Origin: an uncultured Prevotellaceae bacterium
Lineage (GTDB): Bacteria; Bacteroidota; Bacteroidia; Bacteroidales; Bacteroidaceae
Length of the DNA stretch: 64,000 nt
Assembly (NCBI GenBank): GCA_900319385.1
Contig: ONOG01000002.1
Span: 1-64,000 of the forward strand
Direction of reading: 5' to 3'
Under the pieces are notes generated by a model that worked only from the letters and a program-made list of their open reading frames with translations, was not told the origin of the DNA and made no database searches. Below are positions 1-64,000 of the stretch, piece after piece; the first letter of the stretch is position 1; every line of letters starts with the position of its first letter. Made by a program: the position numbers and the translations under genes.

Positions 1-98
1 CTGCCCCAGACGAAGGTATTCACGACGGCGGCGATGGCAACGACGATGACGACCCGTCGGCCAAGCATCGCTCCGACGTTTGGGGTAACCTCTGGTAG
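1..98 (+). CDS. C-terminal end of a small Trp-tail peptide (partial)
   Basis: Reading from base 3, the frame is open from the window edge to a TAG at 96-98, giving 31 residues that are Asp/Gly-rich and end in DPSAKHRSDVWGNLW. The end resembles that of the peptide at 2210-2395 (DPDAKVRDCWKDGLW): DP, AK, R, W and a final LW line up, after a Gly/Asp-rich stretch. I therefore read it as the tail of a second member of the same small-peptide family. The start lies outside the window, so length and leader are unknown. No function is assigned. Chance openness is possible for so short a stretch, but the shared ending argues against it. Confidence 0.6.
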   Translation, partial: APDEGIHDGGDGNDDDDPSAKHRSDVWGNLW

Positions 99-148
99 GG
101 GTATAGAATCAGAATACTTCGCTGTGGATGTTTTTTTTGCAACGAACT

Positions 149-211
149 ATTGACCCAAACAACTTGAAAATGCAGCCTGTAACGGTTGCATTTTCAAAAA
201 ACGGGGTCAAT
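149..211. terminator. Long imperfect hairpin after the partial peptide gene
   Basis: An outer pair (ATTGACCC at 149-156 with GGGTCAAT at 204-211) encloses an inner pair (TTGAAAATGCA with TGCATTTTCAA). It lies about 50 bases after the stop at 98. No clean U-run follows on the plus strand, so it could be a structured 3' end, a small repeat or a weak terminator. Confidence 0.45.
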
Positions 212-401
212 CTCATATAGTTGCCTATTCTTTTTATTGGCACACTTCGTGTGGAAATTTGACAAATTGGCTCCAAATTTCACAAATTATTTTGTTTAAT
301 TTGAAATAAAGGAATCTAAAGGAAAATGCCAAAAACTTCAAACGTCTAATAATCAGTCATTTGGTTTCATTTGGTTTCATTTGGATTCTCGGCTCGATTC
401 A

Positions 402-464
402 CTTTCTCGCTACAAAAAAAATCTCTGAAACACTTGTAAACCGTGTTTCAGAGATTTTTCTTTT
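402..464. repeat. Flipped-loop hairpin repeat, copy 1
   Basis: A conserved CTTTCTCGCTAC, a poly-A run and TCTCTGAAACAC lead into a loop and then TGTTTCAGAGATTTTTC plus T-run. The stem is bordered by A-run and T-run, so it can act as a bidirectional terminator. The same block recurs at 13553-13614 in the same orientation, except that the central 15 bases (CACTTGTAAACCGTG here) are exactly reverse-complemented there. Nearby at 362-385 is a tandem 10-mer TTGGTTTCAT. Confidence 0.8.
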
Positions 465-552
465 CAAAAAGGTATAAAAAAAGTGTAACAATTTTCAAAT
501 ATTTGATTTTGTAAGATAGACATTGCCATTCTTTTTAATAGACACCAAAACG

Positions 553-599
553 AAAAAGAGCACCCACCAGTTAATCTGATGAGTGCTCAATTCTTTTTT
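553..599. terminator. Bidirectional hairpin terminator
   Basis: GAGCACCCACCAG (558-570) pairs, with two mismatches, with CTGATGAGTGCTC (576-588). A-run and T-run flank it on both sides. It lies just beyond the TAA that closes the open tail at 598-732, so on the minus strand it fits as the terminator of the lipoprotein gene. Confidence 0.7.
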
Positions 600-732
600 A
601 CCATGTACCTCTTATAATCTCTCCAACTTTTTCTCCTTTCGTGATTGTTAAGCTGAATGTACCATCGTAGCTATCACTCTCACCTTTAGGAGTAGGAAAA
701 CCAGAAATCGAGGACTGTTGGCTTTGATACTG
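598..732 (-). pseudogene. In-frame 44-codon open tail after the lipoprotein stop
   Basis: Directly after the TAA of the lipoprotein gene (733-735 on the minus strand) the same frame stays open for 44 codons, ending ...GEIIRGTW before TAA at 598-600 and a terminator. The peptide looks coding: it has a DGTFSLTITKGEK segment that echoes the DG/SGTF and TKG pattern at the end of the annotated protein. Either the gene has acquired an early stop and this is its old C-terminus, or it is a remnant of a related downstream gene. I saw no start codon with a good context inside it. Whether it is translated by read-through cannot be told from sequence. Confidence 0.5.
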
Positions 733-1926
733 TTAGATTAGACGGAGTGAGAACGGGAATGTGGTTCCTTTTGTCAGATTGTGGAAAGTACCGCTAAACT
801 CTTTTCCGTCAAATTTACCTTCAAAACGCCCCGATTTTGTACCCGATGGAGTTGTTTCGTTCAGTGTAAGCGTTCCGTCTTTTTCATACTCTCCACTCAA
901 AGAGAGTTCAACTCCTTCTTTTTGGAAGGAATAGTGATAGGAGCCAGTTGTATTACCCTTGCTAATGTCAAGTTTCATGTAAGACACATCATACTCTCCA
1001 ATGGTTCCTTTCAATTCATAATGACCTTCCATCTTTTTAACTCCGGGATCCAGTTGTGTTGGATCGTTCTTTTTCATGAATTCGTCGTATTCATCTCCTT
1101 TCATCTTGGCAAATTTAAGCAGCGACTGGATGGGTGAGATGTTTTTATAGACAAACGATATGGTACAATTGAAGTCGTGCTCTAAGGCGGCCCTTACAGA
1201 TCCGCTTCCTGGGTCTACGAAGTATGTATATCCTTCGCCCGGCTGGAGGTCTACTCCTGCCTCAATAATCTTCTTGCTCGCTGCCGTCCCGTTAGGACAA
1301 TAGAAATAAAATTCCACATTATATTCATCTGCCTTGATGGGAACCGTTCCGACATTCCTGATGGGCTGGGTGACAGTGACGCTTCCGCCAAAGTTGCGGC
1401 TGGCACAATATGTGCCACCTTCATCAACCAGTTGGCCGCCGATGTAACTGGCGTATTTCTCCTTCAGTGCAGCGATGAAATCGCCATCTTCGTTAAATAG
1501 TTCCGACAGTTTTAAGTCGGAAAGTTGCTTCATGGGCACACCAGTCTTGATAGCCAATTCCATGGCAGCAGAGTCAAGCTGAAGCACGCTGAAGGTTTCC
1601 AACAGCGAAATGTTCTTGTCGTCGGCAACTTTGAACACCAGCGCTTGCTGACGGTCGTTCTTGATGTTGACCACGTAATCGCCCGAGTCGTTCTTCTCGA
1701 CACTGATGTCGCCCTTCTGAATGCTGTCGGGAAAAGTCATGTTCTCAATGTTCTTGGCATTGGGATAAAGGCTGTAGATGGTGGCTTTGTCGTGGTTGTT
1801 CACAGCGGAAATGAATTGTTTGGCAGCCTCTTCCACTTTTCCCTTGTTGCCGTCGCATGACAACAGCGTGAAAGCCACAAGCAAAAGAGCTGTCACCAAA
1901 ATGTTACTTTTTTTCATATTATTCAT
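733..1926 (-). CDS. Secreted lipoprotein, NTF2-like N-terminus, unknown function
   Basis: The 397-residue product has a lipoprotein signal with lipobox LLSC (Cys24), so it should be lipidated and exported. Residues 30-60 (VEEAAKQFISAVNNHD) resemble the helix of NTF2-like/DUF4878-type lipoproteins. Residues 100-290 are of no family I recognise and carry three Cys. Residues 300-397 are beta-rich with Gly/Phe repeats (GRFEGKFDGKEFSGTF) typical of small Bacteroidales surface domains. Two ATGs (codons 1 and 4) are possible; both keep the signal peptide. The first ATG lies inside the first bases of the 190-bp duplicated leader. The frame continues open for 44 codons past the stop, so the protein may be truncated. 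Confidence 0.85.
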   Translation of the reverse strand: MNNMKKSNILVTALLLVAFTLLSCDGNKGKVEEAAKQFISAVNNHDKATIYSLYPNAKNIENMTFPDSIQKGDISVEKNDSGDYVVNIKNDRQQALVFKVADDKNISLLETFSVLQLDSAAMELAIKTGVPMKQLSDLKLSELFNEDGDFIAALKEKYASYIGGQLVDEGGTYCASRNFGGSVTVTQPIRNVGTVPIKADEYNVEFYFYCPNGTAASKKIIEAGVDLQPGEGYTYFVDPGSGSVRAALEHDFNCTISFVYKNISPIQSLLKFAKMKGDEYDEFMKKNDPTQLDPGVKKMEGHYELKGTIGEYDVSYMKLDISKGNTTGSYHYSFQKEGVELSLSGEYEKDGTLTLNETTPSGTKSGRFEGKFDGKEFSGTFHNLTKGTTFPFSLRLI

Positions 1927-2110
1927 TTAGTGTTATTATAGTTTTCGATACAAAATTACACAAGAAGAACGAAAAGAAGGGCATATTTTTCATCCATGTT
2001 TGTCCATGTTTAATTTTTCTACAAATTGCACCTGGAAATTCAATGGCTTTAATAGAAATCACTACTACGAATGACACGAATTATACGAATTGAGATAGCT
2101 GTGGTAGGAC
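1921..2110. repeat. 190-bp duplicated leader, copy A
   Basis: This block aligns without gaps to 10325-10514; I count about 19 mismatches (roughly 90% identity). It covers the start codon of the lipoprotein gene, a minus-strand TAATTTTG box, two CCATGTTTGTCCATG motifs and an ACGAATGACACGAAT motif. Each copy sits immediately upstream of a minus-strand gene, so it looks like a duplicated promoter/leader rather than a coding repeat. Confidence 0.9.
1951..1958 (-). promoter_or_regulatory. Predicted -7 box TAATTTTG of the lipoprotein gene
   Basis: The minus strand reads TAATTTTG, matching the Bacteroidota TAnnTTTG -7 consensus, 25 bases before the ATG. A clear -33 TTG at the usual spacing is not visible. 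The same box is conserved in copy B at 10355-10362. Confidence 0.5.
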
Positions 2111-2148
2111 AAAAAGAGCATGCGACACCAATTTATGATGCCGCATGC
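2111..2148 (-). terminator. Terminator of the BspA/cohesin/peptide operon
   Basis: GCATGCG (2118-2124) pairs with CGCATGC (2142-2148), and on the minus strand the stem is followed by TCTTTTTG. It lies about 60 bases after the stop of the 61-residue peptide gene, closing the minus-strand operon. Confidence 0.75.
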
Positions 2149-2209
2149 ACAACATATTAACAACGGTTTGTGTATCTGTATATTTATTAACTAACTTACG
2201 TGCGTGGTA

Positions 2210-2395
2210 TTACCACAGCCCGTCTTTCCAGCAGTCCCTGACCTTCGCGTCCGGGTCCATCTCACCCTCCTCGTCGATGCCGCCGCTCCCGATGCCGTTG
2301 TCACCGGTCACGCCGCCAGGACTCGTCTGACAGAACGAACAGACGCTCAGCGCCTGCTCCTCTACCGCTACGGGTGACTCGTATGCTTTCTTCAT
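2210..2395 (-). CDS. 61-residue Trp-tail peptide
   Basis: The gene has a strong ribosome binding site (AAAGGAGGA, about 8 bases before ATG) and lies 18 bases after the cohesin-like gene, so it is very likely real. The peptide starts MKKAYESPVAV, has a CSFC motif at residues 19-22, a Gly/Asp-rich middle (GVTGDNGIGSGGIDEEGE), and ends DPDAKVRDCWKDGLW. I recall similar short MKKxYxxP...DPxAKxR...W peptides from Prevotella genomes, all annotated as hypothetical; no function is known to me. It has no hydrophobic segment long enough for a signal peptide. Three Cys and the conserved tail would suit a modified or secreted peptide, but no maturation enzyme is adjacent. A relative's tail is at 1-98. 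Confidence 0.8.
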   Translation of the reverse strand: MKKAYESPVAVEEQALSVCSFCQTSPGGVTGDNGIGSGGIDEEGEMDPDAKVRDCWKDGLW

Positions 2396-2413
2396 ATCTA
2401 GTTCCTCCTTTCT

Positions 2414-3661
2414 TTAGTTCTTGAATAACTTCTTGCCGTTCACGATGTAGGTGCCCTTCGGCAATGCGTTCCAGTCAACATTCTCGCCGACTAGCATGCC
2501 CTGCAACGTATAGACCGGACCATCCTGCACATCTGCGCCCATGCCTTCTATGGCAGTAGGAACGTCGTCGATGACGAAGCGAACCTTCGCACCGAAGTCT
2601 GTCTCCTTCCCTACCACCTCCTCCAGCTCGAACCAGCCGCGGAAGCCCTTGATATTGGTCTTCCCGACAGAATACCAGAACTTGTTGTCGCTGACAAACA
2701 GACCGTCGGCCGGAACCTTCGTCTTCACCAGCGTTGCCGTGAACCTGCCGCTCTTCTCATAATCGTCCGTCGTCACCCTTACCACGACGTCACTGACAGC
2801 ACTGGACAAGGTCACGTCGTCGGCCTCTATCGTCGTAACGTCACGGGAGGTCCTGATGAGAACGGGGGTGCCTCCCGCCAGGTTTCCACGGGCAGGTATC
2901 GTGTAAGAGGAGAACTTGACCGTAATCCCCAGAGGTATCACATTCTCCTCGTCGTCGCCATAATCAACGTCAAAACCGCTGAACTTGGCAAACTGGACGT
3001 CTGAACCGAACAGCTTCGTGGCAGTGCCCCTAGTCAGGTTAAACGGCAATACCAGCGTGTTCCATACACCAGACTTGATGCTGCGCTGTATCGTCACGTC
3101 ACCCTTCTCGCCTGCCGTGTATTCAGGAAGGACGGAAGACGTCTCGTCGAAGTGGATACGGCCGTCGTCAGGAGCACCGATTGTGACGGTAAACGAGAAA
3201 TCGTCAAGATAGACGTCTGTCACATGTCCGTCCACACGTTGCTGGAAGGTCGCCTTTGTCACATTTACCAAATGTGCGCTTCCCGCGGCAAGACTGTTGT
3301 CCGCAATGAGAGTCAGGGTAAGGAGAGTCCCCTCCATGCCCCTGATGGTCGCAGACTCGTTTTGAGGCTGGAACGCAATCTTTCCATCACCGGCAAACGC
3401 GGGATTAAACTTGCTGATGCTCGCGTCCTTGACATAGACGGGGTCGCCGTCTTCATCCTTGAGAAGGGAGATGCCTTCGGGCAAAGAGAGTGCAAGGGTA
3501 AAACCCACCTTGTCCACTGTGGACGTGAACCTGTAGCCGATGACCAGAGAGGCCGAACCTCCCGGGGAAACGGTTACGTCACCGATGATGATTTCGTCTG
3601 CCAAGGCTTGGGATGCGCAGAAAAGCCAGGCCATCAATGAATTAATCACTATACGTTTCAT
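2414..3661 (-). CDS. Secreted cohesin-like domain protein
   Basis: The 415-residue product has a signal peptide (cleavage probable after QALA, residue 21). Residues 22-155 form a cohesin/CBM-like beta-sandwich: GDVTVSPGGSASLVIGYRF, LPEGISLLKDEDGD, an NESATIRGMEGTLLTLTL strand pair and a Q-R-VDG loop. The same landmarks (LPSGFTLKRDEYDD, SGTATIRGNEDTVVSFTL, QSKVDG) occur in the dockerin protein at 3701-4330. Residues 190-365 are a beta-rich module with a WNTLVLPFNLT motif, common in Prevotella surface proteins. The last 35 residues (VYTLQGMLVG...LPKGTYIVNGKKL) are a C-terminal domain of the kind linked to Bacteroidota surface proteins. It lies 39 bases after the dockerin segment in the same operon. 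A role in a surface complex is inference. Confidence 0.85.
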   Translation of the reverse strand: MKRIVINSLMAWLFCASQALADEIIIGDVTVSPGGSASLVIGYRFTSTVDKVGFTLALSLPEGISLLKDEDGDPVYVKDASISKFNPAFAGDGKIAFQPQNESATIRGMEGTLLTLTLIADNSLAAGSAHLVNVTKATFQQRVDGHVTDVYLDDFSFTVTIGAPDDGRIHFDETSSVLPEYTAGEKGDVTIQRSIKSGVWNTLVLPFNLTRGTATKLFGSDVQFAKFSGFDVDYGDDEENVIPLGITVKFSSYTIPARGNLAGGTPVLIRTSRDVTTIEADDVTLSSAVSDVVVRVTTDDYEKSGRFTATLVKTKVPADGLFVSDNKFWYSVGKTNIKGFRGWFELEEVVGKETDFGAKVRFVIDDVPTAIEGMGADVQDGPVYTLQGMLVGENVDWNALPKGTYIVNGKKLFKN

Positions 3662-3700
3662 TGCTCTATGATTTGTTGTTTGAATGGTTAATGGATATTG

Positions 3701-4330
3701 TTATTGAGGATCCAGTTCCTGGAAATCCGTTTGACGAGACTTGCTGCTGGAAGAGTCGTTGAAATAAATATACAGGACCTCAATGGCATCGGCTGGGGTG
3801 ATGCTGCCGTCGCCGTTCACGTCGGCAGCCTTCACATTGAAGCCATTCTGCCCTACCTCAAAATAATGGTAGAGGATCATGATGGCATCCGACGGGGTGA
3901 TGTTGCCGTCACCGTTCACATCACCCAGAAGGCAGTCCTCTACGGTGAAAGTGACATACACGTCACTCAGCGATGTGTCATAGGTCGTGCCGTCCACCTT
4001 GCTCTGGATGAGGCTCCTCGTAAGCCTTACGGGATATGTGCCGGCAACGGCCTCATCAGACACCTGCAGTGTGAAGGAGACGACCGTGTCTTCGTTTCCG
4101 CGGATGGTCGCCGTTCCCGACGTAGGCGTCAGGGCAACATTATAGGATGCGTCGGACGTTTCTGAAAGGTTTACGGACATCTTATTTGCACGACTGCCCA
4201 GAATATAGTCCACGTCATCATACTCATCCCTCTTCAGGGTGAAACCGCTCGGCAGCGTTAATCTGAAGGAGCAGCCCACTGGAATCAGCGTGTTCTTCAT
4301 CTTGACATCCAACGTCACCTCGTCACCCAC
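3701..4330 (-). CDS. Cohesin-like plus dockerin type I segment (frameshifted tail of the BspA protein)
   Basis: This frame opens with a GTG at 4328-4330 that has no ribosome binding site and overlaps the end of the BspA gene, so it is best read as that gene's C-terminal part. Residues 1-130 are a cohesin-like beta-sandwich (GDEVTLDVKMKNTL, LPSGFTL). Residues 138-195 hold two dockerin calcium loops, DVNGDGNITPSDAI and DVNGDGSITPADAI, each followed by a Leu/Tyr/Phe helix. Dockerins bind cohesins in known calcium-dependent pairs. One extra base (or a lost TATG duplicate) near 4318-4330 would join the frames into a protein of about 1,930 residues. Independent translation from GTG cannot be excluded, but it would yield a protein without a signal peptide. 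Confidence 0.8.
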   Translation of the reverse strand: MGDEVTLDVKMKNTLIPVGCSFRLTLPSGFTLKRDEYDDVDYILGSRANKMSVNLSETSDASYNVALTPTSGTATIRGNEDTVVSFTLQVSDEAVAGTYPVRLTRSLIQSKVDGTTYDTSLSDVYVTFTVEDCLLGDVNGDGNITPSDAIMILYHYFEVGQNGFNVKAADVNGDGSITPADAIEVLYIYFNDSSSSKSRQTDFQELDPQ

Positions 4331-7300
4331 ATACCAGAGATGTCCGTGTCGGGCTCAACCGTGGGAATGTCGACCGTCACCGTGCAGGCGGCAGAGAGGT
4401 CGCTTCCGTCGTTCGTCGTCGCGGTGATGGTGGCCGTGCCGTTCGCAACGGCCGTAACGACACCATCGCTGCTGACGGTGGCAACACTCTCGTCGCTGCT
4501 CGACCAGGTGACACTGCCGTCGGTGACGTTCTCAGGTAACACTTCTGCTGTAAGCGTTGCTGTTTCGCCTATAGTTGTCAGAGACAGTGTTTCTTCATTG
4601 ATGGTTACAGATGTGGCTAAGACAACGGGGGCAGGTGCTTCCACGATACCGCCCTTAAACACATTTTCTGTCCAGCCTGCTGCGATGTAGGCATCGCGGG
4701 TGCCGTAGGGAACGGTGAGAACACATGAAGTACTGATATTGCTAAAAGCCATCATGCCAAAAGCAAAGGGTGTTTCCATCTTTGCCACGACGGAAGACAG
4801 GTGAGGGCAATCAGTGAACGCATAATTTCCGATGCTCGTCACGCTGTTGGGGATGATAACTGAGGTCAGGCCGCAACTATCGAACGCATTATTTCCGATG
4901 CTCGTCACGCTGTTGGGGATGATAACTGAGGTCAGGCCGCTGCAAGCTGCGAACACCCAGTCGTCTATGCTCGTCACGCTGGAGGGGATAATGACGGAGG
5001 TCAGGCCGCTGCAACCTCTGAAAGCATAGTTTCCGATGCTCGTCACGCTGTTGGGGATGTTGACGGAGGTCAGGCCAGTGCAACCTATGAAAGCATAGTC
5101 TCCGATGCTCGTCACGCTGGAGGGAATCACCGTGTTTTTGCTACCTGTTATCAATGTATTGGTTGCAGTTTGAATAATTGCATTACAGTTGTCACGAGAG
5201 TCATAGAAGGTATTACCACTTTCAACCCTGACAGAAGTCAGGCCGCTGCAATACGAGAATGCACGATATCCTATGCTTGTAACGCTGTTGGGGATAGTGA
5301 GGGAGGACAGGCTGCCACAACCATAGAACGCATAATTTCCGATGCTCGTCACACTGTTGGGAATGGTGACGGAGGTCAGGACGCCACAACCATAGAACGC
5401 ATAATTTCCGATGCTCGTAACGCTGGAGGGAATCACCGTGTTTTTGCAACCTGTTATCAATGTGTTGGATGCAGTTTGAATAATTGCATTACAGTTGTCA
5501 CGAGAGTCATAGAAGGTATTACCACTTTCAACCCTGACAGAAGTCAGGCCAGTGCAACCTCTGAAAGCACGCTCTCCGATGCTCGTCACGCCAGAGGGGA
5601 TAGTGAGGGAGGACAGGCCGCTGCAATTATAGAACGCATATTCTCCGATGCTCGTCAAACCCGTGAAATACTGCAATTCGTCAAAAGCCTGAATCGTCGT
5701 ATTTTCTTTGAACACTGTGCCCAGATCGGTCACGGCGGCAGCCTCTGTCTCACTCAGTTCACCGTCGCCATTGGTGTCCCAGTTGGCTACGCAGAGAGCC
5801 TTGACGTTGGTATCAGCAAAATCAATATCTGGAGCTTTTAATCCATACTCTAGATTCTTAAAGGACAACCAGTCTCCAACGGCATTTTGAATTTGGAAAG
5901 AAAGGTTGAGAACACCATCTTGACCAACTGTACAATCAAGCGACAATTCGCCATATAATAATGTGGATAGGCCAACAATTCCACTATTATATACACTTCG
6001 CATGCCCACATCAGATAATTTGATTGAAGCATTGTTTGCGAAGAATGTAATACCTGATGGATAGGTAGTTGAATTACCTTCGTTGTAAGCACGTGCCAGG
6101 ATTTTCACGGTATACAAACCTGGTGTCAATCCTGTAATTGGATCATGCGTAATCGTCGCATTGGTCAGCATATTACCGGCACCGCGCCAAAGTTCGATAA
6201 ACGGTGTGGTTATTCCAGAACCATCTTCTTCAGCGGACCAACTGTTGAAATGGAATAAATCGGCACTCGTAGTAGTCCAATTATTAATACGTTTTAGATT
6301 GTCACATCCAAAGAACGCACTCTTTCTGATGATAGATTCACATGCGGTAACATCAATTGCCGTTAGACCTGTGCAACTTTCAAATGCCATTAATCCGAAG
6401 TCAGTTACAGAACCGGGTATTGTAACAGAGGTCAGGCCGATACAACCCAAGAATGCTTGCTCTCCTATCTTAGTGAGGCCATCAGGGAATTCTATAGAAG
6501 AAAGGCCTGTGCAATTTTTAAATGCATAATCACCAATAGTCGTCAAACCGGCTGGGAAAGAAATGGAAGTCAGACCTGTACGGAATTCAAATGCACCATT
6601 TTCAATACTTGTTACATCGGAAGGAATGACTGTGTTTGCACATCCTACAATCAATTTGTTGGAAGACGTTTCGATAATAGCATTGCAGTTGTTGCGAGAA
6701 TCATAAACAGGGTTGCCGTTCTCCACAACGATGGATGTCAGATTCACCCAAGCACTCAAACCCGAGAAAACATATTCACCGATACTGGTCACACTTGCAG
6801 GAATCGTAATTGAAGCAAGACTTGTGCAATCATAGAACGCTCTTTCACCAAGGTTTGTTACGCTATTAGGTATCGTTACGTTTACAAGATTTCTACATCC
6901 ATTGAATGCATTATCTCCAATGCTCGTTAAACCAGTGAAGTACTGCAGTTCGTTGAAAGACTGGATTGTCGTTTTTCCTCTGAACACTTCACCCAGGTCG
7001 GTCACGGCGGCAGCCTCGGTCTCACTCAGTTCGCCGTCGCCGTTGGTGTCCCAGTTGGCAACACAGAGAGCCTTTACCTTGGAATCAGCAAAATCAATGT
7101 TTTGAACGGGTGCAGGTGCTTCTACGATCCCCCCCTTGAACACATCTTCTGTCCATCCTGCCGCGATGTAGGCATCGCGGGTGCCAGCGGGAACGGTGAG
7201 GGTACAAGATGAGCCGATACCGCTAAAAGCATCTGAGTCGAAAGCAAAGGGTATTTCCATCTCAGCGACGACGGAGGTCAGATTATCGCAAAAATAGAAC

Positions 7301-9489
7301 GCTGAGTTTCCGATGCTCGTCACGCTTCTCGGGATGGTAACGGAGGTCAGGCCGCAACCATAGAACGCACATTTTCCGATGCTCGTCACGCTGGAGGGAA
7401 TTACCGTGTTTTTGCAACCTCTGATCAATGTGTTGGTTGCAGTTTGAATAATAGCATTACAGTTGTCACGAGAGTCATAGATGGTATTTCCACTTTCGAC
7501 CTTGATGGATGTCAGGCAGATGCAACCCTCGAACGCACCATCACCGATGCTCGTCACGCTACTCGGGATGGTGACGGAGGTCAGGCAGTCGCAGTCTGAG
7601 AACGCCTGTTTTCCGATTCTCGTCACGCTGTTGGGGATAGTGACGGAGGTCAGGCCGACGCAATTGTTGAACGCAGAATTTCCGATGCTCGTCACGCTGT
7701 TGGGGATGGTGACGGAGGTCAGGTTCCAGCAAGCATAGAACGCAGAATTTCCGATGCTCGTCACGCTGTTGGGAATCACCGTGTTTTTGCAACCTCTTAT
7801 CAATGTGTTTGTTGCAGTATGAATAATAGCATTACAGTCATCACGAGAATCATAGATGGTATTTCCACTTTCGACCTTGAGGGAGGTCAAGTACAAGCAA
7901 TTACTGAAAGTAATGCTCGTCACGCTGGAAGGGATGGTGACTGAGGTCAGACCGGTGCAGTTCTCAAACGCAATGCTCGTCACGCTGGAGGGGATGGTGA
8001 CTGAGGTCAGGCCGCTGCAGTCAGAGAAAGCAATGCTCGTCACGCTGTTGGGGATGGTGACGGAGGTCAGTTTGTTGCAGTTCTCAAACGCAATGCTCGT
8101 CACGCTGGAGGGGATGGTGACGGAGGTCAGGCCGCTGCAGCCATAGAAAGCAGAAGATCCGATGCTCGTCAACCCCGTGAAGTACTGCAGTTCGTCGAAA
8201 GTCTGAATCGTCGTTTTTCTTCTGAACACTGTGCGCAGGTCGGTCACGGCGGCTGCCTCGGCCTCACTCAGTTCTCCGTTACCGTTGGTGTCCCAGTTGG
8301 CAACGCAGAGAGCCTTCACGTTGGAATCTGCAAAAACAATGTTTTGTGAAGGCGCTTCCACAACACCACCCTTAAACACAACTTCTGTCCAGCCAGCGTC
8401 GATATAGGCATCGCGGGTGCCGTAGGGAACAGTGAGGGTACAAGATGAGCCGATACCGATAAAAGCAGCAGAGCTAAAAGCAAAGGGTATTTCCATCTCT
8501 GCCACGACGGAGTTCAGGCCACTGCAACCCCGGAACGCATAGCCTTCGATGCTTGTCACGCTGTTGGGGATGGTGACGGAGGCCAGGCCGGTGCAGCCCG
8601 AGAACACACCGTAGTCGATGCTCGTCACGCTGTTGGGGATGTTGACGGAGGTCAGGCCGATGCAGTTCTGGAACGTCCAACCTCCTAAGCTCGTCACGCT
8701 GTTTGGGATGTTGACGGAGGTCAGGCCGCTGCATTCTCGGAATGCACCATTTCCGATGCTCGTCACGCTGTTTGGGATGTTGACGGAGGTCAGGCCGCTG
8801 CAATACGCGAAAGCATCCCCACCAATGGAAGTCACACCCTCGAGGATGGTGATGGAGGTCAGGCTCTTGCAAGAAGTGAAAGCCGCATCTCCAATGCTTG
8901 TCACGCAGGAGGGGATGGTGACGGAGGTCAGGCCGCTGCAACGGTCGAAAGCATTTGATCCGATGCTCGTCACGCTGGAGGGAATCACCGTGTTTTTGCA
9001 ACCTGCTATCAATGTGTTGGTTGCTGTTTGAATAATAGCATTACAATTGTCACGAGAGTCATAGGTGGTATTCCCACTTTCGACCTTAAGGGAGGTCAGG
9101 CCGAAGCAATTGGAGAACACATATCGTCCGATGTATGTTACGCTGCTCGGGATGGTGACGGAGGTCACGCCGCAATAATAGAACGCATTATCTCCGATGC
9201 TCGTCACGCTGGAGGGAATGGTAACGGAGGTCAGGTCGCCGCACCCAGCGAACGCATCTTCTCCGATGCTCGTCACGCTATAGGTTGTTCCATTATACGT
9301 AACGGTTGAAGGAATATTGCGTGAGCCTGAATAATACCCAATATAAACTTCTTCTTCATCGGATATATGGGTTACCTCGACTGTGGTGCTACTTGTTATA
9401 TTATATTTTAAACCATTCGACCAAAAATCATTCGCCTGCGCTAGACAAATGCGAAGGAATGCTAGGGCTATTAATAATGTTCGTTTCAT
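4315..9489 (-). CDS. Giant BspA-like LRR_5 surface protein with EF-hand and Big_2 modules (3' frameshift)
   Basis: The 1,724-residue product has a signal peptide (MKRTLLIALAFLRICLAQA). Most of it is BspA/LRR_5 repeats of about 23 residues (LTSVTIPNSVTSIGxxAFxGC), as in adhesins that bind fibronectin or other bacteria. Three copies of an EF-hand-like module, each with a WDTNGDGELSETEA loop, lie near residues 399, 812 and 1236 and separate blocks of LRRs. A six-times-repeated insert (VESGNTxYDSRDNCNAII) interrupts the LRRs. Residues about 1063-1220 are a non-LRR beta-rich module (GLTPGLYTVKILARAY) resembling the outer domain of the kinase at 11876. Residues 1620-1712 are a Big_2 Ig-like domain. 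The frame then stops at a frameshift ahead of cohesin and dockerin modules. It heads an operon of four reading frames. Confidence 0.9.
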   Translation of the reverse strand: MKRTLLIALAFLRICLAQANDFWSNGLKYNITSSTTVEVTHISDEEEVYIGYYSGSRNIPSTVTYNGTTYSVTSIGEDAFAGCGDLTSVTIPSSVTSIGDNAFYYCGVTSVTIPSSVTYIGRYVFSNCFGLTSLKVESGNTTYDSRDNCNAIIQTATNTLIAGCKNTVIPSSVTSIGSNAFDRCSGLTSVTIPSCVTSIGDAAFTSCKSLTSITILEGVTSIGGDAFAYCSGLTSVNIPNSVTSIGNGAFRECSGLTSVNIPNSVTSLGGWTFQNCIGLTSVNIPNSVTSIDYGVFSGCTGLASVTIPNSVTSIEGYAFRGCSGLNSVVAEMEIPFAFSSAAFIGIGSSCTLTVPYGTRDAYIDAGWTEVVFKGGVVEAPSQNIVFADSNVKALCVANWDTNGNGELSEAEAAAVTDLRTVFRRKTTIQTFDELQYFTGLTSIGSSAFYGCSGLTSVTIPSSVTSIAFENCNKLTSVTIPNSVTSIAFSDCSGLTSVTIPSSVTSIAFENCTGLTSVTIPSSVTSITFSNCLYLTSLKVESGNTIYDSRDDCNAIIHTATNTLIRGCKNTVIPNSVTSIGNSAFYACWNLTSVTIPNSVTSIGNSAFNNCVGLTSVTIPNSVTRIGKQAFSDCDCLTSVTIPSSVTSIGDGAFEGCICLTSIKVESGNTIYDSRDNCNAIIQTATNTLIRGCKNTVIPSSVTSIGKCAFYGCGLTSVTIPRSVTSIGNSAFYFCDNLTSVVAEMEIPFAFDSDAFSGIGSSCTLTVPAGTRDAYIAAGWTEDVFKGGIVEAPAPVQNIDFADSKVKALCVANWDTNGDGELSETEAAAVTDLGEVFRGKTTIQSFNELQYFTGLTSIGDNAFNGCRNLVNVTIPNSVTNLGERAFYDCTSLASITIPASVTSIGEYVFSGLSAWVNLTSIVVENGNPVYDSRNNCNAIIETSSNKLIVGCANTVIPSDVTSIENGAFEFRTGLTSISFPAGLTTIGDYAFKNCTGLSSIEFPDGLTKIGEQAFLGCIGLTSVTIPGSVTDFGLMAFESCTGLTAIDVTACESIIRKSAFFGCDNLKRINNWTTTSADLFHFNSWSAEEDGSGITTPFIELWRGAGNMLTNATITHDPITGLTPGLYTVKILARAYNEGNSTTYPSGITFFANNASIKLSDVGMRSVYNSGIVGLSTLLYGELSLDCTVGQDGVLNLSFQIQNAVGDWLSFKNLEYGLKAPDIDFADTNVKALCVANWDTNGDGELSETEAAAVTDLGTVFKENTTIQAFDELQYFTGLTSIGEYAFYNCSGLSSLTIPSGVTSIGERAFRGCTGLTSVRVESGNTFYDSRDNCNAIIQTASNTLITGCKNTVIPSSVTSIGNYAFYGCGVLTSVTIPNSVTSIGNYAFYGCGSLSSLTIPNSVTSIGYRAFSYCSGLTSVRVESGNTFYDSRDNCNAIIQTATNTLITGSKNTVIPSSVTSIGDYAFIGCTGLTSVNIPNSVTSIGNYAFRGCSGLTSVIIPSSVTSIDDWVFAACSGLTSVIIPNSVTSIGNNAFDSCGLTSVIIPNSVTSIGNYAFTDCPHLSSVVAKMETPFAFGMMAFSNISTSCVLTVPYGTRDAYIAAGWTENVFKGGIVEAPAPVVLATSVTINEETLSLTTIGETATLTAEVLPENVTDGSVTWSSSDESVATVSSDGVVTAVANGTATITATTNDGSDLSAACTVTVDIPTVEPDTDISGMWVTR
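4800..9330. repeat. LRR-encoding DNA repeats, about 69-bp period
   Basis: The plus strand carries dozens of units built on CCGATGCTCGTCACGCTG ... GACGGAGGTCAGGCC, one per LRR, plus three longer blocks around the EF-hand modules (near 5780, 7050 and 8295). Nucleotide identity between units is high, which would favour slippage or recombination and size variation between strains. This explains the many antisense reading frames here. Confidence 0.9.
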
Positions 9490-9543
9490 AAATATGAAGT
9501 ATTTGATTCAATATAATGATTGAAAAAAATTGTAGATAGTTCC

Positions 9544-10302
9544 TTATTTATAATTATATCTTAAGGGCTGACCAGAACCAAATCCCAATGTCCATTTGTG
9601 ATAGTACAGGCGATTGAGTATTCCTGGATCAGTCACTTGGGTTGCTGTAAATTCGTGTCTATCCGAGTTGGCGACCTTTGTCCATTTTACATTTTCAAAG
9701 ACACCGATAATGACTCCTTGATAGACAGCGACGACATAATCAGCACGATTGGCTCGACGAACATCGACCGACCATGAAGAGCGGACGGCATTATAAACAT
9801 TTTTGTTAGCAAGGAAATAAGAATTATTGATGCTGATAGCAAGAATCTTGTCGGTCTTGTTAATCACGGCATCTTTGGCTAAAAGAATTCTTCGCAAATC
9901 ATCCATATCTTTAATACCATTCACATCGTTATGATGACCATTCTGGATGTTTGTCAAATCAGCTATCTCTAGAAAATTGAACCATTTGTATTTCAACAAG
10001 AAGTCAATCATCATCCCTTCCAGTTCATAGGCAGCCATCTCGGTCAATCCTGTCCGCAGGAAGATAAACTTTGGAAGAGTTTGCTGATTTTGAAGAATAG
10101 AGAGAATTCGTTGTACCTTGGCACTTTGTTTTGTCATCTTCTGATAACAGTTCAGCGCCTCTTTGATGTGGTCAACTACTCGCTGGTTTTTCCCCTTCCC
10201 AATATAGAAGATTTCATTGTTGGCGGGGTCAAGCAATGCATAGACATAGCATTGAGCCTTGTCTGTTATTGGCCCATTGTTCGATAAATCATTTGATTCC
10301 AT
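9544..10302 (-). CDS. LEM-3-like GIY-YIG domain protein
   Basis: The 252-residue product has an N-terminal GIY-YIG fold with the two motifs visible as YVYALLD (residues 19-25) and FYIGKG (32-37), followed by QRVVDHIKEA and a glutamate in AYELEGMMID. This variant resembles the LEM-3-like GIY-YIG proteins found in bacteria, which are predicted nucleases of unknown target. Residues 150-252 form a second domain (VYNAVRSSWSVDVRRANRADYVVAVYQGVIIGVF ending GSGQPLRYNY) that often accompanies this GIY-YIG type. It has no signal peptide, so it should be cytoplasmic. It is preceded by copy B of the 190-bp leader. DNA cleavage is inferred from the fold. Confidence 0.8.
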   Translation of the reverse strand: MESNDLSNNGPITDKAQCYVYALLDPANNEIFYIGKGKNQRVVDHIKEALNCYQKMTKQSAKVQRILSILQNQQTLPKFIFLRTGLTEMAAYELEGMMIDFLLKYKWFNFLEIADLTNIQNGHHNDVNGIKDMDDLRRILLAKDAVINKTDKILAISINNSYFLANKNVYNAVRSSWSVDVRRANRADYVVAVYQGVIIGVFENVKWTKVANSDRHEFTATQVTDPGILNRLYYHKWTLGFGSGQPLRYNYK

Positions 10303-10324
10303 ACAAAAGACTATTTAATATTTC

Positions 10325-10514
10325 ATTCATTTAGTGTTATTATAGTTTTCGTCGCAAAATTACACAAGAGGAACGAAAAGAAGCGCATATTTTTCATCCA
10401 TGTTTGTCCATGTTGAATTTTTCTACAAATTGCTCGTGGAAACACAATGTGATTTATAGAATTCTCTACTACGAATGACACGAATTTTACGAATTGAGAT
10501 AGTTGTGGGAGGAC
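10325..10514. repeat. 190-bp duplicated leader, copy B
   Basis: It aligns to 1921-2110 without gaps at about 90% identity. It includes a minus-strand TAATTTTG box at 10355-10362 and the equivalent of the copy A start codon (ATG at 10330-10328). Here that ATG opens only a 13-codon frame whose TGA overlaps the start of the GIY-YIG gene, whose own ATG lies at 10302. The short frame could be a vestige of the transferred leader or an upstream ORF. Confidence 0.9.
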
Positions 10515-10905
10515 ATATACATATTTAATTTACGCGTGCGCGCATGAGTGATATAAAAACAGAAACACAAAGGATGACTTTTGGACACGTCAATATGCAG
10601 AAATCTTGACGTCAATTTTGGGAAATCATTATTAAAAAAACAACCAGGACAACGAGAGACAACTTTACATTCAGTAGAATTGTGAATAAAAAACTATTTT
10701 TGAGTGGGTTAGATAGTGTAAGTATTTATAGTGACTTAAGATTGATTTTGTACTGCGGTATAAAATATTTTGCACTGTGGTTCGTGCTGGCGTGTACTGT
10801 GGTGCAAATGTCGGCGCACTGCGGTGTAAATATTGAGGTTTTTTAGGGGATTCCAGCGTGGACTTGTCCATGTTTGTCCATGCGAGATGTTTCGATACTC
10901 CTTTG
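10515..10905. other. A+T-rich intergenic stretch without a recognisable gene
   Basis: I see no convincing gene, only a GGACAACGAGAGACAAC motif (10647-10663) like the GGACAAC repeats near 18.8 kb, and another TGTCCATGTTTGTCCATG (10866-10883) shared with the 190-bp leaders. A 94-codon minus-strand frame here has no coding character. Confidence 0.6.
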
Positions 10906-10936
10906 TTGGAGAAGACGAGATATATTTGTATCTTTG
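10906..10936 (+). promoter_or_regulatory. Predicted promoter of the HTH-like protein gene
   Basis: TTG at 10906-10908, 20 bases, then TATCTTTG at 10929-10936 match the Bacteroidota sigma-ABfr consensus. The ATG follows 44 bases downstream. Confidence 0.65.
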
Positions 10937-10980
10937 CGAAAATTTTAGAATTCACGTATCACTCGTATCATAAGTAGATC

Positions 10981-11553
10981 ATGAACGAAAAAGATTTGTG
11001 CGAAGCAATTGAGCAGAAGTTAGGACGGAAGATTACGACGTCGCAAGACTTTGCATGGCTTGAGGACCAGGTGTGGGAACAAACACACCAAGTTGTGTCA
11101 TTGAATACGCTGAAGAGGTTGTGGGGATATTTAACGGAGGAACGTCAGGTAAGACCGTCGAGGCGCACACTCGATGTGTTGTCTCAGTTGGCTGGCTATC
11201 GCGATTATGCGACGTTCTCATGTGCGATAGAGACGAACCGAGAAGGAAAAGAAAGCAGCAATCGAGTACTGGCTCGCCATATGGATACTAAGGCCTTTGA
11301 TGTGGGTATCATGGTCGAGGTCACATGGAAACCCGACCGTCGGATTGTGATGAAGAAGACAGGGCAACCACATTCTTTTATCATCAAGGAGGCAGAAAAG
11401 ACAAAACTGAGTGTGGGCGACCGATGTGACTGCCCCATCATCATTGAAAACGAGCCGTTGTATTTAGATAACTTGCAACACAACGACAGTAAGCCCCTAC
11501 CTTATGTGGCTGGACGTCTGGGCGGCGTACACTTCGAAGTGATTGAGGAGTAA
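10981..11553 (+). CDS. Putative HTH-type protein of unknown function
   Basis: The 190-residue product is cytoplasmic. Residues 1-80 are helical, with a pattern (SLNTLKRLWGYL ... RPSRRTLDVLSQLAGYRDYATF) that I recall from Bacteroidales proteins of unknown function and that suggests a small DNA-binding module. Residues 105-190 are beta-rich (VGIMVEVTWKPDRRIVMKK ... YVAGRLGGVHFEVIEE) and may form a ligand-binding or protein-interaction domain. The gene has its own good promoter and lies 322 bases upstream of the Ser/Thr kinase in the same orientation, but hairpins between them make a single transcript uncertain. No target is evident. Confidence 0.6.
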   Translation: MNEKDLCEAIEQKLGRKITTSQDFAWLEDQVWEQTHQVVSLNTLKRLWGYLTEERQVRPSRRTLDVLSQLAGYRDYATFSCAIETNREGKESSNRVLARHMDTKAFDVGIMVEVTWKPDRRIVMKKTGQPHSFIIKEAEKTKLSVGDRCDCPIIIENEPLYLDNLQHNDSKPLPYVAGRLGGVHFEVIEE

Positions 11554-11617
11554 ACGTGATTTTTCTTTGACTACGTATTTTACGGATTTCTCGAATTATA
11601 ATTCTTTTCACAGATAA

Positions 11618-11680
11618 TTGTAGGGGCGTAGCTTGACTACGCCCTTAACGATTTGGGCATAGACGAGCTATGCCCCTACA
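11618..11680. repeat. GTAGGGGC double-hairpin repeat
   Basis: TGTAGGGGCGTAG... and ...CTATGCCCCTACA are outer arms of one inverted repeat. Inside, GGGCGTAG/CTACGCCC and GGGCATAG/CTATGCCC form two side-by-side hairpins, so the element can fold in two ways. A partial relative (CGTAGGGGCGGGTT) is at 18733-18757. I recall this kind of element as dispersed in Bacteroidales genomes. Confidence 0.75.
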
Positions 11681-11700
11681 CGCAATCGAATGGTTGAAAG

Positions 11701-11752
11701 AAAAAAACACGGAAAAGAAGGATTTGTTTCATACTTTTTCCGTGTTTTTCCG
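11701..11752. terminator. A+T-flanked hairpin
   Basis: AAAAACACGGAAAAG (ending 11717) pairs with CTTTTTCCGTGTTTTT (from 11734). It fits a terminator of the HTH-like gene, placing the kinase in its own transcription unit. A similar CACGGAAAAA tract occurs near 18665. Confidence 0.6.
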
Positions 11753-11875
11753 TTATAAACATATACGCGTATTAGAAGATTCCGAAAATGTTCGATAATC
11801 ACAAAATCAACTAAAAACATTTTTTGTTCGTCATTCTTCGGGATTCAAATGAAAAACGTATAATCAGTAATCGTC

Positions 11876-13354
11876 ATGAATGTGCAATCAGAAGGATCTG
11901 GATTCAGAGCAGATGGCTTTGAGGGTATTGACAGCCAATGGACACAGATGAGCGAGGTCAGAAGAACGTCGCACAATGTGTTGGTAAAAGCCATGCGCCA
12001 TGGGCAATGGTGGATACTGAAAGGGATGCTGCCCGAAGAGGCTGACCTGTCCGTCTATCAAGAGATGCTTCGCAAGGAGTTTGAGATTCTCGTACAACTG
12101 CAGCATCCCAACATCGTTCGTACCTACGACCTGGAGCGTGTCGAGGGCATCGGTCCTTGCATCGTAATGGAATGGGTGGAAGGTCAGACTCTCGAAGATT
12201 TCCTTCAAAGTGCACCAACGAAAGAACAACGATGGAAGGTGACGGGCGAACTGATTAGCGCTTTAGGGTACTTGCACCAAAAGAATATCGTTCATCGTGA
12301 TTTAAAGCCTTCTAACATCATGGTCACAACGAACGGCCAGATGGTGAAACTCATCGACTTCGGCCTTGCCGACTCTGACTCTTTTGCCGTGTTGAAACAG
12401 TCGGGAGGTACGGAAAAGTATATGTCGCCCGAGCAAGCACAAGGTGGTTCGCCCGATGTACGTAACGACATCTATTCGCTGGGCCTCATTCTCAAGCAGA
12501 TGGAGTTGGGCAGCAGCATGAACAAGATTGTCAAACGCTGTCTCAAACCTATTGGCAAGCGTTATCACGACATGTCGGAGGTGGAGACTGAGTTCGAGCG
12601 TATTGAACAAAAGCGAAAATCAGGCAGAAGACACCTCTGGACCATCATGGGTTTGACAGCATTGGTTTGCTTCTTGTTGTTTGGCGCCTCTGTCTTTATC
12701 CTGATTAAGAACAAGATTCTCATTTGGGACGAACCATTCATGCCTTATATCCCCAAAGATTTAAAACCGGGCGAGGAACCGACCTTACTGATTGAGAATC
12801 CAGACTTTTATGGTGGACGAGTCAATGGTTGGATTTGTCCTGAAGGTCGTGGACCTAGATTCTATCCAACAGGTAGCACCCCCGACTACTATCTTGAGAC
12901 TTTTGACATTTACCAAGTGCTCCATGGAATCAAACCAGGACGATACGAACTCAGCGTCTATGGGTTCCATCGTCCTGACAGCCCTGATTGGTCGCTTTGG
13001 CACTATCAACATGCAGAAGATAAGGAGAATGGAACAGTATATTCAACGGCAGAACTCTATGTCGATACGGTCAGCGTACGTCTGAAGAATTGGGCCTCAG
13101 AATGTGGAACGGAACCATTGCCTGCTGATGAAAATTTGTATCGTGAGGAAACCCACGATCAATGGGCGCCTATGTTTATTCCAGGTGCTGAATATTATTT
13201 CATGAAAGGACACTACCGTAACACGTTGGAATTTACGGTTAAAGACTGCGATAGTGTGCGAATCGGTGTACGTTTACTCAGCATGCGCCCCAAATCGCTC
13301 TCGTGGGTTGCCTTCGACACGTTCCGATTGAGACGATTGGATGACGAAGAGTAA
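11876..13354 (+). CDS. Transmembrane Ser/Thr protein kinase with outer sugar-binding-like domain
   Basis: The 492-residue product has a cytoplasmic Hanks-type kinase at about residues 30-245, with the ATP-binding Lys49 (WWILK), catalytic loop HRDLKPSN (140-147), DFGLA near 161, and TEKYMSPEQ of the activation segment. The N-lobe glycine loop is poorly conserved. A single membrane helix lies at about 257-280. Residues 300-492 lie outside the membrane and form a beta-sandwich-like region (GWICPEGRGPRFYP, DIYQVLHGIKPGRYELSVYGFHR, ending VAFDTFRLRR), similar to carbohydrate-binding-type modules of Prevotella secreted proteins and to the insert in the BspA protein. The layout is that of a receptor kinase, but with this domain instead of PASTA repeats. 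Ligand and substrates are unknown. Confidence 0.85.
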   Translation: MNVQSEGSGFRADGFEGIDSQWTQMSEVRRTSHNVLVKAMRHGQWWILKGMLPEEADLSVYQEMLRKEFEILVQLQHPNIVRTYDLERVEGIGPCIVMEWVEGQTLEDFLQSAPTKEQRWKVTGELISALGYLHQKNIVHRDLKPSNIMVTTNGQMVKLIDFGLADSDSFAVLKQSGGTEKYMSPEQAQGGSPDVRNDIYSLGLILKQMELGSSMNKIVKRCLKPIGKRYHDMSEVETEFERIEQKRKSGRRHLWTIMGLTALVCFLLFGASVFILIKNKILIWDEPFMPYIPKDLKPGEEPTLLIENPDFYGGRVNGWICPEGRGPRFYPTGSTPDYYLETFDIYQVLHGIKPGRYELSVYGFHRPDSPDWSLWHYQHAEDKENGTVYSTAELYVDTVSVRLKNWASECGTEPLPADENLYREETHDQWAPMFIPGAEYYFMKGHYRNTLEFTVKDCDSVRIGVRLLSMRPKSLSWVAFDTFRLRRLDDEE

Positions 13355-13390
13355 AGAATAATGTTCGTGTCATCTAATCCAAGTGTTACT

Positions 13391-13578
13391 ATGGCTAAGA
13401 AATTGACACTGAAATTTAAGAACCAGCAGTTCCAGACGGCAAAGACGGTGATTATTTGATACCGATGGATTTGGATGAAGGTTTGAAAATGCTGACTATC
13501 GTTGATCCGGCTGGTTTTGTTCAATTTGATAAATCTGGTCGCTGTTTCATCCCTTTCTCGCTACAAAAAAATCTCTGA
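13391..13578 (+). pseudogene. Frameshifted small gene remnant
   Basis: An ATG at 13391 opens MAKKLTLKFKNQQFQ and stops after 22 codons. The adjacent frame reads EPAVPDGKDGDYLIPMDLDEGLKMLTIVDPAGFVQFDKSGRCFIPFSLQKNL in pieces that look coding, ending at TGA 13576-13578. One indel near 13420 would join them into a protein of about 60 residues. The end of this frame runs into the hairpin repeat at 13553-13614, so the repeat supplies its last codons. I recognise no family. Confidence 0.4.
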
Positions 13579-13614
13579 AACACGGTTTACAAGTGTTTTA
13601 GAGATTTTTCTTTT
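13553..13614. repeat. Flipped-loop hairpin repeat, copy 2
   Basis: It is the same block as 402-464 in the same outer orientation, with the central 15 bases reverse-complemented (CACGGTTTACAAGTG here). The A-run and T-run make it a likely bidirectional terminator between the plus-strand remnant and the minus-strand GNAT gene. Together with copy 1 it brackets about 13.1 kb. Confidence 0.8.
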
Positions 13615-13639
13615 TCTGCAAGCCACAGTGTTCCGGCCG

Positions 13640-14101
13640 CTACAGAATCGTTTCCATGCCGGTCTTCTGCACCTGCATGCCCATGCTTTTATAGAAACTG
13701 TAGGCGGGGTCGTTGCCTTCCCATACATTGAGGGTAATGTTGTAGCAGCCGATTTGGCGGGCATAGTCGCGGACGTGCTCATAGAGGGCTTGGCCGATGT
13801 GCCGTCCGCGTGCCGCCTGGTCCACACAGATGTCGTCGATGTATAGCGTCTTGATGTCCTGCATCAGGCGGTGGTCCCTGATTTCTGTTATCTGGCAGAA
13901 GGCATGGCCCAGCACCTTGCCGTCAACATAGACGAAGATGGGTCGTTGCTCGTCGGCCAACAGTTCCTTCAACTCCTGCTCATTGTATTTGGCTGTATTG
14001 CCCTTGAACAGGTCGGGACGGATGCCGTGGTGCACGGCATTCACTTGATAGAGCAGGTCGGTCAGGCCCTGCAGGTCTCTCGTGTCTGCTTTTCTGATCA
14101 T
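13640..14101 (-). CDS. GNAT family N-acetyltransferase
   Basis: The 153-residue product fits a single GNAT domain that transfers acetyl from acetyl-CoA to an amine. It starts MIRKADTRDLQGLTDLL, has strand 4 TLYIDDICVD (about residues 85-95), the acetyl-CoA loop QAARGRHIGQALY (96-108) in place of the usual Q/RxxGxG/A, and the C-terminal YSFYKSMGMQ segment typical of RimI/AAC(6')-like enzymes. No signal peptide is present. It lies 13 bases downstream of the xylanase/esterase stop in the same orientation and may share its transcript, but a functional link is doubtful. The acetyl acceptor is unknown. Confidence 0.85.
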   Translation of the reverse strand: MIRKADTRDLQGLTDLLYQVNAVHHGIRPDLFKGNTAKYNEQELKELLADEQRPIFVYVDGKVLGHAFCQITEIRDHRLMQDIKTLYIDDICVDQAARGRHIGQALYEHVRDYARQIGCYNITLNVWEGNDPAYSFYKSMGMQVQKTGMETIL

Positions 14102-14114
14102 CGGGTGGGGCTGT

Positions 14115-16953
<2,839 letters not shown>

Positions 16954-17064
16954 ACGCTTGAGGTTTCTACTTTACTGAATGCAAACTTACGAAAAGTTTT
17001 GTGGAAAACGTTACTTTTTTGTAAAATTCTGTGCCCGAAGGCTGAAAATGTAGCGGAAAAGCCT

Positions 17065-17072
17065 TAACTTTG
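17065..17072 (+). promoter_or_regulatory. Predicted -7 box TAACTTTG of the nitroreductase gene
   Basis: TAACTTTG lies 48 bases before the ATG at 17120. A good -33 TTG is not seen at 19-21 bases. The divergent MgtC gene has its own box at 16982-16989. Confidence 0.5.
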
Positions 17073-17119
17073 CGAAGTGGGCAGATGTTCGCCCCGTTCC
17101 CTAACTGATTTTGTCAACG

Positions 17120-17635
17120 ATGAAGACTTTCCTCGACCTGTGTCGCGAACGTTTTTCTGCGCGACAGTTCACCGACGAGCCGGTGTCGGATGCCGACTTG
17201 CAGTACATCCTCGAAGCGGTGCGCATGGCCCCCTCGGCCGTGAACCGCCAGCCGTGGCGTTTCTTGGTGGTCAGGAGCGACGAGGCACGCGAACGCCTGC
17301 AACGCTGCTACGACCGCGAGTGGTTTCGCACGGCTCCCCTCTACATCATCGGAATGAAGAACGTGGCTGAGGCCTGGGTCCGTGGCTTCGACCAGAAGCC
17401 GCACGGCGATGTCGATGTGAGCATCGCCACCGAGCACCTTTGCCTCGCAGCGCAGGAGCGCGGACTGGGCACGTGCTGGGTGTGCAACTACGACCCTGCG
17501 CTGCTCGCCAGCCTCTTTCCGCAGCCCGAAGGGTGGGAGGCCGTGGTCGTCGTGCCCCTCGGACACATCGCGCCCGACTGTCCGCGGCGTGAGAAACAGC
17601 GCAAACCCCTCGACGAGATCGTAGAAGAGATTTAG
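17120..17635 (+). CDS. Nitroreductase family flavoprotein
   Basis: The 171-residue product fits the FMN-dependent nitroreductase family. Visible motifs are the N-terminal RFSARQFTDEPV (FMN phosphate site), MAPSAVNRQPWRFLVV, and EHLCLAAQERGLGTCWVCNY near residue 120. Proteins of this small subgroup are usually NAD(P)H:quinone or nitro reductases; the substrate is unknown. I chose the ATG at 17120 over an in-frame TTG three codons earlier, because the family begins at MKTFLDL. The HD protein follows 78 bases downstream on the same strand. Confidence 0.87.
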   Translation: MKTFLDLCRERFSARQFTDEPVSDADLQYILEAVRMAPSAVNRQPWRFLVVRSDEARERLQRCYDREWFRTAPLYIIGMKNVAEAWVRGFDQKPHGDVDVSIATEHLCLAAQERGLGTCWVCNYDPALLASLFPQPEGWEAVVVVPLGHIAPDCPRREKQRKPLDEIVEEI

Positions 17636-17655
17636 AAACTATCCAGCATAGCCCC

Positions 17656-17700
17656 GCTAGCCGTGCTAGTCCTGCTAGGGCTGCTAGCCGTGCTAGGCCA
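17656..17700. repeat. Five 9-bp GCTAGnnnn tandem units
   Basis: GCTAG occurs at 17656, 17665, 17674, 17683 and 17692, exactly nine bases apart, just before the ATG of the HD protein. In frame it would add an LVLLGLLAVL leader if an upstream ATG were used, but that is probably not the real start. Confidence 0.85.
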
Positions 17701-17713
17701 ACAACTACACCCT

Positions 17714-18574
17714 ATGGCTTTAGACAATGAATACCTCGTGGTGGGCCGCACCAACGGCACGACACGCACAGGAAGTGCATTCTGCACCCTCAAGCTCAAG
17801 ACACTCGACGACGAAATGACGGTCGCCGTATGGGACGTCACGCCCGATGCCGACCCGCAGGTCGGTCAACTCGTCTCCTTTTCCAACATCCAGGACAACG
17901 ACGGCAAGAAGTCGGCACGCAAAAACGAGATGATGCCGCGAGGCATGGCGCAGGAGGGCCACCCCCTCTACCACCTCCTGCCGCGACCCATCGCACGCGA
18001 GGAGTGGGACCGCACCATCGAGCACCTGCTCACGTTCTGCACCGACGCCCAGCTCCGTTCCATCATCACCGAGATGGCCGACGTGCTCTTCAAGCCCTAC
18101 TCTCAGTATCCGGCAGCCACCAGTGTCCACCACGCCTATCGCGGCGGTCTGCTCAACCACACCCACCAGATGCTTCACATGCTCGAAGGTCTGTACCCCT
18201 GCCTGCCCTATGCCATCAAGGTGGATCGCTGCATCCTCGCCATCCTCTTCCACGACTACGGCAAGGTGTACGAGTATTCCAAGGACGGCGAGACACAGCC
18301 GGCGATGTATCTGCTCGGCCATATCTACATCTCGGCCAACCGCTTGCAGCAGGTGCTGAAAGAGCGCGATGTACCCAACGACGAGGCAGACCGCATTGTC
18401 CACATCGTACTCTCGCACCACGGCCAGCTGGACTACGGATCGCCGGTCGTGCCCTGCACACAAGAGGCAGTCATCGTCAACCTGCTCGACAACCTGTCGG
18501 CCAAGGCCGACAACATCGAATCGACCGGCAACGGCGAGAAGTCCTTTGCCCTGGGCACCCACGTGGTGAAGTGA
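17714..18574 (+). CDS. YhaM-like OB-fold/HD domain nuclease or phosphohydrolase
   Basis: The 286-residue product has an OB-fold at about residues 1-75 (TRTGSAFCTLKLKTLDDEMTVAVWD, VGQLVSFSNI) followed by an HD domain with H-HH-HD-like metal ligands: VHHAYRGGLLNHTHQM near 140-155, ILFHDYGKVYEY near 177-188 and VLSHHGQ near 237-243. The combination matches the YhaM family of 3'-5' exonucleases acting on RNA and DNA. The upstream in-frame ATG at 17663 would start within the GCTAG tandem repeat and add a hydrophobic leader not expected of this family, so the ATG at 17714 is preferred. Exonuclease activity is inferred from domain order. Confidence 0.8.
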   Translation: MALDNEYLVVGRTNGTTRTGSAFCTLKLKTLDDEMTVAVWDVTPDADPQVGQLVSFSNIQDNDGKKSARKNEMMPRGMAQEGHPLYHLLPRPIAREEWDRTIEHLLTFCTDAQLRSIITEMADVLFKPYSQYPAATSVHHAYRGGLLNHTHQMLHMLEGLYPCLPYAIKVDRCILAILFHDYGKVYEYSKDGETQPAMYLLGHIYISANRLQQVLKERDVPNDEADRIVHIVLSHHGQLDYGSPVVPCTQEAVIVNLLDNLSAKADNIESTGNGEKSFALGTHVVK

Positions 18575-18820
18575 GAAATGTTAAAAAAGCAAGATTTTTA
18601 ACAGTTCAAGGGCACTTTTTTGTGGGAGAAATTTGAGGAAAATAGAATTTTGGGGCAACGAAAAACACGGAAAAAAACGGAAAAAACGAAAAATTTTGGT
18701 AAGGAGTCCAAAAAATCGGGAATGCCGATGGTCGTAGGGGCGGGTTCCCATGCCCGCCCGATCAGGCGAAGCCTGAAAACTGAAAGAAATAGGAATAAAA
18801 TTTTTGGAGAGGCAGAATTT
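18575..18820. repeat. Intergenic stretch with small GC hairpins
   Basis: No gene is visible. At 18733-18776 a GTAGGGGCGGG core carries hairpins GCGGGTTCCCATGCCCGC and TCAGGCGAAGCCTGA, related to the GTAGGGGC element at 11618-11680. A-rich CACGGAAAA tracts precede it. Confidence 0.55.
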
Positions 18821-18928
18821 TAGAAGACAACTCGGGACAACAAAGGACAACAAAAGACAACATTTTTCTCAAAAATGAAATGATAAAGTTGTCCCAAGTT
18901 GTCCTTTGTTGTCCCGTGTTGTCTTCTA
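18821..18928. repeat. Inverted repeat of GGACAAC units
   Basis: The left arm TAGAAGACAACTCGGGACAA continues into CAAAGGACAAC; the right arm is its near-perfect inverse, ending GTTGTCTTCTA at 18928. Arms are about 30 bases and each is built from GGACAACAAA-like units. It may act as a terminator after the HD gene or be a small mobile palindrome. Confidence 0.8.
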
Positions 18929-19040
18929 AATAAATCCCGAAAGTTGAGTTTTCTGACTAAAAATCCCTTTTTTCCGCTTTGCGAAAAGCATTTTCACGTC
19001 ACGTATTCCCATTTATTTCATTTTTGTCCGCCGACGGACC

Positions 19041-19175
19041 GTCGGTTGTCCGCCGTCTGAGCGTCGGCAAAGCGCCGTTTACTCTGTCGGTTGTCCGCCG
19101 TCTGAGCGTCGGCAGAGCGCCGTCTGACGGCCGGCAAAGCGCCGTCTGCCGACACTCCGTCTGCGGACAAACGAA
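19041..19175. repeat. GC-rich 45-bp tandem repeat
   Basis: A unit starting GTCGGTTGTCCGCCGTCTGA begins at 19041 and again at 19086, and a partial third copy (GGCAAAGCGCCGTCTGCCGA) follows. Unit interiors are palindromic. No unique spacers separate them. Confidence 0.8.
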
Positions 19176-19506
19176 AGGTGAAAAGCGAAAAGTGAAAAAT
19201 GAAGGGTGAAAAGTGAAAAACGGGTCGGAAGTCATCGCGTCGTGGCTGCGATATTTGCGGCCGAGCGGTCGGTCGGTGATTTCTGCGCGATTCTCAGCGC
19301 GTGGAAACGGAAAGAGATAGTTGACAAAATAGCAACTATCTCTTACGAAAAATTATCCCTAATCAGTGATACCACGGATTTCGCGGAAAAGAAAAATCTT
19401 GTTATCCGCCTACACCTTGCCACTTGGCTTTTTAACTTTTAACTTTTCCCTTTTAACTTTCCCCTTTTCCCATTTTTCACTTTTCACTTTTAACTTTTCA
19501 CTCTTT
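19176..19506. repeat. GTGAAAA arrays and small hairpin
   Basis: Short runs of the 7-mer GTGAAAA (19176-19220) and its inverse TTTTCAC/TTTTAAC (19433-19503) flank a stretch with one 11-base-arm hairpin (AGAGATAGTTG at 19313-19323 with CAACTATCTCT at 19333-19343). No gene is visible. Confidence 0.7.
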
Positions 19507-20328
19507 TCAAAGCTTCTCTCCGCAGTTGGAGCAGTAGTGATCGCCCTTCGCGACTTTGGCTTCGCAACGCGGACAGCGGCCCTTGCGCACCCGACGCTGC
19601 GTCTCGTCGATGAAGGTGGCCGAGACAATGCCCGTGGGTACGGCGATGATGGTGTAGCCCAGCAGCATGATGAAGGCGGCGAGCAGGCGTCCTACGAGTG
19701 TGACGGGTGTGATGTCGCCATAGCCGACCGTGGTCATCGTGACAATCGCCCAGTAGATACTGCTGCCGATGTCGGTGAAGCTGGTGTCGGGTTCGCCCTG
19801 CTCGATCATGAACATGAGAGTGCCGAGACAGGTGACCAGGATGAGGACGAAAATAAAATAGACCAGAATCTTCCGCAGACTCTTGCGCAGCGACTCCATG
19901 AGCAGGTAGCCCTCGTTGATAAAGCTGAAGAGCTTGAACACGCGGAACACGCGGATCAGACGGAACGTGCGGAAGAGGAAAAAGTAGCGCGAAGCGGGCA
20001 GGAAGAAAAAGATGTAGGGCGGAAAGGTGGCCAGAAAGTCGATGATGCCGAAGAAGGAAAAGATGTATTTCCGTTTGTTGGGCGAACAATAGACGCGGGC
20101 GATGTACTCGAGCGTGAAAAACACGGTGAGCACATACTCGAGGATGGTCAGGACGAGTTTGGCGGTGGGGTGCAGACCCGGGTAGCTCTCGACGAAGGCG
20201 AGGGGCAGGCTGATCAGGATGGCCACCATGACAGCCACGTCGAAAGCTTGGCCGGCGGGGGTGCTCGTACCGAAGATGATGCGGTACATCTCACGTTTTT
20301 GGAGCCAGGAGGGGAGGTTCATAGGCAT
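19507..20328 (-). CDS. Voltage-gated-type potassium channel with C-terminal zinc ribbon
   Basis: The 273-residue product has six membrane helices: S1-S3 in residues 25-110, an Arg-rich S4 ([14 protein letters not shown], about 119-132), and the pore with selectivity filter TVGYGD near residue 200. The last 30 residues hold a zinc ribbon (CPRCEAKV ... YCSNCGEKL). It belongs to the bacterial Kv family and should pass K+ across the inner membrane. Its start overlaps the ispD stop by 10 bases, so the two are translationally linked. The zinc ribbon may serve assembly or sensing; that is inference. Confidence 0.92.
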
Positions 20329-20978
20329 TCGGCGACTTTGAGGTCGAAGGGTGTAGTGATTTTGATGTTCTCACGATTGCCGGCGACGAGGGTGATGTTG
20401 TGGCCCAGGGCCTCGACCACGGAGGCATCGTCGGTGAAGGCGTCGGAGAAGGCTTGGGCGTAGGCGCGGCGCAGCAACTGGGCATCGAACACCTGCGGGG
20501 TCTGCACCAGCCGGTACTGGCTGCGCGGAACGGTGTGGCTACGTCGGTCGTCGTCCATCTGGCGGACCGTCTCGACCACATCGGTCACGGGCACAGCGGC
20601 ACCGCTCTGTGCGGCCTCGTCGTAGCAGCGCGCGATGGTGTCGATCGAGACGAATGGCCGCACACCGTCGTGCACACCGATGCGTTCGACCGCGTCGCCC
20701 ACCTTCTGCAGGCCGTTCGCGACGGAATGGAAACGCGTCGGTCCGCCATCAGCCAGCGTGTAGTCCATGCTGAAATGGTGCTGCCGGCACAGCTCATGCC
20801 AGTAGGTCTGCTGGTCGCGCGGCAACACGAGCACCACCTGCATCTGCGCATCGTACGCACGGAAACGCTCCAGTGTGCGCATCAGGATGGGACGACCCGC
20901 CACGCAGAGAAACTGCTTCGGCACCTCGCCTCCCATCCGCAGGCCCTTGCCTCCGGCCACAATCACGACGGCATTCAT
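20319..20978 (-). CDS. ispD: 2-C-methyl-D-erythritol 4-phosphate cytidylyltransferase
   Basis: The 219-residue product matches IspD, which makes CDP-methylerythritol from MEP and CTP in the non-mevalonate isoprenoid pathway. The Gly-rich CTP site [20 protein letters not shown] is at residues 5-24; DGVRPFV (about 103-109) and [10 protein letters not shown] follow in family order. Length is near the usual 220-240. It is cytoplasmic. Its 3' end overlaps the K+ channel gene. Upstream lies a GTGAAAA array. Confidence 0.93.
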
Positions 20979-20982
20979 GGAA

Positions 20983-21052
20983 AGTGAAAAGTGAAGAGTG
21001 AAAAGTGAAAAGTGAAGAGTGAAAAGTGAAAAGTGGAGAGTTAAAAAGTTAA
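20983..21052. repeat. GTGAAAA array upstream of ispD
   Basis: About nine near-perfect 7-mers (GTGAAAA/GTGAAGA) run from 20983 to 21052. The opposite orientation (TTTTCAC) lies just after the K+ channel gene at 19433-19503, so the ispD-channel pair is bracketed by inverted arrays. The rest of the gap to 21157 holds nothing I recognise. Confidence 0.85.
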
Positions 21053-21157
21053 AGTCTCAACTTTTGGAAGTCAGTAATAAAACAGATGACTCGGATGAAA
21101 CGGAGGATGTGGCGGTGCATGAAATCCGTTAAAATCCTTTCAATCCCTGATGATTTC

Positions 21158-21727
21158 TCAGATTCCCGCCTCGATGGCGTCGGGATAGAGCATGGCATTG
21201 CGGATCTCGGCTGCCTTCGCAGCACCGCAGAAGTGCTCGACGATGGCGTAGGCGAGTGACAGCACGGCGGCTGGACCCTTGCCGAGGAAGAACTGACCGT
21301 CGCGCACGACGAGCTCGCCCGTTGCCTCGGCTCCCTTCAGCTTTTCTTCAAACCCTGGATAGCAGGTGGCACGCAGGCCGTCGAGCAGTCCCATCTGGCC
21401 GTACACCATCGGTGCGGCGCAGATGGCAGCCAGCGGGCGACCGGCCTCGAAGTGCTGGCGGATGAGCTTTGCCAGTTCCTCGTGGGCCTGCAGATTGGCT
21501 GCGCCTGGCATACCGCCTGGCAGGTAGAGCAGGGAGGCATGGTCGGGATTGACGTCCTCGAAAAGAATGTCGGCCTCGATGTTGACGTAGTGAGAACTCA
21601 TGACCATCAGGCTGTCGGTCATGGATACAGTCTGCACGGGCAGGGCTGCACGGCGCAGCACATCGACAGCGCCGAGCATTTCGATGTCCTCAAACCCTGG
21701 GGCGAGGAAGATATAGATTTGGTTCAT
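21158..21727 (-). CDS. DJ-1/PfpI family protein
   Basis: The 189-residue product fits the DJ-1/ThiJ/PfpI family. It starts YIFLAPGFEDIE with the conserved acidic residues, has LLYLPGGMPGAANL near 67-79, and the reactive Cys103 in the nucleophile elbow AAICAAP. Members act as protein or glyoxal deglycases or redox chaperones; which applies here cannot be told. It lies 23 bases downstream of the TonB-like gene and probably shares its transcript. A functional tie to TonB is not implied. Confidence 0.9.
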   Translation of the reverse strand: MNQIYIFLAPGFEDIEMLGAVDVLRRAALPVQTVSMTDSLMVMSSHYVNIEADILFEDVNPDHASLLYLPGGMPGAANLQAHEELAKLIRQHFEAGRPLAAICAAPMVYGQMGLLDGLRATCYPGFEEKLKGAEATGELVVRDGQFFLGKGPAAVLSLAYAIVEHFCGAAKAAEIRNAMLYPDAIEAGI

Positions 21728-21750
21728 GGCAGATGTGAGTTAGTATGGGT

Positions 21751-22722
21751 TCAACGCAATTTGAAATGGTAGGTGATGGTGCCTGACTCGGCGTTGCTTT
21801 CGCCGGCCGAGAAGGTCGATTGGCGGGCAGCACCGAGGGCGGCGTTGCGCAGGGCAGCCGACGTGGTGGTCGCGCTCTGGATGCTGGCACTGGTGACGCG
21901 GCCTGCCGAGTTGACGATGATCGACACGACGATGGTGCCCTCGCTGGTCTGGTCGGTGTAGGAGGGTTTGGCCAGATAGGTGACGCGACGCGAACCCACC
22001 TTGGCTTGGGCGGTGCCGATGCCTCCTGTTCCCGTCGTGGCGCCGGCATTGGCATTGCCCGTCGGCGAACCCTTGCTGGCTACGAAGGCTCCGCTCACGC
22101 GGCTGCTCACCGCTGCGGCAGCCTCGGCTTCAGCCTTCCGACGGGCTTCCTCTGCCTTTCGGCGGGCTTCCTCCTCTGCTTTGCGTTTGGCCTCTTCGGC
22201 CTTGCGCTTGGCTTCCTCAGCCTTTCGACGAGCTTCGGCTTCGGCTTTTGCTTTCGCCTCTGCCTTTTGCTTGGCTTCGGCCTCGGCTTTGGCCTTAGCC
22301 TCGGCTTCAGCCTTCCGACGGGCCTCGGCCTCACGCTTCTTTGCCTCTTCGCGGCTGCGTTCGGCAGCGATGCTGGCCTCGTCTTTCTGGGTGATGAGCG
22401 GCTCCGAGGGCTGCGGCTTGGCAGGTTTTGCGGGCTGAGCGGGTGGGGCGGGTGGGGCAGGAGGAGTGGGAATCTCCTCGGCCGTTTCCGTCTGGCTCTC
22501 CTCTTCGGGTGCGACCGGTTCGGCGGCGGTGGGGTCGGGGAGGCCTCCGCCGCGCTGGTCGCTGTCAGCATTGTCGCCGAGCAGCACAGGGATGCCGTCC
22601 TCGTCCTGGGGGTCGCGCTGGGCGGCAGTGAGGGTGAGGATGGCCAGCAGGGCAATCAGTGCTGCATGGATGCAGAGACTGAGCACGGCTGCGGTGGTTT
22701 TGCGCTTGCGTTCAGACTTCAT
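21751..22722 (-). CDS. tonB: TonB/TolA-like energy transducer
   Basis: The 323-residue product has an N-terminal membrane anchor at residues 12-34, a Pro-rich stretch at 64-110, a long charged coiled coil of KAEAEAKRKAEE repeats at about 110-205, and a C-terminal TonB domain at 240-323 (VTYLAKPSYTDQTSEGTIVVSIIVNSAGRV). It should span the periplasm and pass proton-motive energy from ExbB/ExbD, encoded directly upstream, to outer-membrane transporters. The Lys/Glu/Ala coiled coil is TolA-like, so a Tol-type role is possible. Confidence 0.88.
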   Translation of the reverse strand: MKSERKRKTTAAVLSLCIHAALIALLAILTLTAAQRDPQDEDGIPVLLGDNADSDQRGGGLPDPTAAEPVAPEEESQTETAEEIPTPPAPPAPPAQPAKPAKPQPSEPLITQKDEASIAAERSREEAKKREAEARRKAEAEAKAKAEAEAKQKAEAKAKAEAEARRKAEEAKRKAEEAKRKAEEEARRKAEEARRKAEAEAAAAVSSRVSGAFVASKGSPTGNANAGATTGTGGIGTAQAKVGSRRVTYLAKPSYTDQTSEGTIVVSIIVNSAGRVTSASIQSATTTSAALRNAALGAARQSTFSAGESNAESGTITYHFKLR

Positions 22723-22730
22723 GTCAGACG

Positions 22731-23144
22731 TTATTTCTTGGGTGGTCGTGTGGCGAGCACCATGCGGAAGTGGTGTTCGTTGGCCACGTTGAGCACTTCG
22801 ACAATGTTCTTATACGGTACGCTTTCGTCGGCATAGAGCGAGACGAAGAGGTCGGTCGAGTCGCGGCGTGCCTGCTCGAGGACGGCCGGCAGTTGGTCGA
22901 GGGACACGGGCTGTTCCTTGCTGCCGTCGGGACTGGCGTAGAGGTTGAGCTGGGCGTCGATGACGACCCGCGCCGCAGCCTTCGAGGTGGTCTGTTTCTT
23001 CGACTGCGGCAGGGTGACCTTGATGGCGTTGGGCGACACCATCGTGCTCGTAATCATGAAGAAGATGAGGAGCAGGAAGATGATGTCGGTCATCGACGAC
23101 ATATTGAACGTCGGTGTGACGCGTGTTCTGCGGTGTAGGGCCAT
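22731..23144 (-). CDS. exbD: ExbD/TolR family biopolymer transport protein
   Basis: The 137-residue product has one N-terminal membrane helix (MSSMTDIIFLLLIFFMITSTM, residues 16-36) with the conserved Asp20 that carries protons, and a periplasmic domain. It forms the inner-membrane motor with ExbB and drives TonB. The gene lies 49 bases after exbB and 8 bases before tonB, in the standard order. Confidence 0.92.
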   Translation of the reverse strand: MALHRRTRVTPTFNMSSMTDIIFLLLIFFMITSTMVSPNAIKVTLPQSKKQTTSKAAARVVIDAQLNLYASPDGSKEQPVSLDQLPAVLEQARRDSTDLFVSLYADESVPYKNIVEVLNVANEHHFRMVLATRPPKK

Positions 23145-23193
23145 GCCAATAATTAAAAATTAAGAATTAAGAATTAAAAATTGGGCTGGCGCA

Positions 23194-23811
23194 TCACTCG
23201 TTGAGCAGATCCATGAAGGCCAGGCTCTTGCGTTCCAATTCGTTGACCACGCCATCGACCTTCGCCACGAGATAGTTGTAGGCAAACAGGGCGACGATGC
23301 CGACGATGAGGCCGCCGACCGTGGTGATCATGGCCTGATAGATGCCACCCGAGAGCATGGAGATGTCCATGTCGCCACCCGAGTTCGACATTTGCCAGAA
23401 GGCTTGCACCATACCGATGACGGTGCCGAGGAATCCGATCATCGGGGCACCGCCCGAGATGGTGGCGAGCACGTGGAGCCGCTTCTCGAGGGCTGCTACT
23501 TCCAGGTTGCCCGTGTTCTCGATGGCGGTCTGAATCTCTGGGGCGGGACGGTTCATGCGGCTGATGCCACGTTCGATGATGCGCGACCCAGGTGTGTTGG
23601 TCACGCGGCAGAAGTTGACGGCGCTCTTCACGTCGCCGTTCTTCATGTAGTCGCGGATGCGGTCCATGAAGAGGGGGTCGTCCTTCTCCGCAGCGCGGAT
23701 GGCGATGAAGCGTTCGATGAAGATATAGACGGCGACGACGCTGAGTGCGGCAAGCACAATCATGATCCAGCCGCCCTGCTGCATGAGTTCGAGGATGCTG
23801 AGTTCTTTCAT
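23194..23811 (-). CDS. exbB: ExbB/TolQ/MotA family proton channel protein
   Basis: The 205-residue product has three membrane helices: residues 15-33, about 115-137 (GGAPMIGFLGTVIGMVQAF, the family signature), and 155-177 (ITTVGGLIVGIVALFAYN). With ExbD it makes the proton-driven motor for TonB. It lies downstream of pdxJ (78-base gap), as I recall for other Bacteroidales. Confidence 0.93.
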   Translation of the reverse strand: MKELSILELMQQGGWIMIVLAALSVVAVYIFIERFIAIRAAEKDDPLFMDRIRDYMKNGDVKSAVNFCRVTNTPGSRIIERGISRMNRPAPEIQTAIENTGNLEVAALEKRLHVLATISGGAPMIGFLGTVIGMVQAFWQMSNSGGDMDISMLSGGIYQAMITTVGGLIVGIVALFAYNYLVAKVDGVVNELERKSLAFMDLLNE

Positions 23812-23889
23812 TTTTTGAGGGATGTTTTTGGGATGGTTTTTTCTAACAGTGCAAGGAGTGTTAGCAGGGTTAGAGATGCTGTGAATGGC

Positions 23890-24603
23890 TTATTCGAGGC
23901 AAGCCTTGTACTGGTGAATGGTCTGTTCGAGGCCGAGGTAGAGGGCGTCGCAGATGAGTGCGTGGCCGATGCTCACCTCGTCGAGCCAGGGGATGTGCTG
24001 GTGGAAGAAGGCAAGGTTCTTGAGCGAGAGGTCATGTCCGGCGTTGAGACCGAGACCACAGCGACGTGCCACCTCGGCGGCACGGACGAAAGGTGCGATG
24101 GCTGCGGCGGGGTCCTTGGCATAGTCGGTGGCGTAGGGCTCGGTGTAGAGTTCGACGCGGTCGGTGCCGATCTTGGCAGCCAGTTCGATGAGTTCGGGGT
24201 CGGTGCCGATGAAGATGCTGGTGCGGATGCCGAGCGACTTGAAGTCGGCGACGATGTCGGTGAGGAAGTCGAAGTGCTTGCGGGTGTCCCAGCCGGCATT
24301 CGACGTGATCTGGTCGGGCGAGTCGGGCACAAGTGTCACCTGGGTGGGGCGCACACTCTTGACGAGTTCGACGAACGACGGCTGCGGATTGCCCTCAATG
24401 TTGAACTCGGTGGTGAGGATGGGCTTCAGTTTGACGACGTCGTCGTGGCGGATGTGGCGCTCGTCGGGACGTGGGTGCACGGTGATGCCGTCGGCGCCAA
24501 AGCGTTCGCAGTCGTGTGCCACCCGAAGTATGTCGGGGTTGTTGCCGCCACGTGCATTGCGGATGGTGGCAATTTTGTTGATGTTGACGCTGAGTTTAGT
24601 CAT
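23890..24603 (-). CDS. pdxJ: Pyridoxine 5'-phosphate synthase
   Basis: The 237-residue product matches PdxJ, a TIM-barrel enzyme that condenses 3-amino-1-hydroxyacetone phosphate with deoxyxylulose phosphate in vitamin B6 synthesis. Landmarks are [17 protein letters not shown], a [16 protein letters not shown] segment (residues 36-51) with the active-site His, [16 protein letters not shown], and [14 protein letters not shown] near the end. It is cytoplasmic and divergent from NAD kinase, a neighbourhood shared with other Bacteroidales. Confidence 0.95.
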
Positions 24604-24661
24604 TTGTTGTTCTTTTTTTGAGTAAATGACAGCCGAAGATTACATTTTCAAAAAAAATCAT

Positions 24662-24669
24662 TAACTTTG
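24662..24669 (+). promoter_or_regulatory. Predicted -7 box TAACTTTG upstream of nadK
   Basis: TAACTTTG lies in the 193-base divergent region between pdxJ and nadK, about 128 bases before the nadK ATG. The -33 region is A-rich and not clear. A long leader would result if this is the only promoter. Confidence 0.4.
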
Positions 24670-24796
24670 CGGCTGCAGAGAGTTAAAATCTTTGCAAATG
24701 TAGTTATTTTTTCGCAATGTAGTGTCTTGACGGGCAATATTTTGAGGAAAAATAACATTCACACACCATTATTCAACGTCTATTCACATTTTTGAT

Positions 24797-25687
24797 ATGG
24801 CAGAGACGCAGTTGACATTTGCCCTTTTCGGCAACACATTTCAGGAGCGCAAGGCTACGGCGGTTCAGAAACTGCTGGCCGTGCTCGAACAGAAAGAAGC
24901 CCAGATAAGCGTCGAGGAAACTTTCTACCAGTTTCTGACCGACAAGTTGAAAATCCACGTGCCGGCGTGCCAACTCATACACGACAATAACTTCAAAGCC
25001 GACTTCGTGGTCTGCATGGGAGGCGACGGAACGTTTCTCGACGTGGCAAGCCGCGTGGGCGACAAGCAGATTCCCATCATCGGATTCAATATGGGCCACC
25101 TGGGATTTCTCGCTTCGTTCACGCCCGACGACATCGAGGCGGTCATCGAATCCGTGTGCAGCGGCGTCTTCCGGACTGAAGACCACAGCGTGCTTCAGCT
25201 CAGCTGCGACGAAAATGTGCTCGACGGCTATCCATACGCCCTCAATGAGATAGCTATCCTGAAACACGACATATCGTCGATGATCAAAATCCACACACAC
25301 ATCAACGGCGAATACCTGACCACGTATCAGGCAGACGGACTCATCGTCGGTACGCCTACCGGTTCGACGGCCTACTCGCTCAGTGTGGGTGGTCCGATTG
25401 TCGTGCCGCAAAGCCAGACGATGACCCTCACGCCAGTGGCGCCACACAGCCTGAACATGCGTCCGCTGGTATTGTGCGACGACTCGGAGGTGAGTCTCGT
25501 GGTCGAGAGTCGCAGCCACCATTTCCTCGTCTCGGTCGATGGCCGCAGCCAGAGCTACGACGAGGGAATCCACCTGCGCATCCGTCGGGCACCCTACACC
25601 GTGAAGGTGGTCACGCGGCTGTCCCAAAGCTACTTCACCACACTACGCCTCAAGATGATGTGGGGCGCCGACAGAAGAAATGGGTGA
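24797..25687 (+). CDS. nadK: NAD kinase
   Basis: The 296-residue product matches NAD kinase, which phosphorylates NAD to NADP. The GGDGT motif is near residues 76-80 in VVCMGGDGTFLD. NEIAILKHD (about 151-159) and GTPTGSTAYSLSVGGPIV (about 188-205) are the other family signatures. It is cytoplasmic and of usual length. A low-complexity tract of GTGAAAA and AAAACTC units follows it directly. Confidence 0.95.
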   Translation: MAETQLTFALFGNTFQERKATAVQKLLAVLEQKEAQISVEETFYQFLTDKLKIHVPACQLIHDNNFKADFVVCMGGDGTFLDVASRVGDKQIPIIGFNMGHLGFLASFTPDDIEAVIESVCSGVFRTEDHSVLQLSCDENVLDGYPYALNEIAILKHDISSMIKIHTHINGEYLTTYQADGLIVGTPTGSTAYSLSVGGPIVVPQSQTMTLTPVAPHSLNMRPLVLCDDSEVSLVVESRSHHFLVSVDGRSQSYDEGIHLRIRRAPYTVKVVTRLSQSYFTTLRLKMMWGADRRNG

Positions 25688-25790
25688 GTGAAAAGTGAAA
25701 AGTGAAAAGTGAAAAATAAAAAGTCTGCCGACTGAAACTCAAAACTCAAAACTCAAAAACTCAAAAATCTAAAAACTCTAAAACTTGAAA
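25683..25790. repeat. Low-complexity GTGAAAA / AAAACTC tract
   Basis: GTGAAAA units (25685-25716) are followed by AAAACTC-type units (25737-25790). The tract overlaps the end of nadK and runs into the TTG start of the ABC transporter gene, so it forms that gene's whole 5' region. Confidence 0.85.
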
Positions 25791-27446
25791 CTCAACCGCA
25801 CCAAATACTCGACACGCACCATCGTCCGTTGGTTGTGGAAACACCATCGGCGTTGCCGCCTGCAGGCCACCATCAATGTGGTGGTCGGACTGCTGCAAGT
25901 GGCGCTCGGACTGGTGGGGGTCGAGATGCTGAGGCGGCTCACAGATATTGCGGTGGGAAAGATGGAGGGCTCGCTCGTGCTCTACGCCAGTCTGTTTGCC
26001 GGCGTGCTGGTCGGCGAATTGCTGCTCCATATCCTCATGACATGGGTGAGGGCAGTGCTGGGCGTGAAGACGCAGAACCTGATGCAACAGCATTTTTTCG
26101 CCCGTTTGCTGAAGGGACGTTGGAATGGTGTGGAGCGTTTCCACAGCGGCGACGTGCTCAACCGACTCTTCGGCGACGTGAACGACATCGTCGGTCTGAT
26201 GACCGAAGTGCTGCCCTCGACCGTCATCATCGTGGTGCAGTTCGTGGCGTCGTTCATCTACTTATATATAATGGACTCGATGCTGGCACTCATTGTCGTG
26301 TGCACGGCACCGGTGTTCATCCTCCTCAGCCGTTTCTACTTCCACCGTATGCGGCGCATCGTTCGCAAGATCAAGGACAGCAACTCCGCGCTGCAAAGCA
26401 TCATCCAGGAGAGTGTGCAGCACAAGATGGTGGTGAAGGTGATGGAACGTACCGACACAATGGTCGGGCGTCTGGAGCAGCGTCAGTCGCTGCTGCGCAC
26501 ACAGATCAAGAGCCGTGCCCGCTTCTCCATCCTGACGAAGGCCTTTGTCAACATCGGCTTTGCCGGAGGATACCTCGCCGCCCTGGTGTGGGGACTGTTC
26601 CAGTTGCAGGATGGACTGATTACGGTGGGTGTGCTGATGGCGTTCACCCAACTCATCAGCCGCATCCAGCGCCCCTTGCTCGACATGGCGCGACTGCTGC
26701 CCACGCTGGTCAACAGTCTGACGTCGAGCGAACGCCTTATGGAACTGGAGGAACTGCCGCTCGAACCCCAGGAGTCGGCTGTCCACATGGATGGAAAGGT
26801 CGGACTGCGCATCGAGCAGGTGGACTATCAATACACCGACCGCGGACGCCACGTGCTGCGCAACTTCAGCTACGACTTCCGTCCTGGCTCGTTCACCGCC
26901 ATTCTCGGCGAGACGGGTGCCGGCAAAACCACCCTTATCCGCCTGATGCTGGCGCTCATCGAGCCCACCCAAGGGCGTATATGCCTATACCAGACAGAGG
27001 GTGGGGAGCATACCGTCTCACCCGCCACGCGCTGCAATTTCTCGTATGTGCCGCAGGGCAACACCCTGTTCAGCGGAACGATTCGCGAAAACCTGCAGTT
27101 CGGCAACCCCGACGCAACGACCGAACAGATGCACTGCGCCCTGCATCTCGCCATGGCCGACTTCGTGCAAGACCTTCCCCAAGGGCTCGACACGCGTTGT
27201 GGCGAAGGCGGTGGCGGACTGAGTGAGGGGCAGGCTCAGCGCGTGGCCATCGCCCGTGCCATCCTGCGGCCCTGCCGTGTCCTGCTGCTGGACGAAGCGA
27301 CCAGTGCCCTCGACGTACAGACCGAGCGCCTGTTGCTCGAACGCCTGAAAGCTCACTTCACCGACACGACCATCATCTTTGTGACCCATCGCCTGGCCGT
27401 CGTCGGATTTACGAGCGACCAACTCACCATGCATAGAATTAGTTAA
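25785..27446 (+). CDS. ABC transporter, fused permease and ATPase (exporter type)
   Basis: The 553-residue product has six membrane helices in residues 25-300 and a nucleotide-binding domain at about 342-553. The ATPase has Walker [10 protein letters not shown], signature LSEGQAQR, Walker [14 protein letters not shown] and a switch His in VTHR. It is a half-transporter of the MsbA/lipid A or multidrug type; the substrate is unknown. The only available start is TTG at 25785, six bases after an in-frame stop and inside the low-complexity tract; the next ATG would remove much of the first membrane helices. ruvA begins 3 bases after its stop. Confidence 0.88.
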
Positions 27447-27448
27447 TC

Positions 27449-28051
27449 ATGATAGAATACGTTCACGGTCGTCTCGACGACCTCACACCAGCCACCGCCA
27501 CCGTCGAATGTTTCGGTGTGGGTTATCTGCTCAACATCTCGCTCAACACCTTTTCAGCCTGTCAGGGAAAGGAGGAGGTGCGTCTCTATGTCCATGAAGC
27601 CATTCGCGAGGATGCCTATGTGCTCTTTGGCTTTGCCACGAAGGACGAGCGCACCCTGTTCCTGCAGCTCATTGGGGTGAGCGGAATCGGTGGAAACACC
27701 GCCCGCATGATTCTCTCTGCCTATTCGCCCGCTGAGCTTTGCGACATCATCCTTACGGGCAACGACAAACTGCTGAAGACGGTGAAGGGACTGGGCGTCA
27801 AGACTGCCCAGCGCATCATTGTTGAGCTGAAAGACAAGGTGCCCACGCTCGGCATCACACCCACCGTCGCTGCTACGAGCGACGATGCGGCTCCCGCCAT
27901 CAATCAGCAGGTGCACGACGATGCTGTCGAGGCCCTTCGTGCGCTCGGCTATCAGCCTGCTCCCGTTGCCAAGGTCGTGCGTGCCATCCTCAAGGACGAC
28001 CCCGAGGCTACCGTTGAACGTGTGATCAAGATGGCCTTCAAGATGCTTTAA
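27449..28051 (+). CDS. ruvA: Holliday junction branch migration protein RuvA
   Basis: The 200-residue product matches RuvA, which binds four-way junctions as a tetramer and loads the RuvB motor. The OB domain is at 1-65 ([26 protein letters not shown]), two helix-hairpin-helix motifs at about 70-130 ([35 protein letters not shown]), and the RuvB-binding domain III at 155-200. It is cytoplasmic. It is tightly coupled to the ABC exporter gene. Confidence 0.95.
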
Positions 28052-28088
28052 GTAATCATTCACAGCAACGATTAAAAAATCAACGACC

Positions 28089-28895
28089 ATGAAGAAGAAA
28101 ATGTTTTGGGTGTCCTGTGCCATCTTGTGCTTCGCAGCTTGCAAGCAATCGACCCCCAGCACTGAGGGTGTACCGGCGCAGACGGCAGTAGCCGAAGAGG
28201 CTGTGGTGGAGGAGAGCAACGACACCAGCGCCTTTGTCACACTGACCGATGTCGTGCCCGACGCCATTCTCGAAATCCGCTACTTCGGCACCTACAACTT
28301 CGTCGGAACGCGCATCGACGGCTACCTTGAGCCGACTGCCCTCATGACGCGTGAGGCAGCCGACAGCCTGCGTGCCGTCAGCGACGACGTGAAAGAACTG
28401 GGCTACCGCCTGAAGATTTACGACGCCTATCGTCCACAGCAGGCCGTCGATCACTTCGTGCGCTGGGCTGCCGACATGGATGCCACCGAGATGAAGCCGT
28501 ATTTCTATCCCGACCTGACAAAGAGAGTGCTCTTTCCCAGGCAATACATCTGCGAGAGGAGTGGACACACCCGCGGTTCGACGGTCGATCTTACGCTGTT
28601 CGATATGGAGACAGAGAAGGAAGTGGACATGGGCGGCACGTTCGACTGGTTCGGTCCCGAGAGCCACCCCGACTTCTGTGGTAATCCCGAGACCGGCACC
28701 TACACCGGCGACAACCACGCAAGCCCCACCGGACGTAGCATCACTCCCGAGCAGTTCACCAACCGCATGATCCTGCGCGGCGCCATGCTGCGCCACGGCT
28801 TCAAGCCCATGACGACGGAGTGGTGGCACTTCACGCTCAAGGACGAACCCTTCCCCGACACCTATTTCAACTTCCCCGTTCAGCAACTGAAGTGA
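28089..28895 (+). CDS. M15D D-alanyl-D-alanine dipeptidase lipoprotein (VanX/DdpX type)
   Basis: The 268-residue product has a lipoprotein signal (lipobox FAAC, Cys18), so it is exported. The zinc-binding motifs of the M15D family are visible: SGHTRGSTVDLTL (about 156-168) with His and Asp ligands, and EWWHFTL near the end with catalytic Glu and the His ligand. These enzymes hydrolyse D-Ala-D-Ala. Outside vancomycin resistance clusters they serve cell-wall dipeptide recycling; no vanH/vanA genes are near. Its stop overlaps the start of the RlpA-like gene by one base. Confidence 0.9.
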   Translation: MKKKMFWVSCAILCFAACKQSTPSTEGVPAQTAVAEEAVVEESNDTSAFVTLTDVVPDAILEIRYFGTYNFVGTRIDGYLEPTALMTREAADSLRAVSDDVKELGYRLKIYDAYRPQQAVDHFVRWAADMDATEMKPYFYPDLTKRVLFPRQYICERSGHTRGSTVDLTLFDMETEKEVDMGGTFDWFGPESHPDFCGNPETGTYTGDNHASPTGRSITPEQFTNRMILRGAMLRHGFKPMTTEWWHFTLKDEPFPDTYFNFPVQQLK

Positions 28896-29392
28896 TGAGA
28901 CACCTTGGCCACACACTGTCCACGCTCCTGTTGTTCTTCACTTTAAGCTCGATTCCGTTAACGGTTTTGGCACAGGTGCAGCGCCCGTTCGAGGAGGACG
29001 GCGAAGCGTCGTACTATGGTTCTGCCTGGCACGGCCGGCGCACGGCCGACGGCGGCATCTACGACAAGGAGGCCCACATCTGTGCCCACAAGACGCTGCC
29101 CTTCGGCACGCGCATCAAGGTGACGAACAAGAAAAACGGGAAATACACCATCGTGCGTGTGACTGACCGCGGACCCTTCGGCCGTGGACGCATCGTCGAT
29201 TTGTCGAACGCTGCGGCACGCGACATCGACATCATCAGTGCCGGCGTCGCGCCGGTGCACCTCGAAGTGTTGCCCGACGAGATTGAACTGGCGACCGACT
29301 CCGTCATGGAGACGCTCATTAAGGAAAAACTGATGCTGGTACCGCGGCTGGAAACGATGCCGAAGTGGGAGCCGCCGCGTCACTTCTGGTAA
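28895..29392 (+). CDS. RlpA-like septal ring lytic transglycosylase family protein
   Basis: The 165-residue product has an N-terminal signal peptide (to about residue 27, VLAQ) and a double-psi beta-barrel at about 38-125 (GEASYYGSAWHGRRTADG, KTLPFGTRIKVTN, VTDRGPF). RlpA proteins cut glycan strands lacking stem peptides or help at the septum. There is no C-terminal SPOR domain, unlike E. coli RlpA. I placed the start at ATG 28895, sharing one base with the dipeptidase stop (TGATG), which gives a clean signal peptide. Its 3' end overlaps the convergent primase gene by 13 bases. Confidence 0.88.
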   Translation: MRHLGHTLSTLLLFFTLSSIPLTVLAQVQRPFEEDGEASYYGSAWHGRRTADGGIYDKEAHICAHKTLPFGTRIKVTNKKNGKYTIVRVTDRGPFGRGRIVDLSNAAARDIDIISAGVAPVHLEVLPDEIELATDSVMETLIKEKLMLVPRLETMPKWEPPRHFW

Positions 29393-31494
29393 ATACGCTC
29401 GCCCACATATTTGGCGAGTGCTCGGGCAACGCCCGAAAGCCGGACGAACTGCTGCATCACCTCGGTCTGCTTGCCGACATCGCCCATCACGGCGGGGTCG
29501 GCAAGTTGCTTTTTCAGCGACTTCAGTTCGTCGTTCACAATGAGGAATTTGTAGTCGAGCATGAGCCGGCTGATGTATTCGCCGAGCAGTTCCTCCTCGC
29601 TCGGCATTTGCTGACCGCGGCTCAGCTGGTAGCGGTCGCTGAGCAGGTCGGTGGCTTCGCGGCTGATGTCGAAGTCGGGACTTGCCGCAAAGTGACGGCT
29701 GCACACGAACCCTTCGTCGGCGATGTGTCCGACCGCCTCTTGCAGCATCCGCACGTAGAGCGGGTGGTGGAACGTGAGTTGATCGATGGCGAGTTCGTCG
29801 GCCACATAGCGAGCAACGGGCTTTTCTTCCGACTGCCCCTCCTGGTTGGTGAAGGTAATGGCACGTTCGCCGTAGCGCACGACGAGCGTCATGATCATGC
29901 GTTCCAGGCGGAGATAGGGCGACGTCACCCCATGTATGTCCACCGAGGACGGGCCTGTAACGGGCTGTGCAAAGGACGAGGATGCGTTCTCATCGGTGTC
30001 GGGCGGCGCATCGGTCGCGCTGAGTCCTTCCAGTGCATCGTCGCCAGATGGGGGCGTAACTTGCTGCGAGGCTGCATCGGGCAACAGTTCGGCGGGCATT
30101 TCGCGCTCCTGCTGTGCCTTGCGTTCCTGCTCGTGCAGCTGACGTTGCCGCTCACGTTCGCGCTCCACTTTCTTGGCGTCGATGTATTCGCGGCGCATCT
30201 TCACGCAGTTGCGCGTGAGCATTTGCTCGTCCATGTGCATGATTTCGGCACATTCATGCAGATAGGACGTGCGGAGGATTTCGTCGGGGATGACCTTGAT
30301 GCTGTCGAGGATGCCGGTGACGAGCTGGCTGCGCTTCAGGGGGTCACGTCCGGCTTGCTCCATCAGCAGGTTGACTTTGAAGAGGATGAAGTCGGTCTGA
30401 TGTTGCTCGACGTAGGTGCGAAACTCCTGTGCGTTGTGCTTTTGGGCAAAGCTGTCGGGGTCGTCACCGTCGGGCAGGAGCAGGACTTTCACGTTCATGC
30501 CCTCGGCCAGCAGCATGTCGGTTCCGCGCAGGGCGGCGTGTATGCCGGCTTCGTCGCCGTCGTAGAGCAGGGTGATGTTCTGCGTGAAGCGGTGCAGCAG
30601 TCGGATTTGTGCTTCGTTGAGGGCTGTTCCCGAGTTGGCGACGACGTTCTCGATGCCACACTGGTGCATGGAGATGACATCGGTATAGCCCTCGACCATA
30701 TAGACGAGGTCGTCCTTGGCGATTTGCTTCTTCGCCTGAAAAATGCCGTAGAGTTCGTTGGATTTGTGGAAGACATCGCTCTCGGGCGAGTTGATGTACT
30801 TCTGCTCCACACCTTTGGTGCGGCTGTCGAGTTTGCGGCCGCCGAAAGCAACGACCTTTCCGCTCACATTGAACCACGGAAAGATGACGCGGCCGCGATA
30901 TTTGTCGAGGAGGTCTCCGTTGTCGCGCTGGATGGAGAGTCCGGTGCGGGTGAGGAATTCGGGTTTGTAGCCGGCCTTCACCGCTGCCTTCGACATGGCA
31001 TCCCACGAGTCGGGGCTGTAGCCGAGGCGGAACTTCTCGATGATGTCGTCGCGGAACTGTCGGCTGCGGAAGTAGGCCAGACCCACGGCTCGCGCATCGG
31101 CGTCGTCCATCATGGTGTCGTGGAAATAGTGGCTGGCCCACTCGTTGACCGCAAACATACTCTCGCGGTTGCTCTGGCTGAGGCGCTCCTCGTTGGTCAG
31201 TTCCTTTTCCTTGACCTCGATGCCATACTTCTTCGCCAGGAACTTCAGTGCCTCGTAGTAGCGGAGTTGCTCCATCTCCATGATGAAGTGGACGGCATTT
31301 CCGCCCTTGCCGCACGAAAAGCACTTGCAGATGCCACGGGCTGGATTGACATAGAACGACGGCGTCTTGTCGTCGTGAAACGGGCACAAACCTTTGAAGC
31401 TTGCACCCGAGCGACGCAAGGTGACATAGTCCGACACCACATCGACGATGTTGGCGGCGTCCACTATACGGTCGATGGTCGCCTGGTCAATCAT
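29380..31494 (-). CDS. dnaG: DNA primase
   Basis: The 704-residue product matches DnaG, which makes RNA primers at the replication fork. The zinc-binding domain has CPFHDDKTPSFYVNP with CKCFSCG (about 37-63). The TOPRIM core has VYMVEGYTDVIS (about 260-271) and LLYDGDEAG (about 308-316). The C-terminal 150 residues are the helicase-binding part, joined by a Gln/Glu-rich linker (REMPAELLPDAASQQ). folE lies 1 base upstream, so the two form an operon. Confidence 0.96.
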   Translation of the reverse strand: MIDQATIDRIVDAANIVDVVSDYVTLRRSGASFKGLCPFHDDKTPSFYVNPARGICKCFSCGKGGNAVHFIMEMEQLRYYEALKFLAKKYGIEVKEKELTNEERLSQSNRESMFAVNEWASHYFHDTMMDDADARAVGLAYFRSRQFRDDIIEKFRLGYSPDSWDAMSKAAVKAGYKPEFLTRTGLSIQRDNGDLLDKYRGRVIFPWFNVSGKVVAFGGRKLDSRTKGVEQKYINSPESDVFHKSNELYGIFQAKKQIAKDDLVYMVEGYTDVISMHQCGIENVVANSGTALNEAQIRLLHRFTQNITLLYDGDEAGIHAALRGTDMLLAEGMNVKVLLLPDGDDPDSFAQKHNAQEFRTYVEQHQTDFILFKVNLLMEQAGRDPLKRSQLVTGILDSIKVIPDEILRTSYLHECAEIMHMDEQMLTRNCVKMRREYIDAKKVERERERQRQLHEQERKAQQEREMPAELLPDAASQQVTPPSGDDALEGLSATDAPPDTDENASSSFAQPVTGPSSVDIHGVTSPYLRLERMIMTLVVRYGERAITFTNQEGQSEEKPVARYVADELAIDQLTFHHPLYVRMLQEAVGHIADEGFVCSRHFAASPDFDISREATDLLSDRYQLSRGQQMPSEEELLGEYISRLMLDYKFLIVNDELKSLKKQLADPAVMGDVGKQTEVMQQFVRLSGVARALAKYVGERIYQK

Positions 31495-31495
31495 G

Positions 31496-32059
31496 CTACT
31501 TCAGTAGGTTGAAAAATTCTTCTCGCTTCTGTTCGTCCTTGAATTCTCCGCAGAAGTCGATGGTGCGCGTCTGAGCCCCCTGTTTTTCCACGCCGCGCAT
31601 TTGCATGCACAGGTGCTGGGCTTCGACCACGACGATGACGCCGCGCGGATGGAGGGCCTCCTGGATGCAGCGGCGGATTTGTACGGTCAGGTGTTCCTGC
31701 ACTTGCAGCCGACGGGCGAAGATATCGACGACGCGGGGAATCTTGCTCAGTCCGACAATTTCGCCGTCGGGGATATAGCCCACGTGAACACGGCCGAAGA
31801 ACGGCAGGATGTGGTGTTCGCAGAGGGAGTAGAACTCGATGTCGCGGACGACAATCATCTGCTTGTAGTCCTCCTTGAACGTAGCCGAACGCAGTACGGC
31901 GATGGGATCCATGTCGTAGCCGCAAGTGAGCTGCTGGAGGGTGCGTGCCACACGCAGCGGTGTGCGCACCAGTCCCTCGCGCTGAGGGTCCTCGCCGATG
32001 AGCTGCAGCAGGCGTTCGGTCAGCTGTTGCAGCTCGGCATTCTTTTCGTCAGTAGTCAT
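31496..32059 (-). CDS. folE: GTP cyclohydrolase I
   Basis: The 187-residue product matches FolE, which turns GTP into dihydroneopterin triphosphate, the first step of folate synthesis. The zinc and active-site segment [22 protein letters not shown] and the downstream [15 protein letters not shown] are both present. It is cytoplasmic. The SPOR gene lies 3 bases upstream. Confidence 0.96.
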
Positions 32060-32062
32060 TTT

Positions 32063-32539
32063 CTACTTGAACTTAATGATTTCGCTGCGCACGACGACGG
32101 CATCGGAACTGATGCGGCGTACGCGGGAGAGATATTCGTTGGCTTCCTGGCGGGTAGAGAAGTCGCCGACGTGACAGCGCCAGTGGGGTGCGGCAAAGGT
32201 GGTGTAGGCCCGCAGTTCGGGGAAGGCCGCTGTGACCTGTGCTCCGATGCGCTGTGCCTTCTGCTGGTCAACGCGCTGGCTGCTGCCCCAGTACACCTGT
32301 ATGCGATAGCCTTTCAGCTTCTGACGTTTGCCGACGTGCATGCTGAAGTCGTTTCTCGCAGGCTCGTCGTCGGCAATTTCTACCTCGCCCCCGTTCACGA
32401 TTTCCGTGAGGCGGTCGTCCTGTGTCACCGTCACCGTTCCCTCGCCGTTGATGGGCTGTTCGAGGTGTTGAACGATTTGCTGGGCACGGCTGCTGAGGGC
32501 TGTCAGGAGTAGAAAACCGGCAAAAATGACTCGCTTCAT
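32063..32539 (-). CDS. SPOR domain protein
   Basis: The 158-residue product has a signal peptide (MKRVIFAGFLLLTALSSRA) and a SPOR domain at about residues 72-155 (GYRIQVYWGSSQRVDQQKAQ, WRCHVGDFSTRQEANEYLSRV). SPOR domains bind peptidoglycan stripped of stem peptides at division sites. The start is the ATG at 32539, 21 codons inside the longest frame, because this gives the signal peptide. It sits between tpiA and folE. Confidence 0.88.
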   Translation of the reverse strand: MKRVIFAGFLLLTALSSRAQQIVQHLEQPINGEGTVTVTQDDRLTEIVNGGEVEIADDEPARNDFSMHVGKRQKLKGYRIQVYWGSSQRVDQQKAQRIGAQVTAAFPELRAYTTFAAPHWRCHVGDFSTRQEANEYLSRVRRISSDAVVVRSEIIKFK

Positions 32540-32617
32540 GGTCTTGTCAGTTGTAAAAGCGACAGTGAAGAACCTGCCACTGCGTATGGGGCAGGCCTTC
32601 ACTGCATGGGGATGAAA

Positions 32618-33376
32618 TTATTTCCAGGCGTCGATGATGCCCTTGAAGTCGGCCACCTTCAACGATGCGCCGCCGATCAGGCCGCCGTCGATGTCGGGCT
32701 TGGCAAACAGTTCGGGTGCGTTCGATGCCTTGCACGAACCACCGTAGAGGATGCTGGTCTCTTCGGCCACTTCCTTGCCATACTTCTCAGCGATGACCGA
32801 GCGGATGTAGGCGTGGATTTCCTCGGCCTGCTCGCTTGTGGCGGTCTTGCCGGTGCCGATGGCCCAGATGGGTTCGTAGGCGATGACGATCTTCTTGAAG
32901 TCGTCGGCGCTGAGGTTGAAGACGCTGCCTTCCAGTTCGGCCTTCACGACTTCGTTCTGCTTGTTTGCCTCACGCTCTTCCAGGCTTTCGCCGATGCAGA
33001 AGATGACCTTCAGGCCGTTTTCGAGGGCGAGCAGCACTTTCTCCTTCAGGATTTCGGGTGTTTCGTGATAGTACTCGCGGCGTTCGGAGTGGCCGAGGAT
33101 GACGTATTCAGCGCCTGTCGATTTCACCATTTCTGCGCTCACTTCGCCGGTGTAGGCACCGCTCTTCTTGTCGGCACAGTTCTCGGCACCGAGTCCGATG
33201 ACGCTGTGGTCGATCACGTCGCTCACCTTGGCGAGGTGGATGAAGGGTGTGCAGATGACAACGTCGCAGTTGGGCTTTTCAGCTTTCAGTACGTCGTTCA
33301 GCTCGGTAGCGAGCGCCAGGCCTTCCTGGAGGTTCTTGTTCATCTTCCAGTTGCCTGCAACAATCTTTTTTCTCAT
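32618..33376 (-). CDS. tpiA: Triosephosphate isomerase
   Basis: The 252-residue product matches TpiA, which interconverts DHAP and glyceraldehyde 3-phosphate. Catalytic segments are GNWKMN (Lys near 11), ILGHSERR (His near 98) and [11 protein letters not shown] (Glu near 169), with the phosphate loop GGASL near the end. The ATG at 33376 gives the normal N-terminus; the longer open frame upstream runs through repetitive G+C-rich sequence and is rejected. Confidence 0.97.
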
Positions 33377-33510
33377 AATGATTTTGTTTTTATAAAAGGG
33401 GTTAATGGATGAGTTCAGTGGTGGGGTGGGGCGGCGACGCGGTCGCCGCATAGGGGGACAGGAAGTTACTCCTGGGCAGCGGTGTTGGCTGCTTCTGAGC
33501 AGCGGGGTGC

Positions 33511-34596
33511 CTACTCCTGGGCAGCGGGGGTGGCTGCTTCGGGGCTGTGGGGTTGGCGCTTGAGGGTCGCGAGGGTGGCTGCGAGTTCCTGTTCGTCGGG
33601 CAGCATCCAGTTGCTCCACTTCGCACGGACGACGCCGTCGCTGATGATCATCAGTCCCGGGTTGGCACGCACCATCGTCTTGAGCAGCCGTTCGTCGCTC
33701 TCGAGGTAGCTGTATTCCGCCCCTGTGTGTTCGGTCCAGAACTGCTGTGCCTGAGCATCGCTGGCGGTGAGGCAGTAGAAGGGCAGGGCGAGCTTCACGG
33801 CATAGTCGTAAGCTTCGTTGACCAGTCCGACGCAGCCTTGGTCGGCATCGCGCAGGTTGGGCGCGATGAGCAGGAGCGTCGTGCCGCTGCCGTAGATGAT
33901 GTCGGTGCTGAGGTCCGTACCGCTCGCGGCGTCGATGGCGAAAAATTCTGCCACATCGAGTTCATGCACGCGGTGGCTCAGCGGCGAGTGTTGCTCGGGT
34001 TCGTCTATCATTTTCCGCACATCGGCGCCCACGTGCCAGGGTCGGAAATCGACCACGGGCAGGGTGCTGAGGCAGTAGAACGCGTAGCAGACGATGCCGA
34101 CCATGAGGGGTGTCGAAACCAGCCATGCGCTGCCCGTGGGCAGGAGGCGCTGCTGAAATCTCGGCCGCCACCACACGGCGATGGCGCAGAGGAGCAACAC
34201 GAGGTTCTTGGCCAGTGTCTGTCCGTTGGTCAGGATGAGGGCGTCGCCGAAGCAGCCGCAATCGCTGATGGGGTTGAACAGCGCCAGCCACAAGCTCAGC
34301 AGCGTCATCACCAACATGAGCAGCAGGGTGGCACGTGCCACAAACCGCCGGTTGAGTCCGAAGAGCAGGCACACGCCGAGCGAAAACTCGACGAAGGCCA
34401 GCGCCACAGCCGCTGTCAGCAGCAGGAGCCCTTCGCCCAGCCCGAGGCCCATCGCTGCGCTGTAGTCGGCGAGCTTCACCATCGTGCCGATCGGGTCGTT
34501 GGCCTTCACCCAGCCGGAGAAGAGGAATGTCAGGGCCAGCAACAACGCCGCTGCGTTGACCAGCCAATAGACAGTCTTTCTATACCTCTTGGACAT
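33511..34596 (-). CDS. BT_3928-type DoxX/MauE family membrane protein
   Basis: The 361-residue product has an N-terminal DoxX/MauE-like part with five or so membrane helices (residues 8-200, including [24 protein letters not shown] with a CGC motif) and a C-terminal soluble domain (about 200-345) with thioredoxin-like features ([14 protein letters not shown]). Family members may act with redox proteins; the exact role is unknown. It overlaps the DUF1599 gene by 17 bases. Its last 15 codons are built from short GCAGCGGxGGxGGCTGCT repeats. Confidence 0.85.
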
Positions 34597-35146
34597 TCTG
34601 CTCCGAGAGTTTGATGAGTCCGAACACAGCGTAGTTGATCATGTCCATGTAGTTGGCGTCGATGCCTTCCGAGACAATGGTGCGCCCGTCGTTCGACTCT
34701 ATTTCCTTGGTCCGGTATATCTTCATCAGGATCAGGTCGGTGTAGCTGCTCACGCGCATCGAGCGCCACGCCTCGTCGTAGTCATGGTTTTTGCGGATCA
34801 TGAGTTCCAAGGCCCGTTGTGCCTGGCGGTCGTATTCGGCGAGCGCCTGGTCGGGCGTCATGTCGGTCTGTTCGGCAAATCCACGTTCGAGCTGTATGAG
34901 AGCCACGATGCCATAGTTGACAATGCCCTGAAATTCAGGGTAGATGCCCTCGTCGACCAGTGCCTCACCCTTCACCTCGAGGCTGCGGATGCGGTTGGCC
35001 TTGATGAAGATTTGGTCGGTGACGGACGAGGGTCGCATGATGCGCCACGCCGCCCCGTAGTCCTTCAACTTCTTGGCGAACAGGTCGCGGCAGGCCTTGA
35101 GTGCCTGTCGAAACTGCGTGTTCGTATGTTCGAGATTCGAGCTCAT
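34580..35146 (-). CDS. DUF1599 family protein
   Basis: The 188-residue product consists of two copies of the same helical unit, visible as FAKKLKDYGAAWRIMRPSS near residues 20-38 and IRKNHDYDEAWRSMRVSS near 115-132, each followed by TD-I-IKxxRxxxIE. This tandem DUF1599 form is conserved upstream of BT_3928-type genes in Bacteroidales; the fold resembles MazG-like nucleotide pyrophosphohydrolases but activity is unproven. I take ATG 35146; longer frames enter GTGAAAA repeats. A minus-strand TACCTTTG at 35171-35178 is a fitting -7 box. Confidence 0.88.
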   Translation of the reverse strand: MSSNLEHTNTQFRQALKACRDLFAKKLKDYGAAWRIMRPSSVTDQIFIKANRIRSLEVKGEALVDEGIYPEFQGIVNYGIVALIQLERGFAEQTDMTPDQALAEYDRQAQRALELMIRKNHDYDEAWRSMRVSSYTDLILMKIYRTKEIESNDGRTIVSEGIDANYMDMINYAVFGLIKLSEQNVQEV

Positions 35147-35185
35147 TCTTGCTTTGTTGTTTCCACCTGCAAAGGTACGACAAAA

Positions 35186-35363
35186 AAGTGAAAAGAGAAA
35201 AGTGAAAAGTGAAAAATGCACCGACGGCCGTATTATTTCAGAAAAACAGCGATGTAAGTCCGTTTTTCGGCCCACCAAATTCCGCTCGTCTGCCTTTCAA
35301 ACTCCATTCTTCTGCCCTTCAAACTCCACGCTTCCGCCCAACAAACTCGGCGGCTGTGCGGAC
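35186..35363. other. Intergenic stretch with GTGAAAA run and no gene
   Basis: GTGAAAA units occur at 35188-35216. The rest, up to the 95-bp element, holds short direct repeats (CAAACTCCA/TTCTGCCCTTCAAACTCC) but no supported gene. Confidence 0.55.
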
Positions 35364-35458
35364 AAAACTCAAAATATCGTTGATATTTTCAAAAATTCCA
35401 GTGATATTTCTACAAATTCCATTGATGTTTTTACAAATTCCATTGATATTTTGAGTTT
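35364..35458. repeat. 95-bp inverted-end repeat element, copy 1
   Basis: The element begins AAAACTCAAAATATC and ends GATATTTTGAGTTT, so its ends are inverted copies. Between them are 21-bp units of the form TTGATATTTCTACAAATTCCA. A second copy of exactly 95 bases is at 51742-51836. Both are preceded by GTGCGGA and both lie upstream of a secreted thiol or folding protein gene on the plus strand. Confidence 0.85.
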
Positions 35459-35540
35459 GGTCTGCGCCGTCGCTGAGTTTGGTCTGCGCCGTCGCTGAGT
35501 AGGGTCTGCACCGCCGCTGAGTAGGGTCTGCACCGCCGCT
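35453..35540. repeat. Four 22-bp tandem units
   Basis: GAGTTTGGTCTGCGCCGTCGCT occurs twice in its first form and twice as GAGTAGGGTCTGCACCGCCGCT, starting at 35453, 35475, 35497 and 35519. It abuts the 95-bp element and shares its last bases. Confidence 0.9.
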
Positions 35541-35660
35541 GAATTTTTTCGAAATATTTTTACTCAACTCTCGGAAGTTGTTTTTTATACCAAGAATAGT
35601 ATGAATAACATAAATCCTTTAATTTTTAATTTTTATTTTTCACTTTTCACTTTTTTGTAC

Positions 35661-35668
35661 TACCTTTG
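35661..35668 (+). promoter_or_regulatory. Predicted -7 box TACCTTTG of the TlpA-like lipoprotein gene
   Basis: TACCTTTG lies 67 bases before the ATG. Its -33 region (about 35637-35642) falls in a TTTTCAC/TTTTTAA array, so the repeat overlaps the promoter. Confidence 0.55.
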
Positions 35669-35735
35669 CAGCGTCAATATTTGACCCTCTAACGTTTAAC
35701 GTTTAACTTTTTACTTTCATCAACACAGAAATCCC

Positions 35736-36785
35736 ATGAAAAGAACTATTCTGAAGACCTTGCTCGTGGCTGCCGTCGTAGCCGGATGCATCAGCTGTAC
35801 GGAGAGCGGACTGAAGTACCGCCTCGAAGGTAAAATCGCCGACATGGAGCAGGACGACACCCTTCTGCTCATCGACGCAATGACGGAAGACACCGTCGCA
35901 CTCGTACCCGTGGTGAAGGGTGTCATCACACCCGTCGAAGGCACGGTGAAGGAGACGGTCTATGCCGTCCTGACCAACAAGGACCGCACAGCCGGACTGC
36001 AGCCGATCTTCGTGGAGGAAGGCACCATCACGATCGAAGGTAGCATGAACGGCTACTTCCCTGTCAAACTCAGCGGTACGCCCCTCAACGACGATGCCGG
36101 CAAGATGGTGAAGGCCGTCATGGACCTCAGCGACGAATTTGAAAAGGATGAAAATGCCGATCCGGAGGACTTTGTCAAGCGGCTCGGAGCCATCACCGCG
36201 GGCACCATCCGCCAGCACAAGGACGACCTGCTGGGTTACTTCGTGCTCACACAGTTCAATGAAGGCATCGAACAGGACGAAATGAACGAACTGCTCGCCT
36301 TGCTCGAACCGAAATTCGGCGAAGACGAAAACTTCAAGGCGATGAAAGAAGCCTACGAAAAGAAGGCTGAGACCGGCGAAGGCAAGATGTTCATCGACTT
36401 CGAGGCCGAATACGAGGGCAAGATCCAGAAACTCAGCGACTATGTCGGCAAAGGCAACTACGTGCTTGTTGACTTCTGGGCTTCGTGGTGCGGACCCTGC
36501 CGCGCTGAAATCCCCAACCTCATCGCTGCCTACAACAAGTACAAGGCAAAGGGACTCGTCGTGCTCGGCGTAGCCACTTGGGACAAACCTGAGGACACTC
36601 TCAAGGCTATCGAAGAGGACAAGATTCCCTATCCCCAGATCATGAACGCCCAAAAGGCTGGCAGCGACGCCTACGGCATTGAAGGCATTCCGCAGATCAT
36701 CCTCTTCGGCCCCGACGGCACCATCGTGGCACGCGACCTGCGCGGCGAAGCCATCGAGGCAAAACTGGCCGAGATCTACAAATAA
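35736..36785 (+). CDS. TlpA-like thioredoxin-fold lipoprotein
   Basis: The 349-residue product has a lipoprotein-type signal (candidate Cys17 or Cys21 in AGCISC). Residues 25-130 resemble the DUF4369 N-terminal domain of Bacteroidales TlpA proteins (YRLEGKIADMEQDDTLLLID). The thioredoxin domain covers about 215-349 with WCGPC in DFWASWCGPCRAE and the cis-Pro in GIEGIPQIILF. It should sit in the periplasm or outer membrane and reduce or exchange disulfides. It is likely monocistronic, followed by a hairpin repeat. Confidence 0.92.
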   Translation: MKRTILKTLLVAAVVAGCISCTESGLKYRLEGKIADMEQDDTLLLIDAMTEDTVALVPVVKGVITPVEGTVKETVYAVLTNKDRTAGLQPIFVEEGTITIEGSMNGYFPVKLSGTPLNDDAGKMVKAVMDLSDEFEKDENADPEDFVKRLGAITAGTIRQHKDDLLGYFVLTQFNEGIEQDEMNELLALLEPKFGEDENFKAMKEAYEKKAETGEGKMFIDFEAEYEGKIQKLSDYVGKGNYVLVDFWASWCGPCRAEIPNLIAAYNKYKAKGLVVLGVATWDKPEDTLKAIEEDKIPYPQIMNAQKAGSDAYGIEGIPQIILFGPDGTIVARDLRGEAIEAKLAEIYK

Positions 36786-36789
36786 GGAC

Positions 36790-36843
36790 ACCTCCCCCAG
36801 CCCCTACCCATTCACAGGCATCGCCCGAGTAGGGGGGAGGGTA
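36790..36843. repeat. CCTCCCCC palindromic repeat
   Basis: CCTCCCCCAGCCCCTAC at 36790 pairs with GTAGGGGGGAGG ending at 36841. It belongs to a dispersed family also seen at 38711, 39434, 50433, 52847, 56527 and 58080, and probably terminates the preceding gene. Confidence 0.75.
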
Positions 36844-36883
36844 TAGCCCAATAAATGTTTAACCTTAACACACACAAACGACA

Positions 36884-37372
36884 ATGAAAAAGAATCTGAT
36901 TCTGACAATGGGACTGTTCATGCTGTCCCTGTGCGCCGTGGCTCAGGACTGGACCGGCCGCGTGTACCAATGCACAGAGAGCGACCAGATCCGTCTGCAG
37001 ATGGTCAACGAGATGAAGAGCGACCCTGACTTCGACAAAATGGACGACACTGAAAAGACCTACACCGCCATGCTCATCGGCTGTATCGACGTCAAGCTGG
37101 CCCTGAAGTTCAAGAAGGACAACAAGGTGACGCGGAGTGCCTACATCACACTGAACGAAGAAAAAATGAAGCAGGCGGGCATCCCCTCCATGCTCAACGA
37201 ACCGTTCAAGCAGATGATTCGCGGCATGCAGGACGACATGAAGGAAACCTTCACCTATTCGTTCAAGCCTGGCATCCTGGTCATCGACGGCGACGAATAC
37301 GCCATCCTCGAAGACGGCAAGAAACTCAGCACCACTCTCAACGACGTCAAGCTGACCTTCGTCCGCAAGTAG
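36884..37372 (+). CDS. Secreted protein of unknown function
   Basis: The 162-residue product has a signal peptide (MKKNLILTMGLFMLSLCAVAQ). The mature part begins DWTGRVYQC and is mixed alpha/beta, with many charged residues and a beta-rich C-terminal half (TFTYSFKPGILVIDGDEYAILEDG). I recognise no family. It stands alone between hairpins on both sides and could be carried with the TlpA-like gene upstream, though a repeat separates them. Confidence 0.75.
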   Translation: MKKNLILTMGLFMLSLCAVAQDWTGRVYQCTESDQIRLQMVNEMKSDPDFDKMDDTEKTYTAMLIGCIDVKLALKFKKDNKVTRSAYITLNEEKMKQAGIPSMLNEPFKQMIRGMQDDMKETFTYSFKPGILVIDGDEYAILEDGKKLSTTLNDVKLTFVRK

Positions 37373-37392
37373 TCGGAACTCGTTCTGCTACG

Positions 37393-37456
37393 AATGCCAC
37401 GAATGGCACGAATTCTTTACCTATCAAGGAAAGCAATTCGTGCCATTCGTGGCATT
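37393..37456. terminator. 22-bp-arm hairpin between convergent genes
   Basis: The arms 37393-37414 and 37435-37456 are perfectly complementary, with a 20-base loop. The arm contains GCCACGAATGGCACGAATT, a motif related to the ACGAATGACACGAAT in the 190-bp leaders. It lies between genes converging at 37372 and 37474 and fits a bidirectional terminator or a mobile palindrome. Confidence 0.8.
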
Positions 37457-37473
37457 TGTGGTGAAGAAGGTGC

Positions 37474-38145
37474 TCAGTACGTCCACTGTTCCCATTCGCT
37501 GCATTCGCAGTAGCGGCGCAGCAGGTCGGCGATGCAGTCGCAGCAGGCCTGCACCTGGGCTGTGTCGCCGTCGTAGCCGTTGACCAGGGCGAGCAGCGTG
37601 GACGACTGTAGCGACAGCTTCGTGCGCTCGTGGTCGCTGGTGGGTGTGCCGATGCCGCCCGTGGCATCGCGATAGACCGGCAGCCCAGCAATGTTGAGCG
37701 GACCTCGGCCGATGCCTTCGTAGGGCTCACCCTCGCGACCGATGCCCAGCACCAGCGTGTCGCCGTCGATGCGGTCGGCATCGAAGCCGCCGATGCTGTA
37801 GCCATAGCGCATCGACGCCAGGTTGACGAGATCGACGCAGGTGTCAATCTGATAGAGCGACTTGCCCTGCAACACGCGGCGCACCAGCTGTTCGGACGAG
37901 GGGCGGTAGCGGCTGGGGTCCTTTCCGCAAGCCTTGTAAGCCTGGCGCGTCGCCTCGATGCCGCTGATGTGCTTCAGCGTCTCGGGCGTCAGTTCGCGCT
38001 GCATCTGCTGTTCGCAAGCCTTGATTTCCTGCCACAGTCCTTCGCTGTAGGCAGAGTTCCGAAAACGAGCCAGCACCGCACCACCCACAAACGCGGGACA
38101 GGCATTGCGCAATTCGTCGCTCACGAGGATGGTTTTTCGTTCCAT
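37474..38145 (-). CDS. B3/B4 domain protein
   Basis: The 223-residue product matches stand-alone B3/B4 proteins, related to the tRNA-binding B3/B4 domain of phenylalanyl-tRNA synthetase beta. Landmarks are KHISGIEATRQAYKACGKDPSRYRPSSEQLVRRV (about 59-92) and LYQIDTCVDLVNLASMRYGYSIGGFD. Such proteins may edit or bind tRNA, but function is not established. A minus-strand TAATTTTG box with TTG 21 bases away lies upstream. It is cytoplasmic. Confidence 0.88.
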   Translation of the reverse strand: MERKTILVSDELRNACPAFVGGAVLARFRNSAYSEGLWQEIKACEQQMQRELTPETLKHISGIEATRQAYKACGKDPSRYRPSSEQLVRRVLQGKSLYQIDTCVDLVNLASMRYGYSIGGFDADRIDGDTLVLGIGREGEPYEGIGRGPLNIAGLPVYRDATGGIGTPTSDHERTKLSLQSSTLLALVNGYDGDTAQVQACCDCIADLLRRYCECSEWEQWTY

Positions 38146-38172
38146 AACCTTTCAAAAATTTGTTTTTGGGAA

Positions 38173-38204
38173 CAAAATTACGACATTTCGCACGAAAAAT
38201 GCAA
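38173..38204 (-). promoter_or_regulatory. Predicted promoter of the B3/B4 gene
   Basis: On the minus strand TTG (38202-38204) is followed after 21 bases by TAATTTTG (38173-38180). The divergent flavoprotein gene has TAACTTTG at 38225-38232 on the plus strand, 22 bases before its ATG. Confidence 0.55.
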
Positions 38205-38254
38205 GAGCTACGGCAAAAAAGCCGTAACTTTGTGCAGGAAAAGTAGAAAGGAAC

Positions 38255-39454
38255 ATGCAGACAGCCATCGTCGGAGGCGGTGCCGCCGGATTCTTTCTGG
38301 CGGTCAACCTCAAGGAACGTGCGCCGCAGATGCGGGTCGTCATCCTTGAGGCGGGCCAGCATGTGCTGCGCAAAGTGCGTGTGTCGGGCGGTGGCCGCTG
38401 TAACGTCACCAATACCTTTGCCGGTGTGGACAACCTTGCCCAGGTCTATCCGCGCGGCCATCGGCTGATGAAGCACCTGCTGCACAGCTTCTCGCCGCAG
38501 GATGCCTATGCGTGGTTCGAACGCCACGGCGTGCCCCTCACCATCCAGCCCGACGGCTGTGTGTTCCCACGTTCGCAACAAAGCCAGAGCATCATCGACT
38601 GCCTGCTGGGGCACGCCCGTCGGCTCGGCGTGGAAGTCGTCACCGGACAGCGCGTCACCGACCTCGACACGCTGCACGAGTTCGATTTCGTGGCTGTGAC
38701 GACGGGGGGGAACTCCTTCCCTAAGTCCCTCTCCGAAGGGGAGGGAACCTCCGACGGATGGGTGGATTGCTGTCCGTCGCTCTTCACTTTCAGCATCGAC
38801 GACGCCGTGCTGCACACCCTGATGGGCACCGTCGTCGAAGGCGTCAGCGTACAGCTCGCCGGCACGAAGTTCCGCGCCAACGGTCCGCTGCTCGTCACCC
38901 ACTGGGGCATGAGCGGGCCCTCCATCCTCCGCCTCAGCAGCTACGCCGCACGCCATCTCCACGATGGCGGCTACAAGGCAACGCTCTCTGTCAACTGGCT
39001 CAGCGCGACCGAGGCCGAGGTGAAGGCTGCCCTGCGTGCTGCGACGGCGTCGCACACCCAGCGTCAGGTCTCCTCCCAGAATCCCTTCGGCCTGTCCTCC
39101 CGACTGTGGCAATATCTGCTGCAAAAAGCAGGCATCGCCAAGCGTTGGGGCGAACTGACCGCCAAGGACCAGAACCGCCTCGCCAACCTTCTCGTCAACG
39201 ACACGTACAGCGTCAGCGGCCGTGCCCCCTTCCGCGACGAGTTCGTCACCTGCGGCGGTGTCTCGCTGTCCAGTCTCAACCCGCAGACCCTCGAGAGCCG
39301 CACGCGCCCTGGCACCTACTTCGCAGGCGAGGTACTTGACATCGACGGCGTGACCGGCGGCTTCAACTTCCAGTGTGCCTGGACCACCGCCTACGTCGTG
39401 GCGCAGGCCATCAGCCGCCAAGCCCAAGGAGAAACCTCCCCCAGCCCCTCCTAA
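38255..39454 (+). CDS. HI0933/BaiN-type FAD-dependent oxidoreductase with repeat-derived inserts
   Basis: The 399-residue product has the FAD-binding GGGAAG motif at residues 6-11 (VGGGAAGFFLAVNL), RVSGGGRCNVTNT near 48-60, and the C-terminal FAGEVLDIDGVTGGFNFQCAWTTAY segment of the HI0933 family. Its substrate is unknown. Two parts of the frame come from the CCTCCCCC-type dispersed repeat: KSLSEGEGTSD at about residues 157-167, where relatives usually have a Gly/Tyr-rich stretch before PSLFTF, and the last residues TSPSPS with the stop codon. The protein remains in frame, so both insertions were tolerated. Confidence 0.9.
   Translation: MQTAIVGGGAAGFFLAVNLKERAPQMRVVILEAGQHVLRKVRVSGGGRCNVTNTFAGVDNLAQVYPRGHRLMKHLLHSFSPQDAYAWFERHGVPLTIQPDGCVFPRSQQSQSIIDCLLGHARRLGVEVVTGQRVTDLDTLHEFDFVAVTTGGNSFPKSLSEGEGTSDGWVDCCPSLFTFSIDDAVLHTLMGTVVEGVSVQLAGTKFRANGPLLVTHWGMSGPSILRLSSYAARHLHDGGYKATLSVNWLSATEAEVKAALRAATASHTQRQVSSQNPFGLSSRLWQYLLQKAGIAKRWGELTAKDQNRLANLLVNDTYSVSGRAPFRDEFVTCGGVSLSSLNPQTLESRTRPGTYFAGEVLDIDGVTGGFNFQCAWTTAYVVAQAISRQAQGETSPSPS
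38711..38752. repeat. Palindromic repeat inside the FAD oxidoreductase gene
   Basis: GTCCCTCTCC pairs with GGGGAGGGAAC around a GAA loop, flanked by AACTCC and CCTCCG, the same building blocks as the intergenic copies. It lies wholly within the coding frame. Confidence 0.7.
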
Positions 39455-39462
39455 GGAGAGGT
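39434..39462. repeat. CCTCCCCC repeat overlapping the gene end
   Basis: ACCTCCCCCAGCCCCTCCTAAGGAGAGGTGT in two pieces (39434 onward) spans the last codons and stop (TAA at 39452-39454) of the FAD protein, so the element provides its C-terminus. Confidence 0.75.
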
Positions 39463-39476
39463 GTACAGCCGGCCGG

Positions 39477-39550
39477 CCACTTTTAACTTTTAATTTTTCA
39501 CTTTTAACTTTTCACTTTTAACTTTTAATTTTTCACTTTTCACTTTTCAT
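39477..39550. repeat. TTTTCAC/TTTTAAC array abutting metY
   Basis: About ten 7-mers in TTTTCAC orientation run up to four bases before the metY ATG, so they form its entire leader and the place where a ribosome binding site would be. Confidence 0.85.
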
Positions 39551-39553
39551 ATA

Positions 39554-40837
39554 ATGACACAGACATTGCACCCAGCCTCGCTCTGCGTTCATGCAGGCTA
39601 CAAGGCAAAGAACGGCGAGCCCATCGAATTGCCCATCATTCAAAGCACTACCTTCAAGTACGACGACTCCGACGAGATGGCACAGCTCTTCGACCTGAAG
39701 AAAGAAGGCTATTTCTACACCCGTCTGCAAAACCCGACCAACGACGCCGTGGCTGCCAAGATAGCTGCGCTCGAAGGCGGTGTCGGCGCCGTGCTGACGT
39801 CGAGTGGCCAGGCAGCCAACTTCTACGCCGTGTTCAACATCTGTGAAGCCGGCGACCATATCGTGACGTCGAACGAGATCTACGGCGGCACCTACAATCT
39901 ATTCGGCGTCACGCTGAAGAAACTCGGCATCGACTGCACCTTCGTTTCGCCCGAAGCCAGCGATGAGGAAATCCAGGCTGCCTTCCGCCCGAACACCAAG
40001 TTGCTGTTTGGCGAAACCATTTCGAATCCTGGCTGTGCCGTGCTCGACATCGAGCGCTTCGCACGTATCGCCCACAGCAACGGCGTACCCCTCGTGGTCG
40101 ATAACACCTTTGCCACGCCCATCAACTGCCGTCCGTTCGAATGGGGTGCCGACATCGTCACCCACTCGACGACCAAGTACATGGACGGTATGGCGACCCA
40201 GGTGGGCGGCGCTGTCGTCGATAGCGGAAACTTCGACTGGATGGCACATGCCGAGAAGTTCCCAGGTCTCTGCACGCCAGACGACTCCTACCACGGCCTG
40301 ACCTACGTAAAGGCGTTTGGCAAGATGGGCTACACCACCAAGCTCGTCGCCCAACTCATGCGCGACCTTGGTTCGATTCCCGCACCGCAAAACAGCTTCC
40401 TGCTCAACCTCGGACTGCAGACGCTCCACCTGCGCATGGCCCAGCACTGCAAGAATGCCCAGCGCGTGGCTGAATTTCTTCACGACTGCCCCAAAGTGGC
40501 ATGGGTACACTACTGCGGACTGCCCGACGACCCCAACTACGCACGTGCCCAGAAGTACCTGCCTGGCGGTTCGTGCGGCGTGATTGCCTTCGGCTTGAAG
40601 GGCGACCGCGAGACTGCCATCCGCTGGATGGATTCGCTCCAAATGATCAACATCGTCACACACGTGGCCGACGCCCGCACCTGCGTGCTCCATCCCGCCA
40701 GCCACACCCACCGTCAGCTCTCCGACGAACAGTTGCGCGCTGCCGGTGTCGCACCCGACCTCATCCGTCTGAGCGTCGGTATCGAGGACGTGGAGGACAT
40801 CCTGGCCGACATCCAGCAAGCGCTCGACCGCATCTGA
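39554..40837 (+). CDS. metY: O-acetylhomoserine aminocarboxypropyltransferase
   Basis: The 427-residue product is a PLP enzyme of the Cys/Met metabolism family that makes homocysteine (or methionine) from O-acetylhomoserine and sulfide. The PLP-binding Lys is about residue 208 in THSTTKYMDG. YTRLQNPTNDAVAAKIAALEGG (about 57-78) and DNTFATPINCRPFEWGADIV are family signatures. Length fits MetY rather than the shorter MetB/MetC types. It is cytoplasmic. Its leader is entirely a 7-mer array. Confidence 0.92.
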   Translation: MTQTLHPASLCVHAGYKAKNGEPIELPIIQSTTFKYDDSDEMAQLFDLKKEGYFYTRLQNPTNDAVAAKIAALEGGVGAVLTSSGQAANFYAVFNICEAGDHIVTSNEIYGGTYNLFGVTLKKLGIDCTFVSPEASDEEIQAAFRPNTKLLFGETISNPGCAVLDIERFARIAHSNGVPLVVDNTFATPINCRPFEWGADIVTHSTTKYMDGMATQVGGAVVDSGNFDWMAHAEKFPGLCTPDDSYHGLTYVKAFGKMGYTTKLVAQLMRDLGSIPAPQNSFLLNLGLQTLHLRMAQHCKNAQRVAEFLHDCPKVAWVHYCGLPDDPNYARAQKYLPGGSCGVIAFGLKGDRETAIRWMDSLQMINIVTHVADARTCVLHPASHTHRQLSDEQLRAAGVAPDLIRLSVGIEDVEDILADIQQALDRI

Positions 40838-40865
40838 AATCTTTCCACATAAAAACACAACTCCA

Positions 40866-43142
40866 ATGACAACACGATTCTTTTTCCTCGCCGCCCTGCT
40901 GCTGACGACCCTGTCGGCAGGGGCACAAACATCGTTCGGCAAGGCTCAACGTCTGGACGAGGGTTGGCTGTTCAGGCTTCAGGACGAGGCCGACGCCAAA
41001 AACGCCGACTATAACGACTCGCGCTGGCAACGCGTCATCGTGCCCCACGACTGGGGCGTCACTCGTCCCATGTCGCCCGACCGCGGCTCGTGCCAGGGCT
41101 ATCTGCCTGGCGGCATTGGCTGGTATCGCCTCCATTTCACGCCGACTGCCGAGGATGTGGCAGACGGAGGCCACCTGTATATCTACTTCGAAGGCGTCTA
41201 TAATCGTTCGACTGTCTATGTCAACGGGGAGCAGGTGGGCTACCGGCCCAGCGGATTTTCGTCGTTCATGTACGAACTCACGCCCTATCTGAAGTTGGGA
41301 GCCGACAACGTGATTGCGGTGCGTGTCGATCACTCGCGTCAGGACGACTCGCGCTGGTACACCGGCAGCGGCATCTATCGTCCCGTGTGGCTGGTGCGGG
41401 CACCGGCTGTCCACCTGGCATTGTGGGGCACGGCATGGCGCATCAAGAGCCTCACAAACTCGAAAGCAACGGTCGATATCGATGTCGAAACCACGGGCGG
41501 AGGGGATGACTATGCTGCCATCGTCGAGGTGCACGATGCCGACGGACAGGTGGTGGCCTCGACACAGAAATCCGTCCCTTCGGACCGGAAGCAGACTGTC
41601 AGCGTGACCCTGCGACAGCCACACCGCTGGTCGCTCACCGACCCCTACCTTTATAAAATAGTCACGCGGCTACAGAAAAACGGCCAGGACATCGACTGCT
41701 CGGAAGTGCCCCTCGGACTGCGCACACTGCAATTCTCGCCCGACAAAGGCTTTGCCCTCAACGGCGAATGGATGAAAGTGAAGGGCGTATGTGTTCACGA
41801 CGATGCCGGCGTGCTTGGCACCGCAGTGCCGAAGGACGTGTGGCGCAGCCGGCTCCTCACACTGAAGAGTCTGGGAACAAATGCAATCCGCATGAGCCAC
41901 AACCCGCATGCACCTGCCCTCTACGACCTGTGCGACGAACTCGGTCTGCTGGTGATGGACGAGGCAAGCGACGAGTGGGAATTTCCGAAACGCAAATGGC
42001 TGAAGGGCTGGAACCAGGGGACGCCTGGCTTCGAGGGAACCTTCGACTACTTTGAGGACTGGATCGAACGGGACGTGGCCGATATGGTGCGTCGCGACCG
42101 TTGCCATCCGTCCATCTTCCTCTGGAGCATCGGCAATGAGGTGGATTATCCGAACGACCCCTATTCCCACCCTGTGCTCAACGGCGACAAGGACATGACA
42201 CAGCCCGTCTATGGTGGCTACAAGCCTGAGCAGCCGAACGCCGAGCGCATCGGCGTGATTGCCCAACGACTCAGCAAGGTGGTGCGGAGCATCGACTCGT
42301 CGCGTGCCGTGACCGGAGCATTGGCCGGCGTGGTGATGTCGAACGAAACGGCCTATCCCGAAGCCGTCGATGTGGTCGGCTACAACTACACCGAAAGTCG
42401 TTATGTGGAGGATCATAAGAAGTATCCGAAGCGAATCATATATGGCTCGGAAAACCGCCACGACCAAGCGGCGTGGGATGCGGTGACGAAGAACGAGCAT
42501 ATCTTCGGCCAGTTCCTCTGGACTGGCATTGACTATCTGGGCGAAAGCGGTCCGTGGCCTGCCCGTGGCAGCGGTGCCGGACTGATAGACTTGGCCGGTT
42601 TCGTCAAGATGCAGGGCTGGCAGCGTGCCCGTATGTGGGGCATGGAGATTCCCGACAGCATCCTCTCGCTCTTCCGACCCCAGCAGCAACAGGGGAACAG
42701 GTCGCAGGAACGCGGACGTCAGCATCTGCAGACGGGTCGTCCCTACGCCCTGCGTGCCTCGTTCCGACATGGCATGAACAGCGTGGCCGACGACCACGTG
42801 GCCATCATCGAAGTGGAGGTGATTGATGAGAAAGGGAACGTCGTCTGGTTGGCAGACAACGAAGTGACGGCTCGCGTACAGGGCAAGGCGCGTCTGCTCG
42901 GCATGGAGAACGGCGACCTGAGCGACCTGCGCGACAAGACACAACCGCGCTGTCGGGTGAAAAATGGTAGGCTTGTGGCTTATGTAGATGGAAAACAGGC
43001 TCCGCAGCAGCCCGAACAGCGCAATCGCCAACGCCGCGAACGCCCTGGTCGCGATGCAGACGCGCCGACCGACGGCAGCGTCCGTGTCGTCTTCACTTCG
43101 CCCTTGCTCGAACAGGTGGAGGTCACACTCCAAAAGGATTAG
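40866..43142 (+). CDS. Secreted GH2 glycoside hydrolase
   Basis: The 758-residue product has a signal peptide (MTTRFFFLAALLLTTLSAGAQ) and the GH2 order: sugar-binding jelly roll (about 25-190, WQRVIVPHDWGV, FEGVYNRSTVYVNGEQVG), Ig-like domain (195-300), and TIM barrel (about 305-600). The acid/base Glu is near 425 in WSIGNEVDYP and the nucleophile Glu near 529 in YGSENR. RMSHNPHAPALYDLCDELGLLVMDEASDEW is the typical strand 3-4 region. Beta-galactosidase is the usual annotation, but other beta-glycosides are possible. It lies 28 bases after metY and may share its transcript. Confidence 0.92.
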   Translation: MTTRFFFLAALLLTTLSAGAQTSFGKAQRLDEGWLFRLQDEADAKNADYNDSRWQRVIVPHDWGVTRPMSPDRGSCQGYLPGGIGWYRLHFTPTAEDVADGGHLYIYFEGVYNRSTVYVNGEQVGYRPSGFSSFMYELTPYLKLGADNVIAVRVDHSRQDDSRWYTGSGIYRPVWLVRAPAVHLALWGTAWRIKSLTNSKATVDIDVETTGGGDDYAAIVEVHDADGQVVASTQKSVPSDRKQTVSVTLRQPHRWSLTDPYLYKIVTRLQKNGQDIDCSEVPLGLRTLQFSPDKGFALNGEWMKVKGVCVHDDAGVLGTAVPKDVWRSRLLTLKSLGTNAIRMSHNPHAPALYDLCDELGLLVMDEASDEWEFPKRKWLKGWNQGTPGFEGTFDYFEDWIERDVADMVRRDRCHPSIFLWSIGNEVDYPNDPYSHPVLNGDKDMTQPVYGGYKPEQPNAERIGVIAQRLSKVVRSIDSSRAVTGALAGVVMSNETAYPEAVDVVGYNYTESRYVEDHKKYPKRIIYGSENRHDQAAWDAVTKNEHIFGQFLWTGIDYLGESGPWPARGSGAGLIDLAGFVKMQGWQRARMWGMEIPDSILSLFRPQQQQGNRSQERGRQHLQTGRPYALRASFRHGMNSVADDHVAIIEVEVIDEKGNVVWLADNEVTARVQGKARLLGMENGDLSDLRDKTQPRCRVKNGRLVAYVDGKQAPQQPEQRNRQRRERPGRDADAPTDGSVRVVFTSPLLEQVEVTLQKD

Positions 43143-43191
43143 TGCGGTGAATAAAGAAAAGTGAACAGCGAAAAGTGAAAAACGAAAAGTG

Positions 43192-43258
43192 AACAGTGAA
43201 AAGCGAAAAAGCCTACCGGTAAGATCATTTACCTTTAGCTTTTTCGCTTTTCACTGTT
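43192..43258. terminator. 21-bp perfect-arm hairpin between convergent genes
   Basis: AACAGTGAAAAGCGAAAAAGC (43192-43212, shown in 20-base limits as AACAGTGAAAAGCGAAAAAG plus C) pairs fully with 43238-43258. The arm is itself a degraded GTGAAAA array, so inverted arrays here have become a terminator-like hairpin for the GH2 and lipoprotein genes. Confidence 0.8.
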
Positions 43259-43270
43259 TACTTTTCGCTT

Positions 43271-44611
43271 TTATTTGCAGTCCGCTTCGGCCTCGAATGG
43301 GGCGGTGTCCATGAACGCGCGGAGCAGTTTTGCGTTCCATTGGTCCCAAGCGGTGGCCGATTTGCCTGCCGATTCGCAGACGTTGAGCATCGCCTGACGC
43401 TCGGCTGGGCTGTAGTAACGGAGAATGTAGGAGTCGAGCGGCTCGCGGTGCAGCCACGCATAGTCGGGCTTGCCACTGCGGCGAAGGCAGGTGACGGGGT
43501 CGGTGGGCACGGTGTTGGCGTCCGTCTCCTCGTCCGTTTCCCAGCGCGTGGCATAGATGTTCAGTCCCGATTGGCTGCAACGGAACGCATAATAGGTTTC
43601 GTCGGGATAGTCGCCTACGACGAAACGCTCGGCAGGCCATTCGTGGTAGTCCTGCAGCACGCAGCGGCGCTCTTCCTTGTCGGGGAACCCCTTTATCCTG
43701 CCATCCGTAATGCTGACCTGCTGTCCGTCGGGCAGCGTATATTGGCCTAAGAACACGTGTTGCAGCTGACGCTCAAGGGCACGCTTCTCATAACAGCTCT
43801 CGTGAGCCGACATCGTCCACAGGGGCTCGCCGGATTGCTTGTAGCAACTGAGCATCAACTCATCCTCCACCCACTCGAGGCACAAGCGTTGTCCTGTCTT
43901 CTGGTCACGATACTGGTTGCGTCCGTCGGGGGCGAGTGTGAACTCCTGCACGGGTTCGTCTTCCCCTAAACGATAGAGGCAATACGCTGACGACGTGGTT
44001 GGGCTGTCCTCCGAATCTCCATCGACCTCCGGCTTGCTGAAACGCTGCTGAAGGTTGCTGAACGACGCATGGTCAACGATATTGATGGGCTGTGCAGCCA
44101 GCCAGCGGTAGCCCTCCTGCTTGTAGATGCGTTCGAGGAACTTATTGGCACTGCCATATTCGTTGTAGCTGAATTCTTTGGGGGTCGTGCCGTCGCTCTC
44201 GGTGCGGATGGTGGCTTCGGGAAACTCCGCCTCGAAAGTCCACGGAGCATATCCGTAGGCATCGCCTTTCCAGTCGGTTTTGTACCACGTGGCCAACTTG
44301 TAGAGCTGGTGCTGCGCAATCAGGCTGCGCACACTGTCGAACACCGCCTCGCTCACCTTGATCGGCATGGGCATCAGCGACAGTGCATCGTAGGCATCGT
44401 CGCGGTAGGAGAGCAGACCGCCCTCGGCGAGCGTGTCCTCACGCCACAGCTCGATGCGCAGCAGTGTGTCGGCTGTCATAGCGTGGATATTGACAAAACG
44501 ATAGCGCTGCAACGCACCCTCAGGCATTTCGCTGAGGTTAGGTTCGCCGCTCTCTATGCAGCCGGTGAGCAGCAGCGGCAGCACGGCTAAAAGCAAAAGC
44601 AACTTCTTCAT
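43271..44611 (-). CDS. Lipoprotein of unknown function
   Basis: The 446-residue product has a lipobox LLTGC (Cys18). It is not of a family I recognise. Residues 35-200 look alpha/beta (LLRIELWREDTLAEGGLLSY), 205-330 contain several Trp/Cys-containing beta strands, and 370-440 are helical around YILRYYSPAERQAMLNVCESAG. It starts 10 bases after the stop of the GH43-like gene, so the two form an operon, but nothing in it points to sugar metabolism. Confidence 0.8.
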   Translation of the reverse strand: MKKLLLLLAVLPLLLTGCIESGEPNLSEMPEGALQRYRFVNIHAMTADTLLRIELWREDTLAEGGLLSYRDDAYDALSLMPMPIKVSEAVFDSVRSLIAQHQLYKLATWYKTDWKGDAYGYAPWTFEAEFPEATIRTESDGTTPKEFSYNEYGSANKFLERIYKQEGYRWLAAQPINIVDHASFSNLQQRFSKPEVDGDSEDSPTTSSAYCLYRLGEDEPVQEFTLAPDGRNQYRDQKTGQRLCLEWVEDELMLSCYKQSGEPLWTMSAHESCYEKRALERQLQHVFLGQYTLPDGQQVSITDGRIKGFPDKEERRCVLQDYHEWPAERFVVGDYPDETYYAFRCSQSGLNIYATRWETDEETDANTVPTDPVTCLRRSGKPDYAWLHREPLDSYILRYYSPAERQAMLNVCESAGKSATAWDQWNAKLLRAFMDTAPFEAEADCK

Positions 44612-44621
44612 ACTTCCAAGT

Positions 44622-46730
44622 TTATTTCATTTTCTTCAGACGTTTGTATTCTTTTTTCGTCAAGCGCATGAAGGAACCATGCTGAGGAGCACGCACCCCC
44701 TCGATATCGACGGGGTCGCGGAAGTTGCGCAGGTGGCGGTCGGCACGGCACAGGCGATAGTGCTTCGGGTTGGTGCTGTACTGGATGTATGCCACCACCC
44801 ATCCGTCGTCGCCCACGAGCTGAAAAGCGCTGCATCCTTCGCACTTCTTGTTGCCCTCGAAGCTCACGTAGTCGTTCTCGACCGGCTCACTCCACGGCCC
44901 TGTGAGGCTCTTTGCCGTGGCGGTGTAGATGCCTGGCTTGCCGCCTTCCTTCTTAATGAGCATGTGGTAGAGGCCGTCGCTTTCAAGGTAGTTGATGTCG
45001 GCATCGATGGTGGCGTAGCCCCAGTCGAAGAGCAGACGCGGCTTGGTCAGCTGTGTGAACGAACGGTCGGCATAGCTGTAGTACATACGGTCGTAGGCCT
45101 CTTCGCCGCGGTTCCACATCGAATAGTAAACGAAATAGCCGCCTCGACTGCCGTCAGCCCACACATAATTAGGGTCCCAGACAAATTGCGGTGCCCACAC
45201 ACGGTTCACCTTCGACCAGTCGCGATAGACGTCAGGGCTCTCGGGGTCGCAGAAGATTTCGCTGCCGCGCCTGAAGTCGAACGTCACGCTTTCCCACGTC
45301 AGCAGGTCGTCGGACCGCAGGAGGTCGATGCCGTAGTTGTCCCACACCTTCGACCGAGCCACACACATGTCGGTCGTGACCATCCGATAGCCCTTCGCAT
45401 CGTGGCTGCGGGCGATGTAGGCATCGCGGGTGCCCCCTTCGATGCGAGCGTGTTGCTGGGGGTCAAACACCGGTTTGCCTCCCATCACGTCCTCGAAGTG
45501 CAGGCCGTCGCGGCTGATGGCATAGGCCGTGTACTCTCCGTCGCCGCCCATGTGGCAGTAGAGGTAGCCGTAGGTGCCGCGTACGGGGTTCTGGGCCGGC
45601 ACATCTTCCACAGCCGGACCCTTCCAGTGGTCGATAAGCCGTTGCAGTTCGTCGCGTGTGACGTGGACGACAGCTCCGTGTTTCTGCTCCGAGAAATTGG
45701 TGCGGCGCATGGGGCAGCCAGGTTCATCGAAGTAGCCGAGGGGATGGAACGTCTTGAGGTCGGTGGTTTCGCAGAAGTAAAAGTTATGCGGTTGCATGGA
45801 GTAGCGGTCCTGCATCAGAATCCAACGGTCCTGTCCGATGAGTTTCCAAAGCATCGGAGCCTCATGCACGGCAGAGAGGCTGTCGCTAAAGGCGTAGTCG
45901 GTGGTGTAGGGGCCGGCGAGGCATGTGCTGGTCGAATGGCGCGGATGGCCGCTCTGAGTGGAGAAGAGGTGGTAGGTGCCGTCGATGAGCGTAATGTCGC
46001 TGTCGATCATGTGATTGGTCAGGTGTCCGTTGTCGTCGCAGGGTGCTCCGAAGAGGAAGCGTGGCGCGGAGAGCATGGTGTCGAAAGCATCGTTCATGAG
46101 GACGTAGCGGATGTGGTTGCGGCCTCGGAAGAATCGCGTCGTGAAGTGCATGAGAATGTGACCCGTCGCGGGGTCGGTAATCATCTCCGGTGCCCAGACG
46201 CAACCGACGTCCTTCCACGAGATGGGATGCCCTTCGTCGTCAAACTCGCCCGTCGGACAGGTCAATGCGCTGAAGTCGAGGTTGGTGCGTCGCCAGTGGA
46301 TGAGGTCAAACGACTTGAGCAGAACGAGCCCGCGGTTGTTGCCCCAGTCGTAGATTCTGCCGTCGCGCTCCCACTCGGTAGTGCGCACTCCGTCACGCTG
46401 TCCGAAGACGTGCAGGTCGGTCATGGCCACACAGAACCCGCCGTCGGGACCACGGAAGATGTAGGGATCGCGGATGCCGTGCTGCACGGCAATCGTGTCG
46501 CCCGCCATGATGGGACGGTCGTCGTTGAGTGCTGTCCAGGTGAACCCATCCCAACTGTAGGCCATGTGCAGGCCGTGGTCGGCATCTTTGTGATAGACCA
46601 TCACATAGCCCGCCATGTCTTTTTCGGAGGGAATGGGACGTGTGGAACGAGTATTGTCGTTACATTTTTGTGCGTAGGTAGCAGTGTTGAAGACAATTGC
46701 CAGCAGCAGGGCGAAGAATGTATGCTTCAT
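44622..46730 (-). CDS. Secreted protein with two GH43-like beta-propellers
   Basis: The 702-residue product has a signal peptide (to about residue 20). It contains two five-bladed propeller-like halves. The first (about 35-340) has HGIRDPYIFRGPDGGFCVAMTD, WAPEMITDPATGHILMHFTT and MIDSDITLIDGTYHLF; the second (about 390-690) has GGTRDAYIARSHDAKGYRMVTT, VWAPQFVWDPNY and TIDADINYLESDGLYHMLIKKEGG. The RDP/WAPE/DSD-type acidic residues fit GH43-type catalysis, probably on an alpha-arabinosyl or similar sugar. Specificity is not predictable. It is divergent from the alginate-lyase-like gene. Confidence 0.82.
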   Translation of the reverse strand: MKHTFFALLLAIVFNTATYAQKCNDNTRSTRPIPSEKDMAGYVMVYHKDADHGLHMAYSWDGFTWTALNDDRPIMAGDTIAVQHGIRDPYIFRGPDGGFCVAMTDLHVFGQRDGVRTTEWERDGRIYDWGNNRGLVLLKSFDLIHWRRTNLDFSALTCPTGEFDDEGHPISWKDVGCVWAPEMITDPATGHILMHFTTRFFRGRNHIRYVLMNDAFDTMLSAPRFLFGAPCDDNGHLTNHMIDSDITLIDGTYHLFSTQSGHPRHSTSTCLAGPYTTDYAFSDSLSAVHEAPMLWKLIGQDRWILMQDRYSMQPHNFYFCETTDLKTFHPLGYFDEPGCPMRRTNFSEQKHGAVVHVTRDELQRLIDHWKGPAVEDVPAQNPVRGTYGYLYCHMGGDGEYTAYAISRDGLHFEDVMGGKPVFDPQQHARIEGGTRDAYIARSHDAKGYRMVTTDMCVARSKVWDNYGIDLLRSDDLLTWESVTFDFRRGSEIFCDPESPDVYRDWSKVNRVWAPQFVWDPNYVWADGSRGGYFVYYSMWNRGEEAYDRMYYSYADRSFTQLTKPRLLFDWGYATIDADINYLESDGLYHMLIKKEGGKPGIYTATAKSLTGPWSEPVENDYVSFEGNKKCEGCSAFQLVGDDGWVVAYIQYSTNPKHYRLCRADRHLRNFRDPVDIEGVRAPQHGSFMRLTKKEYKRLKKMK

Positions 46731-46753
46731 ATTTTTATATTGTTAAGATCTTT

Positions 46754-46761
46754 CAAAATTA
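46754..46761 (-). promoter_or_regulatory. Predicted -7 box TAATTTTG of the GH43-like gene
   Basis: The minus strand reads TAATTTTG 23 bases before the ATG. The divergent lyase-like gene has TAATTTTG at 46825-46832, 34 bases before its ATG, so a 135-bp region drives both. Confidence 0.5.
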
Positions 46762-46824
46762 GATAATAAATCGGGAATAAAGAAACATTTTTCTGTTTTT
46801 TTTCTCTTTTAGCATATTTCTTAC

Positions 46825-46832
46825 TAATTTTG
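46825..46832 (+). promoter_or_regulatory. Predicted -7 box TAATTTTG of the lyase-like gene
   Basis: It lies 34 bases before the ATG at 46867, after a T-rich tract. No clear -33 TTG is visible. Confidence 0.5.
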
Positions 46833-46866
46833 CAGTGGAAACATTAACAATTAACACCTACAAAAC

Positions 46867-49857
46867 ATGAAAACTATTCAAAAACTATGGCTGGCGTGTG
46901 CCGTCATGCTGCTTGGTTCAGCAACAGCTCAGGCTCAGTCCACAGCTGCGTCGCGGCTCGACGCCGCGATTGCGGACGCCACGGCGTATCTCGACACTTG
47001 CCAGACTAACTACTATCCTTACGGACTGTTGGAGAACCTGCGCGACGCCATTACGGCAGCAAACAACCTGCGGGCCGGCGATGCGACCACAACAGAGCTG
47101 AACTCTCAGCGCACCAAGGTGACCGACGCCTTGTCAGCCTTGTCAGCTGGATTCGGGAAAGTGCGGTTCGAACCCGTCGTCAGCACCGAAGTCTACGACC
47201 CACAGCGCGGTTTCATCCACCCGGGTGGCCTGCACACACGTGCCGACTTCGACCGCATCAAAGCCCTGCTGGCTGCGGGTAACGAAAAGGTGACCGCCGC
47301 CTACAACGTGCTCAAGACGGCTGGATATGCCCAGCCCGGCACTGGCACCAGCCCTGTCGAGACGATTGTGCGCGGAGGTGGTTCGGGCGAAAACTACATA
47401 AACGCTGCCCGTGGCGGTGCCATTGCCTACCAAAACGCCCTGCGCTGGCAAATCGAGGGCAACGAAGCCTGCGCCAAGAATGCCGTCAAAGTGCTCATGG
47501 CATGGGCCAATACCACGAAGGGCATCGGTGGCGACACCAACTACGCCCTGGCTGCAGGCCTCTACGGCTATGCCTTCGCTCAGGCGGCCGAACTCGTGCG
47601 CGACTACGACGGATGGAGCGCAGAGGATTTCCAGACCTTCCGCCAGTGGATGCTCGACGTGTGGTACCCTTCGGCCATGGGATTCCTGCGCGGACGCAAC
47701 GGCACGTGGGAGAACGCCGGCCGCTGGTGGCAGGCCCCGGGCCACTACTGGTCGAACTGGGGACTGTGCAACGCACTGTGCATCCTGTCGATCGGCGTGC
47801 TTTGCGACGACGTCTTCATCTATAACCAAGGTCTTTCGTTCATCAAGCACGACCAGTGCGGCACCTTCACCGACCCACGCACGGCAAATCCTATCGTCAA
47901 CGACGGACTCGTAGAGTTCTTCGGCAACCTCATCGTCACGACGTCCGAGAGTGAGCTGGAGACCGGTGCGTATGGCAAGCTCGGACAGATGAACGAGAGC
48001 GGACGCGACGGCGGCCATGCAGCCATGGCGCTCGGCCTGGCGGTCGATGTGGCACACTTGGGCTACAACCAGGGCGACGACCTCTTCGCCTTCATGGACC
48101 ACCGACTGGCAGCTGGCATCGAATTCACCGCCGCCTGCACCCAGAATGTGAGCGGATTGCCTTGGACTAACTATCAGTATGTATCAAGCGGTTACGCCGC
48201 CACCGACAGTCGTGCATGGGTGATGACCGAACCCGCCATGCCAGCCCATACCCGCAACTACTGGGGCACCGTCATCGGTCACTACGAAGGCGTGAAGGGT
48301 GTGCGCATGCCGTTCTCCGAAAAGGCCTATGCCGCCATGGGCATCGACGGCGGCGGAGCCGGAGCTACGAGCGGCGGCTACGACCACTTGGGCTACAGCG
48401 TGCTGATGAACACCCGCGAGCCCCAGCTGGCACCCGTCGAACAGGTGCCGACCGAGCTCGCCGGACACATCGTCTTCAACGGACGGACACTCAACTATAA
48501 CGAACTGGGCGGACTCACCAACACCTACACCCGAAACAACCTCAGCGCAGCCGTCAAGCCCGGACAGACCGTACGGCTCGTGCCCGTGCTGCCCGAAGGC
48601 GAGGAGAATACGGGGAAGTGGCTGTGGGAGAGCGGCGAGACGACGCAGGAACTGGAGGTGACGACCGACCGCAGCCAGGTCTATCGTGTGACCTACACCA
48701 ACGCCCGCGGCATCGAGAGCCAGCAGTGCTTCAGCATAGCTGTGCAGGGCGACAGCTGGCCGCAGAGTGCTACCACCTCCATCGCGCTCAACGGCGAAGT
48801 GATCGGCACCGACGAGGCGACGGTGGATTATGGCAGCAAGCTCACGCTCACGCTGACCAACCGCTTTGGCGGCGGCATCGACGCATTCAGTTCGTGCCTC
48901 TGGGACACGGGTGCCACGACTGCCAGCCTCACCACCGACGAACTGGTGCGCGACCGCGACTTCTACGTGGCGCTGGTCACCCAGGGAGGCGCATACAACG
49001 TGCGGCGCATCCGTATCCATGTCAAGAACTACAAGCAGCAAGTGACGGTGAACAAGACGGACTATCCCGATGCCACCACGAAGATTGTGGAGAAGGGCGA
49101 CAACGTGGTGATTGGCCCTGTGACCAATAAGAACTACCGAGCGCTGAAATGCCAGTGGGACAGCGGCGAAACGTCGCAGACGCTCAAGTTCGACGCCATC
49201 GAGACTTCGCAGCTGCGCACACTCACCTTCACCGACGACACGGGCGAGGAGCACAGCGTCGAATACCGCATACTGGTGAAGAACCCCGACGGCGATGCAC
49301 TCATCGAGCCTGGGAACTACATCATCCGCGACTATGCGTCCGGCCTCGTGCTGACCAACGGCGGCAGCAGTGCCCTGTTCGAGGAGGAAATAGAAGGCGA
49401 GTCGGCTGATGCCTCGCAGGTTTGGAAGATTACCGCCAAGGAAACGGCTGCGACACAGTACAACATCCAGTCTGTGCTCGACGACACATACCTCACCATC
49501 ACGGCCTCTCTCAAGGAAGAGGCGCAGACCTATCCGCTACGCGCCGAGCAGGCGGTGGGCGCCGACTTCTATGTGCTGCGCACACGGTCGGGAAAGTATT
49601 GGGGGAAGAAAGAAAACAACAAGGTGGACTACGGTTCATCTACCCTGACCGACTATCCCTTCCAGCTGATACCGGTCGAAGACCAGCCTGCCACCGGCAT
49701 CGGGGAAGTTGAAAGTGAAAAGTTAAAAGTGGAAAGTACAAAGATTTTCGACCTGCAGGGCCGTCACCTCTCGTCGCCCCGACGCGGCATCAACCTTGTG
49801 CGCGAGACCTTGCCCGACGGAACTGTTCGGGTGAAAAAAGTCTTCCGTAGTAAATAG
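46867..49857 (+). CDS. Secreted alginate-lyase-like multidomain protein
   Basis: The 996-residue product has a signal peptide (ending TAQAQ). Residues 25-95 are a FIVAR-like helical hairpin. Residues about 105-430 resemble the alginate lyase (alpha/alpha toroid) family: HPGGLHTRADFDRIKALLAAG, ALRWQIEGNEACAKNAVKVLMAWA, GTWENAGRWWQAPGHYWSNWG. Several Ig-like segments follow (540-800), then a ricin-like beta-trefoil region (about 815-945, PGNYIIRDYASGLVL) and a C-terminal sorting-like domain (IFDLQGRHLSSPRRGINLV). The linker EVESEKLKVEST at about 947-958 is encoded by a GTGAAAA-type repeat. Polysaccharide lyase activity is inferred; the substrate may be glucuronan or alginate. Its 3' end overlaps the MATE gene by 68 bases. 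Confidence 0.8.
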   Translation: MKTIQKLWLACAVMLLGSATAQAQSTAASRLDAAIADATAYLDTCQTNYYPYGLLENLRDAITAANNLRAGDATTTELNSQRTKVTDALSALSAGFGKVRFEPVVSTEVYDPQRGFIHPGGLHTRADFDRIKALLAAGNEKVTAAYNVLKTAGYAQPGTGTSPVETIVRGGGSGENYINAARGGAIAYQNALRWQIEGNEACAKNAVKVLMAWANTTKGIGGDTNYALAAGLYGYAFAQAAELVRDYDGWSAEDFQTFRQWMLDVWYPSAMGFLRGRNGTWENAGRWWQAPGHYWSNWGLCNALCILSIGVLCDDVFIYNQGLSFIKHDQCGTFTDPRTANPIVNDGLVEFFGNLIVTTSESELETGAYGKLGQMNESGRDGGHAAMALGLAVDVAHLGYNQGDDLFAFMDHRLAAGIEFTAACTQNVSGLPWTNYQYVSSGYAATDSRAWVMTEPAMPAHTRNYWGTVIGHYEGVKGVRMPFSEKAYAAMGIDGGGAGATSGGYDHLGYSVLMNTREPQLAPVEQVPTELAGHIVFNGRTLNYNELGGLTNTYTRNNLSAAVKPGQTVRLVPVLPEGEENTGKWLWESGETTQELEVTTDRSQVYRVTYTNARGIESQQCFSIAVQGDSWPQSATTSIALNGEVIGTDEATVDYGSKLTLTLTNRFGGGIDAFSSCLWDTGATTASLTTDELVRDRDFYVALVTQGGAYNVRRIRIHVKNYKQQVTVNKTDYPDATTKIVEKGDNVVIGPVTNKNYRALKCQWDSGETSQTLKFDAIETSQLRTLTFTDDTGEEHSVEYRILVKNPDGDALIEPGNYIIRDYASGLVLTNGGSSALFEEEIEGESADASQVWKITAKETAATQYNIQSVLDDTYLTITASLKEEAQTYPLRAEQAVGADFYVLRTRSGKYWGKKENNKVDYGSSTLTDYPFQLIPVEDQPATGIGEVESEKLKVESTKIFDLQGRHLSSPRRGINLVRETLPDGTVRVKKVFRSK
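49705..49740. repeat. GTGAAAA-type repeat inside the lyase-like gene
   Basis: The run GTTGAAAGTGAAAAGTTAAA plus AGTGGAAAGT is the intergenic 7-mer array embedded in frame. It encodes a charged linker ahead of the C-terminal domain. Confidence 0.8.
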
Positions 49858-51175
49858 TCTGCACCACGCCCCGCGTGAGCAGAAACAGCAGATAGGCGAG
49901 CCACAGCATGTGGTTCGCCTTTTCTGTGAAAAGACGTGTCAGCACGACGTGGCAGCCGAAGAACAGTACGGCGGCGATGGCCGACGAGACGAGCATCTGG
50001 CGCGTGCGGGTCGTGCCGATATAGACGCCGTCCCACACGAATGCCGCCACGCCGCACAGGGGCAGCAGCGTCGCCCACGGCAGATAGACGTTCGATGCAG
50101 CCACCACGGCAGCGTCGTCGGTCAGCAGACGCAGAAAGTCCAGTCCGCCAAGGGCATAGACCGACGTGAACACGACGACCAGCCCTCCGCCCCACACAAA
50201 CACGGCCTGCACCGTGCGGCGGAATGCCTGACGGTCGCCGGCCCCGTAGAACTTGCCGCACATCGCTTCGGCGGCGTAGGCGAAGCCGTCCATCACGTAG
50301 GAGAACAGGAGCGAAAACTGCAGCAGCAGCGAGTTGACCGCCAGCACTGTGTCGCCTTGTCGTGCGCCTGCGCTGGTGAAGAAGAACATCACCGCCACCA
50401 TGAAGAACGTGCGGAGGAAGATGTCGATATAGACAGCCCCCCTCCGACTCCCCCCGATAGGGGGAGAGGGCTGACTATCTGAAACATTTACTTCATCTAC
50501 AACCGTTATGGCCTCTCCCCCTGCCGGTGGGGTCCGCAGGGGGGCTGTTACCTTCTTCACTAACCACAGTCCCACGCCCAATCCCGTCCACTGCGCCACG
50601 AGCGTGCCCAGTGCCACGCCCTCGACCTTCATGTCCAGGCCGAAGACGAAGGCGAAGCTGGCCACGATGTTCACCACATTCTGCACGATCGAGATGAGCA
50701 TCGGGCGTCGCGAGTCCTGCATCCCCAGGAACCAGCCGTTCAGAGCCGTGAGCGGAAGCATGGCCGGCGCACCCCAGATACATATATTAAAGTACGCGCG
50801 CGCGTAGTTGGCCACATCGTCGGTCGGCGACAGGAGCCAAAGCAACGCCTCGCGCAGCGGCCAGCAGAGGACAAGCAGCCCCACGCCCAGCAGCAGTCCC
50901 GTGAGCAGGGAGCGGCTCAGCAGCTGTTCCACCTCGTCGCGCCGCCCGGCCCCCAGTGCCTGGCTCGTCAGGCCGCTCGTACCCATGCGCAGGAAGCCCA
51001 GCAACCAGTACATCAGGTTGAACATCATGCCCCCCGCCGCCACGGCTCCGATGTAGGCCGTCGCGCCGAGGTGTCCGCTGATGCCGGCATCGACCAGCCC
51101 CAACAGCGGGACGGTGACGTTGCTCACAATGGCCGGCACGGCGATGCGCAGGATGTCGCGGTTCGTTCTGTTCAT
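49790..51175 (-). CDS. MATE family efflux protein with repeat-derived loop
   Basis: The 461-residue product has 12 membrane helices and fits the MATE/DinF family, which expels drugs or metabolites with Na+ or H+. Landmarks are VPAIVSNVTVPLLGLVDAGISGHLG, QALGAGRRDEVEQLL and, after the central loop, FFFTSAGARQGDTVLAVN. The central cytoplasmic loop (about residues 210-250) contains the palindromic repeat at 50433-50548, which adds PLRTPPAGGEAI ... SQPSPPIGGSRRG. Relatives have a short linker here. A TAACTTTG -7 box is at 51186-51193. It overlaps the convergent lyase-like gene. Confidence 0.9.
   Translation of the reverse strand: MNRTNRDILRIAVPAIVSNVTVPLLGLVDAGISGHLGATAYIGAVAAGGMMFNLMYWLLGFLRMGTSGLTSQALGAGRRDEVEQLLSRSLLTGLLLGVGLLVLCWPLREALLWLLSPTDDVANYARAYFNICIWGAPAMLPLTALNGWFLGMQDSRRPMLISIVQNVVNIVASFAFVFGLDMKVEGVALGTLVAQWTGLGVGLWLVKKVTAPLRTPPAGGEAITVVDEVNVSDSQPSPPIGGSRRGAVYIDIFLRTFFMVAVMFFFTSAGARQGDTVLAVNSLLLQFSLLFSYVMDGFAYAAEAMCGKFYGAGDRQAFRRTVQAVFVWGGGLVVVFTSVYALGGLDFLRLLTDDAAVVAASNVYLPWATLLPLCGVAAFVWDGVYIGTTRTRQMLVSSAIAAVLFFGCHVVLTRLFTEKANHMLWLAYLLFLLTRGVVQTIYYGRLFSPEQFRRARSRAQG
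50433..50548. repeat. Inverted repeat inside the MATE gene
   Basis: Arms of about 37 bases (ACAGCCCCCCTCCGACTCCC at 50433 onward and its near inverse ending GGGGGGCTGT at 50548) enclose about 40 bases. It is the CCTCCCCC family, read in frame as a Pro/Gly-rich loop. Confidence 0.8.
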
Positions 51176-51185
51176 ATTCAGGGTG

Positions 51186-51193
51186 CAAAGTTA
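51186..51193 (-). promoter_or_regulatory. Predicted -7 box TAACTTTG of the MATE gene
   Basis: The minus strand reads TAACTTTG 10 bases before the ATG at 51175, giving a very short leader. Confidence 0.5.
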
Positions 51194-51351
51194 CGATTAA
51201 GTGAGCGGAATACGAAAAGAAAAGCCCTCTTTTCTTTTCGCATTCCCGAACGGCAGTAAGTTCGACCGAAGGTCAAAGTTACCAGATGCGCGGTACACAA
51301 CGATTCAACTTCAAGCCTGCAAAATATATTATTAGTGTCTGGCAAAAGACA

Positions 51352-51578
51352 GCCCCGAAGGGGCGACAGACCATAGGCAGGGGTGAAGCAAAGCGCAACC
51401 CCTGCTATGGATATGACAGGAACGAAGCCCCGAAGGGGCGACAGGCAAGCTGAATAGTTGGCTATACAATGCTGCGTCTTTTATCTGTCGCCCCTTCGGG
51501 GCTACATTAACTACTGAACACCGAGCAGGGGTTGCGCTTTGCTTCACCCCTGCCTATGGTCTGTCGCCCCTTTGGGGC
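51352..51578. repeat. Large composite palindrome (REP/BIME-like)
   Basis: Arms 51352-51406 and 51524-51578 (55 bases each) are inverted copies with only one mismatch (T for C in the terminal GGGGCTT/GCCCCGAA region). Each contains GCCCCGAAGGGGCGACAG and ACCATAGGCAGGGGTGAAGC. Two further GCCCCGAAGGGGCGACAG units, also inverted, lie inside at 51427 and 51485. It fits a REP/BIME-type element; no transposase is present in the window. Confidence 0.85.
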
Positions 51579-51741
51579 TTACCCTGTCCCCTGATGCCAA
51601 AATACCACTCAAAGCCTATGGCGATGGGCACCTGGCAATTTTAATCTTAGGTTGATCGAACGCCAAAGTAAAGCATCAACTTCGGCCAACGGCATCGACA
51701 ACTTCTGTCATGTGAACAATAAACTGGGTGACAGTGCGGAA

Positions 51742-51836
51742 AAAACTCAAAATATCAATGATATTTCTGCAAATTCCATTGATATTTCTACAAATTCCAT
51801 TGATATTTTTGAAAATATCATTGATATTTTGACTTT
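51742..51836. repeat. 95-bp inverted-end repeat element, copy 2
   Basis: It has the same length, ends (AAAACTCAAAATATC and GATATTTTGACTTT) and 21-bp interior units as 35364-35458. It lies 166 bases before the cyclophilin gene. Confidence 0.85.
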
Positions 51837-52002
51837 CTTCGGCACACAGCGCCACGATGCTCCGCACTCCGGCGGTCTTTGGTGTGCTGTGTGCCCAAGT
51901 TCAGGGGGTGCAAAAAAAATCACCAGATTTGCGTCGCGTAAATTTTATTTTTCGTATTTTTGCAGCGCAAAGCATCGTATAATACCTAAACATACACTAA
52001 CA
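51837..52002. promoter_or_regulatory. Upstream region of the cyclophilin gene
   Basis: A TATTTTTG -7-like box is at 51955-51962, 40 bases before the ATG. A TTTG at 51928-51931 is 23 bases upstream of it, which is longer than usual, so the promoter call is weak. Confidence 0.35.
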
Positions 52003-52845
52003 ATGAGACACACACTTAGCACACTGCTCATGTTCGTCCTGCTGCTGCCCGCCCTGAGTTGCAGCGGCCAGAACGGCGAAAAGGAAACCGAAGTATTGCT
52101 CGAAACGACGGCTGGCGACATCCGCATCCGTTTGTTCAACGACACACCCATCCATCGCGACAATTTCGTCAAGAACGTCCAGGCGGGAAAGTACGACGGC
52201 GTGCTCTTCCACCGCGTCATCCGCAACTTCATGATCCAGACAGGCGACCCGAACACGCGCCCTGGACACGAGGCCGAACTCGAGGCTGCCAACAACGGAA
52301 CGGCTGAGCCTTCGCCCACCATCGAGGCCGAAATCCTGTTCCCGAAATACTTCCACAAGCGGGGCATGGTGGCTGCCGCACGCGAAGGCGACGACGTGAA
52401 TCCTGAGAAGGCGAGCGATGCCCACCAGTTCTACATCGTCACGGGAAAGTTCCAGAACGAACAGGCGTTGTTGGGTGTGGAGCTGGCACGCAAGGACGCC
52501 CGCGTGCAGCAAGTCTATCGCCAGAAGATGATGGCCCGCGCTGCGGAGCTGGACGCCCTGCGGCGTGCGCGTGAGACGACGAAACTGAGCAACGTGCTCG
52601 AAGACCTGCTCGACGAGGCGCGCATGGAGGTGGACCAGCTGCCGCGTTCGTTGTTCGAATACACCACCGAGCAGCAGCGTGCCTACCGTTCGGTCGGCGG
52701 TGCTCCGTGGCTTGACGGTGAATACACCATCTTCGGCGAAGTGGTGGAGGGCATGAAAATCGTCCTCGACATCGAGAAGGTGAAGACCGACGACAACGAC
52801 AAGCCTGTGAAGGAGGTGAGAATCGTCAAGGCCAGTGTGAAGTAG
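52003..52845 (+). CDS. Cyclophilin-type peptidyl-prolyl isomerase lipoprotein
   Basis: The 280-residue product has a lipoprotein signal (LPALSC, Cys20) and a cyclophilin domain that is split by an insert. The first part (about 30-100) has VLLETTAGDIRIRLFNDTPIHRDNFVKN and VLFHRVIRNFMIQTGDP; HQFYIVTGKF follows near 145. A helical insert of about 65 residues (155-220, RQKMMARAAELDALRRARE) comes before the last strands GAPWLDGEYTIFGEVVEGMKIVLDIEKV. It should assist folding in the periplasm. The ATG at 52003 is preferred; a longer frame would run through the repeat element. Confidence 0.93.
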   Translation: MRHTLSTLLMFVLLLPALSCSGQNGEKETEVLLETTAGDIRIRLFNDTPIHRDNFVKNVQAGKYDGVLFHRVIRNFMIQTGDPNTRPGHEAELEAANNGTAEPSPTIEAEILFPKYFHKRGMVAAAREGDDVNPEKASDAHQFYIVTGKFQNEQALLGVELARKDARVQQVYRQKMMARAAELDALRRARETTKLSNVLEDLLDEARMEVDQLPRSLFEYTTEQQRAYRSVGGAPWLDGEYTIFGEVVEGMKIVLDIEKVKTDDNDKPVKEVRIVKASVK

Positions 52846-52846
52846 A

Positions 52847-53002
52847 AGCCTCCCCCCACCCTCCCTCCGAAGAAGGGGGAGAACGGAGCACATATAGCAT
52901 CGCCCTGCAACGTGGAATCGCTTGAAGCGAAAGCATGTTGCAGGGCGTTGCTTCTTTTACTACCGTTCTTCCCCTCCTTCGGAGGGGGGCGGGGGGAGGC
53001 TT
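52847..53002. terminator. Nested inverted repeats between convergent genes
   Basis: Outer arms AAGCCTCCCCCCACCCTCCC (from 52847) and GCGGGGGGAGGCTT (to 53002) belong to the CCTCCCCC family. Inside, CGCCCTGCAACGT (52901) pairs with ATGTTGCAGGGCG (ending about 52946), with a small CGCTT-GAA-GCG stem in the loop. It fills the gap between the convergent cyclophilin and Omp28 genes and can stop both. Confidence 0.8.
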
Positions 53003-53003
53003 T

Positions 53004-56000
53004 TTACTTCACCAGCACCTTCACCACCTTCTGCGTTCCGTCGGCGAAGGTGATGCGGCGAACGAGGGTGCCACGCTGAGCGTTCGACACCTTGCGGCCG
53101 GCCACGTCGAAGGACTCAACCTTGCTGACCAGACGCTCGCTGTCGCTATCAACACCGACGATGGCGTCATATACGCCCACGTCAACCTTGTTGGCATTGA
53201 CGATTTCGCCAGTCGTGACGTCGATGAGCAGGGCAACGACGCGCAGCTGGTTCTTGTCCTGGATGATTTCCTCGCCGTTCAGGTTGACAGCGTCGGCCAG
53301 GTTGATCGTGAAGTTGTGTTCAGCCGACTCGCCGGCAGACATCATTTCGGGCAGGATATCGCCGATGCCGCCGATGCCGGAGTTGTAAACAGCTACGTCG
53401 TTGAAGACGAGGCCAGTCACCGTGCTACCGGCATTGACAAACTCGCTGAGGTTCTCATCCCAGGCAAAGGCAGAGCTGTTCGAGAAGTAGTTCGACTGTG
53501 CCCAGTCCTTGGTCGTACCGGTGAGGCCGTCGGCGACGAGCACATACTCGATGGCATAGTTCGAGCCAGCCAAATCGGTGGGAGTGGTCACCTGTGTGGT
53601 CACGTCGATGGCTGTGCCGTCGGCGTTCCATGTAGCGGCTACTTCGACATCGACCACGCCAAATTCAGCGCAGCGCTCATCGAGCACGTTGACAATGCCG
53701 AGCGGTTCGTCTTCAGTCAGACCGTTGTAGGGGTCAACCTCCATGACGCGGTCAACAAAGGACGTGGGGAATCCCTGAACGTCGGAAGGATAGGGGACGT
53801 CTTCGCCATCCATGATGGCCATGGGGTCTCCGTTGTGGTAGCTGATGAGCACGTAGTCGTCGGGGAAGAGTTCGGCGAGCTTCTCCAGGGCAACGAAGCC
53901 ACGGGGGCACCATCCGCACCAGGTGCCGGTGTACTCCTCGAGCACGGCACGGTGGGTGGGCACCGAAGTCAGGGCTACGACTTCCTGTATGGCCATGGCA
54001 TCGGGCGTTTCGTTGGCCTCGCCGTTGACCTTCGTCACGGTGACGGTGTAGTTGTATTCGCCCGTTTCTCCGATGGCAGGCACTTCGACGCTGATTTCGG
54101 CCTCTGCACCATAGACAGGAGCGATGGGCTCTTCGAGGCTGAGTGTGTAGGTCTCCTCGACAGCCAGGGTGTTGTTCTTCACAACGACTTCGACGCTCTC
54201 GACACCCATTGCGCCGAGGTTCTGCACATTCAGGTTGAGGGTGAAGGGCTCGTCGTACTTGACATAGGCGGTCTTGCCCGTGATGGGCGAAGCAGCGTAA
54301 GAGAGCACTTCGCTACCCTTGACATCCACCTGGATGATTGCCGATGCGTTGAACGTCGATGAAACGTCGAACCACTTGAGCAGGGTCTTGGATGTGTGCA
54401 GATAGAAGCTACCCTCTTGGCCGCCGTCAATCACAGCGATGGGGAACTCAGCCTCTTCGCTGGAAAGATTGTCGATGCTGAAGCTGTAACCTACGTAAAC
54501 GCCTTCGCTGGGGATGAGGTAGGGCTTCGGCAGTTCGACCGTGACAAAGTCGGCCTCGGTGGGCGCGATGTCAACCTTCACGAGGTCGGGCGCAGCCTTT
54601 CCGTCTTCGACACGCAGCTGACTGCTGAGCCATACGGAGATGTTGCTGCTGTTCTCAACCTCCATGATAGGCACGGTGATCTTCGTCACGTAGCAGCCGA
54701 TGAGGTCGTCCTCGTTGAGGTGGATGGCTACGTCGTAGTTCTGGGCCTTTGCCTCACCGAACATGCCGACGTCCTCAGCGCCGGTGTAGAAGCCCCAGGT
54801 GATTTCGTTGTCCTCGGCATCCGGAGCCGAATCGGGATAATCGGGTGTGGCAGCCTCGGGTTGAAGCTCAGAGCCTTCGCCGGCCATTTCCACCCAGGTG
54901 ATTTCGCTGCGACGCTCCTCGCCGCCACCCGTGTAGATGGCCTGCAGACCGTAAGCCTCGGCACCGATGGTGTAGTAGTAGAACTCGTGGTTCGAGCCTG
55001 TGGCGTAGAAGTCCCAGTTTTCGCTATATCCGTAAGGAATGGACTCGCTTTCTGCCCAGTCGAGTTTATAGTAGTCGGCTTTGCTGAACGTGAGAGGCAC
55101 TTCCTCGCCGTTGACACGGGCAAAGAGAGCGTACGACAGTTTGTCGCCGAGGATGAAGTTGCCGTCCTCGTCCAACGTGTTGAGGTTGAAGTCGATGTAG
55201 CCAAAACCATAGCCCTGGCCATAGTAGCTCAGGTCGTACTCCTCGTTGTTGTTAATGACGGGGGCAGCCGGTGTGGCAGCTACCTCGGTGAACTTCTTGA
55301 TGAGGGCGTTTGTGTAGAAGGCGGCATAGTTCACCTCGTCCGTACCGGCATTCACGAGGAAGGTGCCGGTCGATGTGCCGGTGAGGGTGGAGAGGTCGAA
55401 TGTGAACTCGATGTCGCTGTCGAGCAGTGTGTACTCGGTGTAGGTTTCGCCGTAGTCGGGGTCGGTGACTTCTTCGCCCTGAGCCGACACGAGATACTGG
55501 TAGTAGCCCGTTGTTTCGTCAGCACCCAGGAAGGTGCCGTTGGGGATGGTGGCCGTCATCGTCATGGGATTGACGGAACCCTTCACCCATGCTTCGGGCA
55601 AAGCAGGATATATACCCTGAACATAGATGTCGGTGCCGCTCACGCCGACTTTCACCAGCGTGCCGTCGAAACCTTCGGCCGTGAGGGCGCACTCAATGGT
55701 GGTCATGTCGTCGGGAGCCACAACGGGTTCGGCATCCAGTACGTCCAGGTTGATGTTCCAGTCGGCATAGCCAGCCCAGATGCCATCGGCGTCAACGATA
55801 CCAATCATCAGATCGCCGCTCTTGAACTCAGAGTCAGCGGGCGTGGTGATGGCACGCGTTGCAGCGTCGTAGTTCAGCGTGAGTGTGGTCACATCGGTGG
55901 CAGATACCACGTTGCCTTCCTCGTCGGTGCGGCAGAGTGCGAACCTGTACACTTCGCCCTCGCTTTCCATGGCATCCTGCGGGAAGTCGAACGTGATTTT

Positions 56001-56477
56001 GTCGCCGTCGAGCGTACCTTCGATCCATGTGTCTGTCATCAACTGACTGATGACGTTTCGCAGATAGACCTTGTTGTCCGAGCCAAAGACGACGTTGCCG
56101 ACACCGCCCTGAACCGATGTCGTGAAGACATAGCCCCAGAAGGGATAGGCGGCCTCGCAGCTGCGGACATACCACACCTGCTCGCCGGCGGGCTGCTCAG
56201 TGATGGCAGCCTTGCGCGCTGTCTTCGTGAACTTGCGCAGTGTCTTGAGCTTCGACGCATTGACGTCTTTCTTCAGACGGAACGCAGCCGTAGCCGCAGC
56301 CTTGCGCGTGGTCGATGTCTGCTGCTGCAGGTCAGCCTTCGAGGGTGCCTGCTTCGCAGCCTGAGTGGCAATGGGCGACAGACGGTTCAGGCGGGCTTGC
56401 GACAGCTTGGGTGTCTGTGCCATTGCGGTGGCATACACTAAGAGCGTAGCCACGAAGAAAAGGAGATTTTTCTTCAT
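53004..56477 (-). CDS. Giant Omp28-like secreted protein with CGWC thiol motif
   Basis: The 1,157-residue product has a signal peptide (to about residue 20, AMAQ). Residues 35-95 are Lys/Ala-rich. Residues 95-750 are beta-rich, with no family I can name (GYGFGYIDFNLNTLDEDGNF, FYTGAEDVGMFGEAKAQNYDVAIHLNEDD). Residues 755-840 look like a CARDB/Ig-type domain. An Omp28-type thioredoxin-like domain follows near 840-1080 with YTGTWCGWCPRG (about 850-857) and GFPTSFVDR. The last 50 residues resemble a C-terminal sorting domain (FDVAGRKV ... VVKVLVK). It is the last gene of the five-gene operon. I use the ATG at 56477 over a TTG two codons earlier. Confidence 0.85.
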   Translation of the reverse strand: MKKNLLFFVATLLVYATAMAQTPKLSQARLNRLSPIATQAAKQAPSKADLQQQTSTTRKAAATAAFRLKKDVNASKLKTLRKFTKTARKAAITEQPAGEQVWYVRSCEAAYPFWGYVFTTSVQGGVGNVVFGSDNKVYLRNVISQLMTDTWIEGTLDGDKITFDFPQDAMESEGEVYRFALCRTDEEGNVVSATDVTTLTLNYDAATRAITTPADSEFKSGDLMIGIVDADGIWAGYADWNINLDVLDAEPVVAPDDMTTIECALTAEGFDGTLVKVGVSGTDIYVQGIYPALPEAWVKGSVNPMTMTATIPNGTFLGADETTGYYQYLVSAQGEEVTDPDYGETYTEYTLLDSDIEFTFDLSTLTGTSTGTFLVNAGTDEVNYAAFYTNALIKKFTEVAATPAAPVINNNEEYDLSYYGQGYGFGYIDFNLNTLDEDGNFILGDKLSYALFARVNGEEVPLTFSKADYYKLDWAESESIPYGYSENWDFYATGSNHEFYYYTIGAEAYGLQAIYTGGGEERRSEITWVEMAGEGSELQPEAATPDYPDSAPDAEDNEITWGFYTGAEDVGMFGEAKAQNYDVAIHLNEDDLIGCYVTKITVPIMEVENSSNISVWLSSQLRVEDGKAAPDLVKVDIAPTEADFVTVELPKPYLIPSEGVYVGYSFSIDNLSSEEAEFPIAVIDGGQEGSFYLHTSKTLLKWFDVSSTFNASAIIQVDVKGSEVLSYAASPITGKTAYVKYDEPFTLNLNVQNLGAMGVESVEVVVKNNTLAVEETYTLSLEEPIAPVYGAEAEISVEVPAIGETGEYNYTVTVTKVNGEANETPDAMAIQEVVALTSVPTHRAVLEEYTGTWCGWCPRGFVALEKLAELFPDDYVLISYHNGDPMAIMDGEDVPYPSDVQGFPTSFVDRVMEVDPYNGLTEDEPLGIVNVLDERCAEFGVVDVEVAATWNADGTAIDVTTQVTTPTDLAGSNYAIEYVLVADGLTGTTKDWAQSNYFSNSSAFAWDENLSEFVNAGSTVTGLVFNDVAVYNSGIGGIGDILPEMMSAGESAEHNFTINLADAVNLNGEEIIQDKNQLRVVALLIDVTTGEIVNANKVDVGVYDAIVGVDSDSERLVSKVESFDVAGRKVSNAQRGTLVRRITFADGTQKVVKVLVK

Positions 56478-56526
56478 AAGCAAAAAAAGAGTTATAAATA
56501 AAAAAAATAAGAATTAAGAATGAACT

Positions 56527-56569
56527 GACCTCACCCCAATCCTCTCTTGGGGAGGAAAGAGGTGGGGTC
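56527..56569. terminator. CCTCCCC-family hairpin after the 219-residue gene
   Basis: ACCTCACCCC and GGTGGGGTC with CCTCTCTTGGGGAGG inside form a hairpin 6 bases after the stop of the upstream gene on the minus strand, so it may partly stop transcription before the giant Omp28 gene. Confidence 0.55.
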
Positions 56570-56574
56570 TGTGT

Positions 56575-57234
56575 TTACTTTGTGGCCTTGTAGAGTTTCT
56601 TTGTCGTGCGGACAGCACCGTTGCGGAAGTGTTCCTGCACTACATACGTGCCATTGACGGGGCGCGTCACCTTACGGCCATCCATACCATAGTAGTTGGT
56701 CGATTGCGGCTGAGTGTTGGAGCGCAGGTGGTCGATGGCCGATGCCTCGGTGGAGAAGTTGAGCGTCACCTTCGGGCCACGACCCTTCAGCGTGTACTTC
56801 TTCGTGATGCTGTTGTACTTGTAAATGAGGAACTGCATCTCGACTACAGCCGTTCCTCCTGCTTCGGGCAGCCATTCGGTCTGCATGCTCTTGAGCACGC
56901 CGGCGGGGATGGCTCCCATGTTCGACTGGTAGGTGCCAGTTGCCGTCTGTGCCACGCAGTTTTCGGGGAAGCAGGTCTGGAACGAACCGTTCTCAAGCGT
57001 GACAATGGTGTATTCGGTAGCAGCCATGACTTCGCCCGAAGTGGTGTTCTTGACAAAGAGGCCCGAAGGCATGATGCCACCGCCCCATCCGTCGTCCTCG
57101 AGCGTGGTGCAGTTGATGACTGTGCCGTCGGCAATGATGTTGCCTTCGGCATCGGCAAACTGTAACTCGTCCTGTGCAAAGGTCTGTGTGCTTGCCAGAG
57201 CGAGCAGAGTGATCAGAGTAAAGAATTTCTTCAT
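56575..57234 (-). CDS. Secreted protein of unknown function in the Omp28 operon
   Basis: The 219-residue product has a signal peptide (MKKFFTLITLLALASTQTFA). The mature part is beta-rich, with two Cys close together (CFPENC at about 91-96). Its end (NYYGMDGRKVTRPVNGTYVVQEHFRNGAVRTTKKLYK) is a C-terminal sorting-like domain common in Prevotella secreted proteins. I recognise no family for the rest. It uses the ATG at 57234 rather than a TTG two codons upstream. It lies 35 bases after the Omp28 lipoprotein gene. Confidence 0.8.
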   Translation of the reverse strand: MKKFFTLITLLALASTQTFAQDELQFADAEGNIIADGTVINCTTLEDDGWGGGIMPSGLFVKNTTSGEVMAATEYTIVTLENGSFQTCFPENCVAQTATGTYQSNMGAIPAGVLKSMQTEWLPEAGGTAVVEMQFLIYKYNSITKKYTLKGRGPKVTLNFSTEASAIDHLRSNTQPQSTNYYGMDGRKVTRPVNGTYVVQEHFRNGAVRTTKKLYKATK

Positions 57235-57269
57235 ACGCAAATAGACTTTATAAAGTTAAACATTAAAGA

Positions 57270-58058
57270 TTAAAACTTGGCGGTTACGACCTGCTCCACG
57301 CCGGCGTCGGTATAGACGAAAGCGACGATGCTCATGTTCTCAGGCTTCCATGCAGGGTCGAGGGTTGTGCTGACGTCTTCGTCCCATGCCTCACCTACGT
57401 TGACACTGAAGTCGTCGCCGTAGAGGTCGGACGTGAGGGAAGTACGGAACACATGGTTGTGCACATAGTCGGTCTTGCGGCTGCCGTCGGGCATCGACTG
57501 CGCATCGACGATTCCGCTTTCGGTGAGCCATACTTGATAGCGGCCTGCGCGCGATTCGGTCGAACTGGCGTGAAGCGACACGGTCAGTTTGCGGCTCTCG
57601 GCGTCGTAGTTGGGCGTCAGGCTGAGCGTGAGGGGCGTAGCTTTCTGCAGCTCTGCGGCAATGGCTGTGGCATATTCGCTGGTCGATTCGAGCAGTGAAC
57701 CACTGCGATTGACTTGGGCACTGGGCTGTGCCATCACGCCCCAGTGGCTGTAATAGTCGTCGCCTGCCTCGGTGCAGAGGCTCAGCCGCGGGCTGGTCAT
57801 GGTGGAGCGATGGCCGAAAGGACCGCTGTGGATGGCGACCACCACGACGTGGTCCTCGCCGTACGTTTCCTGCAACCGAGCCAGTTCGTCGGCTGCTGTG
57901 GGGCAGTTGACGCAACGCTGTCCGGTGAAGTCCTCAATAAGCACGTTGCGTGCCACGCTGATTTCGACCTTCTCGAAACGTTCGTCCATGCTCTTTTCGT
58001 CGCAGGCCGTCAGCAGCACCAAGGCTAAAGCTACACTGATTGACAATATCTTGTTCAT
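57270..58058 (-). CDS. Omp28-family lipoprotein with CVNC motif
   Basis: The 262-residue product has a lipobox LTAC (Cys19). Residues 38-130 form a thioredoxin-like part with the Omp28 motif VLIEDFTGQRCVNCPTA, giving Cys49 and Cys52 in CxxC. The later beta-rich domain includes NHVFRTSLTSDLYGDDFSVNVGEAW. Omp28 proteins are outer-membrane lipoproteins of unproven function. The CxxC suggests thiol-disulfide exchange or metal binding. It sits between the DUF6029 barrel and the 219-residue gene. Confidence 0.9.
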   Translation of the reverse strand: MNKILSISVALALVLLTACDEKSMDERFEKVEISVARNVLIEDFTGQRCVNCPTAADELARLQETYGEDHVVVVAIHSGPFGHRSTMTSPRLSLCTEAGDDYYSHWGVMAQPSAQVNRSGSLLESTSEYATAIAAELQKATPLTLSLTPNYDAESRKLTVSLHASSTESRAGRYQVWLTESGIVDAQSMPDGSRKTDYVHNHVFRTSLTSDLYGDDFSVNVGEAWDEDVSTTLDPAWKPENMSIVAFVYTDAGVEQVVTAKF

Positions 58059-58079
58059 ACGCTAATTATTAAAGGTGTT

Positions 58080-58112
58080 CCCTATCCCCCTCGTTGAGAG
58101 GGGACTGGGGAA
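58080..58112. repeat. CCCCCTC-family hairpin in the operon
   Basis: CCTATCCCCCTC pairs with GAGAGGGGACTGG around GTT. It is in the 60-base gap between the barrel and Omp28 genes, so it may set their expression ratio. Confidence 0.6.
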
Positions 58113-58118
58113 AGGCTC

Positions 58119-59783
58119 TCAAAAGTTGTAATTGTACGAAAGGGTGACGCCCTTGCTGGCAGGCACGTAGCGGCAAACGCCACCGGTGCAGTTGTATCCG
58201 GCGCGGGTGCGACCGTAGCCCAGCTGCAGGCGGTGTGTGCCTGCGGTGAAGGTGACGCTGCCCTGATAGTAATGGGTCTTCGTCTCGCCACAGTTCCACT
58301 GGTCGCTCAAGGTGAACATCCAGTGGGGCAGCATCGACAGCTCGGCCAGCGCAAACGCCCAGTCGCCCTGGTCGCCAGCGGTGGTGAGGTACTGCAGTTC
58401 GCCGCGCAGGGTGAACTTCTTGTTGAAGCGGTATTTGCCTTCGGCAACGAAGATGTTGCTGTGAATCAGTCCGCCATGCCCTTCCATGATGGTTTGGTTG
58501 TAGAACTGGTTCATATACATCAAATTCAGCTTGAATGCGCTCGACAGTTTCTTCTCCACCTGGATGTTCAAGTCCTGATAATAGACATCGCTGCCCCATT
58601 TCCAGAAGGCTGACTTGTTTCCGTCGCTGCCTTCGGCTGCAGGTTTGCGCGAGTTCTCGAGCGAATGGATGTGGGAGAAATTCAGTTTCACGTTCGTGCC
58701 ATACTTTCCACCCAGCGCTGTGCCACGCTTGAAGTCGTAGCCCAGTTCTGCCTGGTAGGCCCACTCACCGTCGAGCTGTGTGCCGTAGGTGTAGAGGGCA
58801 GCGAGGGTGTAAGTGTGGTCGAGGGTGAAGGGTGGCAGGTAGTTGATGTGCGAAGCCAGCGGAAGTGTTTCGCGGCGTCGGCTGCGGAAATCCATGTTTT
58901 CGCTGCGCTTGGCCTGCACCAGTGCGCTCATGCCGCGCTTCGAATACGATGCCGAGAGCAGGGCTGCCGTTCCGCGCTGGAAGGTATAACCGTTCACCTG
59001 CGACGGATCCTGCGACTTCTGTGCATATTCTGCCAGCACGTTCCAGTTACCCTTTTGCAGTCGGGCACGCAGGTCGAAGGCATTCACGTTCTGCGGCTGG
59101 TGCAGCTGATAGGTGCCGCCGTCGTGCGGAACGAGGAGTTCGTCTTCCTTCTCATGCTTGTTGACGAACGAGGCACCGAGGGTCAGGAAAGTGCCGCTCT
59201 GCTGCATGGCTTTCGACCATTGGTCGATGCTCAGTTCGAGGTCGGCACCGCTCACCCACGCATTGTTTCTATCCCAGTAGCGACGTTGCTTACCGCTGAG
59301 CAGCTTAATCTGCACACCCTCGACAGGTCGTAGCACCAGTCGTCCGCCCAGCAGCGAGTTGTCGATGCCAAGGGAACGCTCTTCGTAGGTGCGCAGGATG
59401 AGGCCCGAGCCGAACTGCTCGTAGTAGTGGCCCAGGGTGAGCTCCTGTCCGGCAAGTTTTCCTTTTATATAAAAATATGGTACACCCCAACCCTTGAAGT
59501 CGGGATTCTGCTCTGCAAATCCAGGCATGGGGAAGCGCATGAACTCCAGGCGCACACCGGCATCGACGTACTGGCTCATGGCGCTCACCTCGGCATAGCT
59601 GTTGGTCAGCGCCCATTCGTCGTACTTCTCGGCACCAATCTTCGTATCCTCCTGCGGCAGGAGGATGTCGCTCTGGATGCTACCCGTGATGGTCACATCG
59701 CCCACTTGCACCTGTGCCGTGGCTGTGGTCCAGAAGCAAGTCAGCAGGACTGCTGCACTGATATATCTTAACAATCGTGTCAT
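58119..59783 (-). CDS. DUF6029-type outer-membrane beta-barrel protein
   Basis: The 554-residue product has a signal peptide (TATAQ, about residue 24) and alternating beta strands through to a C-terminal aromatic residue (LSYNYNF), as in outer-membrane barrels. GSIQSDILLPQEDTKIGAE at the start and LGHYYEQFGSGLILRTYEERSLGIDNSLLGGR near 130-160 are family landmarks I recall. Near the C-terminus it has Cys in QWNCGET and a CTGGVC loop (CX4C). Its ATG overlaps the TlpA stop (ATGA). Solute or partner is unknown. Confidence 0.85.
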   Translation of the reverse strand: MTRLLRYISAAVLLTCFWTTATAQVQVGDVTITGSIQSDILLPQEDTKIGAEKYDEWALTNSYAEVSAMSQYVDAGVRLEFMRFPMPGFAEQNPDFKGWGVPYFYIKGKLAGQELTLGHYYEQFGSGLILRTYEERSLGIDNSLLGGRLVLRPVEGVQIKLLSGKQRRYWDRNNAWVSGADLELSIDQWSKAMQQSGTFLTLGASFVNKHEKEDELLVPHDGGTYQLHQPQNVNAFDLRARLQKGNWNVLAEYAQKSQDPSQVNGYTFQRGTAALLSASYSKRGMSALVQAKRSENMDFRSRRRETLPLASHINYLPPFTLDHTYTLAALYTYGTQLDGEWAYQAELGYDFKRGTALGGKYGTNVKLNFSHIHSLENSRKPAAEGSDGNKSAFWKWGSDVYYQDLNIQVEKKLSSAFKLNLMYMNQFYNQTIMEGHGGLIHSNIFVAEGKYRFNKKFTLRGELQYLTTAGDQGDWAFALAELSMLPHWMFTLSDQWNCGETKTHYYQGSVTFTAGTHRLQLGYGRTRAGYNCTGGVCRYVPASKGVTLSYNYNF

Positions 59784-60274
59784 TTTCCAACAAGTTCACG
59801 CACTTTTTCAATCAACTCCTCTTCGGCACCGTCGGCATAGCCGTTGTGACGATAGACGATTTTGCCCTGTCCATCGACGATGAGCGTATAAGGGATGGTC
59901 TGTATGCCCAGTGCGCGACGCAAATCGCTGTTGGGGTCGAGCAGAACGTCGTATTCCCAACCGTAGCTATCGACCATCGGCTTCACCTTGTTAATGTTCT
60001 GTGCCTCGTCAATGCTCACTGCGATGAGTTTCACTCCCGTCTCCTCCTGCCATTCGGGATAGACTTCGTGAATGGCCTTCAGCTCACGGTTGCAGGGTTT
60101 GCACCATGTGGCGAAAAAGTCGATGATGAAGGGCTTGCCGTCGTTCGACAGCGTGTCGGTGCGCACCTCCTTGCCTTCGAGGCTGCGCAGTGTGACGTTG
60201 GGCAACTGAGCCTTTGCTGTGCTGGCGAGTGCGAGCAGCAGCGTCAGACAGAGAAGTAGTTTTTTTGTGTTCAT
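59780..60274 (-). CDS. TlpA-type thiol:disulfide oxidoreductase
   Basis: The 164-residue product has a signal peptide (to about residue 22) and a thioredoxin domain with WCKPC (Cys58, Cys61) in DFFATWCKPC and cis-Pro in IQTIPYTLIV. It should work in the periplasm as a reductase or disulfide exchanger. It is the first gene of the operon with DUF6029, Omp28 and other secreted proteins, with a good promoter and an ATGA overlap to the next gene. Confidence 0.93.
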   Translation of the reverse strand: MNTKKLLLCLTLLLALASTAKAQLPNVTLRSLEGKEVRTDTLSNDGKPFIIDFFATWCKPCNRELKAIHEVYPEWQEETGVKLIAVSIDEAQNINKVKPMVDSYGWEYDVLLDPNSDLRRALGIQTIPYTLIVDGQGKIVYRHNGYADGAEEELIEKVRELVGK

Positions 60275-60302
60275 ATACTCGTGCTTTATTTATTTCAAGC
60301 TG

Positions 60303-60334
60303 CAAAGTTACAACTTTTCCACCGCTTTTTCAAA
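60303..60334 (-). promoter_or_regulatory. Predicted promoter of the TlpA/Omp28 operon
   Basis: On the minus strand TTTG (60331-60334) is followed after 20 bases by TAACTTTG (60303-60310), a full match to the Bacteroidota consensus. The ATG is 29 bases further. Confidence 0.75.
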
Positions 60335-60491
60335 CAAACTGAAACAAAATGTAGCGTAAGTACAACAATTTTGCGCTTTTTATGCAAGTTTGCTTCACGT
60401 GAAATGGCAGTGCGCCTCAAATAGTTTTGCAACGTAGTCTGTGGAAAAAGGTTGTGCACAGCCCCCCCGACGTTGTCGGAACGGATCCGAT

Positions 60492-61292
60492 TTATTGTTT
60501 TCTGAGTTCTGAAGGGGTGAATCCGAGTGTGCGGCTGACGAACCGCGTGAAATAGGAGAGGGACGAGAAACCGAAGCGGTCCGCAATCTCTGTGGGGGTG
60601 AGCGACTTTTCGCGCAGCAGGCGTGAGATTTCGAGCGAGGTAAATCGCTGTATCCAGTAGTTGGCAGAATGACCGCTCACGAGGTTTGTCACCTCTGACA
60701 GGTATTTGGGTGTGATGCACAGGCGGCTGGCATAGTACGCAACGTTACGTTCGGTGCGGTAGATGCCCGATTCGAGCAGAGCGATAAATTGGTTCATCAG
60801 TTCTCCAGCCCTTTCTGGAATGGGACTTTCGCTGCCCAGTCGCCGGTGAAACTCGAAGAAGTCGATATACATCACTTGCAGCACGTGGGTGATACTGTCG
60901 ATGAAAAAGTGCTTGTCGGGATCGCGTAGTCGCAACTCCAGTTGGTCGATGTCGATATTGAGCAGGCGGTGTTCGTCCCACAGCAGCGGCATGACGGGAT
61001 TGTGGTAGAGGGCGATGCTCCCTTTGATTTGGTAGTTGTTCGTCGGACGTGTGGCTTCGAGGAAGGTGGGGGACACATAGACGACGCGCACGACAAAGTC
61101 GGTCGATGGTCGCAGCTGGCTCACCAGCCGGTTGGCTATGATGACCATGCTGTCGCCGGCACGGAGTGTGAACGGACGTTCGTCGAACAGGAAGTCGCAT
61201 TGCCCCCCGTTGCATACGACGTGCGAGAAGTAAGTGGCCAGTTCTTCGCTGCACAATCGGTCCAGCGTGTTTTCTATGATGACGTCTTGCAT
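60492..61292 (-). CDS. AraC family transcription regulator
   Basis: The 266-residue product has an N-terminal cupin-like sensor part (about 20-100, LFDERPFTLRAGDSMVII) and a C-terminal AraC-type double helix-turn-helix at about 165-266 (YYASRLCITPKYLSEVTNLVSG, SLTPTEIADRFGFSSLSYFTRFVSRTLGFTPSELR). It is divergent from the small membrane protein, aldo/keto reductase and flavodoxin genes, which are its likely targets. The inducer is unknown. Confidence 0.93.
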   Translation of the reverse strand: MQDVIIENTLDRLCSEELATYFSHVVCNGGQCDFLFDERPFTLRAGDSMVIIANRLVSQLRPSTDFVVRVVYVSPTFLEATRPTNNYQIKGSIALYHNPVMPLLWDEHRLLNIDIDQLELRLRDPDKHFFIDSITHVLQVMYIDFFEFHRRLGSESPIPERAGELMNQFIALLESGIYRTERNVAYYASRLCITPKYLSEVTNLVSGHSANYWIQRFTSLEISRLLREKSLTPTEIADRFGFSSLSYFTRFVSRTLGFTPSELRKQ

Positions 61293-61407
61293 ACAGGATT
61301 TCTTCCTTTCCCAACCTCATTTTCGGCCACGAAGGTGCGGACCGAGAGCCAGTGGCCTGTGGTCAGCATTCGCCTTGAGAGGATTGGATGTGTGATGATT
61401 GTCGCTG

Positions 61408-61438
61408 CAAATTTACATTATTTTGGATAAACATTCAA
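61408..61438 (-). promoter_or_regulatory. Predicted promoter of the AraC regulator gene
   Basis: On the minus strand TTG (61436-61438) is followed after 20 bases by TAAATTTG (61408-61415). The leader to the ATG is about 115 bases. Confidence 0.65.
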
Positions 61439-61478
61439 GATTTTTTTTCACAATCCTACTCTGAAAAACTCAAACCAG

Positions 61479-61598
61479 TTTGCTTTTCCGCTCACTTCAT
61501 CGTAACTTTGGCTTCGCCGAACTTACTCAAGTTCGGGAAAACAAAACCGAAAAACTTCGTCTTTCGTTTTGTGTTCCGCTCACTTCATCGTAACTTTG
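61479..61598 (+). promoter_or_regulatory. Two tandem near-identical promoters
   Basis: TTTG (61479-61482), 20 bases, TAACTTTG (61503-61510), and again TTTG (61568-61571), 19 bases, TAACTTTG (61591-61598). Each lies in a 25-bp direct repeat TTCCGCTCACTTCATCGTAA plus CTTTG, with starts 88 bases apart. The repeat sequence between the -33 and -7 boxes could also hold a regulator site. Confidence 0.75.
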
Positions 61599-61649
61599 CA
61601 CGCGCAACCAGAGGATTATCATTACACGTTATATATATTCAGAATTATA

Positions 61650-61913
61650 ATGAAAGCCTTCTTCCGTCGAATCAAGGCCTGGCTGCAGTCGCTGTCCTAC
61701 CGCACAGGGGTCATCGTTCTGCTCTGCTGCATTCCGTGCTACATCATCAGTTTTGCACAGATGTTGCTGCCGCTGAGCGTCGAAGCGAAGGCTGTGTTGT
61801 GGACGGTCTTCTTCGGCCTGGCCAAAACCTTTCAGTACGGAGGCATTACGATTCTGGGCGTCGAGGGCTACAAGCGTTTCAAGGCTTTTCTGAAACGCAA
61901 GAAGCAGGGCTGA
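61650..61913 (+). CDS. Small two-helix membrane protein
   Basis: The 87-residue product has a basic start (MKAFFRRIKAWLQSLSYR), a membrane helix at about 19-42 (TGVIVLLCCIPCYIISFAQMLL), a second at about 48-70 (AKAVLWTVFFGLAKTFQYGGITIL) and a basic end (KRFKAFLKRKKQG). It resembles the small 'transporter suffix' domain proteins, whose role is unknown. It is the first gene after the tandem promoters; the aldo/keto reductase follows after 143 bases with its own TAACTTTG-like box at 61998-62005. Confidence 0.75.
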   Translation: MKAFFRRIKAWLQSLSYRTGVIVLLCCIPCYIISFAQMLLPLSVEAKAVLWTVFFGLAKTFQYGGITILGVEGYKRFKAFLKRKKQG

Positions 61914-62056
61914 GGTTCGCGCTTAGTTTTCGGCATTTACCGACTTTGGTGTCATTCAATCCGCATTTTGTGAAACTACGGATTGACGAAAGCTCTGTAA
62001 CTTTGCAGCCGAAAACCAGACAATATTTTGTTTTTTCCTTAACATCATTAGTCAGC

Positions 62057-62902
62057 ATGGAAACCATCAAACTATCGAACGGCGTCGAAATGCCGGTCAT
62101 GGGCTACGGGGTGTTTCTCGTCAGTCCGCAGGAGTGTGAACGGTGTGTCAGCGACGCACTCAGTGTTGGATATCGTCTCATCGACACAGCACAGGCTTAC
62201 CAAAACGAGGAAGGTGTGGGCGCAGCCATGAAGAAGAGCGGCATCAAGCGCGACGAAATCTTCCTCACGACGAAGGTCTGGATCAGCAACGCCGGCGAAG
62301 AACGTGCAGCGAAGAGCATCGACGAGAGTCTCCGAAAGTTGCAGACCGACTACATCGACCTGCTGCTCATCCATCAGGCCTACGGCGATGTGTTCGGCTC
62401 GTGGCGCGCAATGGAGCGTGCCTACCAGTCGGGCAAAGTGCGTGCCATCGGCGTCAGCAACTTCCAGGTCGGCCGCTTCTTCGACTTTGCTCACTATGTC
62501 GATGTCAAGCCCATGGTCAACCAACTTCAGTGCAACGCCCTCATTCAGCAGCGCGGCATCGAACCCGTGATGCAGGAGTTCGGCACTCGCATGATGGCTT
62601 GGGGGCCGCTGGGCGGTCAGGGAGTCGATGGCATTGTGAAGAGCGAGACCCTTGCTGCCATTGGCCAAAAGTACGGAAAGACGGCTGCTCAGGTCGCCCT
62701 TCGCTGGCTCACCCAGCGCGGCATTGTCGCCATTCCGAAGTCGAGTCACAAGGAACGCATGGCGCAGAACTTCGACGTGTTCGACTTCCGACTCTCCGAC
62801 GCCGACATGCAGCAGATTGCCACGCTCAACCAGCACGACACAGGTACCATCCCCTTCGGCGACGCTGCGTTTGTCAAACATCTTATTGAAGCCTACGGAT
62901 AA
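62057..62902 (+). CDS. Aldo/keto reductase
   Basis: The 281-residue product matches the NADPH-dependent aldo/keto reductase family. The catalytic tetrad is visible as Asp43 and Tyr48 (LIDTAQAYQNE), Lys73 (LTTKVW) and His106 (LLLIHQ). IPKSSHKERMAQNFDVFDF near 225-243 is the cofactor site. It is cytoplasmic. The start at ATG 62057 is the family N-terminus; a longer open frame to 61388 covers the small membrane protein gene and is rejected. A flavodoxin gene follows 2 bases later. Confidence 0.93.
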   Translation: METIKLSNGVEMPVMGYGVFLVSPQECERCVSDALSVGYRLIDTAQAYQNEEGVGAAMKKSGIKRDEIFLTTKVWISNAGEERAAKSIDESLRKLQTDYIDLLLIHQAYGDVFGSWRAMERAYQSGKVRAIGVSNFQVGRFFDFAHYVDVKPMVNQLQCNALIQQRGIEPVMQEFGTRMMAWGPLGGQGVDGIVKSETLAAIGQKYGKTAAQVALRWLTQRGIVAIPKSSHKERMAQNFDVFDFRLSDADMQQIATLNQHDTGTIPFGDAAFVKHLIEAYG

Positions 62903-62904
62903 AA

Positions 62905-63537
62905 ATGAAGCGTATGAACATCAAGAGCCTTTTCCTGTCTCTCTGCGCCTTGCTGACAGCGCTCGCTTGCAACTCGCAGAATGCTAAAACAAACAGTAAT
63001 CAACCACAAGAAAATACTGAGACTATGTCACAAAACAGCAAGAAACTCGTCGTCTTCTTCTCTCATGCCGGCGAGAACTATTCGGTCGGGAACATCGAGG
63101 TGGGCAATACCAAAATCGTGGCCGACTACATCACGGAACTGACGGGTGCCGACCAGTTCGAAATCGTGTGCAAGAAGAACTACGACATGCCCTATATGCA
63201 ACTCATCGAAGTGGCAAAGCAGGAAGCCAACAACGGTGAGCTGCCCGATTTCGAGGGCGGAATCGACCATCTTGACCAGTACGACACCATCTTCATCGGA
63301 GGTCCGGTGTGGTGGGGCACCTATCCGCAGGTCATGTTCACATTCTTTGAGCGCTACGACTTCAACGGCAAGACGCTCATCCCCTTCACCACACACGAAG
63401 GTTCGGGTCTGGCCAGCTGTGTCGAAGATGTGAAGAAAGCCTATCCCAACGCCACAGTCTGCAAGCCCTTCAGCATCTACGGCCACGAAGTGCGTAGCGG
63501 CCGTGCGAAGGTCGAGAAATGGCTGAAGAGCCTCTAA
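62905..63537 (+). CDS. Flavodoxin with lipoprotein-type signal
   Basis: The 210-residue product has a lipoprotein-like signal (LTALAC, Cys22), then a linker rich in Asn/Gln, then a flavodoxin fold from about residue 46: LVVFFSHAGENYSVGN for the FMN phosphate loop, IFIGGPVWWGTYP for the 50s loop and IPFTTHEGSGLASC. It is in the family often paired with AraC-regulated aldo/keto reductases in Bacteroidales. The signal suggests export, unusual for a flavodoxin, and would need FMN outside the cytoplasm; an internal Met (residue 41, MSQNSKK) could give a cytosolic form. Confidence 0.9.
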   Translation: MKRMNIKSLFLSLCALLTALACNSQNAKTNSNQPQENTETMSQNSKKLVVFFSHAGENYSVGNIEVGNTKIVADYITELTGADQFEIVCKKNYDMPYMQLIEVAKQEANNGELPDFEGGIDHLDQYDTIFIGGPVWWGTYPQVMFTFFERYDFNGKTLIPFTTHEGSGLASCVEDVKKAYPNATVCKPFSIYGHEVRSGRAKVEKWLKSL

Positions 63538-63550
63538 GCTTCCGCGTCGC

Positions 63551-63590
63551 AAAAATCCCCGCATTCCTTGAGGAGTGCGGGGATTTTTTT
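63551..63590. terminator. Strong bidirectional terminator
   Basis: AAAAATCCCCGCA pairs with TGCGGGGATTTTTTT around TTCCTTGAGGAG. It lies between the flavodoxin stop and the convergent GH3 gene end. Confidence 0.9.
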
Positions 63591-63601
63591 ATGGCAGAAG
63601 T

Positions 63602-64000
63602 CTATAGCTTGAAGGTCGTCGAGACGTTGCTCACGCCGAGCTGTTCGCTGCGTGGGGTGGGGCAGGCACCGCCGACTGTGAGCGTGTAAGTGCCCTTTGT
63701 GAGCTTGCTCGTGCCGTCGTCCTGCACGGTCTGCAGACGGTCGGTGGGGATGGTCAGTTCGACCATGCGCGACTCGCCGGCTTTCAGTGCCACACGCTTG
63801 AAGCCGACCAGCTGCCGCAAGGGAGCATCCTTGCCGGCCGTCGGTGTGCTGACATACGCCTGCGCCACTTCGGTGACGTCGCGGTCGGAGCTGTTGCTGA
63901 GTTTCACTTGCACATGGAGCGTGCTGCCGTGCTTGGCTGCCCACTTCCCGTTTCTCACCTCCTGGATGCTGAGCTCGCTGTAGCCGACCTGGCTGTACGA
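63602..64000 (-). CDS. 3' end of a GH3 glycoside hydrolase (partial)
   Basis: The frame is open to the window edge, giving 132 residues. They match the C-terminal fibronectin III-like domain of GH3 enzymes: YSQVGYSELSIQ, VQVKLSNSSDRDVTEVAQAYVS, LRQLVGFKRVALKAGESRMVEL and GTYTLTVGGACP. The catalytic part lies outside. Beta-glucosidase or beta-xylosidase is likely, and xylosidase would suit the GH10-CE1 gene, but this part does not decide it. Confidence 0.85.
   Translation of the reverse strand, partial: SYSQVGYSELSIQEVRNGKWAAKHGSTLHVQVKLSNSSDRDVTEVAQAYVSTPTAGKDAPLRQLVGFKRVALKAGESRMVELTIPTDRLQTVQDDGTSKLTKGTYTLTVGGACPTPRSEQLGVSNVSTTFKL

Follow-up and report, generated by a model that had tools for sequence, protein, structure and literature searches.

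The surfaces of Bacteroidota carry many disulfide-bearing and redox-active proteins. To our knowledge, the thiol pathways of Gram-negative bacteria, including those of DsbD with TlpA/ResA-type reductases, all stop in the periplasm. MtrCAB porin-cytochrome conduits combine a wide outer membrane barrel with a periplasmic and a surface redox partner. In pneumococci, Etrx1 and Etrx2 are surface-exposed thioredoxin-family lipoproteins that act with a redox partner in resistance to extracellular oxidative stress (PMC3914529). HBP35 of Porphyromonas gingivalis (PGN_0659) is exported by the type IX secretion system (T9SS) and reduces insulin via its CxxC motif (PMC2907840, PMC3120885).

The window (the whole stretch of 64,000 nucleotides that was analysed) contains a run of five genes on the minus strand, from 60274 to 53004, whose products are, in this order, a TlpA-type thioredoxin, a barrel of the DUF6029 family, the lipoprotein Omp28, a secreted protein similar to PorA, and a giant protein with resemblance to HBP35 (Table 1). 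A sequence-only reading had placed five open reading frames behind a single promoter here, and all of them were found where it put them. The promoter, of the Bacteroidetes type, lies 29 bp upstream of the TlpA ATG; its pattern is expected by chance 0.24 times per window, and the minus strand of the operon itself has no further TAnnTTTG. The successive intergenic spacings are −4, 60, 29, and 91 bp, and the fourth and fifth genes probably start not at TTGs but at in-frame ATGs, at positions 57234 and 56477. Paired cysteines, previously credited to four of the five products, are present in all five. The CxxC motifs occur in the contexts CKPCN, CVNCP, and CGWCP, and none of the products carries a haem-binding CxxCH.

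Table 1. Features of the five-gene operon and its promoter
Feature	Coordinates	Strand	Description
Bacteroidetes-type promoter TTG-N20-TAnnTTTG	60303..60333	-	matched as TTG-N20-TAACTTTG
TlpA-type periplasmic thioredoxin, 164 aa, WCKPC	59780..60274	-	PF00578 E 5e-23
DUF6029 outer-membrane barrel, 554 aa	58119..59783	-	PF19494 E 1e-187
CTGGVCR motif codons, barrel residues 532-538	58170..58190	-	both Cys in 168/168 homologues
Omp28 lipoprotein, 262 aa, CVNC	57270..58058	-	NF033782, 248 bits, cut-off 150
PorA-like small secreted protein, CFPENC	56575..57240	-	profile match to PorA N-domain 6kjk
Giant protein, 1157-1159 aa, CGWC	53004..56483	-	beta/Ig domains, thioredoxin domain, Ig domain, CTD-like tail

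The first gene product combines an AhpC-TSA/Redoxin fold and a WCxxC motif with a type I signal peptide (judged by eye). Its scores lie below the cut-offs of the named NCBIfam equivalogs and subfamilies (86 bits of 170 for ResA and 57 of 123 for DsbE), so that by sequence it appears assignable to the general TlpA/ResA/DsbE kind only. It shares fold, motif, and compartment with the reductases of the DsbD pathways. DsbD is also encoded in the host genome, outside the operon; in some other genomes its gene is part of the same run. The DsbD pathways known so far go no further than the periplasm, whereas this operon continues with a conserved barrel and surface-type thioredoxins.

The barrel matches PF19494 over its full length (625 bits, cut-off 27, model positions 8-538 of 538), and its predicted structure (pLDDT 92.7) has about 24 strands. 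The CX4C loop noted earlier could be made precise as CTGGVC (C532 and C537), which in the model would occupy the last extracellular loop, immediately before the final strand. The best structural matches of the model were 24-strand ushers, with a similar strand topology (Z 18.2, 376 residues, rmsd 4.4), and no separate plug, N-domain, or C-domain of the usher type was seen in the 554-residue model. AlgE and MtrB were also among the structural matches, and Foldseek, within the families of the VIA list, returned generic barrels only, with TM-scores of about 0.5 or lower. Matches of the DUF6029 profile in the PDB were limited to recA chains, which we dismissed as artefacts. The barrel resembles the MtrCAB conduits by analogy of working; it differs from them in that the operon lacks CxxCH, the chemistry proposed below is thiol-disulfide, and no sequence relation was found. 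In the literature that we searched, we found no biochemistry of DUF6029 or of the Omp28 lipoprotein.

The Omp28 lipoprotein scores above the curated cut-off of its family and carries the lipobox cysteine in LTAC-DEKSMDE, with an acidic stretch resembling a lipoprotein export signal (LES). The last two products look like T9SS cargo, a point absent from the sequence-only reading, and the PorA-like protein is probably such a cargo. Por_Secre_tail was not detected in either protein, their CTD tails being below Pfam cut-offs, but both tails align with that of 8bbl; TIGR04183 matched 9 of 40 homologues of the PorA-like protein, and the host genome encodes the SprA translocon of the T9SS (E 1.4e-219). 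Together, the LES-like signal and the CTD-like tails point to a surface location for these products. HBP35 was the top match of the giant protein in sequence (E 2.3e-7) and in structure (E 7.5e-12), and is its closest characterised relative. The resemblance lies in the C-terminal half and covers the HBP35 plan of thioredoxin domain, Ig domain, and a CTD-like tail, the latter being below Pfam cut-offs. HBP35 is however much shorter (344 residues versus 1157) and has no known link to a DUF6029 barrel. A first scan of the genome contigs with the giant protein as query gave no match.

Omp28-related T9SS cargo is also found in the trypsin-recruiting locus of Paraprevotella clara (00502-00509), where genes 00503-00508 are dispensable for trypsin degradation (PMC9477747). 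Three Paraprevotella loci encode a 1258-1270 aa Omp28/Ig/CTD protein divergently beside TlpA-DUF6029-Omp28, and the gene order suggests that this may be the 00502 locus. The giant protein of our operon belongs to another subfamily, and we did not accept it as an orthologue of 00502, since its domain plan, compared by description only, differs. Nor do we claim that PG0611-PG0616 of P. gingivalis, with CTD proteins listed as 0611, 0614, and 0616, is the same locus.

Conservation was analysed in 168 further DUF6029 loci across the phylum. The sequence-only reading hinged on cysteine pairs that recur in homologues and on a gene order shared with other genomes, and both hold. The C-x-x-G-[VI]-C pair of the barrel is invariant throughout these loci, making up two of only seven fully invariant alignment columns, and no other cysteine pair is conserved in the barrel. 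The pair of the PorA-like protein is kept in 53/53 homologues, the CxxC of TlpA in all 40 homologues adjoining DUF6029, and both the CxxC and the lipobox cysteine of Omp28 in 34/34. The TlpA gene adjoins the barrel gene in 153 of the 168 loci, sharing its strand in 149, and Omp28 or another thioredoxin lies downstream in 140. This grouping and the conservation of cysteines exceed chance in tests on the 168 loci. By the adjacency criterion used, a neighbouring TlpA was missing from four near and from nine distant loci that had space for the gene; among these, L189 and L192 have the order TlpA-Omp28-DUF6029, and in L183 the barrel gene is split.

In some lineages (L209 type), the place of Omp28 after TlpA and the barrel is taken by two redoxins with CPHC, one a lipoprotein and the other T9SS-tailed (PF18962 E 9e-11), and genomes without T9SS encode Omp28-like CxxC lipoproteins in place of T9SS-type cargo. 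Within the family, a Trx-CTD protein was found in 64 of 82 genomes with DUF6029 versus 6 of 219 others (raw counts, uncorrected for phylogeny). Co-occurrence with SprA across the order is uninformative because 187 of 198 genomes have SprA; a need of the module for the T9SS was rejected, since DUF6029 occurs in SprA-less genomes (e.g., G059, G321, G344, G439, and G455). Likewise, DsbD is near-universal (191/198), and therefore its mere presence is uninformative and only linkage counts. Such linkage was found in two families and only four genomes: a full-length DsbD (DsbD_N, DsbD_TM, and C-terminal Trx) directly follows the core at L235 and L236, and a full-length DsbD follows the core, a PorA-like protein, and a Trx-CTD protein at L237 and L238. 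Msr was rejected as a constant partner, Msr-like ORFs being near only 2 of 169 loci. Etrx1 and Etrx2 resemble the module as surface-type thioredoxin-family lipoproteins with a redox partner, but they are Gram-positive, have neither an outer membrane to cross nor a barrel, and their partner MsrAB2 has no steady counterpart at DUF6029 loci.

With moderate confidence, we favour reading the operon as a DsbD-fed relay of reductive thiol-disulfide exchange that leads from the periplasm out to the cell surface. Inner-membrane DsbD would reduce periplasmic TlpA, which would pass reducing equivalents outward via the wide barrel to the thioredoxin-type CVNC of Omp28 at the surface, and from there they would reach surface-anchored T9SS thioredoxins such as the giant protein and substrates such as disulfides of surface proteins. 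The direction is the one that DsbD suggests. As the barrel has a single conserved pair, a chain of cysteines does not account for the crossing of electrons; for thiol transfer across it, TlpA may enter the lumen or meet the loop. The components, their cysteine pairs and invariance, the gene order, and the predicted fold are established from sequence, and at the level of genes the evidence for such a relay is strong. More tentatively, DUF6029 may sheathe a thiol-disulfide conduit across the outer membrane, the first to be known in bacteria, in which DsbD-reduced TlpA enters the 24-strand barrel and reduces the C-x4-C loop, which in turn reduces lipoprotein- or T9SS-delivered thioredoxins, so that cytoplasmic reducing power controls extracellular disulfides. 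We found no description of a comparable relay in the literature searched.

Against a relay, the pair of the barrel could be a structural disulfide. TlpA and Omp28 would then be a reductase or isomerase for the folding of the barrel and of disulfide-bearing T9SS cargo, without transfer across the membrane, and the barrel pair would be a structural or assembly-checkpoint disulfide, for which LptD with DsbC is a precedent. The single short-spaced invariant pairs of the barrel and the PorA-like protein, which would form loop disulfides, are consistent with this, as are the 4-bp overlap of the TlpA and barrel genes and the position of the cargo thioredoxins later in the operon. We consider it unlikely, for it leaves unexplained why genomes that lack the T9SS still have a lipoprotein thioredoxin, why the thioredoxin family is swapped while its place stays, and why DsbD is linked to surface-type thioredoxins. 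The sequence-only reading had left relay and maturation side by side; the DsbD linkage, the swapped surface thioredoxins, and the exchange of lipoprotein for T9SS cargo favour the relay, with maturation still compatible as a purpose of the same chemistry.

It is improbable that the operon is a surface nutrient system in which haem or a metal captured by the HBP35-like protein and Omp28 is held in reduced form by the thioredoxins and taken up through DUF6029 as the pore. HBP35 does bind hemin, and the HBP35 mutant is impaired in growth when hemin is absent (PMC2907840); iron-linked roles of T9SS thioredoxins in Muribaculaceae were also proposed in a preprint (PMC13404670). However, an HBP35 fragment without the cysteine pair still binds hemin (PMC2907840), the core is retained in lineages without HBP35-like cargo, and the core module showed neither a TonB-dependent receptor nor a plug domain. 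Control of the T9SS, with thioredoxins setting a surface redox state that the PorA-like protein reports to PorXY-SigP, seems more doubtful still. PorA of P. gingivalis (PGN_0123) transmits a signal from the surface to PorXY-SigP and is a member of the Sov-PorV complex (PMC7712824, PMC8754138). It is a small cargo with a FimH-like Ig domain and a CTD, a plan that the operon's protein may share, and the cysteine pairs of the two align in position; yet the match is weak (E 7.5e-4), the spacing is CX3C in PorA versus CX4C here, and the core is found without SprA. Finally, a pore for polysaccharide export or surface assembly with accessory thioredoxins is very improbable, since, despite a reported HHpred similarity of DUF6029 to Wzi-like barrels (PMC9603273) and the match to AlgE, the constant neighbours of the barrel are thioredoxins and not polysaccharide genes.

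If the relay is real, a module of DsbD, reductase, barrel, and surface thioredoxin would explain how the surfaces of Bacteroidota stay reduced. DUF6029 and the Omp28 lipoprotein would gain a function, HBP35-like and PorA-like cargo would be placed in a pathway, and it would become possible to test how Bacteroidota of the gut and mouth control the redox state of their surface.

Five genes occupy the minus strand of the operon, with a 4-bp overlap between TlpA and the DUF6029 barrel and remaining intergenic gaps of 60, 29, and 91 bp. The single promoter that the sequence-only reading placed ahead of TlpA agrees with the consensus Bacteroidetes promoter found there (0.24 promoter-type matches expected per window), and no TAnnTTTG was present on the minus strand within the operon. 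Paired cysteines, previously counted in four of the five products, were indeed present, but in all five (WCKPC, CTGGVC, CVNC, CFPENC, and CGWC). An AraC-type regulator gene lies just upstream on the same strand, with the operon promoter in between, and may or may not regulate the operon. GC-rich palindromic stretches between genes (e.g., CCCTCCTTCGGAGGGGG and GTCCCCTCTCAACGAGGGGGAT), the first with four imperfect copies in the window versus 0.18 expected, may be terminators or small repeats.

Family profile searches identified TlpA as an AhpC-TSA/Redoxin-type periplasmic thioredoxin of the general ResA/DsbE kind, scoring below every named NCBIfam cut-off. The second gene encodes a full-length DUF6029 protein (E = 1e-187) and the third an Omp28-family lipoprotein scoring above the curated cut-off. 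This lipoprotein carries an acidic stretch after the lipid cysteine, with frequencies computed in its homologue alignment; the stretch resembles the lipoprotein export signals of Bacteroidetes. No family was assigned to the fourth product, a PorA-like secreted protein. The giant fifth product matched HBP35 by profile (5y1a, E = 2.3e-7) and as top structural hit (E = 7.5e-12), its predicted model showing a thioredoxin fold around CGWC and an N-terminal part mostly of low confidence. HBP35 is an insulin-reducing, hemin-binding protein required in hemin-poor medium (PMC2907840). PorA contributes to T9SS signalling (PMC7712824) and is a binding partner of PorV-Sov (PMC8754138).

DUF6029 was present in 112 of 198 Bacteroidales genomes and exceeded the cut-off in 82/301 genomes of the family to which the window belongs and 67/247 of the phylum sample. 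The cysteine pairs and the gene order, from which a thiol or electron relay to the surface or a maturation system had been proposed, proved to be conserved outside this genome. Both barrel cysteines (C532 and C537) were kept in all 168 loci besides the window (80, plus 88 fetched from further genomes), even at family scores of 20 to 50 bits; only seven alignment columns show no variation at all, and these cysteines account for two of them. The pair of the PorA-like protein was invariant in 53/53 homologues, and CxxC was kept in 90 of 95 giant-like proteins. TlpA adjoined DUF6029 in 153 loci (149 on the same strand, 4 divergent), and Omp28 or another thioredoxin followed in 140. Of the loci without TlpA by this count, two (L189 and L192) run TlpA-Omp28-DUF6029, and the barrel gene of L183 is split. 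The intact trio also occurs in small genomes outside the window's class (L226-L231), facing in L226-L230 a protein of 550 aa that is conserved and has a barrel-like C terminus. Matches to the thioredoxin portion of the giant protein occurred in 64 of the 82 DUF6029 genomes versus 6 of the 219 others in that bacterial family, uncorrected for phylogeny. Nearly every genome of the order has SprA (the T9SS translocon) and DsbD, so the presence of either is uninformative on co-occurrence.

Coordinates of features in the window and in homologous loci
Feature	Sequence	Position	Strand	Remark
Five-gene operon	window	60274-53004	minus	
Promoter TTG-N20-TAACTTTG	window	60333-60303	minus	29 bp before TlpA start
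AraC-type regulator	window	60492-61292	minus	
Palindromic stretch	window	52848-53000		
Palindromic stretch	window	58079-58118		
Palindromic stretch	window	56525-56572		
550-aa protein	L226	7394-9049	minus	
DsbD	L235	3629-5737		directly 3' of module
DsbD	L236	6608-8731		directly 3' of module
DsbD	L237	4256-6226		directly 3' of module
DsbD	L238	10737-12677		directly 3' of module
Omp28/Ig/CTD protein	L159	5543-9319		divergent, beside module
Omp28/Ig/CTD protein	L163	5537-9349		divergent, beside module
Omp28/Ig/CTD protein	L170	5515-9312		divergent, beside module

The AlphaFold2 model of the barrel (78 sequences; mean pLDDT 92.7, pTM 0.86) has 24 strands by its strand list, mostly with short turns after even strands and long loops after odd ones. 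C532 and C537 fall between strands 23 and 24, in a loop that is therefore predicted to be extracellular, assuming the usual topology. A VIA comparison aligned the whole barrel with FimD and PapC, usher pores of 24 strands (Z 18, rmsd 4.4, 376 residues); this common size shows no function but implies a lumen that a small folded domain might occupy or traverse.

The genes that accompany TlpA and the barrel are exchanged naturally in three ways. Loci such as L206-L210 retain TlpA and the barrel, followed by lipoprotein-type and secreted redoxins with CxxC, the second of which carries a T9SS tail in L209 (PF18962, E = 9e-11); a different thioredoxin family thus takes the same place by the same two delivery routes. 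The core persists in genomes without SprA (G059, G321, G344, G439, and G455), where Omp28-like CxxC lipoproteins replace the CTD (T9SS tail) cargo: one to three follow DUF6029 in L079, L082, L084, L085, and L086, instead of T9SS-type thioredoxins. Some proteins of these genomes have two CxxC domains (L085, 718 aa; L086, 689 aa). In two families a full-length DsbD comes after the module, as TlpA-DUF6029-Omp28-DsbD (L235 and L236) and TlpA-DUF6029-Omp28-PorA-like-Trx/CTD-DsbD (L237 and L238), so that a single gene run might encode the whole path from the inner membrane to the surface. DsbD is known to donate reducing equivalents to periplasmic thioredoxins, so its linkage indicates the likely direction of a relay. 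From the observed components, cysteine conservation, gene order, and predicted fold, we infer that DsbD would reduce TlpA, and that TlpA, which might enter the lumen to do so, would reduce the pair in the barrel loop; this pair would reduce Omp28, which in turn would reduce the thioredoxins displayed by T9SS and, via these, disulfides at the surface. The through-barrel step is the weak link, because the barrel has a single cysteine pair. The main alternative, in which TlpA serves in folding and the barrel cysteines form a structural disulfide, explains the surface-thioredoxin swaps and the DsbD linkage less well than the relay does.

In the literature searched, which took in only a minority of subscription papers so that absence is not proof, neither a description of the module nor anything closer to it than the works cited here was found, and DUF6029 appeared only in one paper, likened to Wzi-like barrels (PMC9603273). 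A preprint notes thioredoxins of the T9SS and lipoprotein types in Muribaculaceae under a high-fat diet (PMC13404670). In three Paraprevotella loci the module lies beside a large Omp28/Ig/CTD protein (1258-1270 aa), after which come two CTD proteins. P. clara 00502, a trypsin-recruiting Omp28-related CTD protein with Ig domains, is encoded by a terminal gene of a locus of eight genes (PMC9477747). Judging from gene order, the large protein is probably 00502 in that same locus, in which case the module would lie within the known 00502-00509 locus.
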